Part shown: positions 1-64,000 of the stretch, one piece after another | Layout: the number at the start of each line of letters is the position of its first letter | How positions within the stretch are numbered: the first letter of the stretch is position 1 | Assembly: GCF_026168555.1 (NCBI RefSeq) | Contig: NZ_CP092471.1 | Coordinates: 1,374,501 to 1,438,500, forward strand | Length of the DNA stretch: 64,000 nucleotides | Direction: 5' to 3' | Origin: Qipengyuania spongiae | GTDB taxonomy: Bacteria; Pseudomonadota; Alphaproteobacteria; Sphingomonadales; Sphingomonadaceae | Made by a program: the position numbers and the translations under genes | The notes under the pieces: model-generated | Seen by the model: only the letters and a program-made list of their open reading frames with translations | The model's database searches: none | Told to the model about the DNA's origin: nothing

Positions 1-1367
1 ATCAGACCGGAAACCATGCCGGCCAAACCGGGGTCGAGCATCACCGCGATCGTCGCGTAAAGCTGATCCGAAATATCGGTCGCCAGGATCGATCCGCCCG
101 CTACGCCGCTCAGTTCGAGCGCGATCGCGGTGCCTCCGAGCAGGGTCATCCACACGAAGCAGACAAGCGAGGGGACGAGCACCACGCCGAGCACGTATTC
201 GCGGATCGTGCGCCCCCGCGAGATGCGCGCGATGAACATTCCGACGAAAGGGGCGAAGGCGATCCACCAGGCCCAGTAGAACGCCGTCCAGTCGAGCTGC
301 CAGCGGACCAATTGCTCTCCAAAGGGCGCATCCTCCGCGAACAGAGTGAGCGAAAGCGGCAGGAAACCGCCGAGATAGCCGACGAGACCGCGCCCGAGCA
401 GTTCGAGCGCGAACAGGCCCGAGCCGGCGACCGCGAACAGCAGCAGAAGCAGGAAGGAGAGGCCCAGATTGAGGTTGGACAGCCATTTGATCCCTTTGCC
501 CACTCCCGACAGCGCGCTGAGCGTCGAGGCGCCGACTAGGACCGATAGGGCCAGTATGATCGCCGGGATCGACGAGGAGCCATCGGCATCGAGCAGCCAG
601 TCACCGAGACCGATCCGCGCCAGACCGACGACGAACTGCTCGACGCCGAGGCCCATGGTGACCGCCACGCCGAGAATCGTCGCGACCACGGCGAAGATAT
701 CGACCAGATGCCCGGCCGGGCCCGACATCGCCCGGCCGAAGATCGGCGTCAGCGCCGACCGGATGGTGAGCGGCAGGTTGCGCCGAAACGCGACGTAGCC
801 GATCGCGAGCCCGACCAGCGCATAGGTCCCCCATGCGGCAAAACCCCAGTGGAGGAAGGTATAGAGATAGGCGGACCGCACCGCCTCTGGGGAACGCGGT
901 TCGGCGAGCCCGCGGATGATCTGCGGATTGTCCGAGAAATGCGCGAGCGGTTCGCCCACCGAATAGGTCAGGAGGCCGATCCCGATCCCGGCTCCGAACA
1001 GCATCGCGAACCACGAGAGGCGCGAGAATTCGGGCTTTTCGCCCGGATTGCCGATCCGCAGGCTCCCGGTCGCAGGCACGATGGCGAGCAGTCCGCAGAC
1101 CGCAATCAGCGCGGCGACAAGATAGACGTACCAGCCGGCAAAGGAGGAGATGAGCGTGGAATTGGCGCGCGTCAGCGTCTCGTTGGCGCTGACCGGAAAG
1201 AAGATCGCCCACAGTATAATCAGCGAAACGATGATCTTGGCGGGGATCGTCACCTGCCGGCTGAAGCCGTCGTAAAAGCCGCGCTTTGCGGTCCTGATCG
1301 GCAGTTCGACCAAGGGTGGGGCGATGCGCCGTTTTTTCTCCGATGGCATGTCAGTCTCGCTGTTCAT
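1..1367 (-). CDS. BCCT-family betaine/choline/carnitine transporter (C-terminus cut by window edge)
   Basis: Inner-membrane secondary transporter for quaternary-ammonium compounds such as betaine, choline or carnitine; the substrate cannot be read from sequence. The ATG at 1367 opens a frame that runs off the left edge after about 455 codons. Full-length family members have roughly 500-660 residues. Family hallmarks seen are the glycine-rich stretch FGAGIGIGLLTYSVGEPLAHF-like (about residues 118-138), the FLHWGFAAWGTYALVGLA segment, and the signature WTAFYWAWWIAFAPFVGMF followed by ARISRGRTIREY. About ten hydrophobic segments are visible. It is transcribed leftwards, downstream of bioD-bioA, with 123 nt between bioA's stop and this start, so it probably has its own promoter. 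A role in osmoprotection is inference from the family. Confidence 0.93.
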   Translation of the reverse strand, partial: MNSETDMPSEKKRRIAPPLVELPIRTAKRGFYDGFSRQVTIPAKIIVSLIILWAIFFPVSANETLTRANSTLISSFAGWYVYLVAALIAVCGLLAIVPATGSLRIGNPGEKPEFSRLSWFAMLFGAGIGIGLLTYSVGEPLAHFSDNPQIIRGLAEPRSPEAVRSAYLYTFLHWGFAAWGTYALVGLAIGYVAFRRNLPLTIRSALTPIFGRAMSGPAGHLVDIFAVVATILGVAVTMGLGVEQFVVGLARIGLGDWLLDADGSSSIPAIILALSVLVGASTLSALSGVGKGIKWLSNLNLGLSFLLLLLFAVAGSGLFALELLGRGLVGYLGGFLPLSLTLFAEDAPFGEQLVRWQLDWTAFYWAWWIAFAPFVGMFIARISRGRTIREYVLGVVLVPSLVCFVWMTLLGGTAIALELSGVAGGSILATDISDQLYATIAVMLDPGLAGMVSGL

Positions 1368-1445
1368 ACGGCCCAAGGTTCGGGCGAACAGTGGGAAAGG
1401 TCTCACGCTCTCAATAGCTATCTGACGCGATAGATCAAATTGGGG

Positions 1446-1463
1446 GCCCGCCACAGCGCGGGC
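1446..1463 (-). terminator. Possible stem-loop after bioA
   Basis: Six-base inverted repeat GCCCGC/GCGGGC with a 6-nt loop, just past the bioA stop. Reading leftwards it is followed by a C-rich then AATTTG stretch rather than a clean T run. It is a weak terminator candidate separating bioA from the BCCT gene. Confidence 0.3.
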
Positions 1464-1490
1464 GTGAGATCCTATGTCAGACGATTGATT

Positions 1491-2750
1491 TCAGGTTGAA
1501 CGTTCGACGATCTCGCACACCTCCCGCACTGTCGCGAATACCGCATCCAGTTGGTCCGACGTCGTGCAATAAGGCGGCATGACGTAGACGGTGTTGCCAA
1601 GCGGTCGCAGAAGCACGTCGCGCTCGCGGAACATGGCCAGCATCCGGGGGGCGAGATCGGAGAGATATCCTTGCGCATCTCCCACGTCGAAGGCCGCGAT
1701 CGTGCCGATCCGGCGGGGGTTGCGGATGAGGGGGTGGCGGGCGAGGTCCGCGAGGCGCGCCGCCTGCCGCTCGGCGAGCAGGGCGATCCGCTCGGCGACC
1801 GGCTCCTCGCGCCAGATGTCGAGATTGGCGCAGGCCGCCGCGCAGGCGATGGGGTTGGCGGTGTAGCTGGAGGAGTGGAAGAACATGCGCGAGCGGTCGG
1901 GCGCATAATGCGCCTGGTATACCGCCTCGCTCGCCATGGTGACGGCGAGCGGGATCGCGCCGCCGGTGAGGCCCTTGGAGAGGCAGAGGATGTCGGGCTC
2001 CACGCCGGCCTGCTCGCAAGCCAGCAGGGTGCCGGTGCGGCCCCAGCCGGTCATCACCTCGTCGGCGATGAACAGCGTGCCGTGGCTTGCGCAGATACGC
2101 CGCATCTCGGCCAGGGTCTCCGCGCCGTAGACCAGCATTCCCCCGGCGCCGAGCACCAGCGGCTCGACGATGAAGGCGGCTGCACCGTCGCGGCACGCGG
2201 CCTCCAGCGCATCGAGCGTCGCCTGTTCGGCGTCTTCATGCGGAAATGGGATCGAGGTGACGTCGAACAGCAACGGTTCATAGGCGCGGTTGAAGGCACC
2301 GCGCGCGCCGACCGACATGGTCCCTATCGTGTCGCCGTGATAGCCATTGTCCATCACCACGATGCGCTCGCGCGGCTCGCCGCGGTTGCGCCAGTAGCCG
2401 AGCGCCATCTTCAGCGCGACCTCGACGCTGGTCGATCCGGAATCGGAGAAGAACACGCGCGTCAAATTGTCCGGCATGATCGCGCGCAAACCCACGGCAA
2501 GGCGTTCTGCCGGCTCGTGCGTCCAGCCGGCGAAGATGATCTGGTCGAGGCGGGCGGCCTGTTCGGCAATCGCCGCCGCGATCCGGGGATGGGCGTGGCC
2601 GTGCGTCGTCACCCACCATGAGGAGATCGCGTCGATCACGGTTGCTCCGTCCGCGAGGTGGAGTTCTGCGTCCTCGGCCCGCGCAACCTCGGGGATCGGT
2701 TCGCCCAGACCATGCTGGGTGAAGGGGTGCCAGATAGGGGAGTGGCTCAT
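1491..2750 (-). CDS. bioA: Adenosylmethionine-8-amino-7-oxononanoate aminotransferase (BioA)
   Basis: PLP enzyme of biotin synthesis that converts 7-keto-8-aminopelargonic acid to 7,8-diaminopelargonic acid with S-adenosylmethionine as amino donor; cytoplasmic. At 419 residues it has the usual BioA length. Seen: the substrate-side SSWW motif (43-46), GYHGDT (136-141), the PLP-aspartate region FIADEVMTGWGRTG (227-240) and the Schiff-base lysine in LSKGLTGG (Lys259). The TSVE and SSSYTANPIACAAA regions also match class-III aminotransferases. Its ATG overlaps the bioD stop by 4 nt (ATGA), so the two are translationally coupled and bioD-bioA form an operon. No other bio genes lie in the window, so bioB and bioF must be elsewhere. 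Confidence 0.96.
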   Translation of the reverse strand: MSHSPIWHPFTQHGLGEPIPEVARAEDAELHLADGATVIDAISSWWVTTHGHAHPRIAAAIAEQAARLDQIIFAGWTHEPAERLAVGLRAIMPDNLTRVFFSDSGSTSVEVALKMALGYWRNRGEPRERIVVMDNGYHGDTIGTMSVGARGAFNRAYEPLLFDVTSIPFPHEDAEQATLDALEAACRDGAAAFIVEPLVLGAGGMLVYGAETLAEMRRICASHGTLFIADEVMTGWGRTGTLLACEQAGVEPDILCLSKGLTGGAIPLAVTMASEAVYQAHYAPDRSRMFFHSSSYTANPIACAAACANLDIWREEPVAERIALLAERQAARLADLARHPLIRNPRRIGTIAAFDVGDAQGYLSDLAPRMLAMFRERDVLLRPLGNTVYVMPPYCTTSDQLDAVFATVREVCEIVERST

Positions 2751-3370
2751 GCGAAAGCCGCCTGATCGAAATTATCGGCAAAATTTCGCGCCAGAGTCTC
2801 GGACGTAAGCGGATCGAGGCGGGGCAGCCGGCCGAGCCGAGCGACCCCGCCGATCTGGCAGATCGTATCCTCGCTGTCCGGTGCTTCGTCGCCGATGAAG
2901 GCCATGCCGAGGATCGGAACGCCGCGCGCCCGCAAGGCCTCGATGGTTAGGAGGCTGTGATTGATCGTGCCGAGCATCGTCCGTGCAACGATCACGGTCG
3001 GCGCTTTCCAGCGCGCGAACAGATCGGCGTAGAGTAGTTCCCGCGTAACCGGCACCAGAGCCCCGCCCGCCCCCTCCACGACCAGATTGCCCTCGGTGCG
3101 GGGCAGGACAAGCATGTCCGGATCGATGGCGACACCGTCGATCTCCGCGGCGCGGTGGGGGGAACAGGGCGTGGTCAGGCGATATGCTTCGGGCAGGATC
3201 ATGTCCGCCGGAACGCCGAGGCTCTCCACTCTGCCGCTGTCGCTCCCGTCCTCGAGCCCGGCCTGCACCGGCTTCCAGTAATGTGCTCGCAGGGCGGCGG
3301 CGAGGCCGGCCGCGAAGACCGTCTTGCCGATATCGGTGTCCGTTCCGGTGACGACGATGGTTCTGTTCAA
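2747..3370 (-). CDS. bioD: Dethiobiotin synthetase (BioD), TTG start
   Basis: ATP-dependent enzyme that closes the ureido ring of dethiobiotin from 7,8-diaminopelargonate and CO2; cytoplasmic. The frame stays open further upstream through the tRNA-Ser gene, but conserved sequence starts at NRTIVVTGTDTDIGKT, so I chose the TTG at 3370, giving 207 residues. Seen: P-loop GTDTDIGKT (9-17), the YWKPVQAG motif that carries the catalytic lysine, and VEGAGGALVPV. Purine-rich GGGAAAAG lies just upstream as a modest ribosome binding site. First gene of the bioD-bioA operon. The TTG start is an inference; no in-frame ATG lies close by. Confidence 0.92.
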   Translation of the reverse strand: MNRTIVVTGTDTDIGKTVFAAGLAAALRAHYWKPVQAGLEDGSDSGRVESLGVPADMILPEAYRLTTPCSPHRAAEIDGVAIDPDMLVLPRTEGNLVVEGAGGALVPVTRELLYADLFARWKAPTVIVARTMLGTINHSLLTIEALRARGVPILGMAFIGDEAPDSEDTICQIGGVARLGRLPRLDPLTSETLARNFADNFDQAAFA

Positions 3371-3518
3371 AAGCTTTTCCCGCAAATTGGTTCTGACCGC
3401 CGAAGGAGCCCGGCGGTCGGACTCGCGCACGCCGACAAGCCGGACCACCTCCCGGGCGCAAGGCCGTGGAGTTCCGGGAAGGATCGGGCTGTCGAGGTCC
3501 TGGATACCGGAAGCCCGG

Positions 3519-3609
3519 TGGCGGAGCGGGAGGGATTCGAACCCTCGATACGGGGTTACCGTATACACACTTTCCAGGCGTGCGCCTTCGACCACTCGGC
3601 CACCGCTCC
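3519..3609 (-). tRNA. tRNA-Ser (anticodon GGA), CCA encoded
   Basis: On the minus strand the gene opens GGAGCGG and closes CCGCTCC-G-CCA, giving a perfect 7-bp acceptor stem. The D arm reads GCCGAGTGGTCGAAGGC. The anticodon stem CACGC/GTGTG encloses the loop CTGGAAA with anticodon GGA, decoding UCC and UCU serine codons. A long variable arm with a TACGG/CCGTA stem marks it as a class II tRNA. The T arm is GAGGG-TTCGAAT-CCCTC. The 3' CCA is encoded. It lies between the thiolase and bioD genes on the same strand. Confidence 0.97.
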
Positions 3610-3721
3610 GCATGCCTGATCTGGCAGAGGCGCGCCTCTAGCGGGAGAGAGGCGGCTCGACAAGCGCAAGATCAGACCTTTCGCACTCGTGTGGTTCGGT
3701 CTCCTCAGTCTGTCCGGCCGT

Positions 3722-5002
3722 TCAGTCGACGAAGCCCTCGACCCGCTCGATCACCATCGCGGGAGCCATGCCGCCGGCAGCGCACATGGTGACGAGACCG
3801 TAGCGCTTGTCCTGCCGTTCCAGCTCGTCGACCATGGTGCCGATCAGGATCGAACCGGTGGCGCCGATGGGGTGGCCGAGCGCGATCGAACCGCCATTGA
3901 CGTTGACCTTGTCCCAGTCGAGATCGAGGTCGCGGACGAACTTGGCGGCGACGACGGCGAAGGCCTCGTTGATCTCGAAGAGATCGATGTCGTCGATGCC
4001 CAACCCTGCCTTTTCCAGCACCTTCCTCGCCGCCGGGACGGGGGCGTTGAGCATCAGCGTCGGATCGTCGCCCATGTTGGCAGAGGCGACGATGCGGGCG
4101 CGCGGTTTCAAACCGTGCTTCTCGGCATAGGCGCGGCTCGTCACCAGCACGGCAGCGGCCCCATCGACCACGCCCGAACTGTTGCCCGCATGGTGGAAAT
4201 GCTCGATCTCGAGGTCGGGATACTTCGCGTTGACCAGCTTACGGAAGGTCGTGCCATCCCTGTCGAGCGGCACGTCGGCGATCTTGGTGAAGGCGGGTTC
4301 GAGTTCGGCCAGACCCTCGCGCGTGGTCTGGGGGCGGGGGAATTCCTCGCGGTCGAGCACCACGGTGCCGTCATCGGCTGTCACCGGGACCAGCGACTTG
4401 TCGAACCGGCCCTCCGCGATCGCGTGCGCCGCGCGTTGCTGGCTGCGATAGCCGACCTCGTCGAGTTCCTCGCGAGTGAATCCCTCCGTGCTGGCGATGG
4501 CATCGCCGCATACGCCCTGATGGCTCTGCGGGTGGAGGCGCGCGAGGCGTTCGTTGTAACTGCCCATCATCGGCGGCCTCATTCCGGCGGCCATCTTGTC
4601 CTTCGCCATCTGCGCGGTGAGGCTCATCATTTCGGTGCCGCCCGCGACCACGCAATCTTCCATCCCGCTCATCACCTGCGCCGCTGCGAGTGCGACGCTG
4701 GTGATCCCGCCGCCGCAGAACCGGTCGAGCGTGGTGCCGGAAGAGGTGATGTCGTAACCCGCATCGAGCGCGGCCATCCGACCCATGTCGCCCGCCTGCA
4801 TCCCGTCCTGCGTGCTGACCGACCAGATCACGTCGTCGATGGTCGCGGTGTCGAGCGCATTGCGTGTCGCGATCGCTTTGAGGCAGGTCGCGGCGAGGTG
4901 CTGCGGGTGCATGTGGGCAAGGGCGCCTTTCCCCTGCTTGCCGATCCCGCGCGGCGTGCGGACAGCGTCGATGATGTAGGCTTGATGGGGCTGGGCGGCC
5001 AT
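3722..5002 (-). CDS. Acetyl-CoA C-acyltransferase (thiolase, FadA/FadI type)
   Basis: Thiolase that cleaves 3-ketoacyl-CoA with CoA in fatty-acid beta-oxidation, or runs the biosynthetic direction; cytoplasmic. The ATG at 5002 is chosen over one 21 nt upstream because GAGAGGAAG sits at ideal spacing before it and MAAQPHQAYIIDAVRTPRG matches thiolase N-termini. Length is 426 residues. Seen: the acyl-accepting cysteine in LDRFCGGGITS (Cys96), SSGVVDGAAAVL, the catalytic His in GHPIGATG (about 377) and the second catalytic Cys in TMCAAGGMAP (about 407). It is divergent from a crotonase and acyl-CoA dehydrogenase pair, which together supply three of the four beta-oxidation activities. No dedicated 3-hydroxyacyl-CoA dehydrogenase is in the window. 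Confidence 0.95.
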   Translation of the reverse strand: MAAQPHQAYIIDAVRTPRGIGKQGKGALAHMHPQHLAATCLKAIATRNALDTATIDDVIWSVSTQDGMQAGDMGRMAALDAGYDITSSGTTLDRFCGGGITSVALAAAQVMSGMEDCVVAGGTEMMSLTAQMAKDKMAAGMRPPMMGSYNERLARLHPQSHQGVCGDAIASTEGFTREELDEVGYRSQQRAAHAIAEGRFDKSLVPVTADDGTVVLDREEFPRPQTTREGLAELEPAFTKIADVPLDRDGTTFRKLVNAKYPDLEIEHFHHAGNSSGVVDGAAAVLVTSRAYAEKHGLKPRARIVASANMGDDPTLMLNAPVPAARKVLEKAGLGIDDIDLFEINEAFAVVAAKFVRDLDLDWDKVNVNGGSIALGHPIGATGSILIGTMVDELERQDKRYGLVTMCAAGGMAPAMVIERVEGFVD

Positions 5003-5039
5003 GGTCTTCCTCTCGCGTAACAACGTTGCGGCTTTTGCC

Positions 5040-5065
5040 GGTTGACGTTTGCGTAAGCCTCACGC
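5040..5065. promoter_or_regulatory. Candidate operator in the divergent beta-oxidation promoter
   Basis: In the 110 nt between the thiolase and crotonase starts, GTTGACGTTTGCGTAAGC is a degenerate inverted repeat (TTGACG...CGTAAG). It overlaps a second repeat, TGCGT-N7-ACGCA. It resembles MerR/TetR-type operators that control acyl-CoA catabolism in proteobacteria. The identity of any regulator is inference; none is encoded nearby. Confidence 0.3.
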
Positions 5066-5112
5066 AGCAAGGGCGCAAGAACAGTTTCATAATGCAATGG
5101 AGAGAGCCCGGA

Positions 5113-5874
5113 ATGTCGGAAGAAGTCATGACCGAAGTCGAAGACGGCGTGCTGATCGTCACAATCAACCGACCCGAAGCGAAGAACGCGATGAGCAAGG
5201 CCGCGGCCGAGGGGATCGCGGCGGCGATGGACCGGCTCGACAGCGAGGACGATCTGCGCGTCGGGATCCTGACCGGGGCGGGCGGCACCTTCTGTTCGGG
5301 CATGGACCTCAAGGGCTTTCTGCGCGGAGAATCGCCCAGTGTGGAGGGGCGCGGTTTCGGCGGCGTGGTCCAGAAACCGCCGGAAAAGCCGCTGATCGCC
5401 GCGGTCGAAGGCTATGCACTGGCCGGCGGGCTTGAACTGATGATCGCCTGCGATCTGGTGGTGGCGAACGAAAATGCCAAGTTCGGCATTCCCGAAACGA
5501 AGCGCGGGCTTGTCGCCGCGGCGGGGGGAGTGATGATGCTGCCCGACCAGATCCCGGAGCGGATCGCGATGGAACTGGCGCTTACCGGCGACTTCATCGA
5601 CGCGGCCCGGGCCTACGAGCTGGGGCTGATCAACCGCGTGACATCCGGCGCGGCGCTCGACGGTGCGAAGGAACTCGCCGCCACGATTGCTGCCAACGGA
5701 CCGCTGGCGGTGCGAGTGTCGAAACAGGTCCTGAAGCAGTCGCGAGGCTGGCCGATGGAAGAACGCTACAAGCGCCAGACCGATCTGATCGCGCCGGTCT
5801 TCGTGTCGGAGGACGCGCGCGAAGGTGCCGCCGCCTTTGCCGAGAAGCGCAAGCCCAACTGGAAGGGGAAGTAA
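5113..5874 (+). CDS. Enoyl-CoA hydratase/isomerase family protein (crotonase)
   Basis: Crotonase-fold enzyme that most likely hydrates enoyl-CoA thioesters during beta-oxidation; cytoplasmic, 253 residues. The ATG at 5113 is preceded by GGAGAGAG. Upstream in-frame codons do not look like crotonase sequence. Seen: the first oxyanion-hole segment GTFCSGMDLKGF, the second EGYALAGGLELMIACDLVVA with the glutamate of GGLEL, and AKFGIPETKRGLVAAAGG. Exact substrate is not determinable: crotonases with these motifs include hydratases, isomerases and carnitinyl-CoA-type enzymes. The next gene starts 4 nt after the stop, so it is co-transcribed with the acyl-CoA dehydrogenase. Confidence 0.92.
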   Translation: MSEEVMTEVEDGVLIVTINRPEAKNAMSKAAAEGIAAAMDRLDSEDDLRVGILTGAGGTFCSGMDLKGFLRGESPSVEGRGFGGVVQKPPEKPLIAAVEGYALAGGLELMIACDLVVANENAKFGIPETKRGLVAAAGGVMMLPDQIPERIAMELALTGDFIDAARAYELGLINRVTSGAALDGAKELAATIAANGPLAVRVSKQVLKQSRGWPMEERYKRQTDLIAPVFVSEDAREGAAAFAEKRKPNWKGK

Positions 5875-5877
5875 GCC

Positions 5878-7041
5878 ATGCCGGTGATCGACGTAGCCCA
5901 GCCCGAATTCATGGAAGACGAGGAGATTTCGATCTTCGCCGATGCCGTGGGCAAGTTCTACGAGAAGCATGCCCCCGAAAAGCGCGTGCTCAAGTGGCGC
6001 GAGGACGGTCAGGTGGAGCGCGAATTCTGGAACGAGGCGGGCGAGGCGGGCCTGCTCGGTTCATCGGTGCCCGAGGAATATGGCGGCCATGGCGGCGATT
6101 TCCGTCACGAGATGGTCGTGATCGACCAGCAGGGCAAGCACGGGGTGGAGGGGTTTTCGGCAAGTCTCCACAACACCGTGATCCTGCCCTATCTGGTGCG
6201 TCACGGGACCGAGGAGCAGAAGAAGAAATACCTGCCCAGGCTGGTCACCGGCGAGTTGGTCAGCGCCATCGCCATGACCGAGCCGGGCGTGGGATCGGAC
6301 CTCCAGAGCATTACCACCACCGCGCTCAAGGACGGAAACGGCTACCGGATCAATGGGGCCAAGACCTACATCTCCAATGGGCAGACCGCCGATTTCATCA
6401 TCGTCGTCGCCAAGACCGATCCCAAGGAGCGGGCCAAGGGCATCTCGCTGATGTTGCTGGAAACGGAAGGGGCGGAAGGTTTCCAGCGGGGCAAGAAGCT
6501 CGACAAGATCGGGCTCGATGCACAGGATACCTCGGAACTGTTCTTCGACGACGTCTTCGTTCCGGCGGAGAACGTGCTGGGGGGCGAGGAAGGCAAGGGC
6601 TTCTACCAGCTGATGGGGGAGTTGCCGCAGGAACGCCTGATCATCGCGATGGGCGCTATGACCACGATCGAGCGCGCGCTCGACGAAACCGTGGCCTTCA
6701 CCAAGGATCGCAAGGCGTTCGGGCAGACGATCTGGGACTTCCAGAACACGCAGTTCACGCTCGCCGATCTGAAAGCGCGGGGTACGGCGGCCAAGGTGTT
6801 CCTCAACGATTGCATCGCGAAACATCTGAAGGGCGAACTCGACGTGCCGACCGCCTGCATGGCGAAATACTGGCTCACCGAATTGCAGGGCGAGGTGGTC
6901 GACAAATGCCTCCAGCTCCACGGCGGGGCTGGCTACATCAACGATTATCCAATCGCGCGCATGTTCCGGGACAGCCGCATCAGCCGCATCTTCGGCGGAT
7001 CGAACGAGATCATGAAAATGGTGATCGCCCGCTCGATGTGA
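5878..7041 (+). CDS. Acyl-CoA dehydrogenase, long-chain (LCAD/ACADL)-like
   Basis: FAD-dependent first enzyme of beta-oxidation that introduces the 2,3 double bond in acyl-CoA; cytoplasmic, 387 residues. Seen: SVPEEYGGHGGD, substrate/FAD loop AMTEPGVGSDLQS (about 132-144), ISNGQTADF, and the C-terminal IFGGSNEIMKMVIARSM. The catalytic base appears to be the glutamate of GELPQERLIIA (Glu252), which is the ACADL/isovaleryl-CoA arrangement rather than the C-terminal position of medium-chain enzymes; that assignment rests on family knowledge. It follows the crotonase by 4 nt. A strong hairpin lies 20 nt downstream. Confidence 0.94.
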   Translation: MPVIDVAQPEFMEDEEISIFADAVGKFYEKHAPEKRVLKWREDGQVEREFWNEAGEAGLLGSSVPEEYGGHGGDFRHEMVVIDQQGKHGVEGFSASLHNTVILPYLVRHGTEEQKKKYLPRLVTGELVSAIAMTEPGVGSDLQSITTTALKDGNGYRINGAKTYISNGQTADFIIVVAKTDPKERAKGISLMLLETEGAEGFQRGKKLDKIGLDAQDTSELFFDDVFVPAENVLGGEEGKGFYQLMGELPQERLIIAMGAMTTIERALDETVAFTKDRKAFGQTIWDFQNTQFTLADLKARGTAAKVFLNDCIAKHLKGELDVPTACMAKYWLTELQGEVVDKCLQLHGGAGYINDYPIARMFRDSRISRIFGGSNEIMKMVIARSM

Positions 7042-7060
7042 GACCGGACTGAATGAAAGG

Positions 7061-7087
7061 GGAGACGGTCAGAGCCTGACCGCCTCC
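7061..7087. terminator. Hairpin between convergent operons
   Basis: A 12-nt arm GGAGACGGTCAG pairs with CTGACCGCCTCC with one mismatch and a 3-nt loop. It lies between the stop of the acyl-CoA dehydrogenase (plus) and the FAH-family gene (minus). No T run follows on the plus strand. It is a plausible bidirectional terminator. Confidence 0.45.
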
Positions 7088-7159
7088 CTCACATGGCCGA
7101 ATTCGTCCGCCAGCCTTGCGGCAGAGCCTACCTGCAACCGCATTCGTGGAGGAATTCCC

Positions 7160-8170
7160 TCAGGCTTCCACCACCTTTTGTTCGATCGCGCCGAAGATCG
7201 AATGGCCTTCCTTGTCGCGCATCTCCACTCGCACGGTGTCGCCCGCGCGCATGAAGCGGGTCTTGGCCTCACCGTCGGCGATGGTCTCGATCATGCGGAT
7301 TTCGGCGATGCAGGAATAGCCGAGCCCGCCCTGCGAGACCGGCTTGCCCGGATCGCCGTCCGGCCCCTGATTGGAGACCGTGCCCGAACCGATGATCGTG
7401 CCCGCGCCCAGTTCGCGCGTCTTGGCGGCGTGGGCGACGAGTTCGGCGAGGCTGAAGGTCGCGTCGACCCCTGCATCGGCTCGCCCGAACGGTTCGCCAT
7501 TGTAGTCGACCATCAGCGGCAGGTGAATGACGCTGCCCTGCCACGCGTCGCCCAACTCGTCCGGGGTGACCGCAACCGGGCTGAAGGCGGAGGCCGGCTT
7601 GGACTGAAAGAAGCCGAAGCCCTTGCCGAGTTCGGCAGGGATCAGTCCGCGGAGGGACACGTCGTTCACCAGCATGACCAGCTTGATGTGATCGGCGGCC
7701 GCTTCCTTCGACACGCCCATCGGCACATCGTCCGTGATGACGGCGATCTCGCCTTCCATGTCGCAGCCCCAGGCGGGGTCGCCGAGCGGGATGTCGGCGC
7801 GGGGCGGAAGGAACCTGTCCGAACCGCCCTGGTACATCAACGGATCGTGATAGAAGCTTTCCGGCACCTCGGCATTGCGAGCCTTCCGCACCAGTTCGAC
7901 ATGGTTGATGTAAGCCGAACCGTCCGCCCACTGATAAGCGCGCGGCAGGGGCGAATGCGCCTCGCGCTCGTGGAACCGCTCGGTCGGGACAGCCTCGTGC
8001 TGGACGTCGGTGTAGAGCGCCTCGAGCTTGGGTGCGATCGTCGCCCAGTCGTCGAGCGCGGCCTGAAGGGTCGGCGCGATGTTGTCGGCGGCGCAGTAGC
8101 GCGTGAGGTCCTTCGAGACGACGACGAGCTTGCCGTCGCGGGTGCCGTCGTTGAGCGTTGCGAGTTTCAT
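7160..8170 (-). CDS. Fumarylacetoacetate hydrolase (FAH) family protein
   Basis: FAH-fold C-C hydrolase, 336 residues, likely fumarylacetoacetase, which cleaves 4-fumarylacetoacetate to fumarate and acetoacetate in tyrosine/homogentisate breakdown; cytoplasmic. The ATG at 8170 starts MKLATLNDGTRDG. An in-frame extension to 8305 would lie across the maiA coding region and is not FAH-like. Seen: GDPAWGCDMEGEIAVITDDV with the metal-binding acidic residues, VMLVNDVSLRGL, GFGFFQSKPASAFSPVAV and GAGTIIGSGTVSNQ. It is last in a gcdH-maiA-FAH operon, and the pairing with maiA supports the homogentisate role. It is shorter than the animal enzyme (about 420 residues), matching the proteobacterial form. 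No hmgA or hpd gene is in the window. Confidence 0.9.
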   Translation of the reverse strand: MKLATLNDGTRDGKLVVVSKDLTRYCAADNIAPTLQAALDDWATIAPKLEALYTDVQHEAVPTERFHEREAHSPLPRAYQWADGSAYINHVELVRKARNAEVPESFYHDPLMYQGGSDRFLPPRADIPLGDPAWGCDMEGEIAVITDDVPMGVSKEAAADHIKLVMLVNDVSLRGLIPAELGKGFGFFQSKPASAFSPVAVTPDELGDAWQGSVIHLPLMVDYNGEPFGRADAGVDATFSLAELVAHAAKTRELGAGTIIGSGTVSNQGPDGDPGKPVSQGGLGYSCIAEIRMIETIADGEAKTRFMRAGDTVRVEMRDKEGHSIFGAIEQKVVEA

Positions 8171-8171
8171 G

Positions 8172-8822
8172 TCAGTCTTTCCTCTCGGGATTGTCGGGTT
8201 GCACGTCGGGATGCGCGCGTTGAAACTGGGGGAGGGCGAGGCAGGCCACCTCGATCCGCTCGATATGCGGCATGGCGGCAAAGTCGAAGGCGAAGCGCCG
8301 CGCATTGTAGACTTGGGGCAGCAAAACCGCCTCGAAAAGGCCGGGTGCGTCGAACAGGAAATCGCCTGTGCCGAGCTCGGCCAGCCGCCGTTCCATCGGC
8401 TCGAGCGTCCGGGCGAGGAAATGGCGATACCAGGTGTCGACCTCGTCCTGCGAATGGCCGAGCGGATCCTTGAGATATTTCAGCACCGGCAGGTTCAGCG
8501 GCGCGTGGAGTTCGGTGGCGATCGCATAGGCGAGTTCGCGCGCGGTGAAGCGCTGCTCGATGTCCGCCGGCAGCAGGCGCGGCGCGTCCGGATAGGCTTC
8601 GTCCAGCCATTCGAGCTGCGCCATCGACTGCGCCCGGTCGCGCCCCTCCGCCTCCAGCAGGGGAACCGAACCGAAGGGATTGCGCGCGGTGTAGTCCTCG
8701 CTCTTCTGTTCGGAAGACAGCAAATTGACCGGCACGTATTCGTAGGCCAACTCCTTAAGCTCCAGCGCGATGCGCAGGCGATAGCTCGTCGAGCTGCGAT
8801 AATATCCATGGAGCCGGATCAA
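8172..8822 (-). CDS. maiA: Maleylacetoacetate isomerase (zeta-class GST fold), TTG start
   Basis: Glutathione-dependent cis-trans isomerase that converts 4-maleylacetoacetate to 4-fumarylacetoacetate; cytoplasmic, 216 residues. The [11 protein letters not shown] motif (10-20) is the zeta-class active-site signature, followed by [10 protein letters not shown] of the thioredoxin-like domain and an all-helical C-terminal domain. The TTG at 8822 is the only reasonable start, because the first beta strand IRLHGYY begins at once. This TTG overlaps the stop of gcdH (TTGA), giving translational coupling. It sits one nucleotide before the FAH-family gene. Maleylpyruvate isomerase of gentisate breakdown is an alternative within the same family. 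Confidence 0.92.
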
Positions 8823-10003
8823 AACGCAGGGATTCCCGTGATCGCGCGGCCGAGGATCAGCGCATGGACATCGTGCGTGCCCTCGTAGGTGTTGACCGTT
8901 TCCAGGTTCACCATGTGGCGTATCACCTGATATTCCTCGGAGATGCCGTTGCCGCCATGCATGTCGCGCGCGGTGCGGGCGATATCGAGCGCCTTCCCCA
9001 CATTGTTGCGTTTGACGATGCTGATCATCTCGGGGGCGAACTTGCCCTCGTCCATCAGCCGCCCGACGCGCAGGGAGGCCTGGAGGCCGAGGCCGATGTC
9101 GGTCAGCATGTCGGCGAGCTTGAGCTGGTAGAGCTGCTTGCTGGCGAGCGGCACGCCGAACTGCTTGCGGTCGAGCCCGTATTGCCGGGCGGCGTGCATG
9201 CAGAACTCCGCTGCGCCCATGGCGCCCCAGGAAATGCCGTAGCGCGCGCGGTTGAGGCAGCCGAAGGGCCCCTTCAGCCCCTGCACATCGGGCAGCAAGG
9301 CATCGGCGCCGACATGGACATCGTCCATCACGATCATGCCGGTGGTGCTGGCGCGCAAGCTGATCTTGCCCTCGATCTTGGGCGCGGAGAGGCCCCTCAT
9401 GCCCTTTTCGAGCACGAAGCCGCGAATGCCGCCGTCATGCGCCTCGCTCTTGGCCCAGACCACGAAGACGTCGGCGAAGGGCGCATTGGAAATCCACGTC
9501 TTGGACCCATTGAGCACGTATCCGTCGCCCTCCTTGCGCGCGACCGTCGTCATTCCGCCCGGGTCGGACCCTGCGTCGGGTTCGGTGAGGCCGAAGCAGC
9601 CGATCAGCTCGCCGCTGGCAAGGCCGGGGAGGTATTTGCGCCTTTGTTCCTCGGAACCGTAGGCATGGATGGGATACATCACGAGGCTCGACTGCACGCT
9701 CGCCATCGAGCGATAGCCGCTGTCGACCCGCTCGATCTCGCGCGCGATCAGGCCGTAGGCGACATAGCTTGCGCCCGCGCCGCCATATTCCTCGGGGATC
9801 GTCGCCCCGAGAAGGCCCGCCTGGCCCATCAGCGGGAAGAGCTCGGGCGCGTCCTTTTCCTCGCGAAACGCCTCGATCACGCGCGGTTGGAGTTCGCCTT
9901 GCGCGAAACCGCGCGCGGCATCGCGGATCATCCGCTCGTCCTCGGTCAGCTGATCGTCGAGAGCGAAGGGGTCGTCCCAGGCGAATGGCACCATTCCTGC
10001 CAT
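8819..10003 (-). CDS. gcdH: Glutaryl-CoA dehydrogenase
   Basis: Acyl-CoA dehydrogenase-fold flavoenzyme that oxidises and decarboxylates glutaryl-CoA to crotonyl-CoA in lysine/tryptophan catabolism; cytoplasmic, 394 residues. The ATG at 10003 has GGAGA 5-9 nt upstream and gives the family N-terminus with [20 protein letters not shown] longer in-frame start would run into the copper-storage gene. Seen: [49 protein letters not shown] and the catalytic glutamate in [17 protein letters not shown] (Glu374). It heads the gcdH-maiA-FAH operon; the combination of a lysine-side and a tyrosine-side enzyme is noted under findings. Confidence 0.94.
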
Positions 10004-10071
10004 AAAATCTCCGTTATCTGGCGTCGTCCCTGCGATGGCATCCGCGGGAGCGCGACGCAACCAGCGCCTGA

Positions 10072-10464
10072 TCAGACGACTTTGGGCAGCGCCTTGTGGC
10101 AATCCTCGGCACATTCGCGGCACATTTCAGCACATTTGGTGCAATGCGGGTTGTCGTGCTTCTCGCATTCGGCGGCACAGGTCTCGCAGGCGAGGATGCA
10201 GAGTTCGAGCTGGGCGCGCAGCACTTCGACATTCTGTGCGGTGCGGCGGACGGCGAGACGAGCTGTCGCAGCACAAACATCCGCGCAATCCAGGCAGTTG
10301 CGAATGCATTGCTGCATATCGCCATCCTCGGCGACATCGGCATCGGCGCAGCTCGTGCAGAACAGCGAGCACAGCATCGCATGGCGCGCGGCGAGAACGA
10401 GTTCTTCGGTCTTGTCGTCCACCTGAGGGTGGCGCGAGATCATATCCTGAAGCGACATGGGCAT
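10072..10464 (-). CDS. Four-helix-bundle copper-binding/storage protein (Csp3-like)
   Basis: Small cysteine-rich protein, 130 residues with 16 cysteines arranged as CxxxC and CxxC pairs along predicted helices (for example [47 protein letters not shown]). This matches the DUF326/Csp family, in which a four-helix bundle lined with cysteines stores Cu(I). No signal or Tat peptide is present, so it would be cytosolic like Csp3 rather than exported like Csp1. It has an AAGGA ribosome binding site. It stands alone between a receiver protein and gcdH, and no copper ATPase or CueR gene is nearby. The metal is inferred from the family. Confidence 0.87.
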
Positions 10465-10491
10465 CCTTTCCGTCCGGAGTGTTGCTCTCCG

Positions 10492-10517
10492 AACCGTCCG
10501 GCGATGCCATATGTTCC
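10492..10517 (-). promoter_or_regulatory. Possible EcfG-type (general stress) promoter of the copper-storage gene
   Basis: On the minus strand GGAAC is followed after 16 nt by CGGTT. The alphaproteobacterial EcfG consensus is GGAAC-N16/17-CGTT. It lies 28 nt or more upstream of the copper-storage gene's start. The -10 element is imperfect, so this is tentative. Confidence 0.33.
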
Positions 10518-10540
10518 GGCCAATTCAGGCCCGCGCGATT

Positions 10541-10900
10541 TCAGTCGCGGGCGAGAACCTGCTGTACGCTGTCGATGATATTGGCGGGCGGGCAGGGCTT
10601 GGACAGCGCGCAGGCGGTCGGAAACCGGTCGCCCACATCTTCGATCCCGTATTGCCCGGAGTGGAAGATCACGGGGACGTCTTCCGCCATCAATTGTTCG
10701 GCCAGCGGAAAGACGTTGCCGTCGCTAAGCTGCACGTCGAGGATGGCGAGATCCGGCTTGTGCTTCTGGAACGACAGCATGGCCGAAGAGATGTCCTCGA
10801 AGGGACCGTCGACGGCATATCCGGCGGTTTCGACCGTATCGCACAGGTCGAGCGCGATGAGAGACTCGTCTTCCGCCACGAGAATGATCGGTTGCTTCAT
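10541..10900 (-). CDS. Stand-alone receiver-domain response regulator
   Basis: Single CheY-like receiver with no output domain, 119 residues; it acts by phospho-relay or protein contact in the cytoplasm. Seen: acidic pocket Glu10-Asp11 in VAEDES, phospho-acceptor Asp55 in LAILDVQL, switch Ser81 in FHSGQYG and Lys101 in LSKPCP, so it should be phosphorylatable. The ATG at 10900 is used. An in-frame ATG 21 nt upstream is possible, but the receiver strand starts at KQPIILV. No histidine kinase is encoded nearby, so the partner is unknown. In this group, similar short receivers are often linked to HWE/HisKA2 kinases, which is only a family-level hint. It is followed 76 nt later by the copper-storage gene. 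Confidence 0.9.
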   Translation of the reverse strand: MKQPIILVAEDESLIALDLCDTVETAGYAVDGPFEDISSAMLSFQKHKPDLAILDVQLSDGNVFPLAEQLMAEDVPVIFHSGQYGIEDVGDRFPTACALSKPCPPANIIDSVQQVLARD

Positions 10901-10941
10901 AGGTAACCCACTCCGTTCCAATTCCGCGCCCCGTATGGAAC

Positions 10942-10966
10942 GACGGCTTGATACAGGTTAGGTTCC
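10942..10966 (-). promoter_or_regulatory. Possible EcfG-type promoter of the receiver gene
   Basis: On the minus strand GGAAC is followed after 16 nt by CGTC (or after 19 nt by CGTT), about 40 nt upstream of the receiver gene's ATG. The match to GGAAC-N16/17-CGTT is partial. A similar imperfect site precedes the neighbouring copper-storage gene. Confidence 0.3.
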
Positions 10967-10976
10967 CCAAGCAGTC

Positions 10977-11627
10977 CTAACCCCGGTCAAGATTGCCATA
11001 GCGCGCGGCGAAGCCTTCACTGTCTCCTCTGGCGAGATAACCGGCCTGTTCGACCCAGTTGTCGCGCCGGATGCGGCCCTGGAACCGACCGAGCTGGGTA
11101 TCGATCCGATCGACATCCGAATCGCTCCATGCGGCGATCTGAGCGAAGCTGGTCACGCCCATCGTGCCAAGCTGTGCGGCGAGTTTGGGGCCGACACCCT
11201 TGAGACGGGTAAGATCGTCGCCCGCGCCGGTCGGGGTGGGGTCCGGAGCCGGGGCCGGGGCCGGAGTTGGCGTTGCAGTCGTCGATGGGGCCGGGACCGG
11301 GGCCGGGGCCGGGGCCGGTGGAGCGGACGTTTCCGTTTCCTCCTGCGCCTTCTCCGCCGCTGCGCTCACGATCTCGCCCGCACCGGCGAGGCCCATTGGC
11401 GTGGCGGGCGGCACCACCGGCGGGGCTTGCGGCGTCGCCGTACCCGATGGCGCGTCGATCAGTGCCTGGTTGCGCGCGGCGGGCGCGGCGCCTTCATCCA
11501 GCACATCGCGCCGGTCGCCCGTGACTTTGGTCTTGCGGGCGGCGTGGAACACGTACCAGGCAATCGCAATGCCGATCACCAGCGCCAGCAGGATCAGCAG
11601 CCAGTTGGCCTCGATCATTTCCATCAT
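10977..11627 (-). CDS. Membrane-anchored helix-hairpin-helix protein with Ala/Pro-rich linker
   Basis: A 216-residue protein in three parts: an N-terminal transmembrane helix (about 8-28), a long Ala/Pro/Thr-rich linker (about 45-135), and a C-terminal helix-hairpin-helix domain starting DDLTRLKGVGPKLAAQLG and continuing FAQIAAWSDSDVDRID. The C-terminal part matches the family often labelled predicted 5' nuclease, flap-endonuclease-like, but no catalytic acidic cluster is visible, so nuclease activity is unproven; DNA or protein binding is as likely. It starts ATGATG, 12 nt after the stop of a 45-residue membrane peptide, with AAGGAG upstream. It is the last gene of the OmpA-like / peptide / HhH operon. 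Confidence 0.82.
   Translation of the reverse strand: MMEMIEANWLLILLALVIGIAIAWYVFHAARKTKVTGDRRDVLDEGAAPAARNQALIDAPSGTATPQAPPVVPPATPMGLAGAGEIVSAAAEKAQEETETSAPPAPAPAPVPAPSTTATPTPAPAPAPDPTPTGAGDDLTRLKGVGPKLAAQLGTMGVTSFAQIAAWSDSDVDRIDTQLGRFQGRIRRDNWVEQAGYLARGDSEGFAARYGNLDRG
11229..11322. repeat. Low-complexity GGGGCC-like tandem repeat coding an Ala-Pro linker
   Basis: Runs of GGCCGG/GGGGCC units, densest at about 11287-11319, encode the alternating Ala-Pro linker of the helix-hairpin-helix protein. Such tracts are prone to length change by slippage; here the frame is intact. Confidence 0.7.
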
Positions 11628-11638
11628 GGCAATTCTCC

Positions 11639-11776
11639 TTAATCGTGGTCGTCGGCGGTACCGCTATCCGCATGGTCCTCGTGGCCGGCGCTGCTTCCCC
11701 AGATCAGCCAGCCTATGCCGAGCCCGGCTGCATAGGCCGCGAGCATCAGCACGATGAGTTCGAGCACCAGCGGCAT
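11639..11776 (-). CDS. 45-residue single-span membrane peptide
   Basis: Small gene, unrecognised. The peptide begins MPLVLELIVLMLAAYAAGLG, continues into IGWLIWG and ends in a hydrophilic His/Asp-rich tail (GHEDHADSGTADDHD). One transmembrane helix spans about residues 3-27. Its ATG lies one nucleotide after the TGA of the OmpA-like gene (TGACATG), and it ends 11 nt before the helix-hairpin-helix gene. It is therefore in the same operon and probably translationally coupled. The acidic/histidine tail could bind a metal, but that is speculation. No function is assigned. Confidence 0.72.
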   Translation of the reverse strand: MPLVLELIVLMLAAYAAGLGIGWLIWGSSAGHEDHADSGTADDHD

Positions 11777-11777
11777 G

Positions 11778-12518
11778 TCAGCGCGCGCCAGGCGTATCGA
11801 TGGGTGTGGGAGTGACCGGTTCGGTCCGGATCACCGAGAATTCGATCCGCCGGTTGGCGGGATCGGTGGGGCCCAGCCCCTCGACCGGATCGGCCGAACC
11901 GACACCTTCGGCGCGCAGGCCGGTGCGCGGAATACCGCGCGCGACCAGAGCCTCGCGCACGGCGATCGCGCGTTCGCGGCTGAGCAGCAGATTGGTCGCC
12001 TCGGTCCCGGATTCGTCGGTATGGCCGGTGACCGCGATGATCGAGCCGAGGCACGGCCGCAGCGCTTCGGCCACTTCGCCGATCAGGATGCGGCTTCCCC
12101 GGGTGAGGGCAGCCGAGCCTTCCTCGAAGCGGATGGTGCGGGTCCGCAGCAAGCCCTCGACCTCTTCCTGGCAATGCATCGGTGTGTAGGTGGGCGCATC
12201 GCTCTGCGCGACGGCGGACCCGTCGCTCCAGAAGACGCCGCCGACGCCCGGCAATTCGGACACCGCTTGCGCGACGTTGGCACGGGTTCCTTCGTCCAGA
12301 CCCTCGCCGCCGGCCAGCGTGGGGTGGCGCACGACCGCGCCTGCGGAGTTGACGAAGCGCGCCTCTACACCCTTACCTCCGGCATCGGCGATGGCGGCAG
12401 CGGCAAGCTTGCTTTTCTCCGCCGCGAATTCGTTCGCATAGCTCTCGCTGCCGATATAGCCGATCCCGGCGACGAGCACCGCGCCGGAAAGTATGGCCAG
12501 GAAAGAGCGAATATGCAT
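11778..12518 (-). CDS. OmpA-family peptidoglycan-associated protein
   Basis: A 246-residue protein with an N-terminal uncleaved anchor or signal segment (about 4-25), a middle region of about 100 residues (GVEARFVNSAGAVV...) resembling a BON-like fold, and a C-terminal OmpA domain. The OmpA domain shows RFEEGSAAL, VTGHTDESGTEATNLLLSRERA and the peptidoglycan-binding NRRIEFSV. Its role is to tie the envelope to peptidoglycan. The ATG at 12518 has AGGGA upstream; a TTG 18 nt earlier is possible. It is first in an operon with a 45-residue membrane peptide and the helix-hairpin-helix protein. A complex hairpin separates it from the flippase gene. Confidence 0.88.
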   Translation of the reverse strand: MHIRSFLAILSGAVLVAGIGYIGSESYANEFAAEKSKLAAAAIADAGGKGVEARFVNSAGAVVRHPTLAGGEGLDEGTRANVAQAVSELPGVGGVFWSDGSAVAQSDAPTYTPMHCQEEVEGLLRTRTIRFEEGSAALTRGSRILIGEVAEALRPCLGSIIAVTGHTDESGTEATNLLLSRERAIAVREALVARGIPRTGLRAEGVGSADPVEGLGPTDPANRRIEFSVIRTEPVTPTPIDTPGAR

Positions 12519-12564
12519 GGCCCGGTCCCTAACCAACCCGATGCGCCAGCAAAAGGGGGGATGC

Positions 12565-12605
12565 GAAAAGCCGCGCCTGCCGTTTCAAACGGCGTCCGGC
12601 TTTTC
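12565..12605 (-). terminator. Nested stem-loop overlapping the flippase stop codon
   Basis: Outer arms GAAAAGCCG and CGGCTTTTC (9 bp) enclose an inner hairpin GCCGTTT/AAACGGC. The flippase TGA at 12585 lies in the inner loop. Read on the minus strand the outer 3' arm ends in CTTTTC. It is a likely intrinsic terminator of the flippase transcript. Confidence 0.5.
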
Positions 12606-14135
12606 CGGTGCGACCTTGTCGCCGCCCATGCTGCGGAAGAGGATCCGATCCTCCGGCCCGAAGCCGCGCCGCCAGATCACCCAGCCATAGGTCGCGAGGA
12701 TCAGCGGAATGCCGAATGCGAGCTCGATCCATTCGGGCAGGCGGGTCACAAAGAAGCCGACGAGAATTGCCGGAGCCGCAGCCCAGATCACCGCCCAGCG
12801 CCAGTTGTTCACCGGATGGCGCAAGATGCGCGAGAGCATGACCGCCTTCACCACGCTGGCGACGCCCAGTGCAATCATCAGGCCGGCGGCGGCGGCGGCT
12901 GCCTTGAACGGCTCGCCATAGCCGAGCCGCTCGACCAGCGTGATCAATCCGATGGTGACGATCGCCTGAAGCGCGATGGTGCCGATCGAAATCCACAGAT
13001 TGCGGATACGCGCGACGTAGATCAACGCCGCTTCCGAAACGACGGCCGTGGCCGCCACGACTTCCGCCGCCAGCAGGAAGGCGAGCGCGCCGGTGCCACC
13101 CACGAAGTTCGGCCCGACCAGGCCCATCACCGCCTCGCCCGGAAGACCGAGCGCCAGGGCGATGCCCGCCTGCATCGCGGTGATCCAGAAACCGACCTGG
13201 CAGACCTGCCGCGCGATCGCCGCGTAGTTCTTCTCGGCAAGGTTGCGAGTGATGACCGGGCCGAGGATCGGCTCGAAACTGGTCTTGAGCTTTTGCGGCA
13301 GGCTCGCGACCTGCTGGGCGATGTAATAGACGCCAACTGCGGCAGGCGCGGCGAACAGGCCGAGAATGAAGATGTCGAGCCGGCGGGTGCCCCATTCGAT
13401 GGCGTCTGCGGTCGCCAGCGGCAGGGCACGCCAAGTCACGCGGCCCATGTAGCGCGGTCGCGGCCGCCAGCCTCGGGGCAGGCCGTAGGTCTTGAGGAAG
13501 GTCCACAACCCCGTCAGCAGCCCGGCGTAGATCGACAGGATATAGGCGAGCGTCAGCCCGTCCTCCGGCGTCCAGAACCACAGAACCCCGGCCATGATCG
13601 AGATCGTCCACGGCTCGACCACCGCCCGCGCGCGGACCGTGGTGGCGATGTCGAACTTGTAGGCCTGCGCCGCCAGCACGATCTCGGTCAGCGCGTAGGC
13701 GGGGATGGTCAGGACGATCAGCCGGTCGATCTCGGAATAGCGGCCCGCGGGAAACATCGGCGCGGGCACGAAATAGAGGAACACCGCCGCGATCGTGGAA
13801 AAGATCGTCGCCAGCAGAATGCCGTCGAACACCAGATTGGTCTGTGCGTGCTCCTCCCCCTCGGTCAGGCGCTGGGCGAGGCCGCGCTTCTCGCCCATCG
13901 AACAGATCAGCGCGACGAGTTCCACCACGACCAGCGCCGAAGCGAACAGGCCGAGCTTTTCCGCACCGTAGAGCCGACCGGCGATGAAGAGAAAGGGAAT
14001 GCGCGCGACCAGCCGCAGGAGGAAGCCGATGAAATTGGTCCGCCCGCCCTTGGCGAGCGCGGCGATGTCGCCGTCCTCGGTATTGGGGGCGTCGGGGGGC
14101 ATCGTGCCCAGCGGGTTCGGCGGCGTGCTGGCCAT
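12585..14135 (-). CDS. Oligosaccharide flippase / polysaccharide biosynthesis membrane protein (Wzx/MOP superfamily)
   Basis: Polytopic inner-membrane protein of 516 residues with about 12-14 hydrophobic segments, a short hydrophilic N-terminus and a family-typical GGRTNFIGFLLRLVARIPFL opening. It resembles lipid-linked oligosaccharide flippases and lipopolysaccharide biosynthesis proteins of the MOP superfamily. Substrate is unknown: no glycosyltransferase lies nearby, so the context gives no clue to which glycan is moved. The ATG at 14135 lies one nucleotide before the gpsA stop; it is therefore probably co-transcribed behind tsaD-gpsA. Confidence 0.83.
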   Translation of the reverse strand: MASTPPNPLGTMPPDAPNTEDGDIAALAKGGRTNFIGFLLRLVARIPFLFIAGRLYGAEKLGLFASALVVVELVALICSMGEKRGLAQRLTEGEEHAQTNLVFDGILLATIFSTIAAVFLYFVPAPMFPAGRYSEIDRLIVLTIPAYALTEIVLAAQAYKFDIATTVRARAVVEPWTISIMAGVLWFWTPEDGLTLAYILSIYAGLLTGLWTFLKTYGLPRGWRPRPRYMGRVTWRALPLATADAIEWGTRRLDIFILGLFAAPAAVGVYYIAQQVASLPQKLKTSFEPILGPVITRNLAEKNYAAIARQVCQVGFWITAMQAGIALALGLPGEAVMGLVGPNFVGGTGALAFLLAAEVVAATAVVSEAALIYVARIRNLWISIGTIALQAIVTIGLITLVERLGYGEPFKAAAAAAGLMIALGVASVVKAVMLSRILRHPVNNWRWAVIWAAAPAILVGFFVTRLPEWIELAFGIPLILATYGWVIWRRGFGPEDRILFRSMGGDKVAPEKPDAV

Positions 14136-14136
14136 G

Positions 14137-15126
14137 TCAGCCCTCGCGTTCGGCCTTCAGCGGACGGGCGAGCAGGGCGGAGACCACGCGGTCGGCCGGA
14201 TCGCCGTCGAGCAGGCGGACGACCCCGTTAACGATCGGCATGGCGATGCCGTGATCGCCGGCAAGCCGGGCGAGGATCGGGGCGGTAAAGGCGCCTTCGG
14301 CCACGGTCCGCCGATCGGCCATCAGGCTCTCGGCGCTGCCCCCTTCGCCGAGTGCCTTGCCGAGCGAGAAATTGCGGCTCGCGGTGGAGGTGCAGGTGAG
14401 CACCAGATCGCCGAGCCCGCACAGGCCCGCCAGCGTCTCCGCATCGGCGCCCAGCGCCTCGCCGAAGCGCAGCATCTCGGCATAGCCGCGGGCGATCAGG
14501 GCGGCCCGTGCATTCTGACCCAATCCGAGCCCATCGACCACGCCGCAGGCGATGGCGAGCACATTCTTGACCGCCCCGCCAATCTCCGCGCCGGTGACAT
14601 CCGCCGAATAATAGGGGCGGAAGGCGGGGCGCGCGATAATGGGAGCAAGCCGCTGCCACTGCGCCTCGGTACCCCCGCAGGCGAGCGTGACCGCCGTCGG
14701 GAGGCCGTCGGCGACCTCGTGCGCGAAAGTAGGACCGGATAGGATGGCCAGGTCGCTGTTCGGCGCCGCGGCCCGCGCGACGTCATTCATCAGCCGCCCG
14801 CTCGAGGCCTCGATACCTTTGGAACACAGCACCAGATCGCGGGGATGACGCGGCATTTGGCGAAGCACCGTACCCATGTGCTGGGCAGGCGTGACCACCA
14901 GCAGGATGTCGAGATCGGCCATCCCGGCAAGATCGCCGGTCGCCCGGATCGTCGGCGCGAGGCTGGCTGAAGGCAGATAAGTCGAATTGGTGTGGCTCGT
15001 GTTGATCTCGTCCACCAGCGCGGGCTCGCGCGCCCAGAGCAGGACGTCACGCCCGTCGCTTGCGAGCATCTGGGCGAGCGCCGTACCCCAAGCGCCTGCG
15101 CCGAGCACTCCGATCGAGGCGTTCAT
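14137..15126 (-). CDS. gpsA: Glycerol-3-phosphate dehydrogenase [NAD(P)+]
   Basis: Makes sn-glycerol-3-phosphate from dihydroxyacetone phosphate for phospholipid synthesis; cytoplasmic, 329 residues. Seen: Rossmann motif [13 protein letters not shown] (GAGAWG at 9-14), [40 protein letters not shown], the catalytic lysine in [19 protein letters not shown], and [14 protein letters not shown] with the nearby SRNF. The ATG at 15126 overlaps the tsaD stop by 4 nt (ATGA) and is preceded by GGGGGTGAAGG, so it is coupled to tsaD. Confidence 0.96.
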
Positions 15127-16163
15127 GCCTTCACCCCCGCACCGCGCGCCGGTTCGGCCTCGGGATCGAGCGGCCAGCGCGGGCGGGCGACGAAATCGAG
15201 CGGATCGGCAGCGAAATCGGGAAGGGCAAGCCGTTCGCAACCCGCCCAGGCGATCATCGCCGCATTGTCGGTGCACAGCTTCGGCGGCGGGGCGACGAAA
15301 CGCATCCCGCGCGAGGTCGCCAGTCCTTCGAGCGCCACGCGGATCGAAGCGTTGGCCGCCACGCCTCCGGCCACGACCAGCGCGGGCACGGGTTCCATCG
15401 CGTCGAGCGCGCGGGACAGTCGATCGAGCACGCAGTCGAGCGCGGCCTGCTGAAAGCTCGCGGCGATGTCCACCGCATCGTATTGCCCGCTCTCATGCGC
15501 CCGCAGCACGGCGCTCTTGAGCCCGGCGAAGGAAAAATGCGGCTCGGCGCTGCCGAACAGGGGGCGGGGAAGAGGAACGGCCGCGGCATCGCCTTCGCGC
15601 GCCAGCCGCTCGACGGCCGGGCCGCCGGGAAAGCCGAGCCTGAGGATCTTGGCGGTCTTGTCGAACGCTTCGCCCAGTGCGTCGTCGATCGTGGTGGCGA
15701 GCCGGTGATAGCGACCGACCTCCTCGACCAGCAGGATCTGGCAATGGCCGCCCGAAACCAGCAGCAGGGCGTAGGGGAAGGCAAGCTCCGGATCGGCGAG
15801 CCGCGGGCTCAGCGCATGGCCTTCGAGATGGTTGATCGCGATCAGCGGTACGTCGCCCGCCATGGCCAGCGCCTTGGCGCTGACGAGGCCGACCATCACC
15901 CCGCCGATCAGGCCCGGCCCGGCGGTCGCGGCGATGGCATCGCAATCGTCGAGCGTCAGCCCGGCATCCTCGAGCACCTCGGCGATCATCGGAGCCAGCC
16001 GCTCGGCATGGGCGCGCGCCGCGATTTCGGGCACCACGCCGCCATAGGGCGCGTGCGCCTCGTCCTGCGAGGCGATCCGCTGGCTCAGCACCTCGCGCGA
16101 GGAGGTCACCAGCGCCGCCGCGGTTTCGTCGCAGCTCGATTCGATCCCGAGAACCACACCCAT
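15123..16163 (-). CDS. tsaD: tRNA N6-adenosine threonylcarbamoyltransferase (TsaD)
   Basis: Transfers the threonylcarbamoyl group to A37 of ANN-decoding tRNAs with TsaB and TsaE; cytoplasmic, 346 residues, usual length. Seen: [14 protein letters not shown] at the N-terminus, [11 protein letters not shown], the iron-binding HxxxH of [34 protein letters not shown], and [13 protein letters not shown] near the C-terminus. It is divergent from hemC with only 45 nt between the starts, so the two promoters share that stretch. It is first in the tsaD-gpsA-flippase operon. Confidence 0.97.
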
Positions 16164-16208
16164 CCCGCTTTCCCTTAGCGACGCAGGGCGTTAGGGCAAG
16201 GCGACGCA

Positions 16209-17162
16209 ATGCCAGCCTACCCCACGCCCGCCACCCCGACACCGGACAAGCCGCTGCGCCTCGGCACCCGTCGCTCTCCGCTCGCCATGGCGCAGGCGGA
16301 GGAAACGAAGGCGCGTCTGCTCGCCGCGCATGGCTGGGATGCGAATGCGGTCGAGCTGGTTCCGGTAACGGCCAGCGGCGACCGGATTCAGGATCGCCCG
16401 CTCGCCGAGATCGGCGGCAAGGCGCTGTGGACCCGCGAACTCGACGGCTGGCTGGTCGAGAACCGGATCGACGCTTCCGTCCATTCGATGAAGGATGTCG
16501 AGACGATCCGCCCGTTCGAACTGGCGATCACTGCGATCCTGCCACGCGCCGATCGGGCCGACCGTTTGCTGGGCGCGGCATCGATCGAGGCGCTACCGCA
16601 AGGCGCCATCGTCGGCACCAGCGCGCCGCGCCGGGCCGCGCAATTGCTCAACCGCCGCCCCGATTGCCGGGTGGTGACCTTCCGGGGCAATGTCGCCACG
16701 CGCATGGCGAAGCTCGCCGGCGGGGAGGTGGACGCGACCTTTCTCGCCGCCGCTGGGCTCGACCGGCTGGACGAAGCGGATGTCGGCGTGCGGCTCGATC
16801 CCGAGGAATGGCTGCCCGCGCCCGCCCAGGCGGCCATCGGGATCGAGTGCCGCACCGACGACGAACGGACCCGCGAATGGCTCGCCGCGATCGATCACCT
16901 GCCGAGCCATGCGGAGGTGATGGCCGAGCGCGCCCTGCTCGCCGCGCTGGGCGGGAGCTGCCACACGCCGGTCGCGGTGCTGACATCGGGCGAGGATCCG
17001 ATGCGGATGCGCGCGGCGATCTACAGCGAATGCGGTGCCGAACGGGTCGAGGGCGAGACCGAGATCGGCGAGGGGCGCGAGGGCGCGATCGCGGCTCTCG
17101 CGGCCGATCTGCTCCAGCGCGCGCCGGAAAAGGTGCGACGCCTGTTCTCCGGCCCGGTGTGA
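16209..17162 (+). CDS. hemC: Hydroxymethylbilane synthase (porphobilinogen deaminase)
   Basis: Polymerises four porphobilinogens into hydroxymethylbilane in haem and chlorin synthesis; cytoplasmic, 317 residues. Seen: LRLGTRRSPLAMAQAE, catalytic Asp96 in HSMKDVETI, the arginine-rich GTSAPRRAAQL and TFRGNVATRM, and the dipyrromethane-cofactor Cys251 in ALGGSCHTPVAV. The N-terminus carries a dozen extra Pro/Thr-rich residues before the conserved domain. Its stop shares one base with the hemD start (TGATG). First gene of the hemC-hemD-mic60-like operon. Confidence 0.97.
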   Translation: MPAYPTPATPTPDKPLRLGTRRSPLAMAQAEETKARLLAAHGWDANAVELVPVTASGDRIQDRPLAEIGGKALWTRELDGWLVENRIDASVHSMKDVETIRPFELAITAILPRADRADRLLGAASIEALPQGAIVGTSAPRRAAQLLNRRPDCRVVTFRGNVATRMAKLAGGEVDATFLAAAGLDRLDEADVGVRLDPEEWLPAPAQAAIGIECRTDDERTREWLAAIDHLPSHAEVMAERALLAALGGSCHTPVAVLTSGEDPMRMRAAIYSECGAERVEGETEIGEGREGAIAALAADLLQRAPEKVRRLFSGPV

Positions 17163-17869
17163 TGGCGCCGCTGGTGCTCCTGCGGCCGGAGCCGGGCTGG
17201 AGCGCAAGCGCCGCCCGCGCAAAGGCGTTGGGGCTCGAGGTCCGGGGCGCGCCGCTGACCGCGATCGAGCCGCTGGAATGGGAGATGCCGCGAGGTTCCT
17301 TCGACGCGCTCCTCATCGGCAGCGCGAATGTCTTTCGCCATGGGGGCGCGAGCCTCGCCCGGTTGCGCGACCTTCCGGTTTGCTGCGTGGGAGAGGCCAC
17401 GGCCCGGGCGGCACGCGGAGCAGGGTTCGACGTTCGGATTTCGGGTGATGGCGAGTTGCAGGGGGTTGTCGACCGGATCATTCCTCCGGCTAGGCTGCTC
17501 CGCCTAATGGGCGAGGAGCGCGTCGATCTGATCCCTCCGCAAGGTGTCGAGATCATCGAGATTGCAGTCTATCGCAACCGGACGATACCTCTGGACCGAG
17601 CCGACTTGCCAGACGCCGCGGTGGTCGCGCTCCATTCGGCGGCGACCGCGCGGCAGTTTTCGCGCGAGGTCGAGCGGCTGAAGCATGAGCGAAGCCGTTT
17701 CGCTCTCTGCGCGATCTCGCGGCGGGTGGCCGAGGCAGCGGGACCAGGATGGCGCGCGGTCGGCATTGCCGAAACCCCCGACGATGCCGCCTTGCTGGCA
17801 TTGGCGAAGCGATTGTGCCAAGACCTGCCCGACTGCTCCGGGGGATTTCGGGGAACGCAGAACGGATGA
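17162..17869 (+). CDS. hemD: Uroporphyrinogen-III synthase
   Basis: Cyclises hydroxymethylbilane with inversion of ring D; cytoplasmic, 235 residues. The family is poorly conserved, but VLLRPEPGWSASAARAKALG at the N-terminus, ALLIGSANVFRHGG, CVGEATARAARGAGF and VVALHSAATARQF all fit, and the position directly after hemC is decisive. The ATG at 17162 overlaps the hemC TGA. The stop overlaps the next ATG (ATGA). Confidence 0.93.
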   Translation: MAPLVLLRPEPGWSASAARAKALGLEVRGAPLTAIEPLEWEMPRGSFDALLIGSANVFRHGGASLARLRDLPVCCVGEATARAARGAGFDVRISGDGELQGVVDRIIPPARLLRLMGEERVDLIPPQGVEIIEIAVYRNRTIPLDRADLPDAAVVALHSAATARQFSREVERLKHERSRFALCAISRRVAEAAGPGWRAVGIAETPDDAALLALAKRLCQDLPDCSGGFRGTQNG

Positions 17870-18840
17870 GGATGGACGATACCACTGGCACCCGGCGCAA
17901 CAGCGCCTCGATGCGGCCTGTTTTCATCGCTTTGGTGGCGGCCTTCCTGCTCGGCGGGGGCCTGACCGGATACGGGGTTTATCGCTGGCTCGACGACCGT
18001 CAGGCGCCGCCCGCTCCGGCGGAGACTGGCGCGCCGGTGGCGAGCTCCGTCGAGGATGCCGCAAGCGGTCCTGCACCCACGCCGAGCGCATCCGCCGCCA
18101 TCGCCGCTTCTGAGGAAGAGCAGAGCGAGGCGGCCGAAGCCGTCGAGCGCGTGGCCGAGCAGCAGGGCGGGCTCGATCAGCGGCTTGCCGCGGCCGAACA
18201 GCGGCTGGCCCGGCTCGATCTCCAGTCTCAGGCCGCAGCCGGCAATGCCGCGCGGGCCGAGGGCCTGCTGATCGCCTTTGCCGCGCGCCGTTCGGTCGAG
18301 CGCGGTGTGGAACTGGGCTATCTTGCCGATCAGTTGCGGCTGCGCTTCGGCGACGCGCTGCCCAATGCGGTCGCTGCGGTCATTTCCGCCAGCCGGCAGC
18401 CGGTCACCATCGACCAGCTTCTCGCCCGGCTCGACGGCCTGGCGCCCGATCTCACCGAGAATGATGGCGGCATTTCCTGGGACCGGTTCAAGAGCGAGCT
18501 TTCGAGCCTGTTCGTGGTGCGCCGCGAGAGCACGCCGTCGCCCCAGCCGCAGCGCCGGATCGACCGCGCGCGGTTGTTTCTCCAGAGCGGGCGGATCAGC
18601 GCGGCGGTCGCGGAAGTCTCCGCCCTGCCGGGGGCCTCGCGTGCACGGCGCTGGATCACCGATGCCGAGCGTTTGGCCGCGGCGCAGAACGCGCTCGACC
18701 TGATCGAAACGGCGGCCGTGCTGGAACCGCGCATGTTGCGCGATGGGCGCGGCGAACAGATCGAGCAGGCGAGCCCGGCGCTCGCGCCGATACAAGAGCA
18801 GAATTCGGGGCAGGCTGGCGGAGCGTCAGCCGCGCAATAG
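17866..18840 (+). CDS. Mitofilin/Mic60-like inner-membrane protein in the haem cluster
   Basis: A 324-residue protein with a short basic N-terminus, one transmembrane helix (about 17-40), a Pro/Ala/Glu-rich stretch, a predicted coiled coil (about 80-135: EEEQSEAAEAVERVAEQQGG...RLAAAEQRLARLDLQ) and a helical C-terminal domain containing VERGVELGYLADQLRLRFG. That layout and the place after hemD match alphaproteobacterial mitofilin homologues (COG4223), which in several species sit with haem genes and shape intracytoplasmic membranes. Start: the ATG at 17866 overlaps the hemD stop; a second ATG at 17872 is possible. Its end overlaps the convergent ubiH by 15 nt. The Mic60 assignment is by architecture and synteny, not strong motif identity. 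Confidence 0.75.
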   Translation: MRMDDTTGTRRNSASMRPVFIALVAAFLLGGGLTGYGVYRWLDDRQAPPAPAETGAPVASSVEDAASGPAPTPSASAAIAASEEEQSEAAEAVERVAEQQGGLDQRLAAAEQRLARLDLQSQAAAGNAARAEGLLIAFAARRSVERGVELGYLADQLRLRFGDALPNAVAAVISASRQPVTIDQLLARLDGLAPDLTENDGGISWDRFKSELSSLFVVRRESTPSPQPQRRIDRARLFLQSGRISAAVAEVSALPGASRARRWITDAERLAAAQNALDLIETAAVLEPRMLRDGRGEQIEQASPALAPIQEQNSGQAGGASAAQ

Positions 18841-20040
18841 CTCCGGCAGATCGCCCGAGACGCCGCGCGCCTCGTCCATGAACCACTTCTTGAGCGCGGG
18901 CAGGCGCTGCACGCCCGACATGCCGAGCCGCCGGACGGCGGAGGCGGCGGGGCCGGGAATGCCGAACAGCCGCGTCAGCCCATCGGTCGCCAGCGCCACC
19001 ATGAAGCTGTCGAGCCCGCGCCAGCGCTCGTAACGGGCGAGGCCCTGTGCATCGCCCGGATCGAGGCCGAGCAGCGCGCCTTCCTCCAGCACTTCGACCA
19101 GCGCACCGACATCGCGCAGGCCGAGATTGAGGCCCTGTCCGGCGATGGGGTGAATGCCATGCGCCGCATCCCCGATCAGCGCGAGCCGGTGGTCGGTGAT
19201 CTTCGCCGTATGATGAAAACCGAGCGGGAAGGATGCGCGCGCGCCGACCCCGGTGATCGCGCCGAACACATTGCCCATGCGCTTCTCGACCTCGGCGAGG
19301 AAAGCGCGGTCGGCAAGCTTGAGCACGCCCGCCGCATCTTTCTCGTCCACCGTCCAGACGAGCGCGCTGCGATGGCTGCCATCCTCGGCGTCGAGCATGG
19401 GGAGAAGCGCGAACGGTCCTGCGGGATAGAAGATTTCCCAGGCCACATTGCCATGGGGGCGCTCGTGCGTCAGCCCGCCGACGATGGCGCGGTGGCCGTA
19501 TTCCCATTTCGCCAGCTTGATCCCCGCCTCGCCGCGCGTGGGCGAATTGCGTCCCTCCGCGGCGACCATGAGCGCGGCCTCAAAACGTTCGCCGCCGGTG
19601 GAGGTCGCGAACACACCGTGCTCGGTCCGATCGCGCGCGGCAATTTCGGTGCGCGCGTGCCAGGCGATCAGCGGCTCAGCGCGCGCCGCTTCGAAGAAAG
19701 CCAGACGCAGCGTCCGGTTGGCGAACATGCGGCCGAGGCTGCCCTCATGCGGCTCGGGCTGGAAGTCGATCCGACCCGGTTTCATCTGATCGGTCACCGC
19801 GATCGAGGCGATCGGGCAAGCATGTTCTTCCAGCGCCCCGGCGAGGCCGATATTGGTGAAAAGATTCCAGCTCGCGGTCGAGATCGCCGAGGCGCGCCCG
19901 TCGAACCCCTCTGCGGTCAGCTCGGCCGGATCGGCCCGGTCGATCACGTGGCTCGAAAAGCCCTTCTTCGCGGCGGCGAGGGCGAGCGTCATGCCGACGA
20001 GGCCGCCGCCCAGGATCAGGAGGTCGCGCTTGTTGTCCAT
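18826..20040 (-). CDS. UbiH/UbiF/COQ6-family FAD-dependent ubiquinone hydroxylase
   Basis: Flavin monooxygenase that hydroxylates the aromatic ring of ubiquinone precursors; peripheral to the inner membrane, 404 residues. Seen: the N-terminal dinucleotide motif LLILGGGLVGMTLALAAAKKG (about 6-26), FDGRASAIS, the middle motif FANRTLRLAFFEAA, and the second FAD motif ALIGDAAHGIHPIAGQGLNL. Which ring position it modifies cannot be told. The ATG at 20040 begins MDNKRDLL. It diverges from the DsbD gene (start 20066) with 25 nt between them and converges with the mitofilin-like gene, overlapping by 15 nt. Confidence 0.92.
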   Translation of the reverse strand: MDNKRDLLILGGGLVGMTLALAAAKKGFSSHVIDRADPAELTAEGFDGRASAISTASWNLFTNIGLAGALEEHACPIASIAVTDQMKPGRIDFQPEPHEGSLGRMFANRTLRLAFFEAARAEPLIAWHARTEIAARDRTEHGVFATSTGGERFEAALMVAAEGRNSPTRGEAGIKLAKWEYGHRAIVGGLTHERPHGNVAWEIFYPAGPFALLPMLDAEDGSHRSALVWTVDEKDAAGVLKLADRAFLAEVEKRMGNVFGAITGVGARASFPLGFHHTAKITDHRLALIGDAAHGIHPIAGQGLNLGLRDVGALVEVLEEGALLGLDPGDAQGLARYERWRGLDSFMVALATDGLTRLFGIPGPAASAVRRLGMSGVQRLPALKKWFMDEARGVSGDLPELLRG

Positions 20041-20065
20041 CGCCGCTCGCCCTAGAGCGAGGGCC

Positions 20066-22138
20066 GTGAACGAGGCAAGGGAATTGGCGCAGCACAAGGC
20101 GCGGACCGGATGGTTCGCAGCGCTGCTGGCCCTGCTTGCCATCCTGTTGCCCGCAGACCCGCTCGGGGCGCAGGAAGCGCGTTTCGGCAGCGCCAACATG
20201 GCGGTGGAACTGGTCGCCGACGAAGCGCCGCGGCCGGGCGAGGAGTGGATGCTCGCCATGCGCTTCTCGCCGCGATCGGAGGAATGGCACGGCTACTGGG
20301 CCAATCCGGGCGATGCGGGGCTCGGCATGACGCTGGACTGGACCTTGCCGCAGGGCTGGGAGGCGGGCGAGCCGCTCTATCCCGTGCCGCAGCGCCTGAC
20401 CGTCGCGGGGCTGATGAACCATGTCTACAAGGGCGATTACACGGTGCTGGTGCCGCTGCGCGTTCCGGCAGGGGCGGATATTGCCGCCGCGGCGCCGATC
20501 TCGCTTTACGCGCAATATCTTGCTTGCACCGACAAGGTCTGCGTGCCGCAGGACGCGCTATTGCGGATCGACCTGGCGCGGCCGGCGAGCGATGCGCGTT
20601 TCGGTAGCTGGCGGGCCGACATTGCGCCGCTGCTCGACAGCGAGGGCAGCTTCGCCCTCTCCGGAGGCAGGCTGCGCGTGGCGATCCCGCTCCCGCGCGA
20701 CGTGGCGCTCGCCGATCCGCATCTCTTCGTCGGCAATCTCGATCTCGTCGACTACGCCGCGCCGCAGAGCTTCACACGCCAGGGGGATACGCTGGTTGCG
20801 GAGGTTCCGCTGGGGCTCGGAGAAGCGCCCGAGGAATTGCAGGCGATCCTGTCCTTCGGCGGCGGGGAGGGCATTCGCTTCACGGCGCGGGCGGGCGAGG
20901 TGCCGACGGGGGGCACACCCGTCGCGACGGCCGGCGGCGACCTGCCCGCCTTCTGGCTGGCGCTGCTCGGCGCGCTGGCGGGCGGGTTGCTGCTCAATAT
21001 CATGCCCTGCGTGTTCCCGATCCTCAGCCTCAAGGCGCTGGCACTGGCGAAAGCGGGCGGCGAGGAAGGCGCGGCGCGGCGCGATGCGCTGGCCTATACC
21101 GCGGGCGTGGTGCTCGCCTGCCTGGCGCTGGGCGGGCTGCTGCTGGCCCTGCGCGCGGCGGGGGAGCAGGTCGGCTGGGCCTTCCAGTTGCAGGAGCCAT
21201 GGGTCGTCGTCGCCCTGCTGGTGCTCGCCACGGCAATCACGGCGAACCTTGCCGGGGCCTTCGAACTGCCGGGCCTCGTGGTGCGCGGCGGGCGGGGGCA
21301 GACGAGCAGCTTCGCGACGGGATTGCTCGCGGCCTTCGTCGCGACACCCTGCACCGGACCGTTCATGGCGGCGGCGATGGGGGCGGCGCTGTTGCTGCCG
21401 ACGGAGCAGGCGCTGGCGCTGTTCGGTGCGCTCGGGCTGGGGCTGGCGCTGCCCTTCCTCCTGCTCGGCTTCGTCCCCGCGCTGCGCCGCATCCTGCCGC
21501 GCCCGGGCGCGTGGATGGCGACGTTCCGCAAGCTGATGGCCGTGCCGATGGGGCTGACCGCGCTCGCGCTGCTGTGGCTGCTCTGGCGCATGGGCGGCGG
21601 TGCTTTCGCGATCGGCGCGCTGACCATCGCGGCGGTGGTAACCTTGCTGCTGGCGGCGATGCTCGGCGGGCTGAGAGGTGCGAGCAGCCGCTGGGCGGCG
21701 GCCGGCATCGCCACCTTCCTGCTGATCGGGACGGGCATGGGGATGCAATACGGCTTCGTCCCCCGCGCCGAGCAGGCGGGCGACAGCATCCACGATCCCG
21801 CGCCCTTCACCGAGCAAGCGTTGGCCGAGGCGCGCGCGGCGGGGCGTCCGGTCTTCGTCTGGTTCACCGCCGACTGGTGCCTGACCTGCAAGGTCAACGA
21901 GAGCGCGGCGATCGAGCGCGAGGCGGTCCGCACGGCCTTTGCGAGGGCTGGCGTGGTGACCCTGCGCGGCGACTGGACCCGGCGGGACGAGGCGATCACC
22001 GCTTTCCTCACCCGGCAGGGCGCAGCGGGAGTGCCGCTCTATCTGTGGTATCCGGCGGATGGCGCGGAACCGCGGCAATTGCTGCAGGTGCTCACGCCCG
22101 ATCTGCTGGCGGGCCTGCCCGGCGACGGCACTCGCTGA
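20066..22138 (+). CDS. Thiol:disulfide interchange protein, DsbD/ScsB type
   Basis: Inner-membrane electron shuttle that passes reducing power from cytoplasmic thioredoxin to periplasmic thiols; 690 residues from a GTG at 20066 with GAGGG upstream. Domains: signal segment (about 12-35); periplasmic N-terminal domain with a Cys pair in CTDKVC (154, 159); membrane domain of about eight helices with the redox cysteines in NIMPCVFPIL (Cys315) and VATPCTGPF (Cys429); C-terminal thioredoxin-like domain with CLTC in FTADWCLTCKV (605, 608). The N-terminal domain resembles ScsB more than classical DsbD. No cytochrome c or DsbC gene lies nearby. Its 3' end overlaps a convergent lipoprotein gene by 47 nt. 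Confidence 0.93.
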   Translation: MNEARELAQHKARTGWFAALLALLAILLPADPLGAQEARFGSANMAVELVADEAPRPGEEWMLAMRFSPRSEEWHGYWANPGDAGLGMTLDWTLPQGWEAGEPLYPVPQRLTVAGLMNHVYKGDYTVLVPLRVPAGADIAAAAPISLYAQYLACTDKVCVPQDALLRIDLARPASDARFGSWRADIAPLLDSEGSFALSGGRLRVAIPLPRDVALADPHLFVGNLDLVDYAAPQSFTRQGDTLVAEVPLGLGEAPEELQAILSFGGGEGIRFTARAGEVPTGGTPVATAGGDLPAFWLALLGALAGGLLLNIMPCVFPILSLKALALAKAGGEEGAARRDALAYTAGVVLACLALGGLLLALRAAGEQVGWAFQLQEPWVVVALLVLATAITANLAGAFELPGLVVRGGRGQTSSFATGLLAAFVATPCTGPFMAAAMGAALLLPTEQALALFGALGLGLALPFLLLGFVPALRRILPRPGAWMATFRKLMAVPMGLTALALLWLLWRMGGGAFAIGALTIAAVVTLLLAAMLGGLRGASSRWAAAGIATFLLIGTGMGMQYGFVPRAEQAGDSIHDPAPFTEQALAEARAAGRPVFVWFTADWCLTCKVNESAAIEREAVRTAFARAGVVTLRGDWTRRDEAITAFLTRQGAAGVPLYLWYPADGAEPRQLLQVLTPDLLAGLPGDGTR

Positions 22139-22628
22139 TCAACCGGCCGGGAAGGCCGCTCGCATTGAGGATCAGGCTGCCCGCGCCGGGCACGGTCGCC
22201 TCGACCCTGCCCCCGCCGGTGAGCCCTTCCAGTTGGCGGCTGTCGGCGGCGACGCTGCCGCGCCAGAGCCAGCGCTTGCCCTCGCGCGTGGCATCGACCC
22301 AGAGCCGCTCGACATGACCGTTGCCGATCAGCGCCAGCACCGCCTGCGCGTCCGGATCGGCATCGGCGTTGCGGGTGTAGACGATCTGCGCTTCGCGGCC
22401 ATCCGTCCGGCATTCGAGCACGAATAGCGGCCGCTCTCCGGGTTTGCCGTAAAGGATGCGGTCGGCGCGGCTGCCCGGAGCCCAGACGGCGCCCTTCGTA
22501 TCGGGCGTGTCGATCGGCTCCCCGGGCGCCTGCCGTTCCTCGAGGCCCACGCGTGCGACATATTCGTCGCTCGCCGGCGGATTGCATCCGGCAAGCAGAA
22601 GCGTCGCGAGAAGCGCGGTCCGCAGCAT
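22092..22628 (-). CDS. Hypothetical lipoprotein
   Basis: Unrecognised 178-residue protein with a clear lipoprotein signal: MLRTALLATLLLAGC, where LAGC is the lipobox and Cys15 the lipidated residue, followed by NPPASDE. Downstream it has a compact hydrophilic domain with GKPGERPLFVLEC, a segment predicted as beta strands, and AGSLILNASG near the end. It lies 4 nt after the S10 carboxypeptidase stop on the same strand, so it is probably co-transcribed with it, and it overlaps the dsbD 3' end by 47 nt. No function is assigned. Confidence 0.8.
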   Translation of the reverse strand: MLRTALLATLLLAGCNPPASDEYVARVGLEERQAPGEPIDTPDTKGAVWAPGSRADRILYGKPGERPLFVLECRTDGREAQIVYTRNADADPDAQAVLALIGNGHVERLWVDATREGKRWLWRGSVAADSRQLEGLTGGGRVEATVPGAGSLILNASGLPGRLISECRRRAGPPADRA

Positions 22629-22632
22629 GGGT

Positions 22633-24135
22633 TCAGCGCGCGCGGATGAAGGCGCGGATATCGGCGCTGAGCTTCGCGCGATCCTGCTCGCGAATATACA
22701 TCATGTGGCCCGAATCGTAGTAGGAATAGACGATCCGGTCCTGCGGAATGCCCGTGCGGGTCAGCGCATATTCGGCGGCGAAGAAGGGGGTGGCGAAATC
22801 GTACCACCCCTGGCCGACGAAAATCCGCAGATCGCTGTTCTCGCGCAGCGCCCGTCCAAGATAGGGCGTGACGTTGAGATAGGCGTTGTTGTCGCGGCCC
22901 CCGGCGAGGTTCCAGTCCCAGTCGCCCACCCCGCCGATGGTCACGTAATCACGATCGGTATCAAAGCCGATCGTGTCGCGGAAATAGCTGTTCGCGGCGG
23001 CGGTGTAGCCCCCGTCGATGCCGTAGAAGCTGGGATCGTTGTCGGGCCGCTCGCCGGCACTGTCGTAATCTCGGCCGGTGTAGCGGCTGTCGAGCCGGCC
23101 CACGGTGAGGCCCCGATCGCGCAGCAATTCCTTGTAGAAGCGGCTGCTGCTGACCCGCAGATCGGCACGCTCGAGATATTCCTCGGACAGACCGGTGATC
23201 CGCGACAGTTCGCGCCGCACCGAAGCGCGTTCCTCGGCCCCGGCGCGCTGGCCCTTGAGCAGGAAGGCGGCATAGGGTCCGATGGCGAACTGGCGCGCTT
23301 CTTCGGCCACCGCTTCGGCGGAAACGCCGCTGGTCTTGCCGTGATAGAGCGCGGTTACCGCCATGCTGGGCAGAGTGGTGATGTAGCCGAGTTCGGCCCC
23401 CTCGGTCTCCGCCCCGGCGCCGAAATCGAGCACGGTGGAGATCAGGATCACGCCGTTAAGCGCGACGTCGTTGTAGGAGCCTTCGAGCTCGTTCACGACC
23501 GCAGCCGACCGGGTCGTGCCGTAGCTTTCCCCGCCGAGGAATTTCGGGCTGTTCCAGCGCCCGTTCTCGTTCAACCACTTGCGGATCACCGCGGCGACCG
23601 AGCGGGCATCCTTGGTGACGCCCCAGTAATCGGCCGGATCGGTATCGCCCAGCGCGCGGCTGAAGCCGGTGCCGACCGGATCGATGAAGATCAGATCGGT
23701 CACGTCGAGCAGGGAATCGGGATTGTCGAGAATGGGGTAGGGCGGACCGCCATCGTCGCTCGCATCGCCCGGAATATCGACCCGCTTGGGCCCGAAGGCG
23801 CCGAGCTGGAGCCACAGCGAACCCGAGCCGGGGCCGCCGTTGAACAGGAAGGTCACCGGACGCGAGGGATCGCGCGGCTCGGCGATGTAGCTGGTCGTGA
23901 CAATCGCGGCCTTGGGATTGCCCTTGTCGTCCTCCAGCACTTGCTCCGCAATGGTGGCGGTGTAGCTCACCCGGCTGCCGCCGAAGGTGCCGCTAAAACG
24001 CTCGGACGCGGAATTGGCCGTGTAATCCTCGACCGGGGCGGGATTGTCCTTCGGCGCCGGATCGTCCTGAGCGGCGAGAGGCAGGGGAAGGGCGAGCGCG
24101 GCGACGGCCAGTGCGATACGGGATATCATGGGCAC
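22633..24135 (-). CDS. S10-family serine carboxypeptidase, exported
   Basis: Serine carboxypeptidase-like enzyme of 500 residues with a cleavable signal peptide (cleavage near ALPLPLAAQ, about residue 23), so periplasmic or secreted. Catalytic triad candidates: Ser204 in GGESYGTTR, Asp in VGQGWYDFATP, His in YDSGHMMYI. The oxyanion-hole loop FLFNGGPGSGSLWLQLG (about 97-113) is also present. The likely job is C-terminal trimming of peptides for nutrition. Substrate is not predictable. It is followed by a small lipoprotein. Confidence 0.9.
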   Translation of the reverse strand: MPMISRIALAVAALALPLPLAAQDDPAPKDNPAPVEDYTANSASERFSGTFGGSRVSYTATIAEQVLEDDKGNPKAAIVTTSYIAEPRDPSRPVTFLFNGGPGSGSLWLQLGAFGPKRVDIPGDASDDGGPPYPILDNPDSLLDVTDLIFIDPVGTGFSRALGDTDPADYWGVTKDARSVAAVIRKWLNENGRWNSPKFLGGESYGTTRSAAVVNELEGSYNDVALNGVILISTVLDFGAGAETEGAELGYITTLPSMAVTALYHGKTSGVSAEAVAEEARQFAIGPYAAFLLKGQRAGAEERASVRRELSRITGLSEEYLERADLRVSSSRFYKELLRDRGLTVGRLDSRYTGRDYDSAGERPDNDPSFYGIDGGYTAAANSYFRDTIGFDTDRDYVTIGGVGDWDWNLAGGRDNNAYLNVTPYLGRALRENSDLRIFVGQGWYDFATPFFAAEYALTRTGIPQDRIVYSYYDSGHMMYIREQDRAKLSADIRAFIRAR

Positions 24136-24189
24136 GGCTATGGCAAAGGAGACTGGCCGAGTAAATCGCCTCGCCGTTCTGTCACCCGA

Positions 24190-26385
<2,196 letters not shown>

Positions 26386-26496
26386 GCGCGCACATATGGG
26401 GAACGGCGCGGCCGGCCGCAACGGGCGTGCGAGGCTATGTTCGCGGAACGCCTCCCCTCATCCGGCATTCATTCGGGCGGAGGCATCCTACATTTC

Positions 26497-27267
26497 ATGG
26501 CAGAACCGCTTTTCAGTCGTAGCGAGGACAGCGTCTGGACCCGTGCCGAACTGAGGCGGCGCTGGGAGCTGGCGCGCGAGCCTGGTCCCGATGATGTGCG
26601 AGGGCCGCGCGCGCTGCTCCTGCTTAACGAATTCACCTGGATGGTCGAACCGCTGAAGCGCGTTTTCCGCCAGCACGAGGTCGCATCGTCGGCCAATCCG
26701 CGATCCGTGATGCTTCTGCCCGGTTTCGGCGCTCATCCGATCCGCATGCGCTACATGGCACGGCAGCTCGAGAAAGCCGGCCACCGGGTCAAGCGATGGG
26801 GCATGGGCTACAATCTCGGCGCCACGGCCGAACGGTTCGGCAAGGTCGAGGAACGCCTGATCGATCTCTACGACCGCCGTGGGGAGAAACTGGTGCTGGT
26901 CGGGTGGAGCCTCGGCGGCGTGATCGCGCGCGAACTGGCCAAGCATCATCCCGACAAGGTCGCCAAGGTCATCACCATGGGATCGCCGTTTTCCGGATCG
27001 CCGCGCGCCAATAATGGCTGGCGCGCCTATCAGGCGATCGCCGGCCACCGCGTCGACGAGCCCGAGTTCGAGGCCGATCCAGCCGCCAAGCCTCCGGTGG
27101 AAACGGTGGCCTTGTGGAGCCCGCTCGATGGCGTGGTCCGTCCACGTTCCGCCTGCGGAAAGCCGGGCGAACGCGATCGCGCGCGGGCGGTGCGCTGTTC
27201 GCATATGGGTTTCGTCTATTCCAAGGACGCCATCGATACGGTACTCGGGGAACTCGAAACCATCTGA
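26497..27267 (+). CDS. Alpha/beta-hydrolase fold protein
   Basis: A 256-residue alpha/beta hydrolase without a signal peptide. Seen: VMLLPGFGAHPIRMRYMA before the fold's first helix, nucleophile Ser138 in LVLVGWSLGGVIA, Asp211 in WSPLDGVVRP and His236 in RCSHMGFV, a complete triad. It resembles lipase/PGAP1-type esterases; the substrate is unknown. The start at 26497 is supported by GGCGGAGG upstream, though the spacing is long. It lies 60 nt before the Anbu cluster on the same strand and may be co-transcribed with it; that link is inference. Confidence 0.82.
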   Translation: MAEPLFSRSEDSVWTRAELRRRWELAREPGPDDVRGPRALLLLNEFTWMVEPLKRVFRQHEVASSANPRSVMLLPGFGAHPIRMRYMARQLEKAGHRVKRWGMGYNLGATAERFGKVEERLIDLYDRRGEKLVLVGWSLGGVIARELAKHHPDKVAKVITMGSPFSGSPRANNGWRAYQAIAGHRVDEPEFEADPAAKPPVETVALWSPLDGVVRPRSACGKPGERDRARAVRCSHMGFVYSKDAIDTVLGELETI

Positions 27268-27327
27268 ACCTTTGTTACAGTCGAAGCGCCGGCCAGTTCG
27301 GGACTGGCGGCGAGACGATGGGGGTTC

Positions 27328-28755
27328 ATGACCGGTACGGGTGAATATTTCGACGAGATGCACGCCAGCGATGGCGGCGTTCGCGATGCTTATGCCGGTT
27401 ATCAACAATGGTTTGCGGAGCAGGGGTCCAAATACCTGTCGCGCAAGCATCGTGATGCGGAAACGCAGTTCCGCCGCACGGGCATCACCTTCAACGTCTA
27501 TGGCGAGAACGAGGCGGAGGAACGGCTGATCCCGTTCGACATGGTCCCGCGCATTATCGACGCCGGCGAATGGCGCCGGTTGACCCGCGGCATCGAGCAA
27601 CGGGTGAGCGCGCTCAACGCCTTCATGCACGATCTGTATCACCGGCAGGAAATCATCCGCGCCGGGCGGGTGCCGGAGCGGCTGTTCCGCAACAATGCCG
27701 CCTGGCTGCCCAACATGGTCGGCTTCACTCCGCCGGGCGGGGTCTATACTCACATCGTCGGCATCGATCTGGTTCGCACGGGGCCGGACGAATTCTTCGT
27801 GCTCGAAGACAACGCCCGCACGCCCAGCGGCGTCTCCTACATGCTGGAGAACCGTGAGACGATGATGGCGATGTTCCCGGAACTGTTCATGCGCGTTCCG
27901 GTCGAGAGCGTGTCGAACTATCCCCGCCGTCTTGCCAAGAGCCTCGCCGCATGTGCGCCCGAAATGACGCAGGGGCGACCCAATGTCGCCGTGCTGACGC
28001 CGGGCATCTACAACTCGGCCTATTTCGAACACGCCTTCCTCGCCGACCAGATGGGCGCCGAACTGGTCGAGGGAAGCGATCTTCGCGTGGTCGGGGGCAG
28101 GGTGCAGATGCGCACGACCCGCGGCTACGAACCGGTCGACGTGATCTATCGCCGGGTGGACGACGACTTTCTCGATCCGCTGACGTTCAATCCCGACAGC
28201 GTGCTGGGCGTGCCGGGCATCATGGACGTCTATCGCGCAGGCGGGATCACCATCGCCAACGCGCCCGGCACCGGCGTTGCCGACGACAAGGCGATCTATT
28301 CCTTCATGCCCGAGATCGTCGAGTTCTACACCGGCGAAAAGCCCCTGCTGCCCAATGTCGAGACATGGCGCTGCGCGGATGCGGACAGTCTGAAATACGT
28401 GCTCGACAACCTTGCCGAACTGGTGGTGAAGGAAGTCCACGGTTCGGGCGGATACGGGATGCTGATCGGGCCGACCTCGACCAAGGCGGAGATCGCCGAG
28501 TTCCGCAAGAAGATCGAGGCACGGCCGGAAAATTACATCGCGCAGCCCACGCTCGCTCTCTCGACCTGTCCGATCTTCACCAGGAGCGGACTCGCGCCGC
28601 GGCATGTCGATCTGCGGCCCTTCGTCCTCGTTTCGCCCGACAATATCGACATCACCCCCGGCGGGCTGACGCGCGTCGCGCTCAAGAAGGGATCGCTGGT
28701 CGTCAATTCGAGCCAGGGCGGCGGGACCAAGGATACCTGGGTGCTGAAGGACTGA
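27328..28755 (+). CDS. Circularly permuted ATP-grasp protein of the Anbu cluster (COG2308)
   Basis: A 475-residue protein of the COG2308 family, an ATP-grasp fold with permuted order, predicted to form peptide-like or amide bonds. Seen: FNVYGENEAEERLIPFD, NNAAWLPNMVGFTPPGGVYTHI, LEDNARTPSGVSYMLENRE, VVKEVHGSGGYGMLIGP (the glycine-rich ATP loop) and LRPFVLVSPDNIDITPGGLTRVAL. It is the first of four genes in the order ATP-grasp, alpha-E, transglutaminase, Anbu, the recurrent neighbourhood of the bacterial Anbu proteasome relative. Its substrate is unknown; co-occurrence suggests it builds a modification that the cluster's peptidases trim. The ATG at 27328 is preceded by GATGGGGG. Confidence 0.93.
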   Translation: MTGTGEYFDEMHASDGGVRDAYAGYQQWFAEQGSKYLSRKHRDAETQFRRTGITFNVYGENEAEERLIPFDMVPRIIDAGEWRRLTRGIEQRVSALNAFMHDLYHRQEIIRAGRVPERLFRNNAAWLPNMVGFTPPGGVYTHIVGIDLVRTGPDEFFVLEDNARTPSGVSYMLENRETMMAMFPELFMRVPVESVSNYPRRLAKSLAACAPEMTQGRPNVAVLTPGIYNSAYFEHAFLADQMGAELVEGSDLRVVGGRVQMRTTRGYEPVDVIYRRVDDDFLDPLTFNPDSVLGVPGIMDVYRAGGITIANAPGTGVADDKAIYSFMPEIVEFYTGEKPLLPNVETWRCADADSLKYVLDNLAELVVKEVHGSGGYGMLIGPTSTKAEIAEFRKKIEARPENYIAQPTLALSTCPIFTRSGLAPRHVDLRPFVLVSPDNIDITPGGLTRVALKKGSLVVNSSQGGGTKDTWVLKD

Positions 28756-28771
28756 TGCCGGAGATGTTCCC

Positions 28772-29716
28772 TTGCTAGGCAGGACTGCCAACGCCCTGTT
28801 CTGGATGTTCCGTTATCTCGAACGGGCCGAAAACACCGCGCGCCTTCTCGATGCGGGGCTGCGCATGGCGCTGACCCGCGATCTCGTCACGGCGGAGGAA
28901 GAATGGCGCTCGGTCATCGCGACCGCGGGCCTGCGCCGCAATTACGAGGCCCGGCACGGCAGCTACACCGGGATGCAGGCGTGGAACTTCATGCTGCGCG
29001 AAAAGGACAATCCCCAAAGCGTGCTCGCCATGTTCGGACAGGTGCGCGACAATGCCCGCCAGTCCCGCAACGCTGTAAGTGGCGAGCTCTGGGAAGCGAT
29101 CAACGACAGCTGGATTCAGATCAAGGACATCCTCGCAAAGCCGGTGCCCGAGCAGCGGGTGGGCGAGGTGGTCGCGATGATCCGGCAGGCCGGTACGCTC
29201 GCCCATGGCGCGATCGGTGGATCGATGCTGCGCGATCAGGGCTATCATTTCGCGCGTGCGGGCACTTTCATCGAGCGCGCCGACAGCACCGCGCGCATTC
29301 TCGACATCAAATATTATCTGCTTCTGCCTTCGCTCTCCTATGTCGGTTCCAGCCTGGATGCCGGGCAGTGGGATACGGTGCTGCGTTCGGTTTCGGGGGA
29401 CCGTGCCTATCGCTGGCTGAATGCGGGGCAGATCGATGCGAAGGGTATCGTCGAGTTCCTCGTCCTCGACGGCCGTTTTCCCCGCAGTCTTGCCTATTGC
29501 CATTCCGCGCTGCGCGACCAGCTCGCCTCGCTGGCCCGCATTCACGGGCGCGAGGGACAAAGCGACGCTTTGATGCGCGACGCCGACACACGGCTCGCCG
29601 ACGTCACCATAGACATGGTTTTCGAAAAGGGACTGCACGAGTTCATACTCGAATTCATCTCGACCAATGCCGCGATCGCTCAGGCGATCTCGGACGATTA
29701 CAGGTTTCTCGCCTAA
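28772..29716 (+). CDS. Alpha-E domain protein of the Anbu cluster (COG2307), TTG start
   Basis: A 314-residue all-helical protein of the bacterial alpha-E family. It opens at a TTG (28772) with GGAG upstream: LGRTANALFWMFRYLERAENTARLLD is the family N-terminus. Seen later: HFARAGTFIERADSTARILDIKYY. Function is unknown; the family is almost always encoded beside COG2308 and a transglutaminase. It is spaced 16 nt from the ATP-grasp gene and overlaps the next start (TAATG). Confidence 0.93.
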   Translation: MLGRTANALFWMFRYLERAENTARLLDAGLRMALTRDLVTAEEEWRSVIATAGLRRNYEARHGSYTGMQAWNFMLREKDNPQSVLAMFGQVRDNARQSRNAVSGELWEAINDSWIQIKDILAKPVPEQRVGEVVAMIRQAGTLAHGAIGGSMLRDQGYHFARAGTFIERADSTARILDIKYYLLLPSLSYVGSSLDAGQWDTVLRSVSGDRAYRWLNAGQIDAKGIVEFLVLDGRFPRSLAYCHSALRDQLASLARIHGREGQSDALMRDADTRLADVTIDMVFEKGLHEFILEFISTNAAIAQAISDDYRFLA

Positions 29717-30531
29717 TGCGCCTCGCGATCCGCCATACGACCCGGTATTCCTTCGAAAAGCCGGTGGTCCACGCGCTCCAGCGGCTTCGGCTCACGCCCA
29801 AGGAAACGCAGGGGCAGGAAATTCTCGACTGGACGATGGAGTACGAGAACGCTCACACCGAGCTGAATTACGACGATCAGCATCACAACACGATCACGCT
29901 GGTCGGCGTGGAGCCCGGCGCGACCGAGGTTGTGGTGACTTGCCGCGGCACGGTCGACACGCATGATTTCGCCGGAGTCATCGGCAAGCATGCCGGCCAC
30001 CTGCCGCTCTGGACCTTCCAGGGCCAGACGCCGCTCACCACTCCGGGTGCGGGGATGAAAGCCCTGGCACGGGACGTTCGGGAGGAGGGCCTGCAACCTC
30101 TGGAAATGCTGCACCGCCTTTCGGCACTGATACTCGAGAGGGTGGAATATCGCATCGGCACGACGCAGGTCGATACGACCGCCGAAGCTGCGCTGGCACA
30201 GGCCAAGGGCGTGTGTCAGGATCATGCGCATATCTTCATCGGCGCCGCGCGCCTGCTCCATGTGCCCGCGCGCTACGTCAGCGGCTATCTGATGATGGAC
30301 GATCGCATAGATCAAGAAGCGACTCATGGCTGGGCCGAAGCGCATGTCGAAGGGCTCGGCTGGGTCGGCTTCGACATTTCGAACGGTATCAGCCCCGACC
30401 AGCGTTACGTCCGCGTCGCGACCGGGCGGGATTATCGCGACGCCGCGCCTATCACCGGGATCAGCTTCGGCACCACGACGCAGGCTCTCGAAGTCGCCGT
30501 GGCGGTGGAGCAGCGACAGGTACAACAGTAA
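29716..30531 (+). CDS. Transglutaminase-like cysteine protease of the Anbu cluster (COG1305)
   Basis: A 271-residue protein with an N-terminal bacterial transglutaminase N domain (about 1-90) and a papain-like transglutaminase core. Triad: Cys167 in AKGVCQDHAHIFIGAARL, His204 in ATHGWAEAHV, Asp220 in GWVGFDISNG, so it should be active as an amidase, protease or transferase. No signal peptide, so cytoplasmic. The ATG overlaps the alpha-E stop (TAATG). Third gene of the four-gene cluster. Confidence 0.93.
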   Translation: MRLAIRHTTRYSFEKPVVHALQRLRLTPKETQGQEILDWTMEYENAHTELNYDDQHHNTITLVGVEPGATEVVVTCRGTVDTHDFAGVIGKHAGHLPLWTFQGQTPLTTPGAGMKALARDVREEGLQPLEMLHRLSALILERVEYRIGTTQVDTTAEAALAQAKGVCQDHAHIFIGAARLLHVPARYVSGYLMMDDRIDQEATHGWAEAHVEGLGWVGFDISNGISPDQRYVRVATGRDYRDAAPITGISFGTTTQALEVAVAVEQRQVQQ

Positions 30532-30540
30532 GGAAATTCC

Positions 30541-31287
30541 ATGACCTATTGCGTCGGCATGCTCGTCGATCGCGGCCTCGTCCTCATGAGCGACACGCGG
30601 ACCAATTCCGGTGTCGACAATATTTCGGTGTTCCGCAAGATGTTCACCTGGCAGGTCCCCGGCGAACGGATCATCACTCTTCTCACTGCGGGAAACCTCG
30701 CCAGCACCCAGTCCGTGGTGAGCCTGCTGGAGGAACGGACCAAGGCACCGGAGGAGCGGGACAACACGCTTCTGACCTCGCCCACCATGTTTCAGGTCGC
30801 CAGCGAAATCGGATCGTTGCTGCGCGAGATCATCGCCACTAGACAGGAAGCGAACGGCATTCGCGGAAGAGACCGCTTCACCGCATCGATCATCGTCGCC
30901 GGCCAGATCCGCGGAATGGAGCCGCGGCTGTTTCTAATCTACCCGGAAGGCAATTTCATCGAAGCGGGCAGGGACACGCCGTTTTTCCAGATCGGCGAAA
31001 CCAAATATGGCCGCCCGATCATCATCCGCGGTTACGATCCGACGATGAGTCTCGAAGATGCGGCGAAATTACTGATGGTGTCGTTCGATTCGACACTGAA
31101 GGCAAATCTGTCGGTCGGTCTGCCGCTCGACCTCATGGTCATCGAGCGGGACACGTTCGAGGCCGGGCACGAACGGCGGATCGCGCATGACGACAGCTAT
31201 TTTCAGGCGATCTCGTCCAGCTGGGGGGATGCTCTGAAGGAGGCGTTCCACTCCTTGCCAGATTACAGCTTCTACCAAGGCGACTGA
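30541..31287 (+). CDS. Anbu, ancestral beta-subunit proteasome-like peptidase (COG3484)
   Basis: A 248-residue Ntn-hydrolase of the Anbu family, the bacterial relative of proteasome beta subunits and HslV. It starts MTYCVGMLVDRGLVLMSDTR, so removal of Met1 exposes Thr2 as the candidate nucleophile; the aspartate of SDTR and a lysine in VFRKMF fit the Ntn catalytic set. It ends SLPDYSFYQGD. Family structures form open helical or ring assemblies and the substrates are unknown. It lies 9 nt after the transglutaminase gene, with AAGGAAATTCC as ribosome site. Confidence 0.94.
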   Translation: MTYCVGMLVDRGLVLMSDTRTNSGVDNISVFRKMFTWQVPGERIITLLTAGNLASTQSVVSLLEERTKAPEERDNTLLTSPTMFQVASEIGSLLREIIATRQEANGIRGRDRFTASIIVAGQIRGMEPRLFLIYPEGNFIEAGRDTPFFQIGETKYGRPIIIRGYDPTMSLEDAAKLLMVSFDSTLKANLSVGLPLDLMVIERDTFEAGHERRIAHDDSYFQAISSSWGDALKEAFHSLPDYSFYQGD

Positions 31288-31469
31288 ACGGCGGCCGCTA
31301 CCGGTCTCGGACATGCCTTGATGCACCGTTCTCGATCTATTTCGCATTGATTTTGGCACTATGGCCCTAGCTTTGCCCGTAATTAGAAACACCAAACCGG
31401 ACGTAAAAACCCAGCCTGATCAGCGGGTTCACACGTAGTTCTCTCTCTGCACAAACAGGGGAGGTATGT

Positions 31470-32099
31470 GTGTTCGAGGGGCTCGTAATTCATGTCACGG
31501 ATCGGTCTTCGCGCGGGCGGGCGGAGCAATCGCGAACGCTGATGAGCATCGGTTGTCACGCCGAAATTTACGAGGGTCCTGACGAATTCGCGGATCGCCC
31601 GCCCCGTCGCGGGCTGATCCTGTGCCGGGACGACGACACTTCGGGCGGCGTCGAAATGGCCGCCGCCGCGATCTCGCGGCTGGGCATTTGGCTACCCATC
31701 GTGGGTACCGCATACGAACCCGATCCTGTCGCTGTGGTCCAGGCCATGAAGCAGGGCGCCCTGGGCTTCGTTGGCTTGCCCTTGCGACGCGCTCAGCTTC
31801 TCGAGACTCTGCAGGCGGTGCAGAAGGAAGTCGAACGAAGCGGAGCCGAGCGCCAGCGCGCGGTCGACGCGAGAATGCGAATGGACTGCCTGACCGCGCG
31901 GGAGCGCGAAGTGCTTGACCTCCTTACGGAAGGATCGAGCAACAAGGGCATTGCGCGCGAACTTGGCATCAGCCCCCGCACCGTAGAAATTCATCGCGCC
32001 AACATGATGCACAAGCTCGGCGCTTCGCATGCTGCGGAGGCGGTGCGCTGCCGGATCGAGGCCACAATGGCCGGGCCCGGAATCGGATCGCGGAATTGA
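31470..32099 (+). CDS. LuxR/FixJ-type DNA-binding regulator with degenerate receiver, GTG start
   Basis: A 209-residue regulator. The N-terminal about 125 residues fold like a receiver (MFEGLVIHVTDRSS, GLILCRDDDTSGG) but the usual conserved Lys-Pro is replaced (GFVGLPLRR). The acidic site is also unusual, so it may not be phosphorylated in the standard way. The C-terminal GerE helix-turn-helix is canonical: LTAREREVLDLLTEG, SNKGIARELGISPRTVEIHR, ANMMHKLGA. The GTG at 31470 is set by a strong GGGGAGG six nt upstream; a nearby ATG is out of frame. It is monocistronic, with 182 nt of free upstream sequence. Target genes are unknown; proximity to the Anbu cluster is suggestive only. Confidence 0.87.
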   Translation: MFEGLVIHVTDRSSRGRAEQSRTLMSIGCHAEIYEGPDEFADRPPRRGLILCRDDDTSGGVEMAAAAISRLGIWLPIVGTAYEPDPVAVVQAMKQGALGFVGLPLRRAQLLETLQAVQKEVERSGAERQRAVDARMRMDCLTAREREVLDLLTEGSSNKGIARELGISPRTVEIHRANMMHKLGASHAAEAVRCRIEATMAGPGIGSRN

Positions 32100-32103
32100 T
32101 CGC

Positions 32104-32769
32104 CTAGCGGCAGAAGCTGCCGTCCCCCTGTTCCAGATGGAAATGGTCGCGATGCGCGGCATTGTACTGGGGACCGAGCACCGTGCCGAAGCGCTTGCAG
32201 GCGCTGGTGTGAACTACGCGGAGAAAATCGCGTTCGGCGCGGCTGCCGCCGTCCCAGTCTTCCTTTACCGAAATGCGCCGCCCGTCAGCCAGCACAAACC
32301 CGCCGATGTCGATTGCCTCGGCCCGAGAATGGGCCGAGCGGCGGGTGGTCCCCGCGACGTTGCGACAGGAATAGCTGCCCATCGTCTCGACCCGCGCAAG
32401 CGGGCTGCCGAGGATTTGCCGCGCCGCCCGGTCGACGCCGTAGCGGGCCCAGCCGGCGAACCGGTCCGCGAGCGGGCAGGTCACCGGTCCGATGTTGGAA
32501 ACCGCAAAGCTGCCCGCATCGCCGCCCAACCCGCTGATCTGAACGCTGCCCACCGCTTGGCATCCACCGCCGTAGTATTTGTCCGGAAGAGGCGAGAAGT
32601 TCGTGCCGTTCGCGCTCAGCCGGACGAGGCAGGTGTTCTCCCCCGCACGGTCGACCGCGGGAATGCGGGGGGCCGCGCGTGGCCCGACCCGCGAATCCCG
32701 GCGGAAGTCGGGAACGGCGCCGCAACCCGACAGGGCGAAAGCGAGCAGGAAAAGACCGAGGGCTCTCAT
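32104..32769 (-). CDS. Extensin-like lipoprotein, putative zinc D,D/L,D-carboxypeptidase fold
   Basis: A 221-residue lipoprotein: MRALGLFLLAFALSGC ends in lipobox LSGC (Cys16). The mature part is the extensin-like C-terminal domain (PF06904 type) with six cysteines and two metal-type motifs, SAHSRAEAIDIGGF (H-x6-D) and HRDHFHLE, the arrangement of M15/LAS peptidoglycan peptidases. It is therefore probably a periplasmic-face envelope protein acting on peptidoglycan; activity is inference from the fold. Its stop lies 4 nt from the LuxR-type gene's stop (convergent). Confidence 0.87.
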   Translation of the reverse strand: MRALGLFLLAFALSGCGAVPDFRRDSRVGPRAAPRIPAVDRAGENTCLVRLSANGTNFSPLPDKYYGGGCQAVGSVQISGLGGDAGSFAVSNIGPVTCPLADRFAGWARYGVDRAARQILGSPLARVETMGSYSCRNVAGTTRRSAHSRAEAIDIGGFVLADGRRISVKEDWDGGSRAERDFLRVVHTSACKRFGTVLGPQYNAAHRDHFHLEQGDGSFCR

Positions 32770-32915
32770 GGATTTACCCTGGCCGGTTCATGCTGAATGC
32801 GAGCCGAAGATCGCTTCGCGTCATCATGCATCCGGAAGGCTCGCGCTGTATTCGAAGCATTTCCGATGGTATGACGGCGCTGCCATTTCGGCGCAAGCGA
32901 CGGGGCTTTTCCGCA

Positions 32916-33884
32916 ATGATACGAGCAATCCTTCTGACCGTGGCCACCGCAGCGTTGGCGAATGGGGGCATGGCGATGGCGCGCGAGGTCACGATCGAGC
33001 GGAGCGAACTCGCCGGTCCGCTTGCGGGCACGTTCGAGGGCGAAACGAATTCGGGGAGGCCGGGCGTGGTGATCGTTCCGGGTTCGGGGCCGACGGACCG
33101 CGACGGCAATAGCCCGCTCGGCGTGAAAGCGCAGCCCTACCGCCTGCTCGCGGCCGCGTTGGTCGAAGAGGGGATCGCGTCCATCCGCATCGACAAGCGG
33201 GGCATGTTCGGGAGCGAGGCGGCGATCGCCAACGCCAACGAGGTGACGATCGGCGACTATGCGGAGGACACGCTCGCCTGGGCCGCGAAGATGCGCTCCG
33301 AGACCCGCGCGGACTGTGCCTGGTTGCTCGGCCATAGCGAGGGCGGGCTGGTCGTTCTCGACGCTGCAAAACGCGATCCGGCGGGCCTTTGCGGGGTGAT
33401 CCTCGTCTCCTCTCTCGGCCGCCGGCCGGGCGAGGTCATCAAGGAGCAGCTCGCGGCCAACGGTGCCGCTCCGCTGATGGACGAGATCGAGCGTCATATC
33501 GCCACGCTCGAGAGAGGCGAGCGGATCGAGGGCGAGATCCATCCGGGCCTCGCGCCGCTGTTCGGGCCGCAGCTCCAGACCTTCATGGCGAGCTTTCTGT
33601 CCCGCGATCCGGCGGTCGATATCGCCGTCATCGATCTGCCCGTCCTGATCGTGCAGGGCAGTGAGGATCTGCAAGTGCGCGATGCCGACGCCGAAGCGCT
33701 CGCCGTTGCCCGACCCGATGCGACGCTGGTGTCGATCGAGGGCATGAACCACGTCCTCAAATCCGTGCCCCACGGCGACCGGGCCGCCAATCTGGCGAGC
33801 TATGGCGACCCCGGCCTGCCTCTGGCTGACGGCGTTGCCGAGGCAATCGCCGGTTTCGTCGCCGAGCATACGCCGGCTCAGTAG
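32916..33884 (+). CDS. Exported alpha/beta hydrolase
   Basis: A 322-residue serine hydrolase with a signal peptide (ILLTVATAALANGGMAMA). Seen: VVIVPGSGPTDRDGNSPLGV (oxyanion region), nucleophile Ser in LLGHSEGGLVVLDAA, Asp in VQGSEDLQVRD, His in GMNHVLKSV. It belongs to the alpha/beta hydrolase group often labelled S9-like or YqkD-like; the substrate is unknown. Start choice: the ATG at 32916 gives a compact signal peptide. An in-frame ATG at 32871 would add a basic 15-residue extension. The 3' end overlaps the convergent gamma-glutamyltransferase by 7 nt. Confidence 0.85.
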   Translation: MIRAILLTVATAALANGGMAMAREVTIERSELAGPLAGTFEGETNSGRPGVVIVPGSGPTDRDGNSPLGVKAQPYRLLAAALVEEGIASIRIDKRGMFGSEAAIANANEVTIGDYAEDTLAWAAKMRSETRADCAWLLGHSEGGLVVLDAAKRDPAGLCGVILVSSLGRRPGEVIKEQLAANGAAPLMDEIERHIATLERGERIEGEIHPGLAPLFGPQLQTFMASFLSRDPAVDIAVIDLPVLIVQGSEDLQVRDADAEALAVARPDATLVSIEGMNHVLKSVPHGDRAANLASYGDPGLPLADGVAEAIAGFVAEHTPAQ

Positions 33885-35674
33885 CCGGCCGCCTGCCCGT
33901 CCTTGCGCATTTCGGTCGCGCCGGTGAGGACGCCGGTCTCGGGATCGCGGGCAATCGCCTGATAGCCGCCGAACATGATGCCGTTGTCCACCACCTCGAC
34001 CTTGTGGCCCATGGCGCGCAGCCGCTCGACCGTCGCGGCCGGGATGCCCGGTTCGACATAGAGCGTGCCCATGGGATCGGCGAAGGGCCCGGCCAGCGTC
34101 TCGGTCGGCTGCGGCCCGCCATCGTGGTTGAATCGCGCCGCATCGCCCGCTTCCTGCAGGTTCATGCCATAGTCGACGATGTTGACGAGCACCTGCACAT
34201 GGCCCTGCGGCTGCATCCCGCCGCCCATGAGGCCGAGCGTCATGTAAGGCGCGCCGTCTTTCTTCACGAAGGCGGGAATGATGGTCTGGAAGGGCCGCTT
34301 GCCCGGCGCGTAGGCATTGGGATGTTCGGGATCGAGGCTGTAGAGCTCGCCGCGATCCTGGAACATGAAGCCGAGCCCGTCGGGCACCAGCCCGCCGCCC
34401 ATGCCGCGATAGTTCGACTGGATGAGGCTGACCATCATCCCGTTGCCGTCGACCACCGTCATGTAGGTGGTGTCGCCTTCGCCCTCCAGCTTGGGCTCGC
34501 CCGGCGCGAGCTGGGTGTTGGCGCGTGCCGGGTCGATCAGCGCGAAGCGTTCGCGGCCGTATTCATCGCTCAGCAGTTCCATTGGAAAGGCCGCGAAGTC
34601 GGGATCGGCGTAGAAGCGGGCGACATCCTCGTAGGCGATGCGCTTGGCTTCGGTGAGGTAGTGCATCGCCTCGGGGCTGCCGCGCTCCCACTGCGCCAGA
34701 TCGACGTTCTTGAGGATGTTGACCATCTGCAAGGCGGCGAAGCCCTGGCTGTTGGGCGGCAGTTCGCACAGCTCGAAACCGTCGCGGTAGGAAGCGCAGG
34801 CCGGTTCGACCCAAGTGCTTTCGTGGGCGGCGAAGTCCGCCTTCGTGAAGGCGCTGCCCTGGCGTTGCAGATAGCCAACCATGATATCGGTCAAAGGTCC
34901 GTCGTAGAAGGCGTCACGGCCTTCGCGGCCGATCGTCTCGAGCGTATTGGCGAGGTCCGGATTGCGGAAGATCTCGCCCGCCTCGGGCGCGCTGCCGTCG
35001 GCGAACCAGACCTTGCGCGCATTGGTGAAGTCGAACTGATCCTCGCGCGCGGAGTAGGCACGCAGCGAGCGGTCGAGATACATGGCGATCACCGGCGCGA
35101 CCGGATGGCCCTCGCGGGCATAGCGCACGGCCGGGGCAAGGTTGGTCGCCATCGGCAGTTTGCCGAACCGCTCGTGCAGGGTGAACCAGGCATCGACCGT
35201 ACCCGGCACGGTGATCGGCAGCGGACCATAGGCGGGAAGGGCATCGGCATCGCCAAGCTTCTCGCGCAGCTGCGCCAGCGTCTGACCTCGGGGGCTGCGG
35301 CCCGATCCGTTGATACCGTGGAGCTGCTGCGTCGCCGGATCCCAGACAATGGCGAAGAGGTCGCCGCCGATGCCGTTGCCGGTCGGCTCCATCAGGCCGA
35401 GCGCGGCATTGGCGGCAATCGCCGCGTCGACCGCGCTGCCGCCCGCCTTGAGGATGTCGAGCGCGACCTGCGTGGCCAGCGGGTGGGCGGTCGCCGCCAT
35501 GCCGTGCTGCGCCTTCACCGGGCTGCGGCTCCAGTTCGCGCCGACGGGGCGGCCCCCCGCGCCGATCTGGTCCTCGACCGGCGGAAGCTGCGCCGTGCCT
35601 TCCGAACCGGCGTCCTGCGCCGCCAGCGGCGTTCCCGCCATGGCCATCAGTGCTGCTGCTATCGCGACCCGCAT
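33878..35674 (-). CDS. ggt: Gamma-glutamyltransferase (glutathione hydrolase)
   Basis: Periplasmic Ntn-hydrolase that removes or transfers gamma-glutamyl groups, for example from glutathione. 598 residues with a signal peptide (VAIAAALMAMAGTPLAAQ). It is made as one chain that self-cleaves before the nucleophilic Thr, here the second Thr of EGDTTYMTVVDGNG. Also seen: AAIAANAALGLMEPTGNGIGGDLF, GPLPITVPGTVDAW, GGMQPQGHVQVLVNIVDYG. The ATG at 35674 has GGGAGAAAG upstream. It lies downstream of putP on the same strand but is separated by a terminator-like hairpin, so it is probably independent. Confidence 0.94.
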   Translation of the reverse strand: MRVAIAAALMAMAGTPLAAQDAGSEGTAQLPPVEDQIGAGGRPVGANWSRSPVKAQHGMAATAHPLATQVALDILKAGGSAVDAAIAANAALGLMEPTGNGIGGDLFAIVWDPATQQLHGINGSGRSPRGQTLAQLREKLGDADALPAYGPLPITVPGTVDAWFTLHERFGKLPMATNLAPAVRYAREGHPVAPVIAMYLDRSLRAYSAREDQFDFTNARKVWFADGSAPEAGEIFRNPDLANTLETIGREGRDAFYDGPLTDIMVGYLQRQGSAFTKADFAAHESTWVEPACASYRDGFELCELPPNSQGFAALQMVNILKNVDLAQWERGSPEAMHYLTEAKRIAYEDVARFYADPDFAAFPMELLSDEYGRERFALIDPARANTQLAPGEPKLEGEGDTTYMTVVDGNGMMVSLIQSNYRGMGGGLVPDGLGFMFQDRGELYSLDPEHPNAYAPGKRPFQTIIPAFVKKDGAPYMTLGLMGGGMQPQGHVQVLVNIVDYGMNLQEAGDAARFNHDGGPQPTETLAGPFADPMGTLYVEPGIPAATVERLRAMGHKVEVVDNGIMFGGYQAIARDPETGVLTGATEMRKDGQAAGY

Positions 35675-35745
35675 CGTCTTTCTCCCGTTGTCGTCCGGCC
35701 GGCTATCCCTGTTGGACATGGACCGGGTGTTACACTGTCCTGAAG

Positions 35746-35800
35746 CAAAAGACCCCGCCCCGCCACCCCGCGTGCCGAAAGGAGCGGGGAGGGCGGGGGA
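35746..35800 (-). terminator. Intrinsic terminator after putP
   Basis: On the minus strand a very GC-rich stem (CCCCGCCC...CCCCGC pairing with GCGGGG...GGGCGGGG, loop around TCCTTTCGGCAC) is followed by TCTTTTGC. It lies 20 nt past the putP stop and upstream of the gamma-glutamyltransferase gene. Confidence 0.6.
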
Positions 35801-35819
35801 AAAGCACACGGAGGCGGTG

Positions 35820-37307
35820 TTACCTCCTCGCGGGCGAGTAGGAAAGCGAAGCTCTGGTCGCCTTGCTGACCAGGACGATCGCTGCCCACGAGGCGATGAA
35901 GCCGGGCACGATCTCGTAGAGCCCCTGTCCGCCGATGAAGTTCGTGTTCCAGCCGAGCGCGATCCAGGCTGCGACCACCGCCGCGCCGGTGACGAGACCC
36001 GCCACCGCGCCCGCGCCGGTCATCCGGTCCCAGGTGAGCGCGAGAATGATGAGCGGGCCGAACGCCGCGCCGAACCCGGCCCAGGCATTGGCGACGAGGC
36101 CGAGCACTTCACTGTTCGGGTCCTGCGCGATGGCGATGGCGGCGAGCGCGACCAGCGCCACGCAGATCCGGCCGACATTCACCGCCTCGCGCTCGCTGGC
36201 GCTCTTGCGGAAGAACAGGCGGTAGAAATCCTCGGTCAGCGAACTCGAGGAAACGAGGAGTTGCGAGGAGATCGTCGACATGATCGCGGCCAGCAGCGCG
36301 GCGAACAGGAACCCGGTGACGAGCGGGTGGAACAGGAGATCGGACAGCACGATGAAGATCGTTTCCGGATCCTCAAGCACCAGCCCGTTGCGATCGGCAT
36401 AGGCGCGGCCGGCAAGGCCAACACCCAGCGCGCCCACGATCGAGACCGCCATCCAGATCAGCCCGATATTGCGCGCGGCGGGGACGTCCTCGACCGAGCG
36501 CAGCGCCATGAAACGCACGATGATATGCGGCTGACCGAAATAGCCGAGCCCCCAGGTCACCGCGCTGATGAAGCCGAGACCGGTCAGCCCGCTGGTGAAA
36601 CTGAGGAAACCGGGCTGTGCCGCATTGACCGCGAGGATGCTGTCGCCCGCCGCGCCCCCGGGGCCGAACATCACCACCAGCGGCATCAGGATCAATGCGA
36701 CCACCATGATGCACCCTTGCACGAAATCGGTCAGGCTGACGGCGAGGAATCCGCCGACCATCGTGTAGGCAAGCACCACGCCGGCCGTGATCCAGATGCC
36801 CATCATGTAATCGCTCATCCCGCCGGCAGGCAGCAGGTCGGCAAAGGCGGTCTGGAACAGCTTGCCCCCGCCGACGAGGCCCGCGGCGGTATAGACGGTG
36901 AAGAAGGCCACGATCACAACCGCGCTGACCACGCGCAGCGCCACCGCCCGTTCGGGGAAGCGGTTGGCGAGGAATTCGGGGATCGTCAGCGCATTGCCCA
37001 GCGCTTCCGTCTGGGCGCGCAGGCGGGGAGCGACGATGATCCAGTTGGCTACCGCGCCGAAGAACAGGCCGATGCCGATCCAAGCCTCGACCAGTCCGCT
37101 CGCGTAGAGCGCGCCGGGCAGGCCGAGCAGCAGCCAGCCCGACATGTCGGAGGCCCCGGCCGACAGCGCCGCAACGCCCGGCGAGAGGTTGCGCCCGGCC
37201 AGCAGATAGCCCTCGCTGGTGTCGGTCGAACGCTTCCACGCGAACAGGCCGATGCCGATCATCAGGAGGAAATAGAAAGCGAGTGTGATCAGTGTTCCGG
37301 TGTGCAT
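35820..37307 (-). CDS. putP: Sodium/proline symporter (PutP)
   Basis: Inner-membrane Na+/proline symporter of the SSS family, 495 residues, about 13 hydrophobic segments. Seen: FAWKRSTDTSEGYLLAGRNL, SAGASDMSGWLLLGLPGA (core helix 2), GYFGQPHIIVRFMA, AAIMSTISSQLLVSSSSLTEDFY (Na+ site and signature) and GRICVALVALAAIAIA. The ATG at 37307 is chosen because MHTGTLITLAFYFLLMIGIG is the expected first helix; upstream in-frame codons are not conserved. It is divergent from a membrane-protein gene with 85 nt between. No putA gene is in the window. Confidence 0.95.
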   Translation of the reverse strand: MHTGTLITLAFYFLLMIGIGLFAWKRSTDTSEGYLLAGRNLSPGVAALSAGASDMSGWLLLGLPGALYASGLVEAWIGIGLFFGAVANWIIVAPRLRAQTEALGNALTIPEFLANRFPERAVALRVVSAVVIVAFFTVYTAAGLVGGGKLFQTAFADLLPAGGMSDYMMGIWITAGVVLAYTMVGGFLAVSLTDFVQGCIMVVALILMPLVVMFGPGGAAGDSILAVNAAQPGFLSFTSGLTGLGFISAVTWGLGYFGQPHIIVRFMALRSVEDVPAARNIGLIWMAVSIVGALGVGLAGRAYADRNGLVLEDPETIFIVLSDLLFHPLVTGFLFAALLAAIMSTISSQLLVSSSSLTEDFYRLFFRKSASEREAVNVGRICVALVALAAIAIAQDPNSEVLGLVANAWAGFGAAFGPLIILALTWDRMTGAGAVAGLVTGAAVVAAWIALGWNTNFIGGQGLYEIVPGFIASWAAIVLVSKATRASLSYSPARR

Positions 37308-37392
37308 GGGCTGCCTCGTAACAAATGATACCGGTACTGGCCCCCGGGGGCGCCGGTTGCGCGGACAAGGGGAGTGCGGCACAGCTGTGACG

Positions 37393-38145
37393 ATGAATCC
37401 GGCCCTTGTCACTGCCGTGATGGCGCTCGCCTTCTGCACCGTGCATGTCTTTGTAGGCAGATTGCGGTTCCTCGACCGCGCCCCGCGCAGCCGCTGGCTG
37501 AGCTTCGCCGGTGGTGTGGCAGTGGGCTACGTGTTCCTTCACATCCTGCCCGAACTCGGCAGCCACGCGGTCGCGTTCGAGCGAGCCATCGGCCTGCCGC
37601 CGACATTGTCGGAAAGCTGGGTCTATGCGCTCGCACTGGGCGGCCTGGTGCTGTTCTACGGGATCGAGCGCGCGCTGAAGATCTCGCGCGGGGACCGGCG
37701 GGCCGAAGAGGGGCGCGACCGGCCCGAGCACGGTGTCTTCTGGCTCCATATCGGCGCCTCGGCCCTGCTGATCGCGGTGATCGCCTATTTGCTCAATCAC
37801 CGCGAGGAGGCGACGACCGGAGGGCTGGTGCTGTTCTTCGCCGCGATGATGCTGCACCTCGTGACCGCTGATTACGGCGCCCGGCGCGAGCATCCCGAGC
37901 TTTACGACCGCAGGGGAAGGTGGGTTCTCGTTGCCGCGACGCTCGCCGGATGGTTCGTCGGCACGCGGCTGGTCCTGCCGCCGGTGGTGATTGGCGGGCT
38001 GTTCGCCTTCGTCGGGGGCTGCATCGTGCTGGTGGTGCTGAAAGAGGAACTGCCCGAGGAGCGCAAGAGCTACTTCCTGCCGTTCTTCGCCGGCGCCGCG
38101 ATCTATTCCGCACTGGTCATCGGCGAATTGCACCTCGCAGTCTGA
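37393..38145 (+). CDS. Multi-span integral membrane protein, unknown function
   Basis: A 250-residue protein with about seven hydrophobic segments: MNPALVTAVMALAFCTVHVF, FAGGVAVGYVFLHILPELG, YALALGGLVLFYGIE, ASALLIAVIAYLL, LVLFFAAMMLHLV, GWFVGTRLVLPPVVIGGLFA and GCIVLVVLKEEL. The FLHILPELG segment in the second helix recalls ZIP-type metal transporters, and another His lies in AMMLHLVTADYG. The ZIP TM4/TM5 histidine motifs are absent, so I leave it unassigned. The ATG at 37393 could be replaced by a GTG 6 nt upstream. It is divergent from putP. Confidence 0.8.
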   Translation: MNPALVTAVMALAFCTVHVFVGRLRFLDRAPRSRWLSFAGGVAVGYVFLHILPELGSHAVAFERAIGLPPTLSESWVYALALGGLVLFYGIERALKISRGDRRAEEGRDRPEHGVFWLHIGASALLIAVIAYLLNHREEATTGGLVLFFAAMMLHLVTADYGARREHPELYDRRGRWVLVAATLAGWFVGTRLVLPPVVIGGLFAFVGGCIVLVVLKEELPEERKSYFLPFFAGAAIYSALVIGELHLAV

Positions 38146-38224
38146 AAGCCGGGTCCGGGCCGGACCGATTGCCGCGCTCGATGCTTTGAGAAGCGTACAG
38201 CCAGCCAGAACAGGACAACATTCG

Positions 38225-39010
38225 ATGGAAGACAATCTCCAGCGCTTCGCCGGAAAGACCGTGATCGTCACCGGCTCGTCGAGCGGGATCGGCGAGGGGA
38301 TCGCGAAGCGCTTCGCCAGCGAGGGCGCCAATGTCGTTCTCAATTCGCGCAGCCGGGAGGACCTGGAAAAGGTCGCCGCCGATCTCGATGATGATCGCAC
38401 TCTCATCGTCGAGGGCGACGTGGGCGAAGTGGATTTTGCCCGGACGATCATCACTAAAACGATCGAGCGGTTCGGCGCGCTGGACGTGCTCGTCAACAAT
38501 GCCGGCATCGGCATTCCCGGCCCGCTGGTCGATGCGGAGGACGACGACATTGACAGCATCTTCGAGATCAATGTGAAGGGCCTCATCCGCATGTGCCGCG
38601 CGGCGATCCCGCATCTGGTCGAGAGCGGCGGGTCGATCGTCAACACCTCCAGCGTTTCGGGGCTGGGCGGCGACTGGACGATGCCGCTCTACTGCGCGAG
38701 TAAGGGCGCGGTCAGCAATTTCACCCGCGCGTTGGCTTTGCAACTGGGCGAACAGGGCGTGCGGGTGAATGCGGTCTGCCCGTCGATGACCCGGTCGGAC
38801 ATGACCAACGGCATGGCGGACAACCAGGATCTGATGGACGCCTTCAACCGCCGGATGCCTCTCGGTGCCCCGGCCGAACCGGAGGAGGTGGCGGCGGTCG
38901 TCGCCTTTCTGGCCAGCAGGGACGCACGCCACGTCACCGGGGTCAACCTGCCGGTCGACGGCGGGGTGAACGCGAGCAACGGGCAGCCCAATTTCGGCGC
39001 GTTCAAGTGA
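38225..39010 (+). CDS. Short-chain dehydrogenase/reductase
   Basis: NAD(P)-dependent Rossmann-fold oxidoreductase, 261 residues. Seen: cofactor motif TGSSSGIG (16-23), NNAG (91-94), catalytic Ser142/143 in NTSSVSGLGG, Tyr156 and Lys160 in LYCASK, and the C-terminal TGVNLPVDGGV. Substrate is unknown; the classical-SDR pattern fits 3-oxoacyl or sugar/alcohol substrates. Translation starts at ATG 38225 and there is a terminator-like hairpin 10 nt after the stop. Confidence 0.9.
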   Translation: MEDNLQRFAGKTVIVTGSSSGIGEGIAKRFASEGANVVLNSRSREDLEKVAADLDDDRTLIVEGDVGEVDFARTIITKTIERFGALDVLVNNAGIGIPGPLVDAEDDDIDSIFEINVKGLIRMCRAAIPHLVESGGSIVNTSSVSGLGGDWTMPLYCASKGAVSNFTRALALQLGEQGVRVNAVCPSMTRSDMTNGMADNQDLMDAFNRRMPLGAPAEPEEVAAVVAFLASRDARHVTGVNLPVDGGVNASNGQPNFGAFK

Positions 39011-39020
39011 CTCCTCGGAC

Positions 39021-39043
39021 CTGTTGCAACAGGGCAACAGTTT
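39021..39043 (+). terminator. Short hairpin after the SDR gene
   Basis: CTGTTGC (39021-39027), 6-nt loop, GCAACAG (39034-39040), then TTT. The stem overlaps the perfect palindrome CTGTTGCAACAG. It is a modest terminator candidate. Confidence 0.4.
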
Positions 39044-39157
39044 CTGGAAACCGCTGGATTGCGCGCTTTTGCGAGGAACGCCGAGCCGGTTCGACCTTTG
39101 ATGGGTCACAGACAGGGTAACCCCATTCGGGGGCAAAGTTACAAAGGACTTCCCAAC

Positions 39158-40006
39158 ATGAGAAAGCTTACCATCGCTGCGGCGATCGCCGCCGGCAGCG
39201 CTCTTTCCGCGCCTGCAATGGCTCAGACGACGACGCCGTCCGACCATTTCAACGGCCCGTACATCCAGGGCAGCATCTCGCTTGACCAGAATGGCAGCCG
39301 CGCCGGCGACCGCCTTGTGTTCGACGGCAATGGCGACGGGGCTTTCGGTGACGTGGTTCGCACCACGACCGGTGCCGACGCGTTCTCGCCCGGTTTCTGC
39401 AACGGCAATGCGATCGGTCCGCGTGCCGCTCAGGGCTGCCGGGACGACAACAACGATTTCGGCTACGGCGTGCGCCTCGGCTACGATAGCCGTATCGGTG
39501 GTGGCGATTTCGTGGTCGGCGCTCTTGTCGAGGGCTGGAAGTCGGAATCGATCGACTACACGACCGGTTTCAGCACCACGCCGGCAAGCTACACCATTGC
39601 CCGCCAGCTCGACCATGCAGTTTCGGCTCGTGGCCGCCTTGGCTATTCGCCGGGTGACGGCCGTGGCCTGTTCTACGTGACCGGTGGTGCCAGCTATGGC
39701 GACATCGATCAGCAGTTCTTCACCTCGAACGGTGCCAACGCCTTCACGCCGACCGACGACGAGTGGGAATTCGGCTGGCAGGCCGGTGGCGGTGCCGAGC
39801 TGATAGTGCTCGACAACGTCTCGCTCGGCATCGAATATCTCTATTCGCGCTACGACGACGACAGCTACTCGGTGAACGTGTCGCAGGGCACTGCCCCGGC
39901 GACCAACCCGTTCCTGATCGGCGGCGCGGGCACGACCGATCTGCGGAATTCGAACAGCAGTTTCGATCTCCACTCGTTTCGCGCGACCGTCGGCTTCCAC
40001 TTCTAA
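39158..40006 (+). CDS. Outer-membrane beta-barrel protein (Omp25/P44-like)
   Basis: A 282-residue exported protein: signal peptide MRKLTIAAAIAAGSALSAPAMAQ, then amphipathic strand pattern (FNGPYIQGSISLDQNGS, FGYGVRLGYDSRIGGG, GRLGYSPGDGRGLFYVTGGASYG, VSLGIEYLYSRYDDDSY) and a terminal strand HSFRATVGFHF ending in phenylalanine, as the BAM machinery requires. It resembles small eight-stranded barrels (porin-family/Omp25). A loop holds two cysteines about 14 residues apart (FCNGN...QGCRD), possibly a disulfide. AAAGGA precedes the ATG. A strong terminator follows. Confidence 0.88.
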   Translation: MRKLTIAAAIAAGSALSAPAMAQTTTPSDHFNGPYIQGSISLDQNGSRAGDRLVFDGNGDGAFGDVVRTTTGADAFSPGFCNGNAIGPRAAQGCRDDNNDFGYGVRLGYDSRIGGGDFVVGALVEGWKSESIDYTTGFSTTPASYTIARQLDHAVSARGRLGYSPGDGRGLFYVTGGASYGDIDQQFFTSNGANAFTPTDDEWEFGWQAGGGAELIVLDNVSLGIEYLYSRYDDDSYSVNVSQGTAPATNPFLIGGAGTTDLRNSNSSFDLHSFRATVGFHF

Positions 40007-40036
40007 GCCGACCGCGCATAGAAGCGCCTGAACGAG

Positions 40037-40069
40037 AAGGGGCGCCGCATCGCTGCGGCGCCCCTTTTT
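40037..40069 (+). terminator. Strong intrinsic terminator after the outer-membrane protein gene
   Basis: Perfect 13-bp stem (AAGGGGCGCCGCA / TGCGGCGCCCCTT) with loop TCGC and a TTTTT tail. It lies 31 nt after the stop, between convergent genes (outer-membrane protein and typA). Confidence 0.9.
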
Positions 40070-40137
40070 CGTTGCCCGATTCCAGACTGCTCGAAAGGGT
40101 CCGGGTGTGCGTCCCCCTGAACGAACCGGCGCGGCGC

Positions 40138-41967
<1,830 letters not shown>

Positions 41968-42205
41968 GCGAGAAATGCTTTCAAGTGGGGAGGGCGGCCA
42001 AGGCCGGTGAGCCGGCGCGCTCCCTATACGCCTTTGTGCGTTGCAGCAAGGTGGGAGCGGTGTGACGCGGATGCCACATTTGCGCTCGACGCTAACTTAC
42101 ATTGCTGTCAATCTCTTGGCGCTGGCGCCGCCCCGGTTTATTCGGCGGAAGAGATACGACCGTCTGCGCAGTATGACGTGGGGGTCATTCAGGGAGAGGA
42201 CATCG

Positions 42206-44857
42206 ATGAAATTCACCGCGACCACTCGTGCATCCGCATTCCGCGCCGCCCTTCTCGGCGGGATCGCCGCCGTCGCCCTTCCGACTGCCGCGCAGGCGCA
42301 GGACCGCGACGAATTGCAGGAAGCGCAGGAGAATGTCGACGACGATGGCGACAACATCCCGGTCGCACGTGATTCGAGCACCGGCAACACCATCGTCGTC
42401 ACCGCGACCAAGCGCGAACAGACGCTTCAGGAGACGCCGGTTTCGGTGAGCGTAACCACCGGCGAGACGCTGGAGCGCGCGGAAATTCGCGACCTTATCG
42501 ACGTCCAGACCGTTACGCCTTCGCTGCGCGTCAGCCAGTTGCAGAACTCGGCCACCACGACCTTTATCATCCGTGGCTTCGGCAATGGCGACAACAATTT
42601 CGGCATCGAGCCGTCGGTCGGCGTGTTCATCGACGGCGTGTTCCGGTCGCGTTCGGCCGGCGCGATCGGCGACCTCGTCAACGTCCAGCGGATCGAGGTT
42701 CTGCGCGGTCCGCAATCGACCCTGTTCGGCAAGAACGCCAGCGCGGGCGTGATCTCCATCGTTACGCAGGAGCCGCAATTCGATTTCGGCGGATCGGTCA
42801 GCGCGACCTACGGCAATTACGATCAGGTCGTGCTGCGCGGCGACATCACCGGCCCGATCACCGACAGCATCGCCTTCGCGATCGACGGTGGCTACAACAG
42901 CCGTGACGGTTACGTGACCGAACTCAATTCGGGCGAGCGGATCAACAATCGCGATCGTTGGAACGCACGCGGGCAGTTGTTGTTCGACAATGAGGGCGCC
43001 TTCCGTCTGCGTGCGATCGGCGACTATTCCAAGATCGACGAGCTGTGCTGCCAGGTGAACAACCTCGTCGCCGGGCCGACCACTCCGCTGGTGATCGCTG
43101 CGGGCGGCAACCTCGTGACTGGCGATTTCTTCAGCGACACGGCCTTTCTCAACTTCCTGCCGCGCAACGAGGTGGAAAGCTATGGCGGCTCGCTGCAGGC
43201 GGACCTCGAACTCGGCTCGCTCAACCTGACCTCGATCACCGCCTATCGCGAGCTGAAGAATTTCCAGGATCAGGACGTCGATTTCACCGGGCTCGATTTC
43301 ATCCGCGAGATCCGCGACCAGAAGGTCGAAACGTTCACGCAGGAATTCCGCCTGACCTCGGATTTCGACGGTCCGCTCAACTTCCTGCTCGGCGGATTCT
43401 ATTTCAACGAAGACATCACCCAGTTCAGCAGCATCAACAACGGCGAGGATTCGCGGCTGTTCTTCGACCTGCTGGCGGGTGGAGGGCGTCCGGGAACGCT
43501 GGCCGGCGTCGAAGCCGCACTCGGCCTTCCGACCGGATCCATCTTCGCCGCCGGTCCGAGCACGCGCGAGAACTTCGCGCTCAGCAACGAAAGCTATTCG
43601 GTGTTCGGTACGGTCGACTTAACTCTGTTCGACGATCGTCTGACGCTGACCGCCGGGTTCAACTACACCGATGACAGCAAGGATTTCGCGCTCTCGCAGC
43701 AGTCGCTGGATCCGCTGGCCAACATCAATCTTGCCGATGCCTTCATCATCGGTGCGGCCGGGTCGGCAGCCAATTTCGCAGCGCTCCCTGCGCCCACGCG
43801 GGCAGCCATTTCGCAGTTTGCGGTCACCCCTTGCCCCGCAGGTGCGACCCCGCCGCCGCCGACATGCAACCCGCTGCTCGGCCTCGCGGCGCTCCAGTTC
43901 CTGCCACCCTTCCTCGACATTCCCAATGCGGTCGAGGACGGACAGACTCGCGACGACGATTTCAGCTACACGCTGCGCGCCGCGTTCGAGCTGACCCCGG
44001 AACTCAACACCTATTTCACCTACGCCACCGGCTTCAAGGCCAGCTCGGTGAACCTGTCCCGCGACAGCCGTCCGGTGTTCGGGGATTTCGTCCCCGCGAC
44101 GCTTCCCCCCGGCGTCCCGGCGGTGGTGGGCGGAAGCCAGTTCCTCGCCCCGTCCTCGCCCATCCGCGATGCGGGTCTTCCGATCACCAATCTGACCACC
44201 GGTTCGCGCTTCGCCGGGCCGGAAGATGCGGAGGTCTACGAGTTCGGCCTCAAGGGCAGCTATCCCGGCGTGTCGTTCAACCTCGCGGTGTTCGACCAGA
44301 CCATCAAGGGCTTCCAGTCGTTCCTGTTCACCGGGACCGGGTTCGCTCTGGCCAATGCCGGCCAGCAGTCGACGCGGGGCTTCGAGTTCGACACGTTGAT
44401 CACGCCTGCCGATCCGCTCGCCGTGACATTCGCGCTGACCTATCTCGACGCGAACTACGACGATTTCCCGAACTCGCAGATCGGCGACCTGACCGGACGC
44501 CGCCCCGGCGGCATACCCGAAATAGCGATCTCGACTTCGCTCCAGTACACGCATGATTTCGGCGATACCGGCAATCAGTTGATCGGCCGCGTGGATTACA
44601 GCCACGAGAGCAATGTCTTCATCAACAACGGCCTGACAGCGATCCGCGACAACGATTTCCGGCGCGAGGTCAACCTGGTGAACACCTCGCTCACGCTGGC
44701 GTTGGAAAACGGCGTGGAGGTGTCCGCATTCGCCCGCAATCTGCTGAACGACCGCTACATCCTCACGGTGTTCCCCGGCGTCGCGCAGGCGGGGACTGTA
44801 TCCGGTTACCCGAACGCCCCGCGCACCTATGGCGGCACGGTGCGCTTCCGCTTCTGA
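42206..44857 (+). CDS. TonB-dependent outer-membrane receptor
   Basis: An 883-residue active-uptake receptor. Signal peptide MKFTATTRASAFRAALLGG...AAQAQ, then an acidic linker, a possible TonB box region NTIVVTATKREQTLQETP, the plug domain (VNVQRIEVLRGPQSTLFGKNASAG) and a C-terminal 22-strand barrel ending in YGGTVRFRF with terminal phenylalanine. It fits the sphingomonad/caulobacter receptor group without a signalling extension. Ligand is unknown: no transporter, hydrolase or regulator sits beside it, and I see no convincing Fur box in the 238 nt upstream. AGGGAGAGGA precedes the ATG. Confidence 0.94.
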   Translation: MKFTATTRASAFRAALLGGIAAVALPTAAQAQDRDELQEAQENVDDDGDNIPVARDSSTGNTIVVTATKREQTLQETPVSVSVTTGETLERAEIRDLIDVQTVTPSLRVSQLQNSATTTFIIRGFGNGDNNFGIEPSVGVFIDGVFRSRSAGAIGDLVNVQRIEVLRGPQSTLFGKNASAGVISIVTQEPQFDFGGSVSATYGNYDQVVLRGDITGPITDSIAFAIDGGYNSRDGYVTELNSGERINNRDRWNARGQLLFDNEGAFRLRAIGDYSKIDELCCQVNNLVAGPTTPLVIAAGGNLVTGDFFSDTAFLNFLPRNEVESYGGSLQADLELGSLNLTSITAYRELKNFQDQDVDFTGLDFIREIRDQKVETFTQEFRLTSDFDGPLNFLLGGFYFNEDITQFSSINNGEDSRLFFDLLAGGGRPGTLAGVEAALGLPTGSIFAAGPSTRENFALSNESYSVFGTVDLTLFDDRLTLTAGFNYTDDSKDFALSQQSLDPLANINLADAFIIGAAGSAANFAALPAPTRAAISQFAVTPCPAGATPPPPTCNPLLGLAALQFLPPFLDIPNAVEDGQTRDDDFSYTLRAAFELTPELNTYFTYATGFKASSVNLSRDSRPVFGDFVPATLPPGVPAVVGGSQFLAPSSPIRDAGLPITNLTTGSRFAGPEDAEVYEFGLKGSYPGVSFNLAVFDQTIKGFQSFLFTGTGFALANAGQQSTRGFEFDTLITPADPLAVTFALTYLDANYDDFPNSQIGDLTGRRPGGIPEIAISTSLQYTHDFGDTGNQLIGRVDYSHESNVFINNGLTAIRDNDFRREVNLVNTSLTLALENGVEVSAFARNLLNDRYILTVFPGVAQAGTVSGYPNAPRTYGGTVRFRF

Positions 44858-44884
44858 GGAGGCGATCCGTTCCGGGAGGGGAGA

Positions 44885-44908
44885 GGGGGCTTTCGGGCCC
44901 CCTTTTTT
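44885..44908 (+). terminator. Intrinsic terminator after the TonB receptor gene
   Basis: GGGGGC stem pairs with GCCCCC across loop TTTCGG, followed by TTTTTT. It lies 27 nt after the receptor stop, between convergent genes. Confidence 0.88.
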
Positions 44909-44926
44909 GTGGCGCTCAGCCGACCG

Positions 44927-47437
44927 TTAGAGCGCGCGGAGCGCCTGCGCAGGCTTGGCCCGCAACAGTGGCAGCGAACCCCCGATGGCGAAGAGGAAGA
45001 CCGTGACGAGACCCGCGCCGAGCACGCCAAGGATCGTGGGCCAGTGCGGCAGCCAGTCGAATTCGAACATCTGCGTGATCACCAGCCAGGCGAGCAGGGT
45101 GCCGATGCCCAGCGCAACCAGCGCCAGCGCCAGTGCGAGCGCGCCGTATTCGATCAGCTGCATGACCAGGATCTGCCGCCGGTCGGCGCCGAGCACGCGC
45201 AGGACCACCGTGTCGTAGGTCCGCGCGGCCCGCGCCGCCGCGATCGCGCCCAGCAGCACGGCAAGCCCGGCCAGCACCGCCACGCTGGCAGCGGCGAGCG
45301 TGGCGAGCCCGACCTGTTCGAGGATAGTGCGCGCCTGATCGAGCACGCCGCCGACCTCGATCACCGAACTGGAGGGAAATTCGCGCACCAGAGCCTGAAG
45401 CAGCGGCCCGGTGGGCGTGCCGTCGGTCAGCTCGATCGTCGCCGCGAGATTGTGCGGCGCATCGACAAGTGCGTTGGGGCTGAGGACGAAGACATAGTTG
45501 AAGCCGAGATTCTCCCAGTCGATCCGCCGAAAACTGGCGATGCGTGCAGTTCTTTCAACTCCCAGTACGCCGAACGTCAGCTGGTCGCCGATTTCGAGGT
45601 CGGCTGCATCCGCGAACTCCTCGTCGACGGAGACGAGATAATCGCCCTGATAGAACGGCCCCCACCACTGGCCGCGCGTGATCGTGTTGCCCGGTGGCAC
45701 TTCGTCGGCATAGGTCAGCCCGCGCTCGCCTCGCAGGGCCCAGGCACCATCGGGAATCTCATCGAGATCGGCGGTGCAGGTCATGTCGCCTTCCGGCCCG
45801 AAGGCGAGCACCGCGCCGCGTAGGGCCGGGACGGTGCGGATCGCCGCTTCGCCATCCTGGGCGCGAACCAGTTGCTCGAACTTCGCCACCCGGTCCCGCG
45901 GCACGTCGAGCACGAAATAGTCGGGCGCCTGGTCCGGCACCCGGGAGCGGATGTTGCCGTCGATCGCGGTTTGCACCCCGGCGAGCACCACGAAGGCGGC
46001 GAGACCGAAACCGAGCGCGGTGACAAGCGCGCCGGTGCTGGAGCCCGGGCGGTGGAGATTGGCGAGCGCGGCGCGGGTGATCGGATTGGCCGGGCGCGGC
46101 AAGGCTGCGGCGACGCGGCGGATCGCCCAGCCGAGCGCTGCGAGCAGCGCCAGCGCAGCGACCGCTCCGCCAAGGAACGCGGCGGACAGCAGCGGATTGC
46201 TTGCGGTCACCAGCGTCAGCGCGACGATCGCGACAAGTCCGGCCAGTACGATCCCGAGCGCGCGGCGGTCGCGCGCGAGCGGGGCGACCCGCGCCCGCAT
46301 CAGCGCCATGGCGGGGAAATGACGCGCCCGCATCAGCGGCGGGGCGGCAAAGACCAGCGCCACCAGCACGCCGTAAGCCAGCGCCACGAGCAGCGCGAGC
46401 GGGTCGATCACCAGACCGGCGCGCACCGGCAGCAGTCCTTCCAGCGCGAGACCCAGCAGCGGCGTGATCGCCACGCCGGCGACCAGCCCGGCAAGGCTGC
46501 CCGCAAGCGCCGCCGCACCGATCTGGAGCGCATAGATGCGCGCGATGTCGGTGCTCGTCGCGCCGAGAATCTTGAGCGTCGCGATCGCCTGCCGCCGCGC
46601 ATCGAGATAGGAAGTCACCCCGCCGCCGATGCCGATCCCGGCGATGACCAGCGCGGCGAGGCCGACCAGAGTAAGGAACTCGCTCATCCGGCCGACAAAG
46701 CGGTCCGCCCCGGGGGAGGCGCGGTCGCGAGTGCGGAAATCGAACCCGGCTTCGGGAAAGCGGTCCTGCAATTCCTCTTCGACCGCCTCGGGATCGCGCG
46801 CCACGTCGTCGAAAGCGACGCGGGTCTTGGTCTGGTACATTGATCCCGGCGCCACAAGCCCGGCGCGTGTCGGCAGGTCCTCGGCGACGATCACCGTGGG
46901 GCCGAGCTGGAACCCTTCGCTGAGACGGTCGGGCTCGGTTGCGATGATCCCGGCAACGGCCAGCGTCTGCGTGCCGATGGTGATGCGGTCTCCCACACCG
47001 GCGCCGAGCCGGTCGGCCGCGCCGCGATCGAGATATGCCTCGTCTGCGCCCGGCGGGGGCGCATCGACGCGCCCCTCCAGATCGAGCGTGCCGTAGAGCG
47101 GATAGTCCGCATCGACCGCCTTCAGTCCGATTGGAGCGGCCTGGTCGCCATATCGCGCCATCGCCTGGAGCCGGAAACCGGAGGAAAGGCGGCCATATTC
47201 CGCCAGCGCCGCGCTTTCCTGCGGGTTCAATCCGCGCTGCCACAGCTCGATTTCGAGATCGCCGCCGAGCAGTTCCTGACCCCGTCCCTCGATCTCGTTT
47301 TCGATCGCGGCAGTCAGCGTACCGATCGCGGCGAGCGCGCCGGTGCCGAGGAACAGGCAGACGAGCAGGAGGCGCAGGCCCCGGAAGCGCGCATTGAGAT
47401 CGCGGCGGGCGATCCGCCAGGCTTCCGCCCAGCTCAT
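44927..47437 (-). CDS. ABC transporter permease, FtsX/MacB-like (YbbP type)
   Basis: An 836-residue permease with two FtsX-type repeats: an N-terminal helix (about 20-42), a large periplasmic domain, helix groups about 260-480 and a C-terminal group about 710-830, with a second periplasmic domain around 510-690. It is the partner of the ATPase encoded just upstream: its ATG overlaps that gene's stop by 4 nt. With the neighbouring tesA-like gene it matches the ybbA-ybbP-tesA arrangement. Such transporters are thought to extrude lipids or toxic lipophilic compounds or work mechanically on lipoproteins; the substrate is unproven. Confidence 0.9.
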   Translation of the reverse strand: MSWAEAWRIARRDLNARFRGLRLLLVCLFLGTGALAAIGTLTAAIENEIEGRGQELLGGDLEIELWQRGLNPQESAALAEYGRLSSGFRLQAMARYGDQAAPIGLKAVDADYPLYGTLDLEGRVDAPPPGADEAYLDRGAADRLGAGVGDRITIGTQTLAVAGIIATEPDRLSEGFQLGPTVIVAEDLPTRAGLVAPGSMYQTKTRVAFDDVARDPEAVEEELQDRFPEAGFDFRTRDRASPGADRFVGRMSEFLTLVGLAALVIAGIGIGGGVTSYLDARRQAIATLKILGATSTDIARIYALQIGAAALAGSLAGLVAGVAITPLLGLALEGLLPVRAGLVIDPLALLVALAYGVLVALVFAAPPLMRARHFPAMALMRARVAPLARDRRALGIVLAGLVAIVALTLVTASNPLLSAAFLGGAVAALALLAALGWAIRRVAAALPRPANPITRAALANLHRPGSSTGALVTALGFGLAAFVVLAGVQTAIDGNIRSRVPDQAPDYFVLDVPRDRVAKFEQLVRAQDGEAAIRTVPALRGAVLAFGPEGDMTCTADLDEIPDGAWALRGERGLTYADEVPPGNTITRGQWWGPFYQGDYLVSVDEEFADAADLEIGDQLTFGVLGVERTARIASFRRIDWENLGFNYVFVLSPNALVDAPHNLAATIELTDGTPTGPLLQALVREFPSSSVIEVGGVLDQARTILEQVGLATLAAASVAVLAGLAVLLGAIAAARAARTYDTVVLRVLGADRRQILVMQLIEYGALALALALVALGIGTLLAWLVITQMFEFDWLPHWPTILGVLGAGLVTVFLFAIGGSLPLLRAKPAQALRAL

Positions 47438-48123
47438 GCCGCGCTGTCGCTGGCGATGCGTCCGTCTCCGAGCGTCAGCACCCGGCCGCATTTCTGCGCC
47501 AGCTCGGGATCGTGGGTGATGACGAGCAGGGTCGCGCCGGTCTCGGCTCGGCGGGCGAAGAGCAGTTCCACGATATCGTGACCCGTCGCCGCGTCGAGAT
47601 TGCCGGTCGGCTCGTCGGCGAAGATCAGCTGCGGGCGCGGCGCGATGGCGCGGGCGATGGCGACGCGCTGCTGCTCGCCGCCGGAAAGCTGCTGCGGATA
47701 GTGATCGAGCCGGTGGCCGAGGCCGACCGCTTCGAGTTCGGCCCGCGCACGGGGTTGTGCATCCGGTTCGCCGGCCAGTTCCATCGGCGTCGCCACGTTT
47801 TCGATCGCGGTCATGGTCGGCAGAAGGTGGAAGGCCTGAAGCACGATCCCGATCCGGCCGCGCCTTGCATGGGCCAGCCCGTCCTCGTCCATGCCCACGA
47901 AGTCCTGCCCGGCGACCTGCAATTCGCCGCCGGATGCGCGCTCCAGCCCGGACAGGACCGCCATCAGCGAGCTCTTGCCCGATCCCGATGGGCCGAGCAG
48001 CGCCACCGTCTCCCCCGTCTTAACGGTGAGATCGAGACCCCTCAGGATATCCACCGGAGCGGCGGAGCTGCCGAGAGTGAGGGTCAGATTGCGGGCGGAA
48101 ATCGCGGCTTGAGAAGTCGTCAC
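47434..48123 (-). CDS. ABC transporter ATP-binding protein (YbbA/LolD type), GTG start
   Basis: A 229-residue ATPase. Seen: Walker [20 protein letters not shown]-loop [13 protein letters not shown], signature [16 protein letters not shown], Walker [13 protein letters not shown] and the switch His in VITHDPELA. The GTG at 48123 gives the family length; upstream in-frame codons are unlike the family. It is co-transcribed with the permease. The start lies 48 nt from the divergent tesA-like gene. Confidence 0.94.
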
Positions 48124-48170
48124 CGGGCTGCGATGGCACGGGACCAAAAGTTGCACAAGGAAACTTGCCG

Positions 48171-48884
48171 ATGCCGGTCCGCCTCCCGTCGATTGGTCAC
48201 CTGTCGATCCTGGCACTGTTTTCGCTCGCCGCCTGCTCGCAGGAACCCGAGGCGCAGGGCGGCGCGACGCTCGCGACAGAGGCACCCGCCGCGCCGGCCG
48301 AGGAGGTTGCGGTTGCCGGGCCGGAGCGCGTGATCCTCGCCTTCGGGGACAGCCTGTTCGCGGGTTACGGTCTCGGCGAGGCGGAAGGTTATCCCGAGCG
48401 GTTGCAGACGTCCTTGCGCGGCGATGGCGTCAATGCGCGGGTGATCGACGCGGGCGTTTCGGGCGACACCAGCGCGGCGGGCGCCCAGCGGCTCGGCTTC
48501 GTTCTCGACGGGCTGGAGCGCAAGCCCGATCTCGTCCTGCTGGAACTGGGCGGCAACGATCTTCTGCGCGGGATCGAACCGGCGCAGACCCGCGCCAATT
48601 TCGAGACGATGCTGGGCGAATTGCAGTCGCGCGACATACCGGTCCTGATCATGGGAATGCGCGCGCCGCCAAATTACGGGCCGGAATTCCAGCAGGCTTT
48701 CGACGGGCTCTACCGTGACCTTGCCGTGCAATACGATGTCGAACTGGTGCCGTTCTGGCTGGAAAGCATCTACCGCAACCCCTCGCTGTTCCAGTCCGAC
48801 CGGATCCATCCGACCGCCGCAGGGATCGATCGGCTGGTGGCGGATACGGGCGACGAGGTGCGCGCCGCGCTGCCCGCGAACTAG
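48171..48884 (+). CDS. tesA: SGNH arylesterase/acyl-CoA thioesterase I (TesA-like), lipoprotein form
   Basis: SGNH hydrolase, 237 residues. Motifs: GDSL block FGDSLFAGYGLG (Ser61), Gly in SGDTSAAG, Asn in LGGNDLLRG, and DRIHPTAAG with the catalytic Asp-x-x-His. A lipobox LAAC (Cys22) after a hydrophobic stretch suggests a lipoprotein, unlike the soluble periplasmic E. coli TesA. AAGGA lies 9 nt before the ATG at 48171; a TTG 6 nt earlier is less likely. It is divergent from the YbbA/YbbP-type transporter, the same association as in enterobacteria, and overlaps the convergent recF by 4 nt. Confidence 0.92.
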   Translation: MPVRLPSIGHLSILALFSLAACSQEPEAQGGATLATEAPAAPAEEVAVAGPERVILAFGDSLFAGYGLGEAEGYPERLQTSLRGDGVNARVIDAGVSGDTSAAGAQRLGFVLDGLERKPDLVLLELGGNDLLRGIEPAQTRANFETMLGELQSRDIPVLIMGMRAPPNYGPEFQQAFDGLYRDLAVQYDVELVPFWLESIYRNPSLFQSDRIHPTAAGIDRLVADTGDEVRAALPAN

Positions 48885-49960
48885 AGCCGGCGCGCGGCGC
48901 CCGAGGTCACGTTCCATACGGCGGCTTCGGCTTCGATGGCGGCGAAGGGGGCAAGCTCGGTGCCGGTCATCCAGACCTGCGTGCCGGTGGCGCGCAGCCG
49001 TTCGAACAGGGCGGCGCGGCGGTCGGGATCGAGATGCGCGGCGACCTCGTCGAGCAGCAGGACGGAGGGCCGCCCTTCCGCCGCCAGCGCCGCATGGGCC
49101 AGCGTCATGGCGAGCAGCAGCGCCTTCTGCTCGCCGGTCGAACATTGCGCCGCGGCCATGCGCTTGGCCGCGTAGGACACTTTGAGATCGTCGCGATGCG
49201 GGCCTGACAACGTGCGCTGCGCCGCCCGGTCGCGAGCGCGGGCATCGTGCAGCGCCTGTTCGAGCTGCTCGTGGCCGACCGGGCCGCCGGGCGCGTAGGT
49301 AAGGGCGGGGCGGGGGAAGGGCGCCTCGTCCTGCGCCACGATCTGCGCCATCAGCGCATCGACCGTGCGGCTGCGCCCTTCCGCCAGTCCGGCGCCGTGC
49401 TCCGCCATCTGCGCCTCGATCGCGTCGAGCCAGCGCCCGTCGGGCTCGCGCCGGTCGGACAGCAGCCGGTTCCGCTCACGCAGGGCCTTTTCGTACTGGC
49501 TCGCATGGCCCCCATGGTGGGGATCGCGGGCGAGCGTGAGGCGGTCGAGATAGCGCCGCCGGTCCTGCGCCGGGCCTGCGAAAAGCCCGTCCATCGCCGG
49601 GGTCAGCCACCCGATAGCGAGCCATTCCGCCAGCGCGACCGCGCCGGTCTCGGCCGAGTTGATCCGCACGCGGCGCCGCATCGTGGCTTCGGCCTGCGTC
49701 CAAGTGCCGAGGCGGACGGGCTCGTCATGCGCCAGCAGGCTTGCTCCGACCGCGAAGCCGCCGCTCGCCCCCTCGCGCGCCATTTCATTCAGGGTCGCAC
49801 GGCGCAGGCCCCGGCCGGGCGCCAGCAGCGACAACGCCTCGAGGATATTGGTCTTGCCCGCCCCGTTCGCTCCGACAAGCAGGTTGAAGGCTCCGGCACC
49901 CGACAGTTCCGTCAGCGCGTGATTGCGAAAATCGCCGAGGGAAATGCGGTCCAGCACCAT
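48881..49960 (-). CDS. recF: DNA replication and repair protein RecF
   Basis: SMC-like ATPase that loads RecA at gaps with RecO and RecR; cytoplasmic, 359 residues. Seen: LGDFRNHALTEL, Walker A LLVGANGAGKTNILEALS (30-37), PGRGLRRATL, AQDRRRYLDR, signature STGEQKALLLAMTLAHA and Walker B LLLDEVAAHLDPDRR. It is monocistronic here, not beside dnaA, dnaN or gyrB. Confidence 0.95.
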   Translation of the reverse strand: MVLDRISLGDFRNHALTELSGAGAFNLLVGANGAGKTNILEALSLLAPGRGLRRATLNEMAREGASGGFAVGASLLAHDEPVRLGTWTQAEATMRRRVRINSAETGAVALAEWLAIGWLTPAMDGLFAGPAQDRRRYLDRLTLARDPHHGGHASQYEKALRERNRLLSDRREPDGRWLDAIEAQMAEHGAGLAEGRSRTVDALMAQIVAQDEAPFPRPALTYAPGGPVGHEQLEQALHDARARDRAAQRTLSGPHRDDLKVSYAAKRMAAAQCSTGEQKALLLAMTLAHAALAAEGRPSVLLLDEVAAHLDPDRRAALFERLRATGTQVWMTGTELAPFAAIEAEAAVWNVTSGAARRL

Positions 49961-50018
49961 GGGATGCGCCTAAGCTGCGCGAGATGATCCCGCCACTCCA
50001 AAGCACTAAATCCAAACT

Positions 50019-50035
50019 TTGGGAAAAATTCCCAA
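50019..50035. promoter_or_regulatory. Perfect inverted repeat upstream of the sigma-54 promoter (candidate activator site)
   Basis: TTGGGAA-AAA-TTCCCAA, seven perfect bases each side of a 3-nt spacer. It is centred about 109 nt upstream of the expected start of the sigma-54 transcript, which is where enhancer-binding activators usually dock. The activator is unknown. It could equally regulate recF, whose start lies 59 nt to the left. Confidence 0.45.
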
Positions 50036-50109
50036 CATTGCGGAAGGGTGAACGGGTTGGGCGCCTTCCGTACAGGAAAGAATGGCCCAATTGCGCCGTT
50101 TTATCGGTT

Positions 50110-50125
50110 TGGCACACTGGTTGCA
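50110..50125 (+). promoter_or_regulatory. Sigma-54 (RpoN) promoter of the peptide-peptide-pspC operon
   Basis: TGGCAC-ACTGG-TTGCA matches the RpoN consensus TGGCAC-N5-TTGCW at every defined base, with exactly 10 nt between the -24 GG and the -12 GC. Transcription would begin near 50136, about 40 nt before the first peptide's ATG at 50177. Psp genes are sigma-54-dependent in proteobacteria, which supports the call. Confidence 0.78.
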
Positions 50126-50176
50126 AAGTTGTCGGCATCCCCCGGAAGGGCCGGGGTTCAGGAAGGAACATACGAA

Positions 50177-50290
50177 ATGACCTACGAAAATGCCAACAAC
50201 GCCTTCGCCGCCATCGCCGCTTTCGCCGTCTCGGTGATCGTCATGGCCGCCGCGATCGTCCCCGCCAGCCCGGCCGGCTTTTTCGCCTGA
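50177..50290 (+). CDS. 37-residue membrane peptide, first paralogue
   Basis: Small gene with a strong GGAAGGAAC ribosome binding site. The peptide opens MTYENANNAFAAIAAFAV, continues as one hydrophobic helix and ends IVPASPAGFFA. It aligns without gaps over its whole length with the second 37-residue peptide encoded 48 nt downstream (17 of 37 positions identical, including the shared PASPxG near the C-terminus). I do not recognise the family. Position behind a sigma-54 promoter and ahead of pspC suggests an envelope-stress role as a membrane micro-protein; that is inference. Confidence 0.75.
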   Translation: MTYENANNAFAAIAAFAVSVIVMAAAIVPASPAGFFA

Positions 50291-50338
50291 TCCGGCACTC
50301 GCCATCAATCCACACTCTCACGAAAAGGAATAGCTGAA

Positions 50339-50452
50339 ATGTCCGAATTCAACGCCAGCAAGGCTCTCGCCGCCGGCTTCTCGCTGGTTCTGTCCGCCAT
50401 CTTCTTCGCCACCGCGATCCTGCCCGCCTCGCCGAACGGAATGCTGGCATGA
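50339..50452 (+). CDS. 37-residue membrane peptide, second paralogue
   Basis: Second copy of the tandem pair: MSEFNASKALAAGFSLVLSA, then one hydrophobic helix and ILPASPNGMLA. AAAAGGA precedes the ATG. Its TGA overlaps the pspC start (ATGA), so translation of the peptide and PspC is coupled. It is more diverged in the N-terminal half than at the PASPxG end, which suggests that the C-terminal motif carries the function. Confidence 0.78.
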   Translation: MSEFNASKALAAGFSLVLSAIFFATAILPASPNGMLA

Positions 50453-50670
50453 GCGATCTGAAATTCCGCGAGGACGATCGGGCAGTCAGCCACCGCCCCA
50501 AGTTCCGGCTCGACAAGCGCGACGGAAAGCTGATGGGCGTCTGCGCCGGGATCGGCAATTACTTCGGGGTCGACACGACCCTGGTCAGGATCGCTTTCGT
50601 GCTCGGCACCCTGCTGGGCCTGGGCAGCTTCATCCTGATCTACCTGGCGATCGGCCTGATCGCCGACTGA
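50449..50670 (+). CDS. pspC: PspC-domain membrane protein
   Basis: A 73-residue phage-shock-protein-C domain protein. A basic N-terminal part (HRPKFRLDKRDGKLMGVCAGIGNYFG) precedes a hydrophobic helix (VRIAFVLGTLLGLGSFILIYLAIGL). In other proteobacteria PspC is an inner-membrane sensor of secretin or proton-leak stress that works with PspA and PspB; neither is encoded here. The start overlaps the stop of the second 37-residue peptide. It ends 38 nt before a convergent SDR gene. Confidence 0.92.
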   Translation: MSDLKFREDDRAVSHRPKFRLDKRDGKLMGVCAGIGNYFGVDTTLVRIAFVLGTLLGLGSFILIYLAIGLIAD

Positions 50671-50707
50671 GGGGGCGCGGCCGGACCGCCGCCCCCTCGG
50701 TCCCCTC

Positions 50708-51514
50708 TCACATGGCCGAGATCCCGCCGTCGAGCTTGAGCTCCGCACCGGTCATGAACTTGCTCTCGTCGCTGGCGAGGTAGAGCACGCCATTGGCGAT
50801 ATCGTCCGCTTCCCCGACCCGCTTCAGCGGGATCTGACGGGCAAGCTTTTCCATCACGACGCTCTTCTCGTAGCCCGTGTTCTTCACCATCCCGTCGAGG
50901 ATCGGCGTGTCGATGAAGGTCGGGTGGACCGAATTGCAGCGGATGTTCCAGCCCTGCTTGGCGCAATAGAGCGCGACCGATTTGGACAGCATCCACACCG
51001 CCGCCTTGCTCGCGTTGTAACCGGGCATGGTGTCGCTGGCGATCAGCCCGGCGATGGAGGAGATGTTGACGATCGAGCCGGGCTGGTTGTCGCGCATCAG
51101 CGGGATCGCCTTCTGGCACCCGAGGAACACGCTGTCGACATTGACTGCGAAGCCGTGGCGCCAGGTTGCCAGATCGCAGGTCTCGATATTACCCTTCACG
51201 CCGATCCCGGCATTGTTGACCAGCACCGACAGCCCGCCGAGATGTTCGCGCGCGGCGTCGATCGCGTCCTCCCACGCGGTCTCGTCGGTCACGTCGAGCT
51301 TCATGGAAAAGCCGGTGCCTGCGCCGCATTCCGCTTCGATCGCGCGAGCGGTTTCGGCGGCCCCGTCTTCATTGAGATCGGTCACCAGAACGCGCGCGCC
51401 CTCGCGCGCCAGCATCCGCGCCTGCGCCGCGCCAAGGCCCTGCGCGCCGCCCGTGACCAGCGCCAGCTTGCCCGCGACGCGCCCGCGTCCCTGGACGGTT
51501 TCCTTGTCTGCCAT
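50708..51514 (-). CDS. Short-chain dehydrogenase/reductase (3-alpha/7-alpha HSDH-like)
   Basis: NAD(P)-dependent classical SDR, 268 residues. Seen: TGGAQGLG near residue 21, NNAG, catalytic Ser in NISSIAGLI, Tyr-x-x-x-Lys in GYNASKAAV, and a C-terminal GAELKLDGGISAM. The region between resembles cyclopentanol, hydroxysteroid or 3-oxoacyl reductases; the substrate cannot be set. The ATG at 51514 has GGGAGAGTGAG upstream. It lies 2 nt after the Nudix gene's stop and so ends the lemA-TPM-TPM-Nudix-SDR run. Confidence 0.9.
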   Translation of the reverse strand: MADKETVQGRGRVAGKLALVTGGAQGLGAAQARMLAREGARVLVTDLNEDGAAETARAIEAECGAGTGFSMKLDVTDETAWEDAIDAAREHLGGLSVLVNNAGIGVKGNIETCDLATWRHGFAVNVDSVFLGCQKAIPLMRDNQPGSIVNISSIAGLIASDTMPGYNASKAAVWMLSKSVALYCAKQGWNIRCNSVHPTFIDTPILDGMVKNTGYEKSVVMEKLARQIPLKRVGEADDIANGVLYLASDESKFMTGAELKLDGGISAM

Positions 51515-51516
51515 AC

Positions 51517-52059
51517 TCACTCTCCCGCGAGGATATTCTGTCCCAGAGCCAAGAGCAGGCGGACATCGATTCCGCAACCTTCGGCGCGCTTGGCGGCGAC
51601 GAAGGACGAAAGTCCGGCCAGCGGCACGCGGTGGACGGTGATGTTCTCGCTCTCCGTTCCGCCGCCGTCGTGGATGCGGGTTAGGCCGGTGGCTCGCACG
51701 AGGGTGAAGCTCTCGCTGACCATTCCGGGAGAGGACCAGAACTGGCCGAGATCCTCGAGCCGGTCGGTACGGTAGCCGGTCTCCTCCGCCAGCTCGCGCC
51801 CGGCGGCGGCGAGATCGTCCTCGTCCTCGGCGCCCTCGTCATCGCCGATCAGCCCTGCCGGAAGCTCGAGGCAATTGCGCCCGAGCGGCACGCGATATTG
51901 CTCGACGAGGAGGATATGCCCGTCCTCGACCGCCAGGATCACCGCCGCGCGGATCTGGCGCGTGCGCCCGACATATTCCCAACGGCCGCGCGTCTTGGCG
52001 ACCACATACTTGCCCTGCCAGACGATCTGCTCGTCCGCATCGTGGTCGGGGACGCTCAA
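51517..52059 (-). CDS. Nudix hydrolase (ADP-ribose pyrophosphatase type), TTG start
   Basis: A 180-residue Nudix protein, likely splitting ADP-ribose or a related nucleoside diphosphate derivative; cytoplasmic. The Nudix box is LPAGLIGDDEGAEDEDD followed by LAAAGRELAEETGY: the REL-x-EE-x-G core is intact, but an acidic stretch widens the spacing before it. RAAVILAVEDGHILLVEQYR and WSSPGMVSESFTLV fit the ADP-ribose group. The TTG at 52059 overlaps the stop of the upstream TPM gene (TTGA). Any start further upstream would extend into that gene. Confidence 0.87.
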   Translation of the reverse strand: MSVPDHDADEQIVWQGKYVVAKTRGRWEYVGRTRQIRAAVILAVEDGHILLVEQYRVPLGRNCLELPAGLIGDDEGAEDEDDLAAAGRELAEETGYRTDRLEDLGQFWSSPGMVSESFTLVRATGLTRIHDGGGTESENITVHRVPLAGLSSFVAAKRAEGCGIDVRLLLALGQNILAGE

Positions 52060-52733
52060 ACCTCGATCAACCGGTCGGGCAGTTCGTTGACGTCGTCGTC
52101 CGAGCGCGGGAAATGCTCGGCCAGCACCGCGCCGACATCGCGAATGCCCGCGGCCAGCCCCTCGGCGACACGGCCGTGCCTGATCTCGGACAGCATGTCG
52201 GCCATCGCCTCGCCCCACACTTCGGCTGGGACGATTTCGGCGATGGGCTGGTCGGCAACGATCTCGGCCCGGTGCTCGCGCATCGAGAGATAGAGCAGCA
52301 CGCCCGTGCGGCCGTGGGTGCGGCGTTCGGCACCGACCTTGAAGTGGCGGATCGCGGTGTCGTGGACCCGCGCGGTCTTAACCGGGCCGGGCACGCAGAG
52401 ATAGGTCAGCCGGTCCCAGCTCAGCAGCAGCCAGGTGAGGACGAAGGCGAGAAGGCCGAGACCGATGGTCATGCTGGCAAGCTCGCCATCGGTCCATTCG
52501 TGCGTCCAGCCGCCGACCAGCCTGTCCCATAGATCGGTGAAGGACGCGGGGAAGAGCGCGAACAGGCTCATCGCGGTGAAGGCCATGCCCGCCGCCCAGA
52601 CGAGGATCACGTCGCTGTACCCGTCGGAGCGGTCGGCGAGCACGGTCACGATCTCGCCGCTGGTGGCAAGCTCGGCCTCGGCCACGGCGTCCGACACGAT
52701 GCGGTGCCCGTTCTCGTCGAGATAGCGCGCCAT
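52056..52733 (-). CDS. TPM-domain membrane protein (COG3762 type)
   Basis: A 225-residue protein with an N-terminal segment LDENGHRIVSDAVAEAELATSGEIVTV, two central transmembrane helices (about 43-63 and 87-107), and a C-terminal TPM domain ending in the acidic DVNELPDRLIEV. Family function is unknown; the TPM fold appears in photosystem repair proteins and membrane stress proteins. The ATG at 52733 has TAGGA upstream. It lies 2 nt past the stop of the larger TPM gene and overlaps the Nudix start. Confidence 0.87.
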   Translation of the reverse strand: MARYLDENGHRIVSDAVAEAELATSGEIVTVLADRSDGYSDVILVWAAGMAFTAMSLFALFPASFTDLWDRLVGGWTHEWTDGELASMTIGLGLLAFVLTWLLLSWDRLTYLCVPGPVKTARVHDTAIRHFKVGAERRTHGRTGVLLYLSMREHRAEIVADQPIAEIVPAEVWGEAMADMLSEIRHGRVAEGLAAGIRDVGAVLAEHFPRSDDDVNELPDRLIEV

Positions 52734-52735
52734 TC

Positions 52736-53560
52736 CTACCACCCCCCGGAGGCGCCGCCGCCCCCGAAACTGCCGCCGCCGCCGGAGAAGCCGCCGAAGC
52801 CGCCACCGCCGCCGCCGAAACCGCCTCCACCCCAGCCGCCACCGTCATGACCGCCCACGCCGCGCGCGATCGCCTTGCCGGCTTCCCACAGCAGGATGTC
52901 GCCGACAACGCCGCCCGCGCCCCGGCGATAACGCCGTCTGCGTCCGCCGCCTCGCAGCATCGGGAGGACGAAGAAGAACAGGATGAAGCCGATCCAGATC
53001 AACCCGCCGATGGGAAAGCCGCCGTCCCGCTCGCGCTGCTGGCTCGCCGCCTGCGCGACCGCCGCCGCTTCCTCGGGCGGGAGCTGGAGCTGGGCGAGGA
53101 TCTGGTCCGCCCCCCATTCGATCCCACCGGAGTAGTCGCCTTCGCGGAAATAAGGCTTCATCCCCTCGACATATTCGAAGGCGAGCCCGTCGGGTATGAT
53201 ACCCTCCAGCCCGTAGCCGACCTCGACCCGCATCTTGCGCTCGTTGGGAGCGACGATCAGGATGATGCCGTCGTTGCGCTCCGCATCGCCCAGCGCCCAT
53301 TCGCGGCCCAGGCGGTAGCCGTAATCGGAGATGTCATAACCTTCGAGGCTCGGGATCGTCGCGATCACGAACTGGCGCTGGTTAGCCTGTTCGAACTGGT
53401 CGAGCTTCTGCGTCAGCCGTGCCTCGGTCGCCTCGTCGATGATGTTCGCCGCGTCGACCACCGGCGCGTTGCCGCGCTCGGGAAAGGTCTGCGCCGCGGC
53501 GGGCAGGGCAAGCCCCGCCCACACCGCGAGCGCGAGGATCAGGCGAGCGAGAGCGCGCAT
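52736..53560 (-). CDS. TPM-domain protein with signal peptide and glycine-rich tail (COG1512/YgcG type)
   Basis: A 274-residue protein: signal peptide (LARLILALAVWAGLALPAAAQ), periplasmic TPM domain (about 30-150: VVDAANIIDEATEARLTQKLDQFE...NERKMRVEVGYGLEGIIPDG), a transmembrane helix (GGLIWIGFILFFFVLPML), an arginine patch and a glycine/phenylalanine/serine-rich C-terminal tail (about 230-274). The start is taken as ATG 53560; a TTG at 53575 overlapping the lemA stop is also possible. It is co-transcribed with lemA, a pairing common across bacteria, and both are thought to act in the envelope. Confidence 0.9.
   Translation of the reverse strand: MRALARLILALAVWAGLALPAAAQTFPERGNAPVVDAANIIDEATEARLTQKLDQFEQANQRQFVIATIPSLEGYDISDYGYRLGREWALGDAERNDGIILIVAPNERKMRVEVGYGLEGIIPDGLAFEYVEGMKPYFREGDYSGGIEWGADQILAQLQLPPEEAAAVAQAASQQRERDGGFPIGGLIWIGFILFFFVLPMLRGGGRRRRYRRGAGGVVGDILLWEAGKAIARGVGGHDGGGWGGGGFGGGGGGFGGFSGGGGSFGGGGASGGW
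52739..52853. repeat. Glycine-rich low-complexity coding repeat
   Basis: GGNGG-type repeats encode the GGGGFGG/GGFSGGGG tail of the larger TPM protein. Such repeats can vary in copy number; the frame is intact here. Confidence 0.6.
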
Positions 53561-53571
53561 GGCCGCGCCGC

Positions 53572-54192
53572 TCAATTCGCGGCGCTGTCCGAACGCATGT
53601 CGAGCGTCGGGGCGACTTCGGCGCCTTCGCTCACCGCTTCGTAGGGCACCATCGGCTCGGCGCCGTGGATGATGTTGGCGCCGATCGTGTCGGGGAAGGT
53701 GCGGATCGTGGTGTTATACTGACGCACCGCCTCGTTGTAGTCGCGGATGGCGACACGGATGCGATTCTCCTGCCCCTCGATCTGGGTCATGAAGCGGCCG
53801 AAATTCTCCTGGCTGCGCAGTTCGGGATAGCGTTCGACCGAGACGAGCAGACGCGAGAGCGCGCCGCCGAGGCTGTTCTGAGCCTGTTGGTACTGCGCCA
53901 TCGCTTCCGGGTTCTGGAGATCGTCGCCGTCGAGCTGGATTTCCGGCCGTGTGGCCGAGGCGCGGGCAGAGATCACCTCGTTCAGCGTCTGGCGTTCCTG
54001 CTCGGCACTCGACATGGTGATCTGCTCGAGATTGGGGATCAGGTTCGCGCGTTCCTGAAATGCGGCCTCGACATCGGCCCATTTGGCCTTCGCATTTTCC
54101 TCCGCCGTGGGCACGGAGTTGATCCCGCAGGCCGAGAGCGCCAGCGCGGCGGCAGCGACGATGGAGGCCTTCATGGCGGCGATGCGGTTCAT
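53572..54192 (-). CDS. lemA: LemA family lipoprotein
   Basis: A 206-residue LemA protein. The N-terminus MNRIAAMKASIVAAAALALSAC ends in a lipobox (LSAC), so it is lipidated here, and is followed by the LemA helical bundle: KWADVEAAFQERANLIPNLEQI and YNTTIRTFPDTIGANIIHGA. Function is unclear in bacteria; it is consistently encoded with a TPM protein, as here. First gene of the lemA-TPM-TPM-Nudix-SDR run. Confidence 0.92.
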   Translation of the reverse strand: MNRIAAMKASIVAAAALALSACGINSVPTAEENAKAKWADVEAAFQERANLIPNLEQITMSSAEQERQTLNEVISARASATRPEIQLDGDDLQNPEAMAQYQQAQNSLGGALSRLLVSVERYPELRSQENFGRFMTQIEGQENRIRVAIRDYNEAVRQYNTTIRTFPDTIGANIIHGAEPMVPYEAVSEGAEVAPTLDMRSDSAAN

Positions 54193-54350
54193 TGTCTGAT
54201 CGGCTCCTGTAAGTCAGTGTCTTGGCAAGATAGCACACCGCTCCGGCGGTTCAAGATAAACCGGCCGAAACGATCGGAGCGCGTCACACGCTTGATCCGG
54301 AAAGGCTCGGCGGGCAGATGGCCCGAACAGTCGCGAACAGGAGGCACAGC

Positions 54351-54842
54351 ATGGCGTTGGGAACCGAGTTCAGGAAATTCATCGCGCGCGGCAACGTGGT
54401 CGATCTGGCTGTCGGCGTGGTGATCGGCGCGGCGTTCAGCGGGATCGTAACCCAGTTGACCGAAGCGATCATCATGCCGCTGATCGGATGGGTGTTCGGC
54501 GATATCGATTTTTCCAACTGGTTCATCCAGCTCGGCTCGGTGCCCGAGGGTTACGAGGGCGCGCTCGACAATTACGAGCAGCTCAAGGAAGCCGGCGTCG
54601 CGATGATCGGCTACGGCGCGCTGATCACCGCGGTGATCAACTTCCTGATTGTCGCCTTCGCGCTGTTCATGCTGGTGCGCGGGGTCAACCGGGTGACCGA
54701 GGAAATGCAGCGCAAGCAGATGGAGACCGAGGACAGCTCGAAAAATCCCGAGGTCCCGACCGACCCCCAGCTCGACGTGCTGAAGAAGATCTTGGCCGAA
54801 TTGAAGAACGAAAAGTCGGGCGCTTCATCCACTTCACATTAA
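54351..54842 (+). CDS. mscL: Large-conductance mechanosensitive channel (MscL)
   Basis: Pentameric emergency valve that opens at high membrane tension during hypo-osmotic shock; 163 residues. Seen: amphipathic N-terminus TEFRKFIARGNVVDLAVGVVIGAAF with the TM1 pore, NFLIVAFALFMLVRGVN (TM2), and a C-terminal helix with a coiled-coil pattern (LDVLKKILAELKNEK). The ATG at 54351 has CAGGAGG upstream; in-frame codons before it are not conserved. The tmRNA promoter overlaps its 3' end. Confidence 0.96.
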   Translation: MALGTEFRKFIARGNVVDLAVGVVIGAAFSGIVTQLTEAIIMPLIGWVFGDIDFSNWFIQLGSVPEGYEGALDNYEQLKEAGVAMIGYGALITAVINFLIVAFALFMLVRGVNRVTEEMQRKQMETEDSSKNPEVPTDPQLDVLKKILAELKNEKSGASSTSH

Positions 54843-54860
54843 GCTCGCATCGCCTATATA
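54833..54860 (+). promoter_or_regulatory. Sigma-70-type promoter of the tmRNA gene
   Basis: TTCACA (54833-54838) and TATATA (54855-54860) are separated by 16 nt, close to the vegetative consensus, and lie just ahead of the acceptor half of the tmRNA. The -35 element falls in the last codons of mscL. Confidence 0.5.
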
Positions 54861-54865
54861 GGGCC

Positions 54866-55215
54866 TGCCGGTTTCGGCCGGCTATGGCGATAAATGGCGC
54901 CGTGCAATAGGTACAACGGACCCGGGGGCAGTACCCGGCGGCTCCACCATGAACCGCGCATCTCGCGGCTGATGACGGGGCCGAACCAGGATCGACGTGT
55001 GCTGAAAGACGGTGTTTTCACCCGGGCTGAGTAACCCGTAAAACTGTTCAAAACACACAAGTGCCAACGATAACGAAGCACTCGCTCTCGCTGCGTAATC
55101 TGACGGCCTAGCGGCCTGAACTTACAAAGCTAAAGCGCGGTTGGACCCACCGGGCAACAGAAGCGGATTCCGGGGCTCCGGGGGTAGCTAGCAACAGAAA
55201 CCCCCACCTTCCTGT
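54866..55215 (+). ncRNA. ssrA: Two-piece (circularly permuted) transfer-messenger RNA
   Basis: Rescues stalled ribosomes with SmpB. The order is permuted: the acceptor piece comes first and ends CGGCTCC-A-CCA at 54949; after a 27-nt spacer the coding piece begins GGGGCCG at 54977. Those two ends pair into a 7-bp acceptor stem. The tag frame at 55063-55098 reads Ala-Asn-Asp-Asn-Glu-Ala-Leu-Ala-Leu-Ala-Ala-stop, with GCC as resume codon. The T-like arm is CCGGG-GGCAGTA-CCCGG. Outer boundaries are approximate: start inferred from the promoter, end from the last G-rich/C-rich pseudoknot-like pairing at about 55180-55210. The gene form is typical of alphaproteobacteria. Confidence 0.95.
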
Positions 55216-55221
55216 ATATCT

Positions 55222-55252
55222 GAAAGCGCTCCACCAGATACCGAGCGCTTTC
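55222..55252 (+). terminator. Hairpin after tmRNA
   Basis: GAAAGCGCT and AGCGCTTTC form a 9-bp stem around a 13-nt loop. A T-rich tail is absent (GCTTCGCG follows), so termination is possible but not certain. Confidence 0.4.
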
Positions 55253-55338
55253 GCTTCGCGCGAGGTCCAGAGACCTGCGCGACCAACTTCTTCTCGCCCG
55301 GTTAGCCGGTTGACCGTTCGAGAGAGGACGCTAGGCGG

Positions 55339-56388
55339 ATGGGCCAGGGGGCGCCTATCCGACATTGTTCCACACGTTCATGGTTCGCCTTCGCGATCGC
55401 CGCGGCTCTCCTGCTGCTGTCGCTCCTATCCTTGTGGCCGACCAATCGTGGCTTGGTCCGCATGCTCGACTTCGTACGCGAGCCCTCGATCTATCTTGCC
55501 GCCCTGATCGGCGTTCTCGCGGTCTTTTTTGTCAGAAGGGGGAGATGGGTCGCCATAGCTCTGCTGGCAGGTACGGTTGCGATCAATCTGGCGCGCATCT
55601 GGCCCTATAGCTTTCTCGCTCCGGCACAGATACCCTTGCCCGACCACGTCGACGGGATGAGCTGTGCGAAGGTTCTTTCACTGAACGTTCTCCAGACGAA
55701 CGATCGCTACCAGCGGACCGCCGATCTGATCGACCGGGTCGATCCCGATATCGTCTTGTTGATGGAAACAAATGGGCAGTGGCTCGACGCGCTCGAGCCG
55801 CAACTCTCGCGCTACGGCTACCGCCTGGAACGCCTGCTCGACAACACTTATGGCATGATCTTCGCGACGAAGCTCGACGTGGACAGGGCAGCGATGGTTT
55901 CGGCAACCGACACCGATACGCCGACTCTTTACGCGACTCTGCGTACCGACGACGGAGCGCGATTTGAAGTGGTGGGCCTGCATCCCCGACCGCCGCGGCC
56001 GGGCAGGAGCACCGAAAACCGCGATGCGATCATCGCCCGGGCCGGTGCGCGGACGCCCGACCGGTTGAGCAATGTTCTCGCGATCGGGGATTTCAACGAC
56101 GTGCCCTGGTCGCGCACCACGCAGAACTTTCGCGAGGAAGGTGGCTATCTCGATCCGCGTGCGGGACGCGGGAGTTACGCGACCTTCCCCGCGAGCCTGG
56201 TCACGTTCGGATGGCCGCTCGATCAGATCATGGTAAAGGACGGAGTGAAGGTTGAAAGCCTGGAGATCGGGCCGGATGTCGGCTCCGACCATCTGCCCCT
56301 GCTGGCGAGAGTATGCGTCGACCCGGCGGCCGGGCAATCCGACGCACCCGATGCCGCCTTGCGGAGAAACGAGGGCGAAGCGGACTGA
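55339..56388 (+). CDS. Endonuclease/exonuclease/phosphatase-family membrane protein
   Basis: A 349-residue protein with three N-terminal transmembrane helices (about 13-33, 49-64, 70-88) and a periplasm-facing EEP-fold domain. Motifs: VLSLNVLQTN, MMETNGQW-type glutamate site (LLMETNGQW), LAIGDFNDVPWS and SDHLPLLARV. The EEP group includes DNases and phosphodiesterases as well as sphingomyelinases, so the substrate could be nucleic acid or a lipid phosphodiester. Sphingomonadales carry sphingolipids, but a link is speculation. The ATG follows the tmRNA gene. Confidence 0.87.
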   Translation: MGQGAPIRHCSTRSWFAFAIAAALLLLSLLSLWPTNRGLVRMLDFVREPSIYLAALIGVLAVFFVRRGRWVAIALLAGTVAINLARIWPYSFLAPAQIPLPDHVDGMSCAKVLSLNVLQTNDRYQRTADLIDRVDPDIVLLMETNGQWLDALEPQLSRYGYRLERLLDNTYGMIFATKLDVDRAAMVSATDTDTPTLYATLRTDDGARFEVVGLHPRPPRPGRSTENRDAIIARAGARTPDRLSNVLAIGDFNDVPWSRTTQNFREEGGYLDPRAGRGSYATFPASLVTFGWPLDQIMVKDGVKVESLEIGPDVGSDHLPLLARVCVDPAAGQSDAPDAALRRNEGEAD

Positions 56389-56403
56389 CGAGCCGCCTCG
56401 CTG

Positions 56404-56655
56404 CTACCCTTCATCCTTTGCCGAAATGGCCTTCGCGGCCCTTTCGTGTCTTAGGCAATCGAGAATCTTTGCCCCGGCCATGAACACCGCGCAGGTGCAG
56501 GCGAGGAACAGGAGCTTGCCGCCCCAGCCGGGATATTGCTCGAGATAGGCGCTGCCGCGAGCCGTGGCACCGAGGGCAAGAGCGTAGATGATCAAATACG
56601 CCTCCCACGGCGTCTTGATCACGAACAACCTTCCGATCTTTTGCAGCACCGGCAA
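56404..56655 (-). CDS. Small two-span membrane protein, TTG start
   Basis: Unrecognised 83-residue protein: LQKIGRLFVIKTPWEAYLIIYALALGATARG and LLFLACTCAVFMAGAKIL form two hydrophobic helices, with a charged C-terminus (HERAAKAISAKDEG). A TTG at 56655 with GAAGGGA five nt upstream begins the frame. It lies 15 nt from the convergent EEP-family gene's stop and 140 nt downstream of astB on the same strand; a terminator-like repeat lies between. No function is assigned. Confidence 0.72.
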   Translation of the reverse strand: MPVLQKIGRLFVIKTPWEAYLIIYALALGATARGSAYLEQYPGWGGKLLFLACTCAVFMAGAKILDCLRHERAAKAISAKDEG

Positions 56656-56684
56656 CGAATCCCTTCGAAAGGTTAATTTTTCCG

Positions 56685-56718
56685 CAAAAGAATACGGCGG
56701 GAACCGGCGCGTTCCGCC
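56685..56718 (-). terminator. Candidate terminator after the ast operon
   Basis: On the minus strand GGCGGAAC, loop GCGCCG, then GTTCCCGCC forms a stem with one bulge and is followed by GTATTCTTTT. A third copy of the GGCGGAAC arm lies at 56738-56745. Confidence 0.4.
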
Positions 56719-56795
56719 GATTCCGTGGTTAACATTCGGCGGAACCTAGGGCCCGGCGGCGCGATGTCCAGCGCATTAACCTACACGCGCCGGGT

Positions 56796-58049
56796 TCATC
56801 CAAGCTCGTCCAGGGACAGGACACCCAGCAATCCCTCGCGTGCCTCGACCACCTGTTTGGCGAGCGCCTCGTTGCCGATATCGGCCGGGTCGATCTGCTC
56901 GGGCCACATTTCGGCGACCACCGCCTCGATCCGCTCGACGTTGCGTTCGTCCATCAGGAAGCGCGGATCGACCGTTGCGGGATCGGCCACCACGCGCAGG
57001 CGCAGGCAGGCCGGGCCGCCGCCATTGGCCATGGACTGGCGCACATCGACATAGCGCACCGATCCGATCGGGCCATTGTCGCGCGCCATGCGGTCGAGAT
57101 AGACCGAGACGCTGGCGCTCTCGCGGCATTCGTCGGGCACGACCAGTTCCATCCCGCCGTCGGGCAACGAGAGTAGCTGGGCGTTAAAAAGGTAGGTGCG
57201 GATCGCTTCGTCCAGCGTTACCTGATCCGTTTCCACCTCGACCACTTCGAGAGCGGGAAACGCCGCGCGGATCGCCCCGTAGGCGCCCTCACGATCCGCG
57301 AAGGCGCGGGCGTGGGTGAACAGCACCCTTTCGTTGGCGACGGCGACGACATCGTTGTGGAACGCGCCCGCTTCGATCGCCTCCGGGTTCTGTTCGACGA
57401 ACACGCATTTCGCCGGATCGAGGCCATGCAGTCGCGCCACCGCGTGGCTGGCCTGTTGATGCTGGCGGGCGGGGAATTTGCCGCCCTGCCGGCCATAGAC
57501 GAAGACTTCGACACCGGGCGCGCCATGGCCCTCGCAAAAGCGCATGTGGTTCGCCGCGCCCTCGTCACCGAAGCTGGGCAGGATGGCATCGTGGATCGCG
57601 AAGTGGCGCGGGTCGGCAAAAGCGATGGCGAGCTGCGCCCTGGTGTCCCGCCATTCCTGCGCCCGGTGGGGCATGGTGACGAGATTGGCCGGCGTCAGGT
57701 GGCAGCGCCCGTCGGCGGTGTCGGGCGCCGGGCTGACCGTGGCGGCGTTTGCGGTCCACATGCTGCTGGCCGACCAGGCGGCGGCGACCAGCGCGCGATC
57801 GGTCTCGCGATCCGCGCCCAGCGCATGGAGAAACTCGCCATTGGGCCGGGGCAGGGGCAAGAGGAAACCCTGCACCAGACCTAGCTCCATGTTGGCGCGC
57901 ATCTTAGCGATGCCCTGCAACGCGGCCTTGCGCGGATAGGAGGGGTCGCCCTTGTGGCTGGCGCTGGCAATATTGCCGAGGCTGAGCCCGGCGTAATTGT
58001 GGCTCGGCCCGACAATGCCGTCGAAATTGATCTCGACCAGTCCGCTCAC
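56796..58049 (-). CDS. astB: N-succinylarginine dihydrolase
   Basis: Second step of the arginine succinyltransferase (AST) pathway: converts N2-succinylarginine to N2-succinylornithine, CO2 and ammonia; cytoplasmic, 417 residues. Seen: EINFDGIVGPSHNYAGLSLGN, NPEAIEAGAFHNDVVAV with the catalytic His, RQSMANGGGPACLRLRVV with the catalytic cysteine. Its ATG overlaps the astA stop by 4 nt. The operon here is M20-astA-astB; astC, astD and astE are not in the window. Confidence 0.96.
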   Translation of the reverse strand: MSGLVEINFDGIVGPSHNYAGLSLGNIASASHKGDPSYPRKAALQGIAKMRANMELGLVQGFLLPLPRPNGEFLHALGADRETDRALVAAAWSASSMWTANAATVSPAPDTADGRCHLTPANLVTMPHRAQEWRDTRAQLAIAFADPRHFAIHDAILPSFGDEGAANHMRFCEGHGAPGVEVFVYGRQGGKFPARQHQQASHAVARLHGLDPAKCVFVEQNPEAIEAGAFHNDVVAVANERVLFTHARAFADREGAYGAIRAAFPALEVVEVETDQVTLDEAIRTYLFNAQLLSLPDGGMELVVPDECRESASVSVYLDRMARDNGPIGSVRYVDVRQSMANGGGPACLRLRVVADPATVDPRFLMDERNVERIEAVVAEMWPEQIDPADIGNEALAKQVVEAREGLLGVLSLDELG

Positions 58050-59062
58050 CGCGCCACGCTCCAGATCTCGTCACCGGGACCGACCTCAAGCGTCCGGGCG
58101 CAGCGCTCATCGATCGAGGCGTTGCCATCCGCATCCAGCTCGCGCATCCCGTAGGCGCAGCGGAAGCTGCCGAGCGTCCCGGTCGCTACCAGTGCGCGCT
58201 CGCCGATGTCGAGTTCGGTCGAGGACAATGTCGAGGGAACGGAATCGCGGATGCTCTTCACCTGGTCGGTGCGCGCCGTCATCGTCGGCCCGCCGTCGAA
58301 AATGTCGACATAGCCTTCCGCCGCGAAGCCTTCCTTCTCCAGCATCCGCATCGCCGCGCGGCCGGTGGGGTGAGGCAGGCCAATCACCTTGCGCGCCTCG
58401 TCTTCCAGCATCGCCACATAGACCGGGTGCTTGGGCATCAGGTCGGCGATGAACTGGTTGCCGTTGATGGCGTTGAAATAGTCCGCCTCCTGAAAGCTCA
58501 TGCCAAAAAAGCGCCCCGCGACCCCGTCCCAGAAGGGCGATCCGCCGCTGTCGTCGATGATGCCGCGCAATTCGGCGAGGATACGCTCGGCAAAGCGGGC
58601 GCGGTGCATGGCGACGAAGAGGTAGCGACTGCGCGCGAGCAGCAGACCGAGCCCGCCGGCCCGCTCGTTGGGGTGGAGGAACAGTCCGCCGACCTCGCTC
58701 GACCCTTCCAGATCGGTAACGAGGCTCAGCAGTTCGGCGCGCACCGTGCGGCCCAGTTCCTGACTGTGCTGTGTCAGCGTGTTGAGGCGATAGGAGTAGA
58801 ACGGCCAGCGTTGCCCGACCTGGCTGAACAGCTGGCAGGTGCCGCGGACTTGCCCGGTTTCGACATTCTCCAGCACCAATACGAAGAGATCGTCGCCCAG
58901 TTCGTCGTCATCCCGAGTGAAGGCGTCCTCGGCGCGGGCGAGCTTGGCGCCGAGCGCGTCGCGGTCGGCGGGAAGATTGGTGAAGCCGCCGCCCGTCAGC
59001 TTGGCCATCTCGTAAAGCGGTTCGATATCGGCGGGACGGGCCGCGCGCAGGCGAAAACTCAA
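58046..59062 (-). CDS. astA: Arginine N-succinyltransferase, TTG start
   Basis: First step of the AST pathway: transfers succinyl from succinyl-CoA to arginine; cytoplasmic, 338 residues. Seen: SFRLRAARPADIEPLYEMAKLTGGG, GGLFLHPNERAGGLGLLLARSRY, FWDGVAGRFFGMSFQEADYF. The TTG at 59062 overlaps the preceding stop (TTGA); an internal ATG would remove the conserved first strand, so TTG is kept. Some orthologues exist as AruF/AruG paralogues; only one copy is seen here. Confidence 0.95.
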   Translation of the reverse strand: MSFRLRAARPADIEPLYEMAKLTGGGFTNLPADRDALGAKLARAEDAFTRDDDELGDDLFVLVLENVETGQVRGTCQLFSQVGQRWPFYSYRLNTLTQHSQELGRTVRAELLSLVTDLEGSSEVGGLFLHPNERAGGLGLLLARSRYLFVAMHRARFAERILAELRGIIDDSGGSPFWDGVAGRFFGMSFQEADYFNAINGNQFIADLMPKHPVYVAMLEDEARKVIGLPHPTGRAAMRMLEKEGFAAEGYVDIFDGGPTMTARTDQVKSIRDSVPSTLSSTELDIGERALVATGTLGSFRCAYGMRELDADGNASIDERCARTLEVGPGDEIWSVAR

Positions 59063-60270
59063 AGCGGGTCTCCGGAAGCCAGCCGTTCAAGCACGAGCGC
59101 GGACAGGGCCGCACGCTCGACCAGGCTGGGGACGATCATGAATTCGTCGGGCGAATGGATCTTGCCGCCGCGCACGCCCATCGTGTCCACCACGGGGACG
59201 CCGGTGGCGGCGATGTTGTTGCCATCGCACACCCCGCCGGTAGGCTGCCAGCCGATCGTCTGGTCGAGCGAGGCGCCGCAATCGCGCACGAGGTCGAACA
59301 GCTTCTGCGCGCGCGCGTCGACTGGCTTGGGCGGACGGGTGACGCCGCCATGGCGATGCGCCGATACCTCGTGCCGCGCGGCGACCGAGTCGAGGATCGC
59401 GTCGAGCTGGCCGTCGAACCGCTCCATCGCATCGGTCGATTTGGGCCGGATGTTGAAGCGCAGAATGGCGAGGTCGGGGACGACGTTGTTCGCCGCGCCG
59501 CCCTCGATCTTGGCCGGGTTGATCGTGATGTCCTCCGCCGCCAGCTCGACGATCCGCAGCACCAGATCGCTCGCTGCGACGATGGCGTTGCGCCCGTCCT
59601 GCGGATTGCGTCCGGCATGGGCGGAACGGCCGCGCAGGGTGATCGAGTAATTGCCCGTGCCGCCGCGCGCATGGGCGAGGGTGCCGTCGGGCAGGGCGGA
59701 GGGCTCGTAAGTCAGCGCGGCGTATTTCCCGCGCGCCAGTTCCTCGATCAGACCGCGGCTGGCGAGGCTGCCGGTCTCCTCGTCGGAATTGATCATCACG
59801 TCGTAACCCAGCCGGGCGGCGTCGGGCGTGTTCTCGAAGGCCTTCAGAGCGTGGAGGATCACGTCGAGCCCGCCCTTCATGTCGGCGGTGCCGGGGCCGT
59901 TGACCGTCTCCGCGTCGAGCCAGGCGATGTCCTGAAACGGATGATCGGCGGGATAGACCGTGTCCATGTGCCCGGTCAGCACCACACGCCGCTCCGCTTC
60001 CGGGCGCACGCGCAGGACCATGTGGCGACCGTGAGGTTTCTCGAACTCCTCTCCCTCGGCGGAGATTGCGGTGACCTTAGCCGGTTCGACCAGCTCGACC
60101 TCCCCCGGCAGGGCGGCGAAGGCGTCGGCGAGCTTGCCCGCCATGGTTGCCAGACCGTCCAGATTGGCGGTCCCGCTGTTCACACGCGCCCAGTCGAGCG
60201 TTTCGGCGAGCATGGCGTCGCCGTCGATGGATTCGAGGTGGCGGGTAGAGGTGTGTTCGATGGGTTTCAT
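59059..60270 (-). CDS. M20-family metallopeptidase in the ast operon (glutamate carboxypeptidase-like)
   Basis: A 403-residue zinc hydrolase. Dizinc ligands and base by family pattern: His101 in LTGHMDTVY, bridging Asp130 in GTADMKGG, base Glu164 with Glu165 in NSDEETGS, a further Glu in YEPS, His in GGKIHSPDEF. It resembles Pseudomonas carboxypeptidase G2, which cleaves N-acyl-glutamates, more than ArgE or DapE in these segments. It is the first gene of the M20-astA-astB operon. A role as the N-succinylglutamate hydrolase in place of AstE is an inference from position and family; generic peptidase or N-acyl amino acid hydrolase are alternatives. Confidence 0.87.
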   Translation of the reverse strand: MKPIEHTSTRHLESIDGDAMLAETLDWARVNSGTANLDGLATMAGKLADAFAALPGEVELVEPAKVTAISAEGEEFEKPHGRHMVLRVRPEAERRVVLTGHMDTVYPADHPFQDIAWLDAETVNGPGTADMKGGLDVILHALKAFENTPDAARLGYDVMINSDEETGSLASRGLIEELARGKYAALTYEPSALPDGTLAHARGGTGNYSITLRGRSAHAGRNPQDGRNAIVAASDLVLRIVELAAEDITINPAKIEGGAANNVVPDLAILRFNIRPKSTDAMERFDGQLDAILDSVAARHEVSAHRHGGVTRPPKPVDARAQKLFDLVRDCGASLDQTIGWQPTGGVCDGNNIAATGVPVVDTMGVRGGKIHSPDEFMIVPSLVERAALSALVLERLASGDPL

Positions 60271-60454
60271 GGCCCCATGTCCTTAGGCGGGCCGCCTGCC
60301 AAGTCCAACCCCCACCCGGGCCGGGCGCGCGGCCACAGACAGCGGAACGTTGCCAAGCGTCCCACGTCTGGCCATAGGGGACCGATCTCCTCCCCCGAGA
60401 TTCGTAATGATATTGGCCGGTAATGCGGCCGCTGCTTCGGGTGGACGGTTTTCA

Positions 60455-62557
60455 ATGAGGGATTACACGACACGCGGCGGGATCGAGGTCGATCCCGCGC
60501 TTGCCGATTTCATCGAGACGGAGGTTCTCGCCGGTCTCGGCCGCGATGCCGATGCGTTCTGGAGCGGCTTTGCCGACCTCCTCGCTCGCTTCGCGCCGCG
60601 CAATCGCGAACTGCTCGAGCGGCGCGACGAATTGCAGGCGGCGATCGACGACTGGCACACTGAACGCGCCGGCAAGCCGCACGACGCGGTCGCCTATCGC
60701 GCCTTCTTGGAAGAGATCGGCTATCTCGTCCCCGAACCCGCCGATTTCACCATCGGGACGGATAATGTCGATCCGGAGATCGCGACGATGGCCGGGCCGC
60801 AACTGGTGGTTCCGGTGCTCAACGCGCGCTTCCTGCTCAACGCCGCCAATGCGCGCTGGGGCAGCCTCTACGATGCGCTTTACGGCACCGACGCGCTCGA
60901 CGCGCCGCCGCCGCGTCCGGGCGGCTACGATCAGGATCGCGGCGCTGCGGTGGTGGCCGAAGCAAGGCGGTTCCTCGACGAAGCCTTGCCGTTGAAAGCG
61001 GGAAGCTGGGCCGATATCTCAGGCGAGGATTACGGCGAGCTTGCGGACGAGGGCCAGTTCGTCGGCACCACGCCCGGCGGTCTCCTGTTCCGCAACAACG
61101 GGCTCCATATCGAGATCCTGTTCGACCGCGAGCATCCCGTCGGACGCGCGGACGGGGCGGGCATTTGCGACATCAAGCTGGAAGCGGCGCTTACCACCAT
61201 CGCCGATCTCGAGGATTCGATCGCCGCAGTGGATGCCGACGACAAGCTCTTGGCCTATTCGAACTGGCTCGGTGTGATCCGCGGCAATCTGGAGGACAGT
61301 TTCGAGAAAAACGGGCAGCACCAGACCCGGCGGCTGGCCGACGACCGGCATTATACCGACCGGGATGGCGAGAGCCGCACGCTGAACGGGCGCAGCCTCA
61401 TGTTCGTCCGCAATGTCGGCCATCTGATGACCAATCCTGCCATGCGCTGGGACGGCGCGGACATTCCCGAAGGGATCATGGATGCCGTCGTCACCGGCGC
61501 GATCGGCGCGCTCGACGTCGCGGGCAAGACGCGGTTCGGCAATTCGCGGCATGGCAGCATCTATATCGTGAAGCCCAAGATGCACGGGCCGGACGAGTGT
61601 GCCCTTACCGACGAGCTGTTCGACGCGGTCGAGGACCTGCTCGATCTGCCGCGCCACACGATGAAGGTCGGCGTGATGGACGAGGAGCGGCGCACATCCG
61701 CCAACCTTGCCGCCTGCATCCACGCGGTGCGGAACCGGATCGTCTTCATCAACACCGGCTTCCTCGACCGGACGGGCGACGAGATCCACACCTCGATGCG
61801 GGCCGGGCCGATGATGCGAAAGGGCGAGATGAAGAACGCCGCCTGGCTCAAGGCGTACGAGGCGCGCAATGTCGGCATCGGTCTAGCCCATGGCCTGTCG
61901 GGCCGGGCGCAGATCGGCAAGGGCATGTGGGCGGCGCCCGACCTGATGGGCAAGATGATGATCGAGAAGATCGGCCATCTGCGTGCCGGCGCCAACACCG
62001 CCTGGGTGCCGAGCCCGACCGCCGCGACCCTCCACGCGATCCACTATCACCGCGAGAACGTCTTCACGATCCAGCAGTCGCTCCCCGATGCCGGGAAGCT
62101 GGACGAGCTCCTGACCATTCCGCTGGCCGATGGCACGAACTGGTCGGAAGAGGAAATCCGCGAGGAGCTGGACAACAATTGCCAGGGTCTGCTCGGCTAT
62201 GTCGTGCGCTGGATCGACCAAGGGGTCGGCTGCTCCAAGGTCCCCGATATCGACGATGTCGGCCTGATGGAGGATCGTGCGACCTTGCGGATTTCCAGCC
62301 AGCACATCGCCAACTGGTTGCTTCATGGCGTGGTCAACGAACGCCAGGTGATGGACAGTCTCCGCCGGATGGCGGGCAGGGTGGACGATCAGAATGCCGG
62401 CGATCCGGGCTACGAACCGTTGCTGGAAAATCCCGATGGCCCGGCTTTCTCCGCGGCGAAGGATCTGATCTTCAAGGGCGTCGAGCAGCCGAGCGGCTAC
62501 ACCGAACCGCTGCTGCACAGCTGGCGGCGCGAGAAGAAGGCGCAGTCTGCTCGCTAG
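60455..62557 (+). CDS. glcB: Malate synthase G
   Basis: Condenses glyoxylate and acetyl-CoA to malate, completing the glyoxylate shunt or glycolate use; cytoplasmic, 700 residues, the size of the G isoform. Seen: [101 protein letters not shown], and [28 protein letters not shown] near the C-terminus. The ATG at 60455 matches the family N-terminus ([19 protein letters not shown]). It overlaps the convergent rsmA by 4 nt. No isocitrate lyase is in the window. Confidence 0.97.
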
Positions 62558-63390
62558 CGGGCGGAGCTGCCTGCCGACAATTCGCGGGCGATGGCGACGA
62601 AGTCCGCGACGCTTAGCGTCTCGGCCCGCCGGGTCGGCTCGATGCCCAGCGTATCGAGCGCCTCTGCCGCGCCGGGTACGCCCTTCAGGCTCTGACGCAG
62701 CATCTTGCGGCGCTGGCCGAAGGCGGCGGCGGTGAGCCGTTCGAGCGCGAGCGCCGAGACGCCTTCGGGCATTGCGCCGGGTTCGACATGGACGATGGCG
62801 CTCATGACCTTGGGGGGCGGGGTGAAGGCGCTGCGATGCACTTTCATTGCCAGCTTTGCCTGTCCGCGCCATTGGGCGAGGACGGCGAGCCGGCCATAGG
62901 CCGAGCTGTCGGGCGCGGCGACGATCCGTTGCGCGACCTCCTGCTGGAACATTAGCGTCAGCGAGGTCCAGCGCGGCGGCCACTCCTGCCCGCCCAGCCA
63001 GCGGGTGAACAGCGCGGTACCGACATTGTAGGGCAGGTTGGCGACCACGGCGTAGGGCTCGCCCATCAGGGCATCGTGGTCGATCGCGAGCGCATCGCCT
63101 TCGATGACCCGCAGCCGTCCCGGATAGGCTTCGCCGAGTTCGGCCAAGGCGGGGAGGCAGCGGCGGTCCATCTCGATCGCGGTCACCCGCGCGCCGGCGC
63201 GCAGCAGCGCCCGCGTCAAGCCGCCGGGGCCGGGGCCGATCTCAAGCACCGCGCTGTCGCCAAGATCGCCCGGAATCGCGGCGATGCGGTCGAGCAATTG
63301 CTCGTCGAGCAGGAAATTCTGCCCCAACGCCTTCGATGCTCTGAGATCGTGTCTCGCGATCACCTCGCGCAGGGGGGGGAGGTCAGCCAC
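62554..63390 (-). CDS. rsmA: 16S rRNA dimethyladenosine transferase (RsmA/KsgA), GTG start
   Basis: SAM-dependent enzyme that dimethylates A1518 and A1519 of 16S rRNA; 278 residues. Seen: [31 protein letters not shown] (SAM loop), [10 protein letters not shown], the catalytic NLPYN, and [12 protein letters not shown]. The GTG at 63390 lies within the end of pdxA, overlapping it by 8 nt, which gives translational coupling; upstream in-frame sequence belongs to pdxA. The pdxA-rsmA pairing is widespread. Confidence 0.96.
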
Positions 63391-64000
63391 CGGCCCGCCG
63401 TGCGGCCATTTCGCCGGCCATCCGGATTGCGGCGATCGTCGCACCCGGATCCGCGATCCCCTCACCGGCGATAGCGAAGGCGGTGCCGTGGTCCGGGCTC
63501 GTGCGCACCAGCGGAAGACCGAGCGTGACGTTGACGCCCTCGTCGAAATCCAGCGCCTTCAGCGGGATCAGCGCCTGATCGTGATACATTGCCAGAGCGA
63601 CATCGTAGGTCTCGCGCGCGCGGTGAGTGAACAGCGCGTCGGCCGGGTGCGGCCCGCTTGCCTCGATCCCTTCCGCTCGCAGGCGCGAGATCGCGGGGGC
63701 GATGGTGACGGCCTCCTCGTTGCCCATCCGGCCATCCTCGCCCGCATGGGGGTTGAGACCGGCAAGGGCCAGGCGCGGAAGTTCGATGCCGAAATCGCGC
63801 TGCAAAGCCCGATGGACGATCCGCGCCTTGTCGTAGATCATTTCCTCGGTCAGCAGTCGCGGGACCTCGGCGAGCGGGCAGTGGACCGTGACCGGCACGG
63901 CCTTGAGGCTCGGGCCGGCCAGCATCATCACAGCGTCCTCGAGCGATCGGCCGCAGGCGCTGGCGAGATATTCGGTCTGTCCCGGATGCTCGAAACCGAC
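63383..64000 (-). CDS. pdxA: 4-hydroxythreonine-4-phosphate dehydrogenase (N-terminus outside window)
   Basis: Pyridoxal-phosphate synthesis enzyme that oxidises 4-phosphohydroxy-L-threonine. The visible 205 codons are the C-terminal part; the N-terminus lies beyond the right edge. Seen: [11 protein letters not shown] (family HTE region), [15 protein letters not shown], and the metal-binding [10 protein letters not shown] and [13 protein letters not shown]. It overlaps rsmA by 8 nt and is first of the pdxA-rsmA pair as seen here. Confidence 0.95.

Follow-up and report, generated by a model that had tools for sequence, protein, structure and literature searches.

The question raised by this locus is whether a short operon that is read from a sigma-54 promoter and ends in a pspC-like gene takes the place of the Psp system in its genome or is added to it, and what its two very small genes contribute. 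The window, i.e. the whole stretch of 64,000 nucleotides analysed, corresponds to positions 1374501-1438500 of contig 1 in a genome of 2.93 Mb and two contigs; the closest named relatives are Qipengyuania and Erythrobacter. The operon is a plus-strand unit between two minus-strand genes named from their sequence, a recF-like gene (49960-48881) on one flank and a dehydrogenase-like gene ending at 50708 on the opposite one. The order of its parts is sigma-54 box, gene 1, gene 2 and pspC2.

Gene 1 (50177..50290, plus strand) and gene 2 (50339..50452, plus strand) are both comprised of 37 codons and a stop. Their products are paralogues which align without gaps, 17 of 37 residues being identical, as the original prediction had stated. 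The gene 1 product has one hydrophobic helix and ends in PASPAGFFA, and the gene 2 product ends in PASPNGMLA. The third gene, pspC2 (50449..50670, plus strand, 73 codons), encodes a minimal PspC-domain protein and starts within an ATGA common with the gene 2 stop. A search with the window PspC found matches in all 60 genomes of the same genus, and the upstream DNA of all 60 loci was read (30 + 30). Both peptides and the ATGA overlap are kept in 60/60 of these loci and the sigma-54 box in 59/60; the sixtieth contig ends approximately where the box would be. The prediction of a sigma-54 operon with real paralogous micro-proteins conserved beside an overlapping pspC is thus borne out within the genus.

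The equal length of 37 codons is no rule, because within the genus gene 1 ranges from 32 to 39 codons and gene 2 from 37 to 39. Mean identity in the genus is 0.59 among gene 1 products and 0.63 among gene 2 products, as against 0.44 between the two sets, which fits a gene duplication predating the genus. The ratio dN/dS, summed over 300 same-genus pairs for each gene, is 0.44 for gene 1, 0.33 for gene 2 and 0.30 for pspC, and the third codon position is the most variable. By this comparison both peptides are under purifying selection. These values bear on the idea that translation of the small frames serves only to regulate that of pspC2 or to couple it, and that the peptides themselves are inert. 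The coupling of gene 2 to pspC2 by ATGA in all 60 loci would suit such leader frames, but the dN/dS of the two genes and the variable third position argue against them, as do peptide pairs found without pspC behind the same kind of promoter. Four such loci, each with box and palindrome (see below), were found, three in the same genus (L208, L209 and L304) and one in another (L210); the absence of pspC refers to the retrieved DNA at L208, L209 and L210 and to the listed frames at L304. Since pspC-less loci exist, the peptides are more than leaders of pspC, and inert leader frames are extremely improbable. For the same reason the peptides need not work with PspC. The four pspC-less pairs lie at sites other than recF. 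At L211 the box and peptides adjoin a recF-like gene with no PspC match, and the palindrome is weak there (13/17).

The reach of the operon was followed through the family, where 92 of 99 genomes have a PspC-domain match. Upstream DNA covers the best PspC2-like match of 58 of these 92 genomes (the window genome, G078 and 56 others). In other genera the box precedes 46 of the 56 best PspC2-like loci, and these 46 represent 43 genera. All 46 have short hydrophobic ORFs between box and pspC: one in 30 loci, two in 12 and three in 4. The conservation in relatives that was to be checked according to the original prediction therefore extends, for peptides and promoter, beyond the genus. Nine of the ten box-less loci fall with canonical PspC in the tree described below, and one (L197, linked to pspA) with PspC2. 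Among named PspC-domain loci, the counts of which overlap partly with the other-genus genome counts and are not to be added to them, 65 of 80 have the box, and none of these is without a small hydrophobic ORF. Represented among the 65 are Qipengyuania, Erythrobacter, Allopontixanthobacter, Pelagerythrobacter, Altererythrobacter, Pontixanthobacter, Croceicoccus, Aurantiacibacter, Novosphingobium and Sphingobium. The remaining 15 have no box in reach (a contig end in some, distant phyla in others). In a sample of the order, 44 of 196 genomes gave a match at E up to 0.01, of which 40 are within the same family; the four outside it lie inside frames of 1060-1067 codons and offer no credible peptide. 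In a sample of the class, 5 of 289 matched, two of them in the family; the other three are in frames of 110, 249 and 553 codons, and the sigma-54 box is absent from the retrieved loci outside the family, so that this sample too yields no credible peptide beyond the family. Two loci have peptides of a different appearance. The interval between box and pspC at L180 (G023) contains three hydrophobic ORFs of another sequence type, two of them of about 28-29 codons, and the peptide ahead of pspC at L194 (G013) contains LLVAC, which we take to resemble a lipoprotein box.

The original prediction treated the third gene as a canonical pspC and regarded PspA and PspB as absent, their place being taken by the micro-proteins. 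PspC2 belongs to the PspC domain family, with 63.4 bits against PF04024 (cut-off 25), but scores 59.7 bits against the NCBIfam equivalog TIGR02978, below the cut-off of 104. With 73 residues it lacks the C-terminal portion of PspC. A tree was built from 106 PspC rows, 100 of them different, and in it one branch (95/86) splits 61 rows from 45; the tree has few columns, as the program warned, its root is for drawing only, and it includes 10 of the 60 PspC2 rows of the genus. On the 61-row side are all 59 rows labelled as box-linked, one whose box had been missed in labelling and one pspA-linked row; the rows on the other side are pspA-linked or unlabelled. The window PspC2 clusters with other micropeptide-linked copies, so that the canonical assignment is not supported, and PspC2 is an old, short paralogue of canonical PspC. 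Its structure model (mean pLDDT 72.6) has helices at 27-39 and 43-72; no match in the PDB was found by structure at E up to 0.001 or by sequence at E up to 1. Tandem PspC-domain genes, two each, adjoin pspA at L197 (G020) and L198 (G003).

The absence of PspA and PspB holds at the window locus only. Both are encoded elsewhere in the genome, at approximately G000:C1:2717390-2719655, together with pspF and a canonical pspC, all above the NCBIfam cut-offs; pspF is divergent from pspA, pspB and pspC. The micro-proteins consequently do not stand in for PspA and PspB, and the window operon is added to the main psp operon as a second one and does not replace it. At L010:1772-3140, 3' of the canonical pspC, a tandem series of several membrane proteins, each about 95-137 codons long, has a VLERI-type motif in common, and one of them has weak matches to PspC (E 0.0007) and PspB (E 0.0012).

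The promoter connects the two operons. The sigma-54 box TGGCACACTGGTTGCA at 50110..50125 (plus strand) is real, but it is not consensus-perfect as first described: it agrees with 11 of the 12 specified positions of TGGCACG-N4-TTGCW and has A for G at the seventh base. The predicted transcription start at 50136 (plus strand), 12 bases past the GC of the -12 element, is placed from the box according to sigma-54 promoters in general. A palindrome, TTGGGAAAAATTCCCAA, at 50019..50035 (no strand assigned) starts 91 bp 5' of the box and is the putative PspF site. It was searched for elsewhere as the best match to a 17-base consensus, TTGGKRAWWWTYMCCAA, within 150 bp upstream of the box. This consensus, with a null drawn from the window, replaced an earlier 36-position matrix because the first null, made of retrieved loci, held true sites; with the matrix, 31 of 52 other-genus loci had p<0.01 and the pspA promoters p 0.013-0.022. 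In the window, 3972 stretches of 150 bp drawn at random all score below 14 with the consensus.

The position of the palindrome is conserved. The best match is at -90..-92 in 58/58 genus loci, in 47/50 other loci and at 9 of 11 pspA promoters of the genus, where the scores are weaker (12-16 of 17) and the best match lies elsewhere in the other two. At the pspA promoter of the window genome itself the palindrome is at -91, as at the window box, with 15 of 17 bases. It is also at -90..-92 in the four pspC-less loci tested, one of them weak. Of 20 pspA loci from other genera 19 have the box; their best match, with scores of 12-15, falls at -90..-92 for 15 and at -70/-71 for 4. Of the 65 named loci, 56 have it at -89..-92; the other 9, all within or near Sphingobium, have it at -110/-111 with scores of 13-14. 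Weak matches mean little singly; what repeats is the position. Four other sigma-54 sites in the window genome score 10-11, i.e. the palindrome is absent from them. The pattern CCCAA-N71..77-TGGCAY-N6-TGCW occurs at two places in the window genome, the window operon and pspA, and nowhere when reversed; 21 genomes together contain it 16 times, and as 6 of these matches lack the palindrome, its background is about 0.3 per genome.

The window genome has one rpoN. From the site common to both promoters we infer that PspF drives the window operon as well as the pspA operon. The genome has nine PF00158 matches, six of them strong, so that another sigma-54 activator might drive the operon and the likeness to the pspA promoter might be mere resemblance, but the palindrome at the same distance at pspA, absent from four other sigma-54 sites of the genome, speaks against such an activator, which is highly improbable. 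The predicted link to envelope stress gains support from the palindrome common with the pspA promoter and from the presence of rpoN and pspF.

The leader of the message tends to be structured. A putative hairpin of six G-C pairs and a loop of five directly follows the predicted start, at 50140..50156 (plus strand), and the claim of a hairpin is based on folding each leader against shuffles. In 46 other-genus loci (43 genera) the mean z is -1.97, with 39 of 46 below -1, compared with -0.03 for upstream and +0.11 for coding controls. A larger set of 110 loci, with many close relatives among them, has a mean of -1.66, three control stretches giving -0.18, +0.44 and +0.21. The window leader alone (z -0.59) is not significant. 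The stem sequences vary between loci, and RNAalifold on 43 of 105 distinct leaders predicted no pair and gave no covariation support, we think due to differing loop lengths. Eleven pspA leaders do not have the hairpin in common (mean z -0.31). 5' hairpins can slow mRNA decay, and this is the simplest reading here. A second, strong G+C hairpin (50665..50702, no strand assigned; -33.4 kcal/mol, z -3.89, from the window sequence alone) spans the pspC2 stop between the converging genes and has no T tract.

The pspA operon also opens with a small membrane peptide. In the window genome its first gene (L005:1553-1705, on G000:C1 behind a box at 2718000) encodes a membrane peptide of 50 codons, and the same is found in 10/10 genus loci. 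A hydrophobic frame of 50-74 codons occupies this place at 19 of 20 pspA loci from other genera. Altogether 30 of 31 pspA loci have an opening peptide; the exception showed no box, and the pspA motif was missed in one of 19. This peptide and those of the window have the layout in common but no clear sequence relation. It is possible, and proposed here tentatively, that membrane micropeptides are the core of the Psp response in this family. The PspF promoters, of pspA and of the orphan operon, would open with one to three single-helix peptides that diverge fast. These would be produced before any other effector, and PspA, PspC and PspC2 would act later or jointly with them.

Every peptide of the 60 genus loci has one strongly hydrophobic stretch with no charge C-terminal of it. 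A lysine or arginine is present within the first 12 residues in 50 of 60 gene 1 and in 60 of 60 gene 2 products; the window gene 1 product has none ahead of its hydrophobic stretch. Insertion with the N-terminus inside is expected from the positive-inside rule. The structure model of peptide 2 is a single helix at 6-27 (mean pLDDT 77.9). Neither window peptide has a family in Pfam or NCBIfam at E up to 1 (peptide 1 without its first Met), and homology to PspG or PspB (TIGR02976) was rejected on the same scan.

The peptides might instead be secreted. A cut by signal peptidase I after A-x-A would free an 11-residue C-terminal peptide of the IVPASPxGxxA type with a periplasmic or signalling role, and A-x-A-[IVLTM]-x-P is present in 59 of 60 gene 1 and 51 of 60 gene 2 products; 12 of 30 relatives also match Pfam PhrC_PhrF (PF11131) weakly at E up to 1 (best E 0.0053). 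The window peptide 2 has no such match, however, the A-x-A is embedded in the hydrophobic stretch, flanked on either side by hydrophobic residues and not preceded by a polar region, and the C-terminal tail differs between genera. A secreted peptide is very unlikely.

TisB of E. coli is a stress-linked, single-helix membrane micropeptide of fewer than 50 residues. Like TisB and YohP of E. coli, the peptides might deliberately lower the membrane potential and silence metabolism in stress, a role consistent with their size, single helix and tandem copies and with the stress promoter and structured leader. According to passages of PMC12719787, YohP is a small membrane protein induced by stress; it dissipates the membrane potential and also triggers the Psp response. 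Loss of potential induces Psp, however, so that positive feedback would result, and no antisense RNA family was found over the leader in Rfam. One weak promoter-like site is present on the minus strand (50196-50167; 0.3 expected). Depolarisation is regarded as rather unlikely.

The peptides most likely protect the membrane in Psp stress together with PspC2, and the window operon is considered, with a little better than even confidence, an orphan second operon of the PspF regulon which makes membrane-protecting micropeptides with PspC2 as partner or anchor. Sequence comparison shows that the genes exist, are conserved and are under coding constraint, and it shows the promoter, the folding of the leader and the site that keeps its position here and at pspA; PspF binding, peptide topology, the role of the hairpin and the protective function we infer. 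Membrane stress would free PspF, which would bind the palindrome at 50019-50035 and activate sigma-54 RNA polymerase at 50110-50125. The 5' hairpin most likely protects the 5' end of the mRNA. From this mRNA would come a minimal PspC and between one and three micropeptides (two here), each crossing the inner membrane once. Inserted with their N-termini inside, they would contribute to a tight inner membrane, and PspC2 would serve them as partner or anchor; this partner step is weakened by the occurrence of the peptides without pspC.

The genes were thought to be unannotated, which turned out otherwise: relatives are in the databases, and of the 120 listed among 564 relatives 11 are named 'recombination protein F' in at least one source, a label probably carried over from the neighbouring gene. 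The misnamed relatives have 37-47 residues, and two of the 11 rows carry the name only in UniRef. The first peptide of the pspA operon is named, where named at all, 'hypothetical protein'. Among the literature matches listed, which cover few subscription journals, there is no mention of the peptides or of a second sphingomonad pspC operon, and none occurs in passages of PMC11237479, PMC9239133 and PMC6472365; a passage search of the Psp surveys PMC11237479 and PMC9239133 gave neither 'Sphingom' nor 'Erythrobacter'. Psp is a well-studied envelope stress system, to which the second operon adds a micropeptide family and a PspC paralogue in many genera, and the pspA operon itself opens with a further peptide. 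As a clean genetic system the operon would allow the role of stress-induced membrane micropeptides to be studied, and it brings to light a misannotation that has spread.

The known systems are each similar in part. The canonical pspF-pspABC locus has, like the window operon, a sigma-54 box, a palindrome at -91, a PspC-domain protein and a membrane peptide first; the window operon is without pspA and pspB, and its PspC2 is short. For E. coli, passages of PMC9239133 describe only a single PspF target that lies outside the psp operon. The orphan PspF target pspG of E. coli and Yersinia, treated in the same passages, lies apart from the psp operon, is under sigma-54 and PspF and encodes a small membrane protein. 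The window operon, with PspF as its putative activator, has the same features, but it has shorter peptides, one to three of them, and a PspC paralogue. YohP, according to passages of PMC12719787, is like the window peptides in having fewer than 50 residues, one helix and a link to stress. The window peptides, likened to YohP and TisB by description and not by sequence, are under other regulation and have a pspC partner gene. Finally, a passage of PMC11237479 reports that Toastrack replaces PspC inside pspFABC in some Alphaproteobacteria; the window operon is from the same class of bacteria and is also a variation on pspFABC, but here PspC has been duplicated into a second operon.
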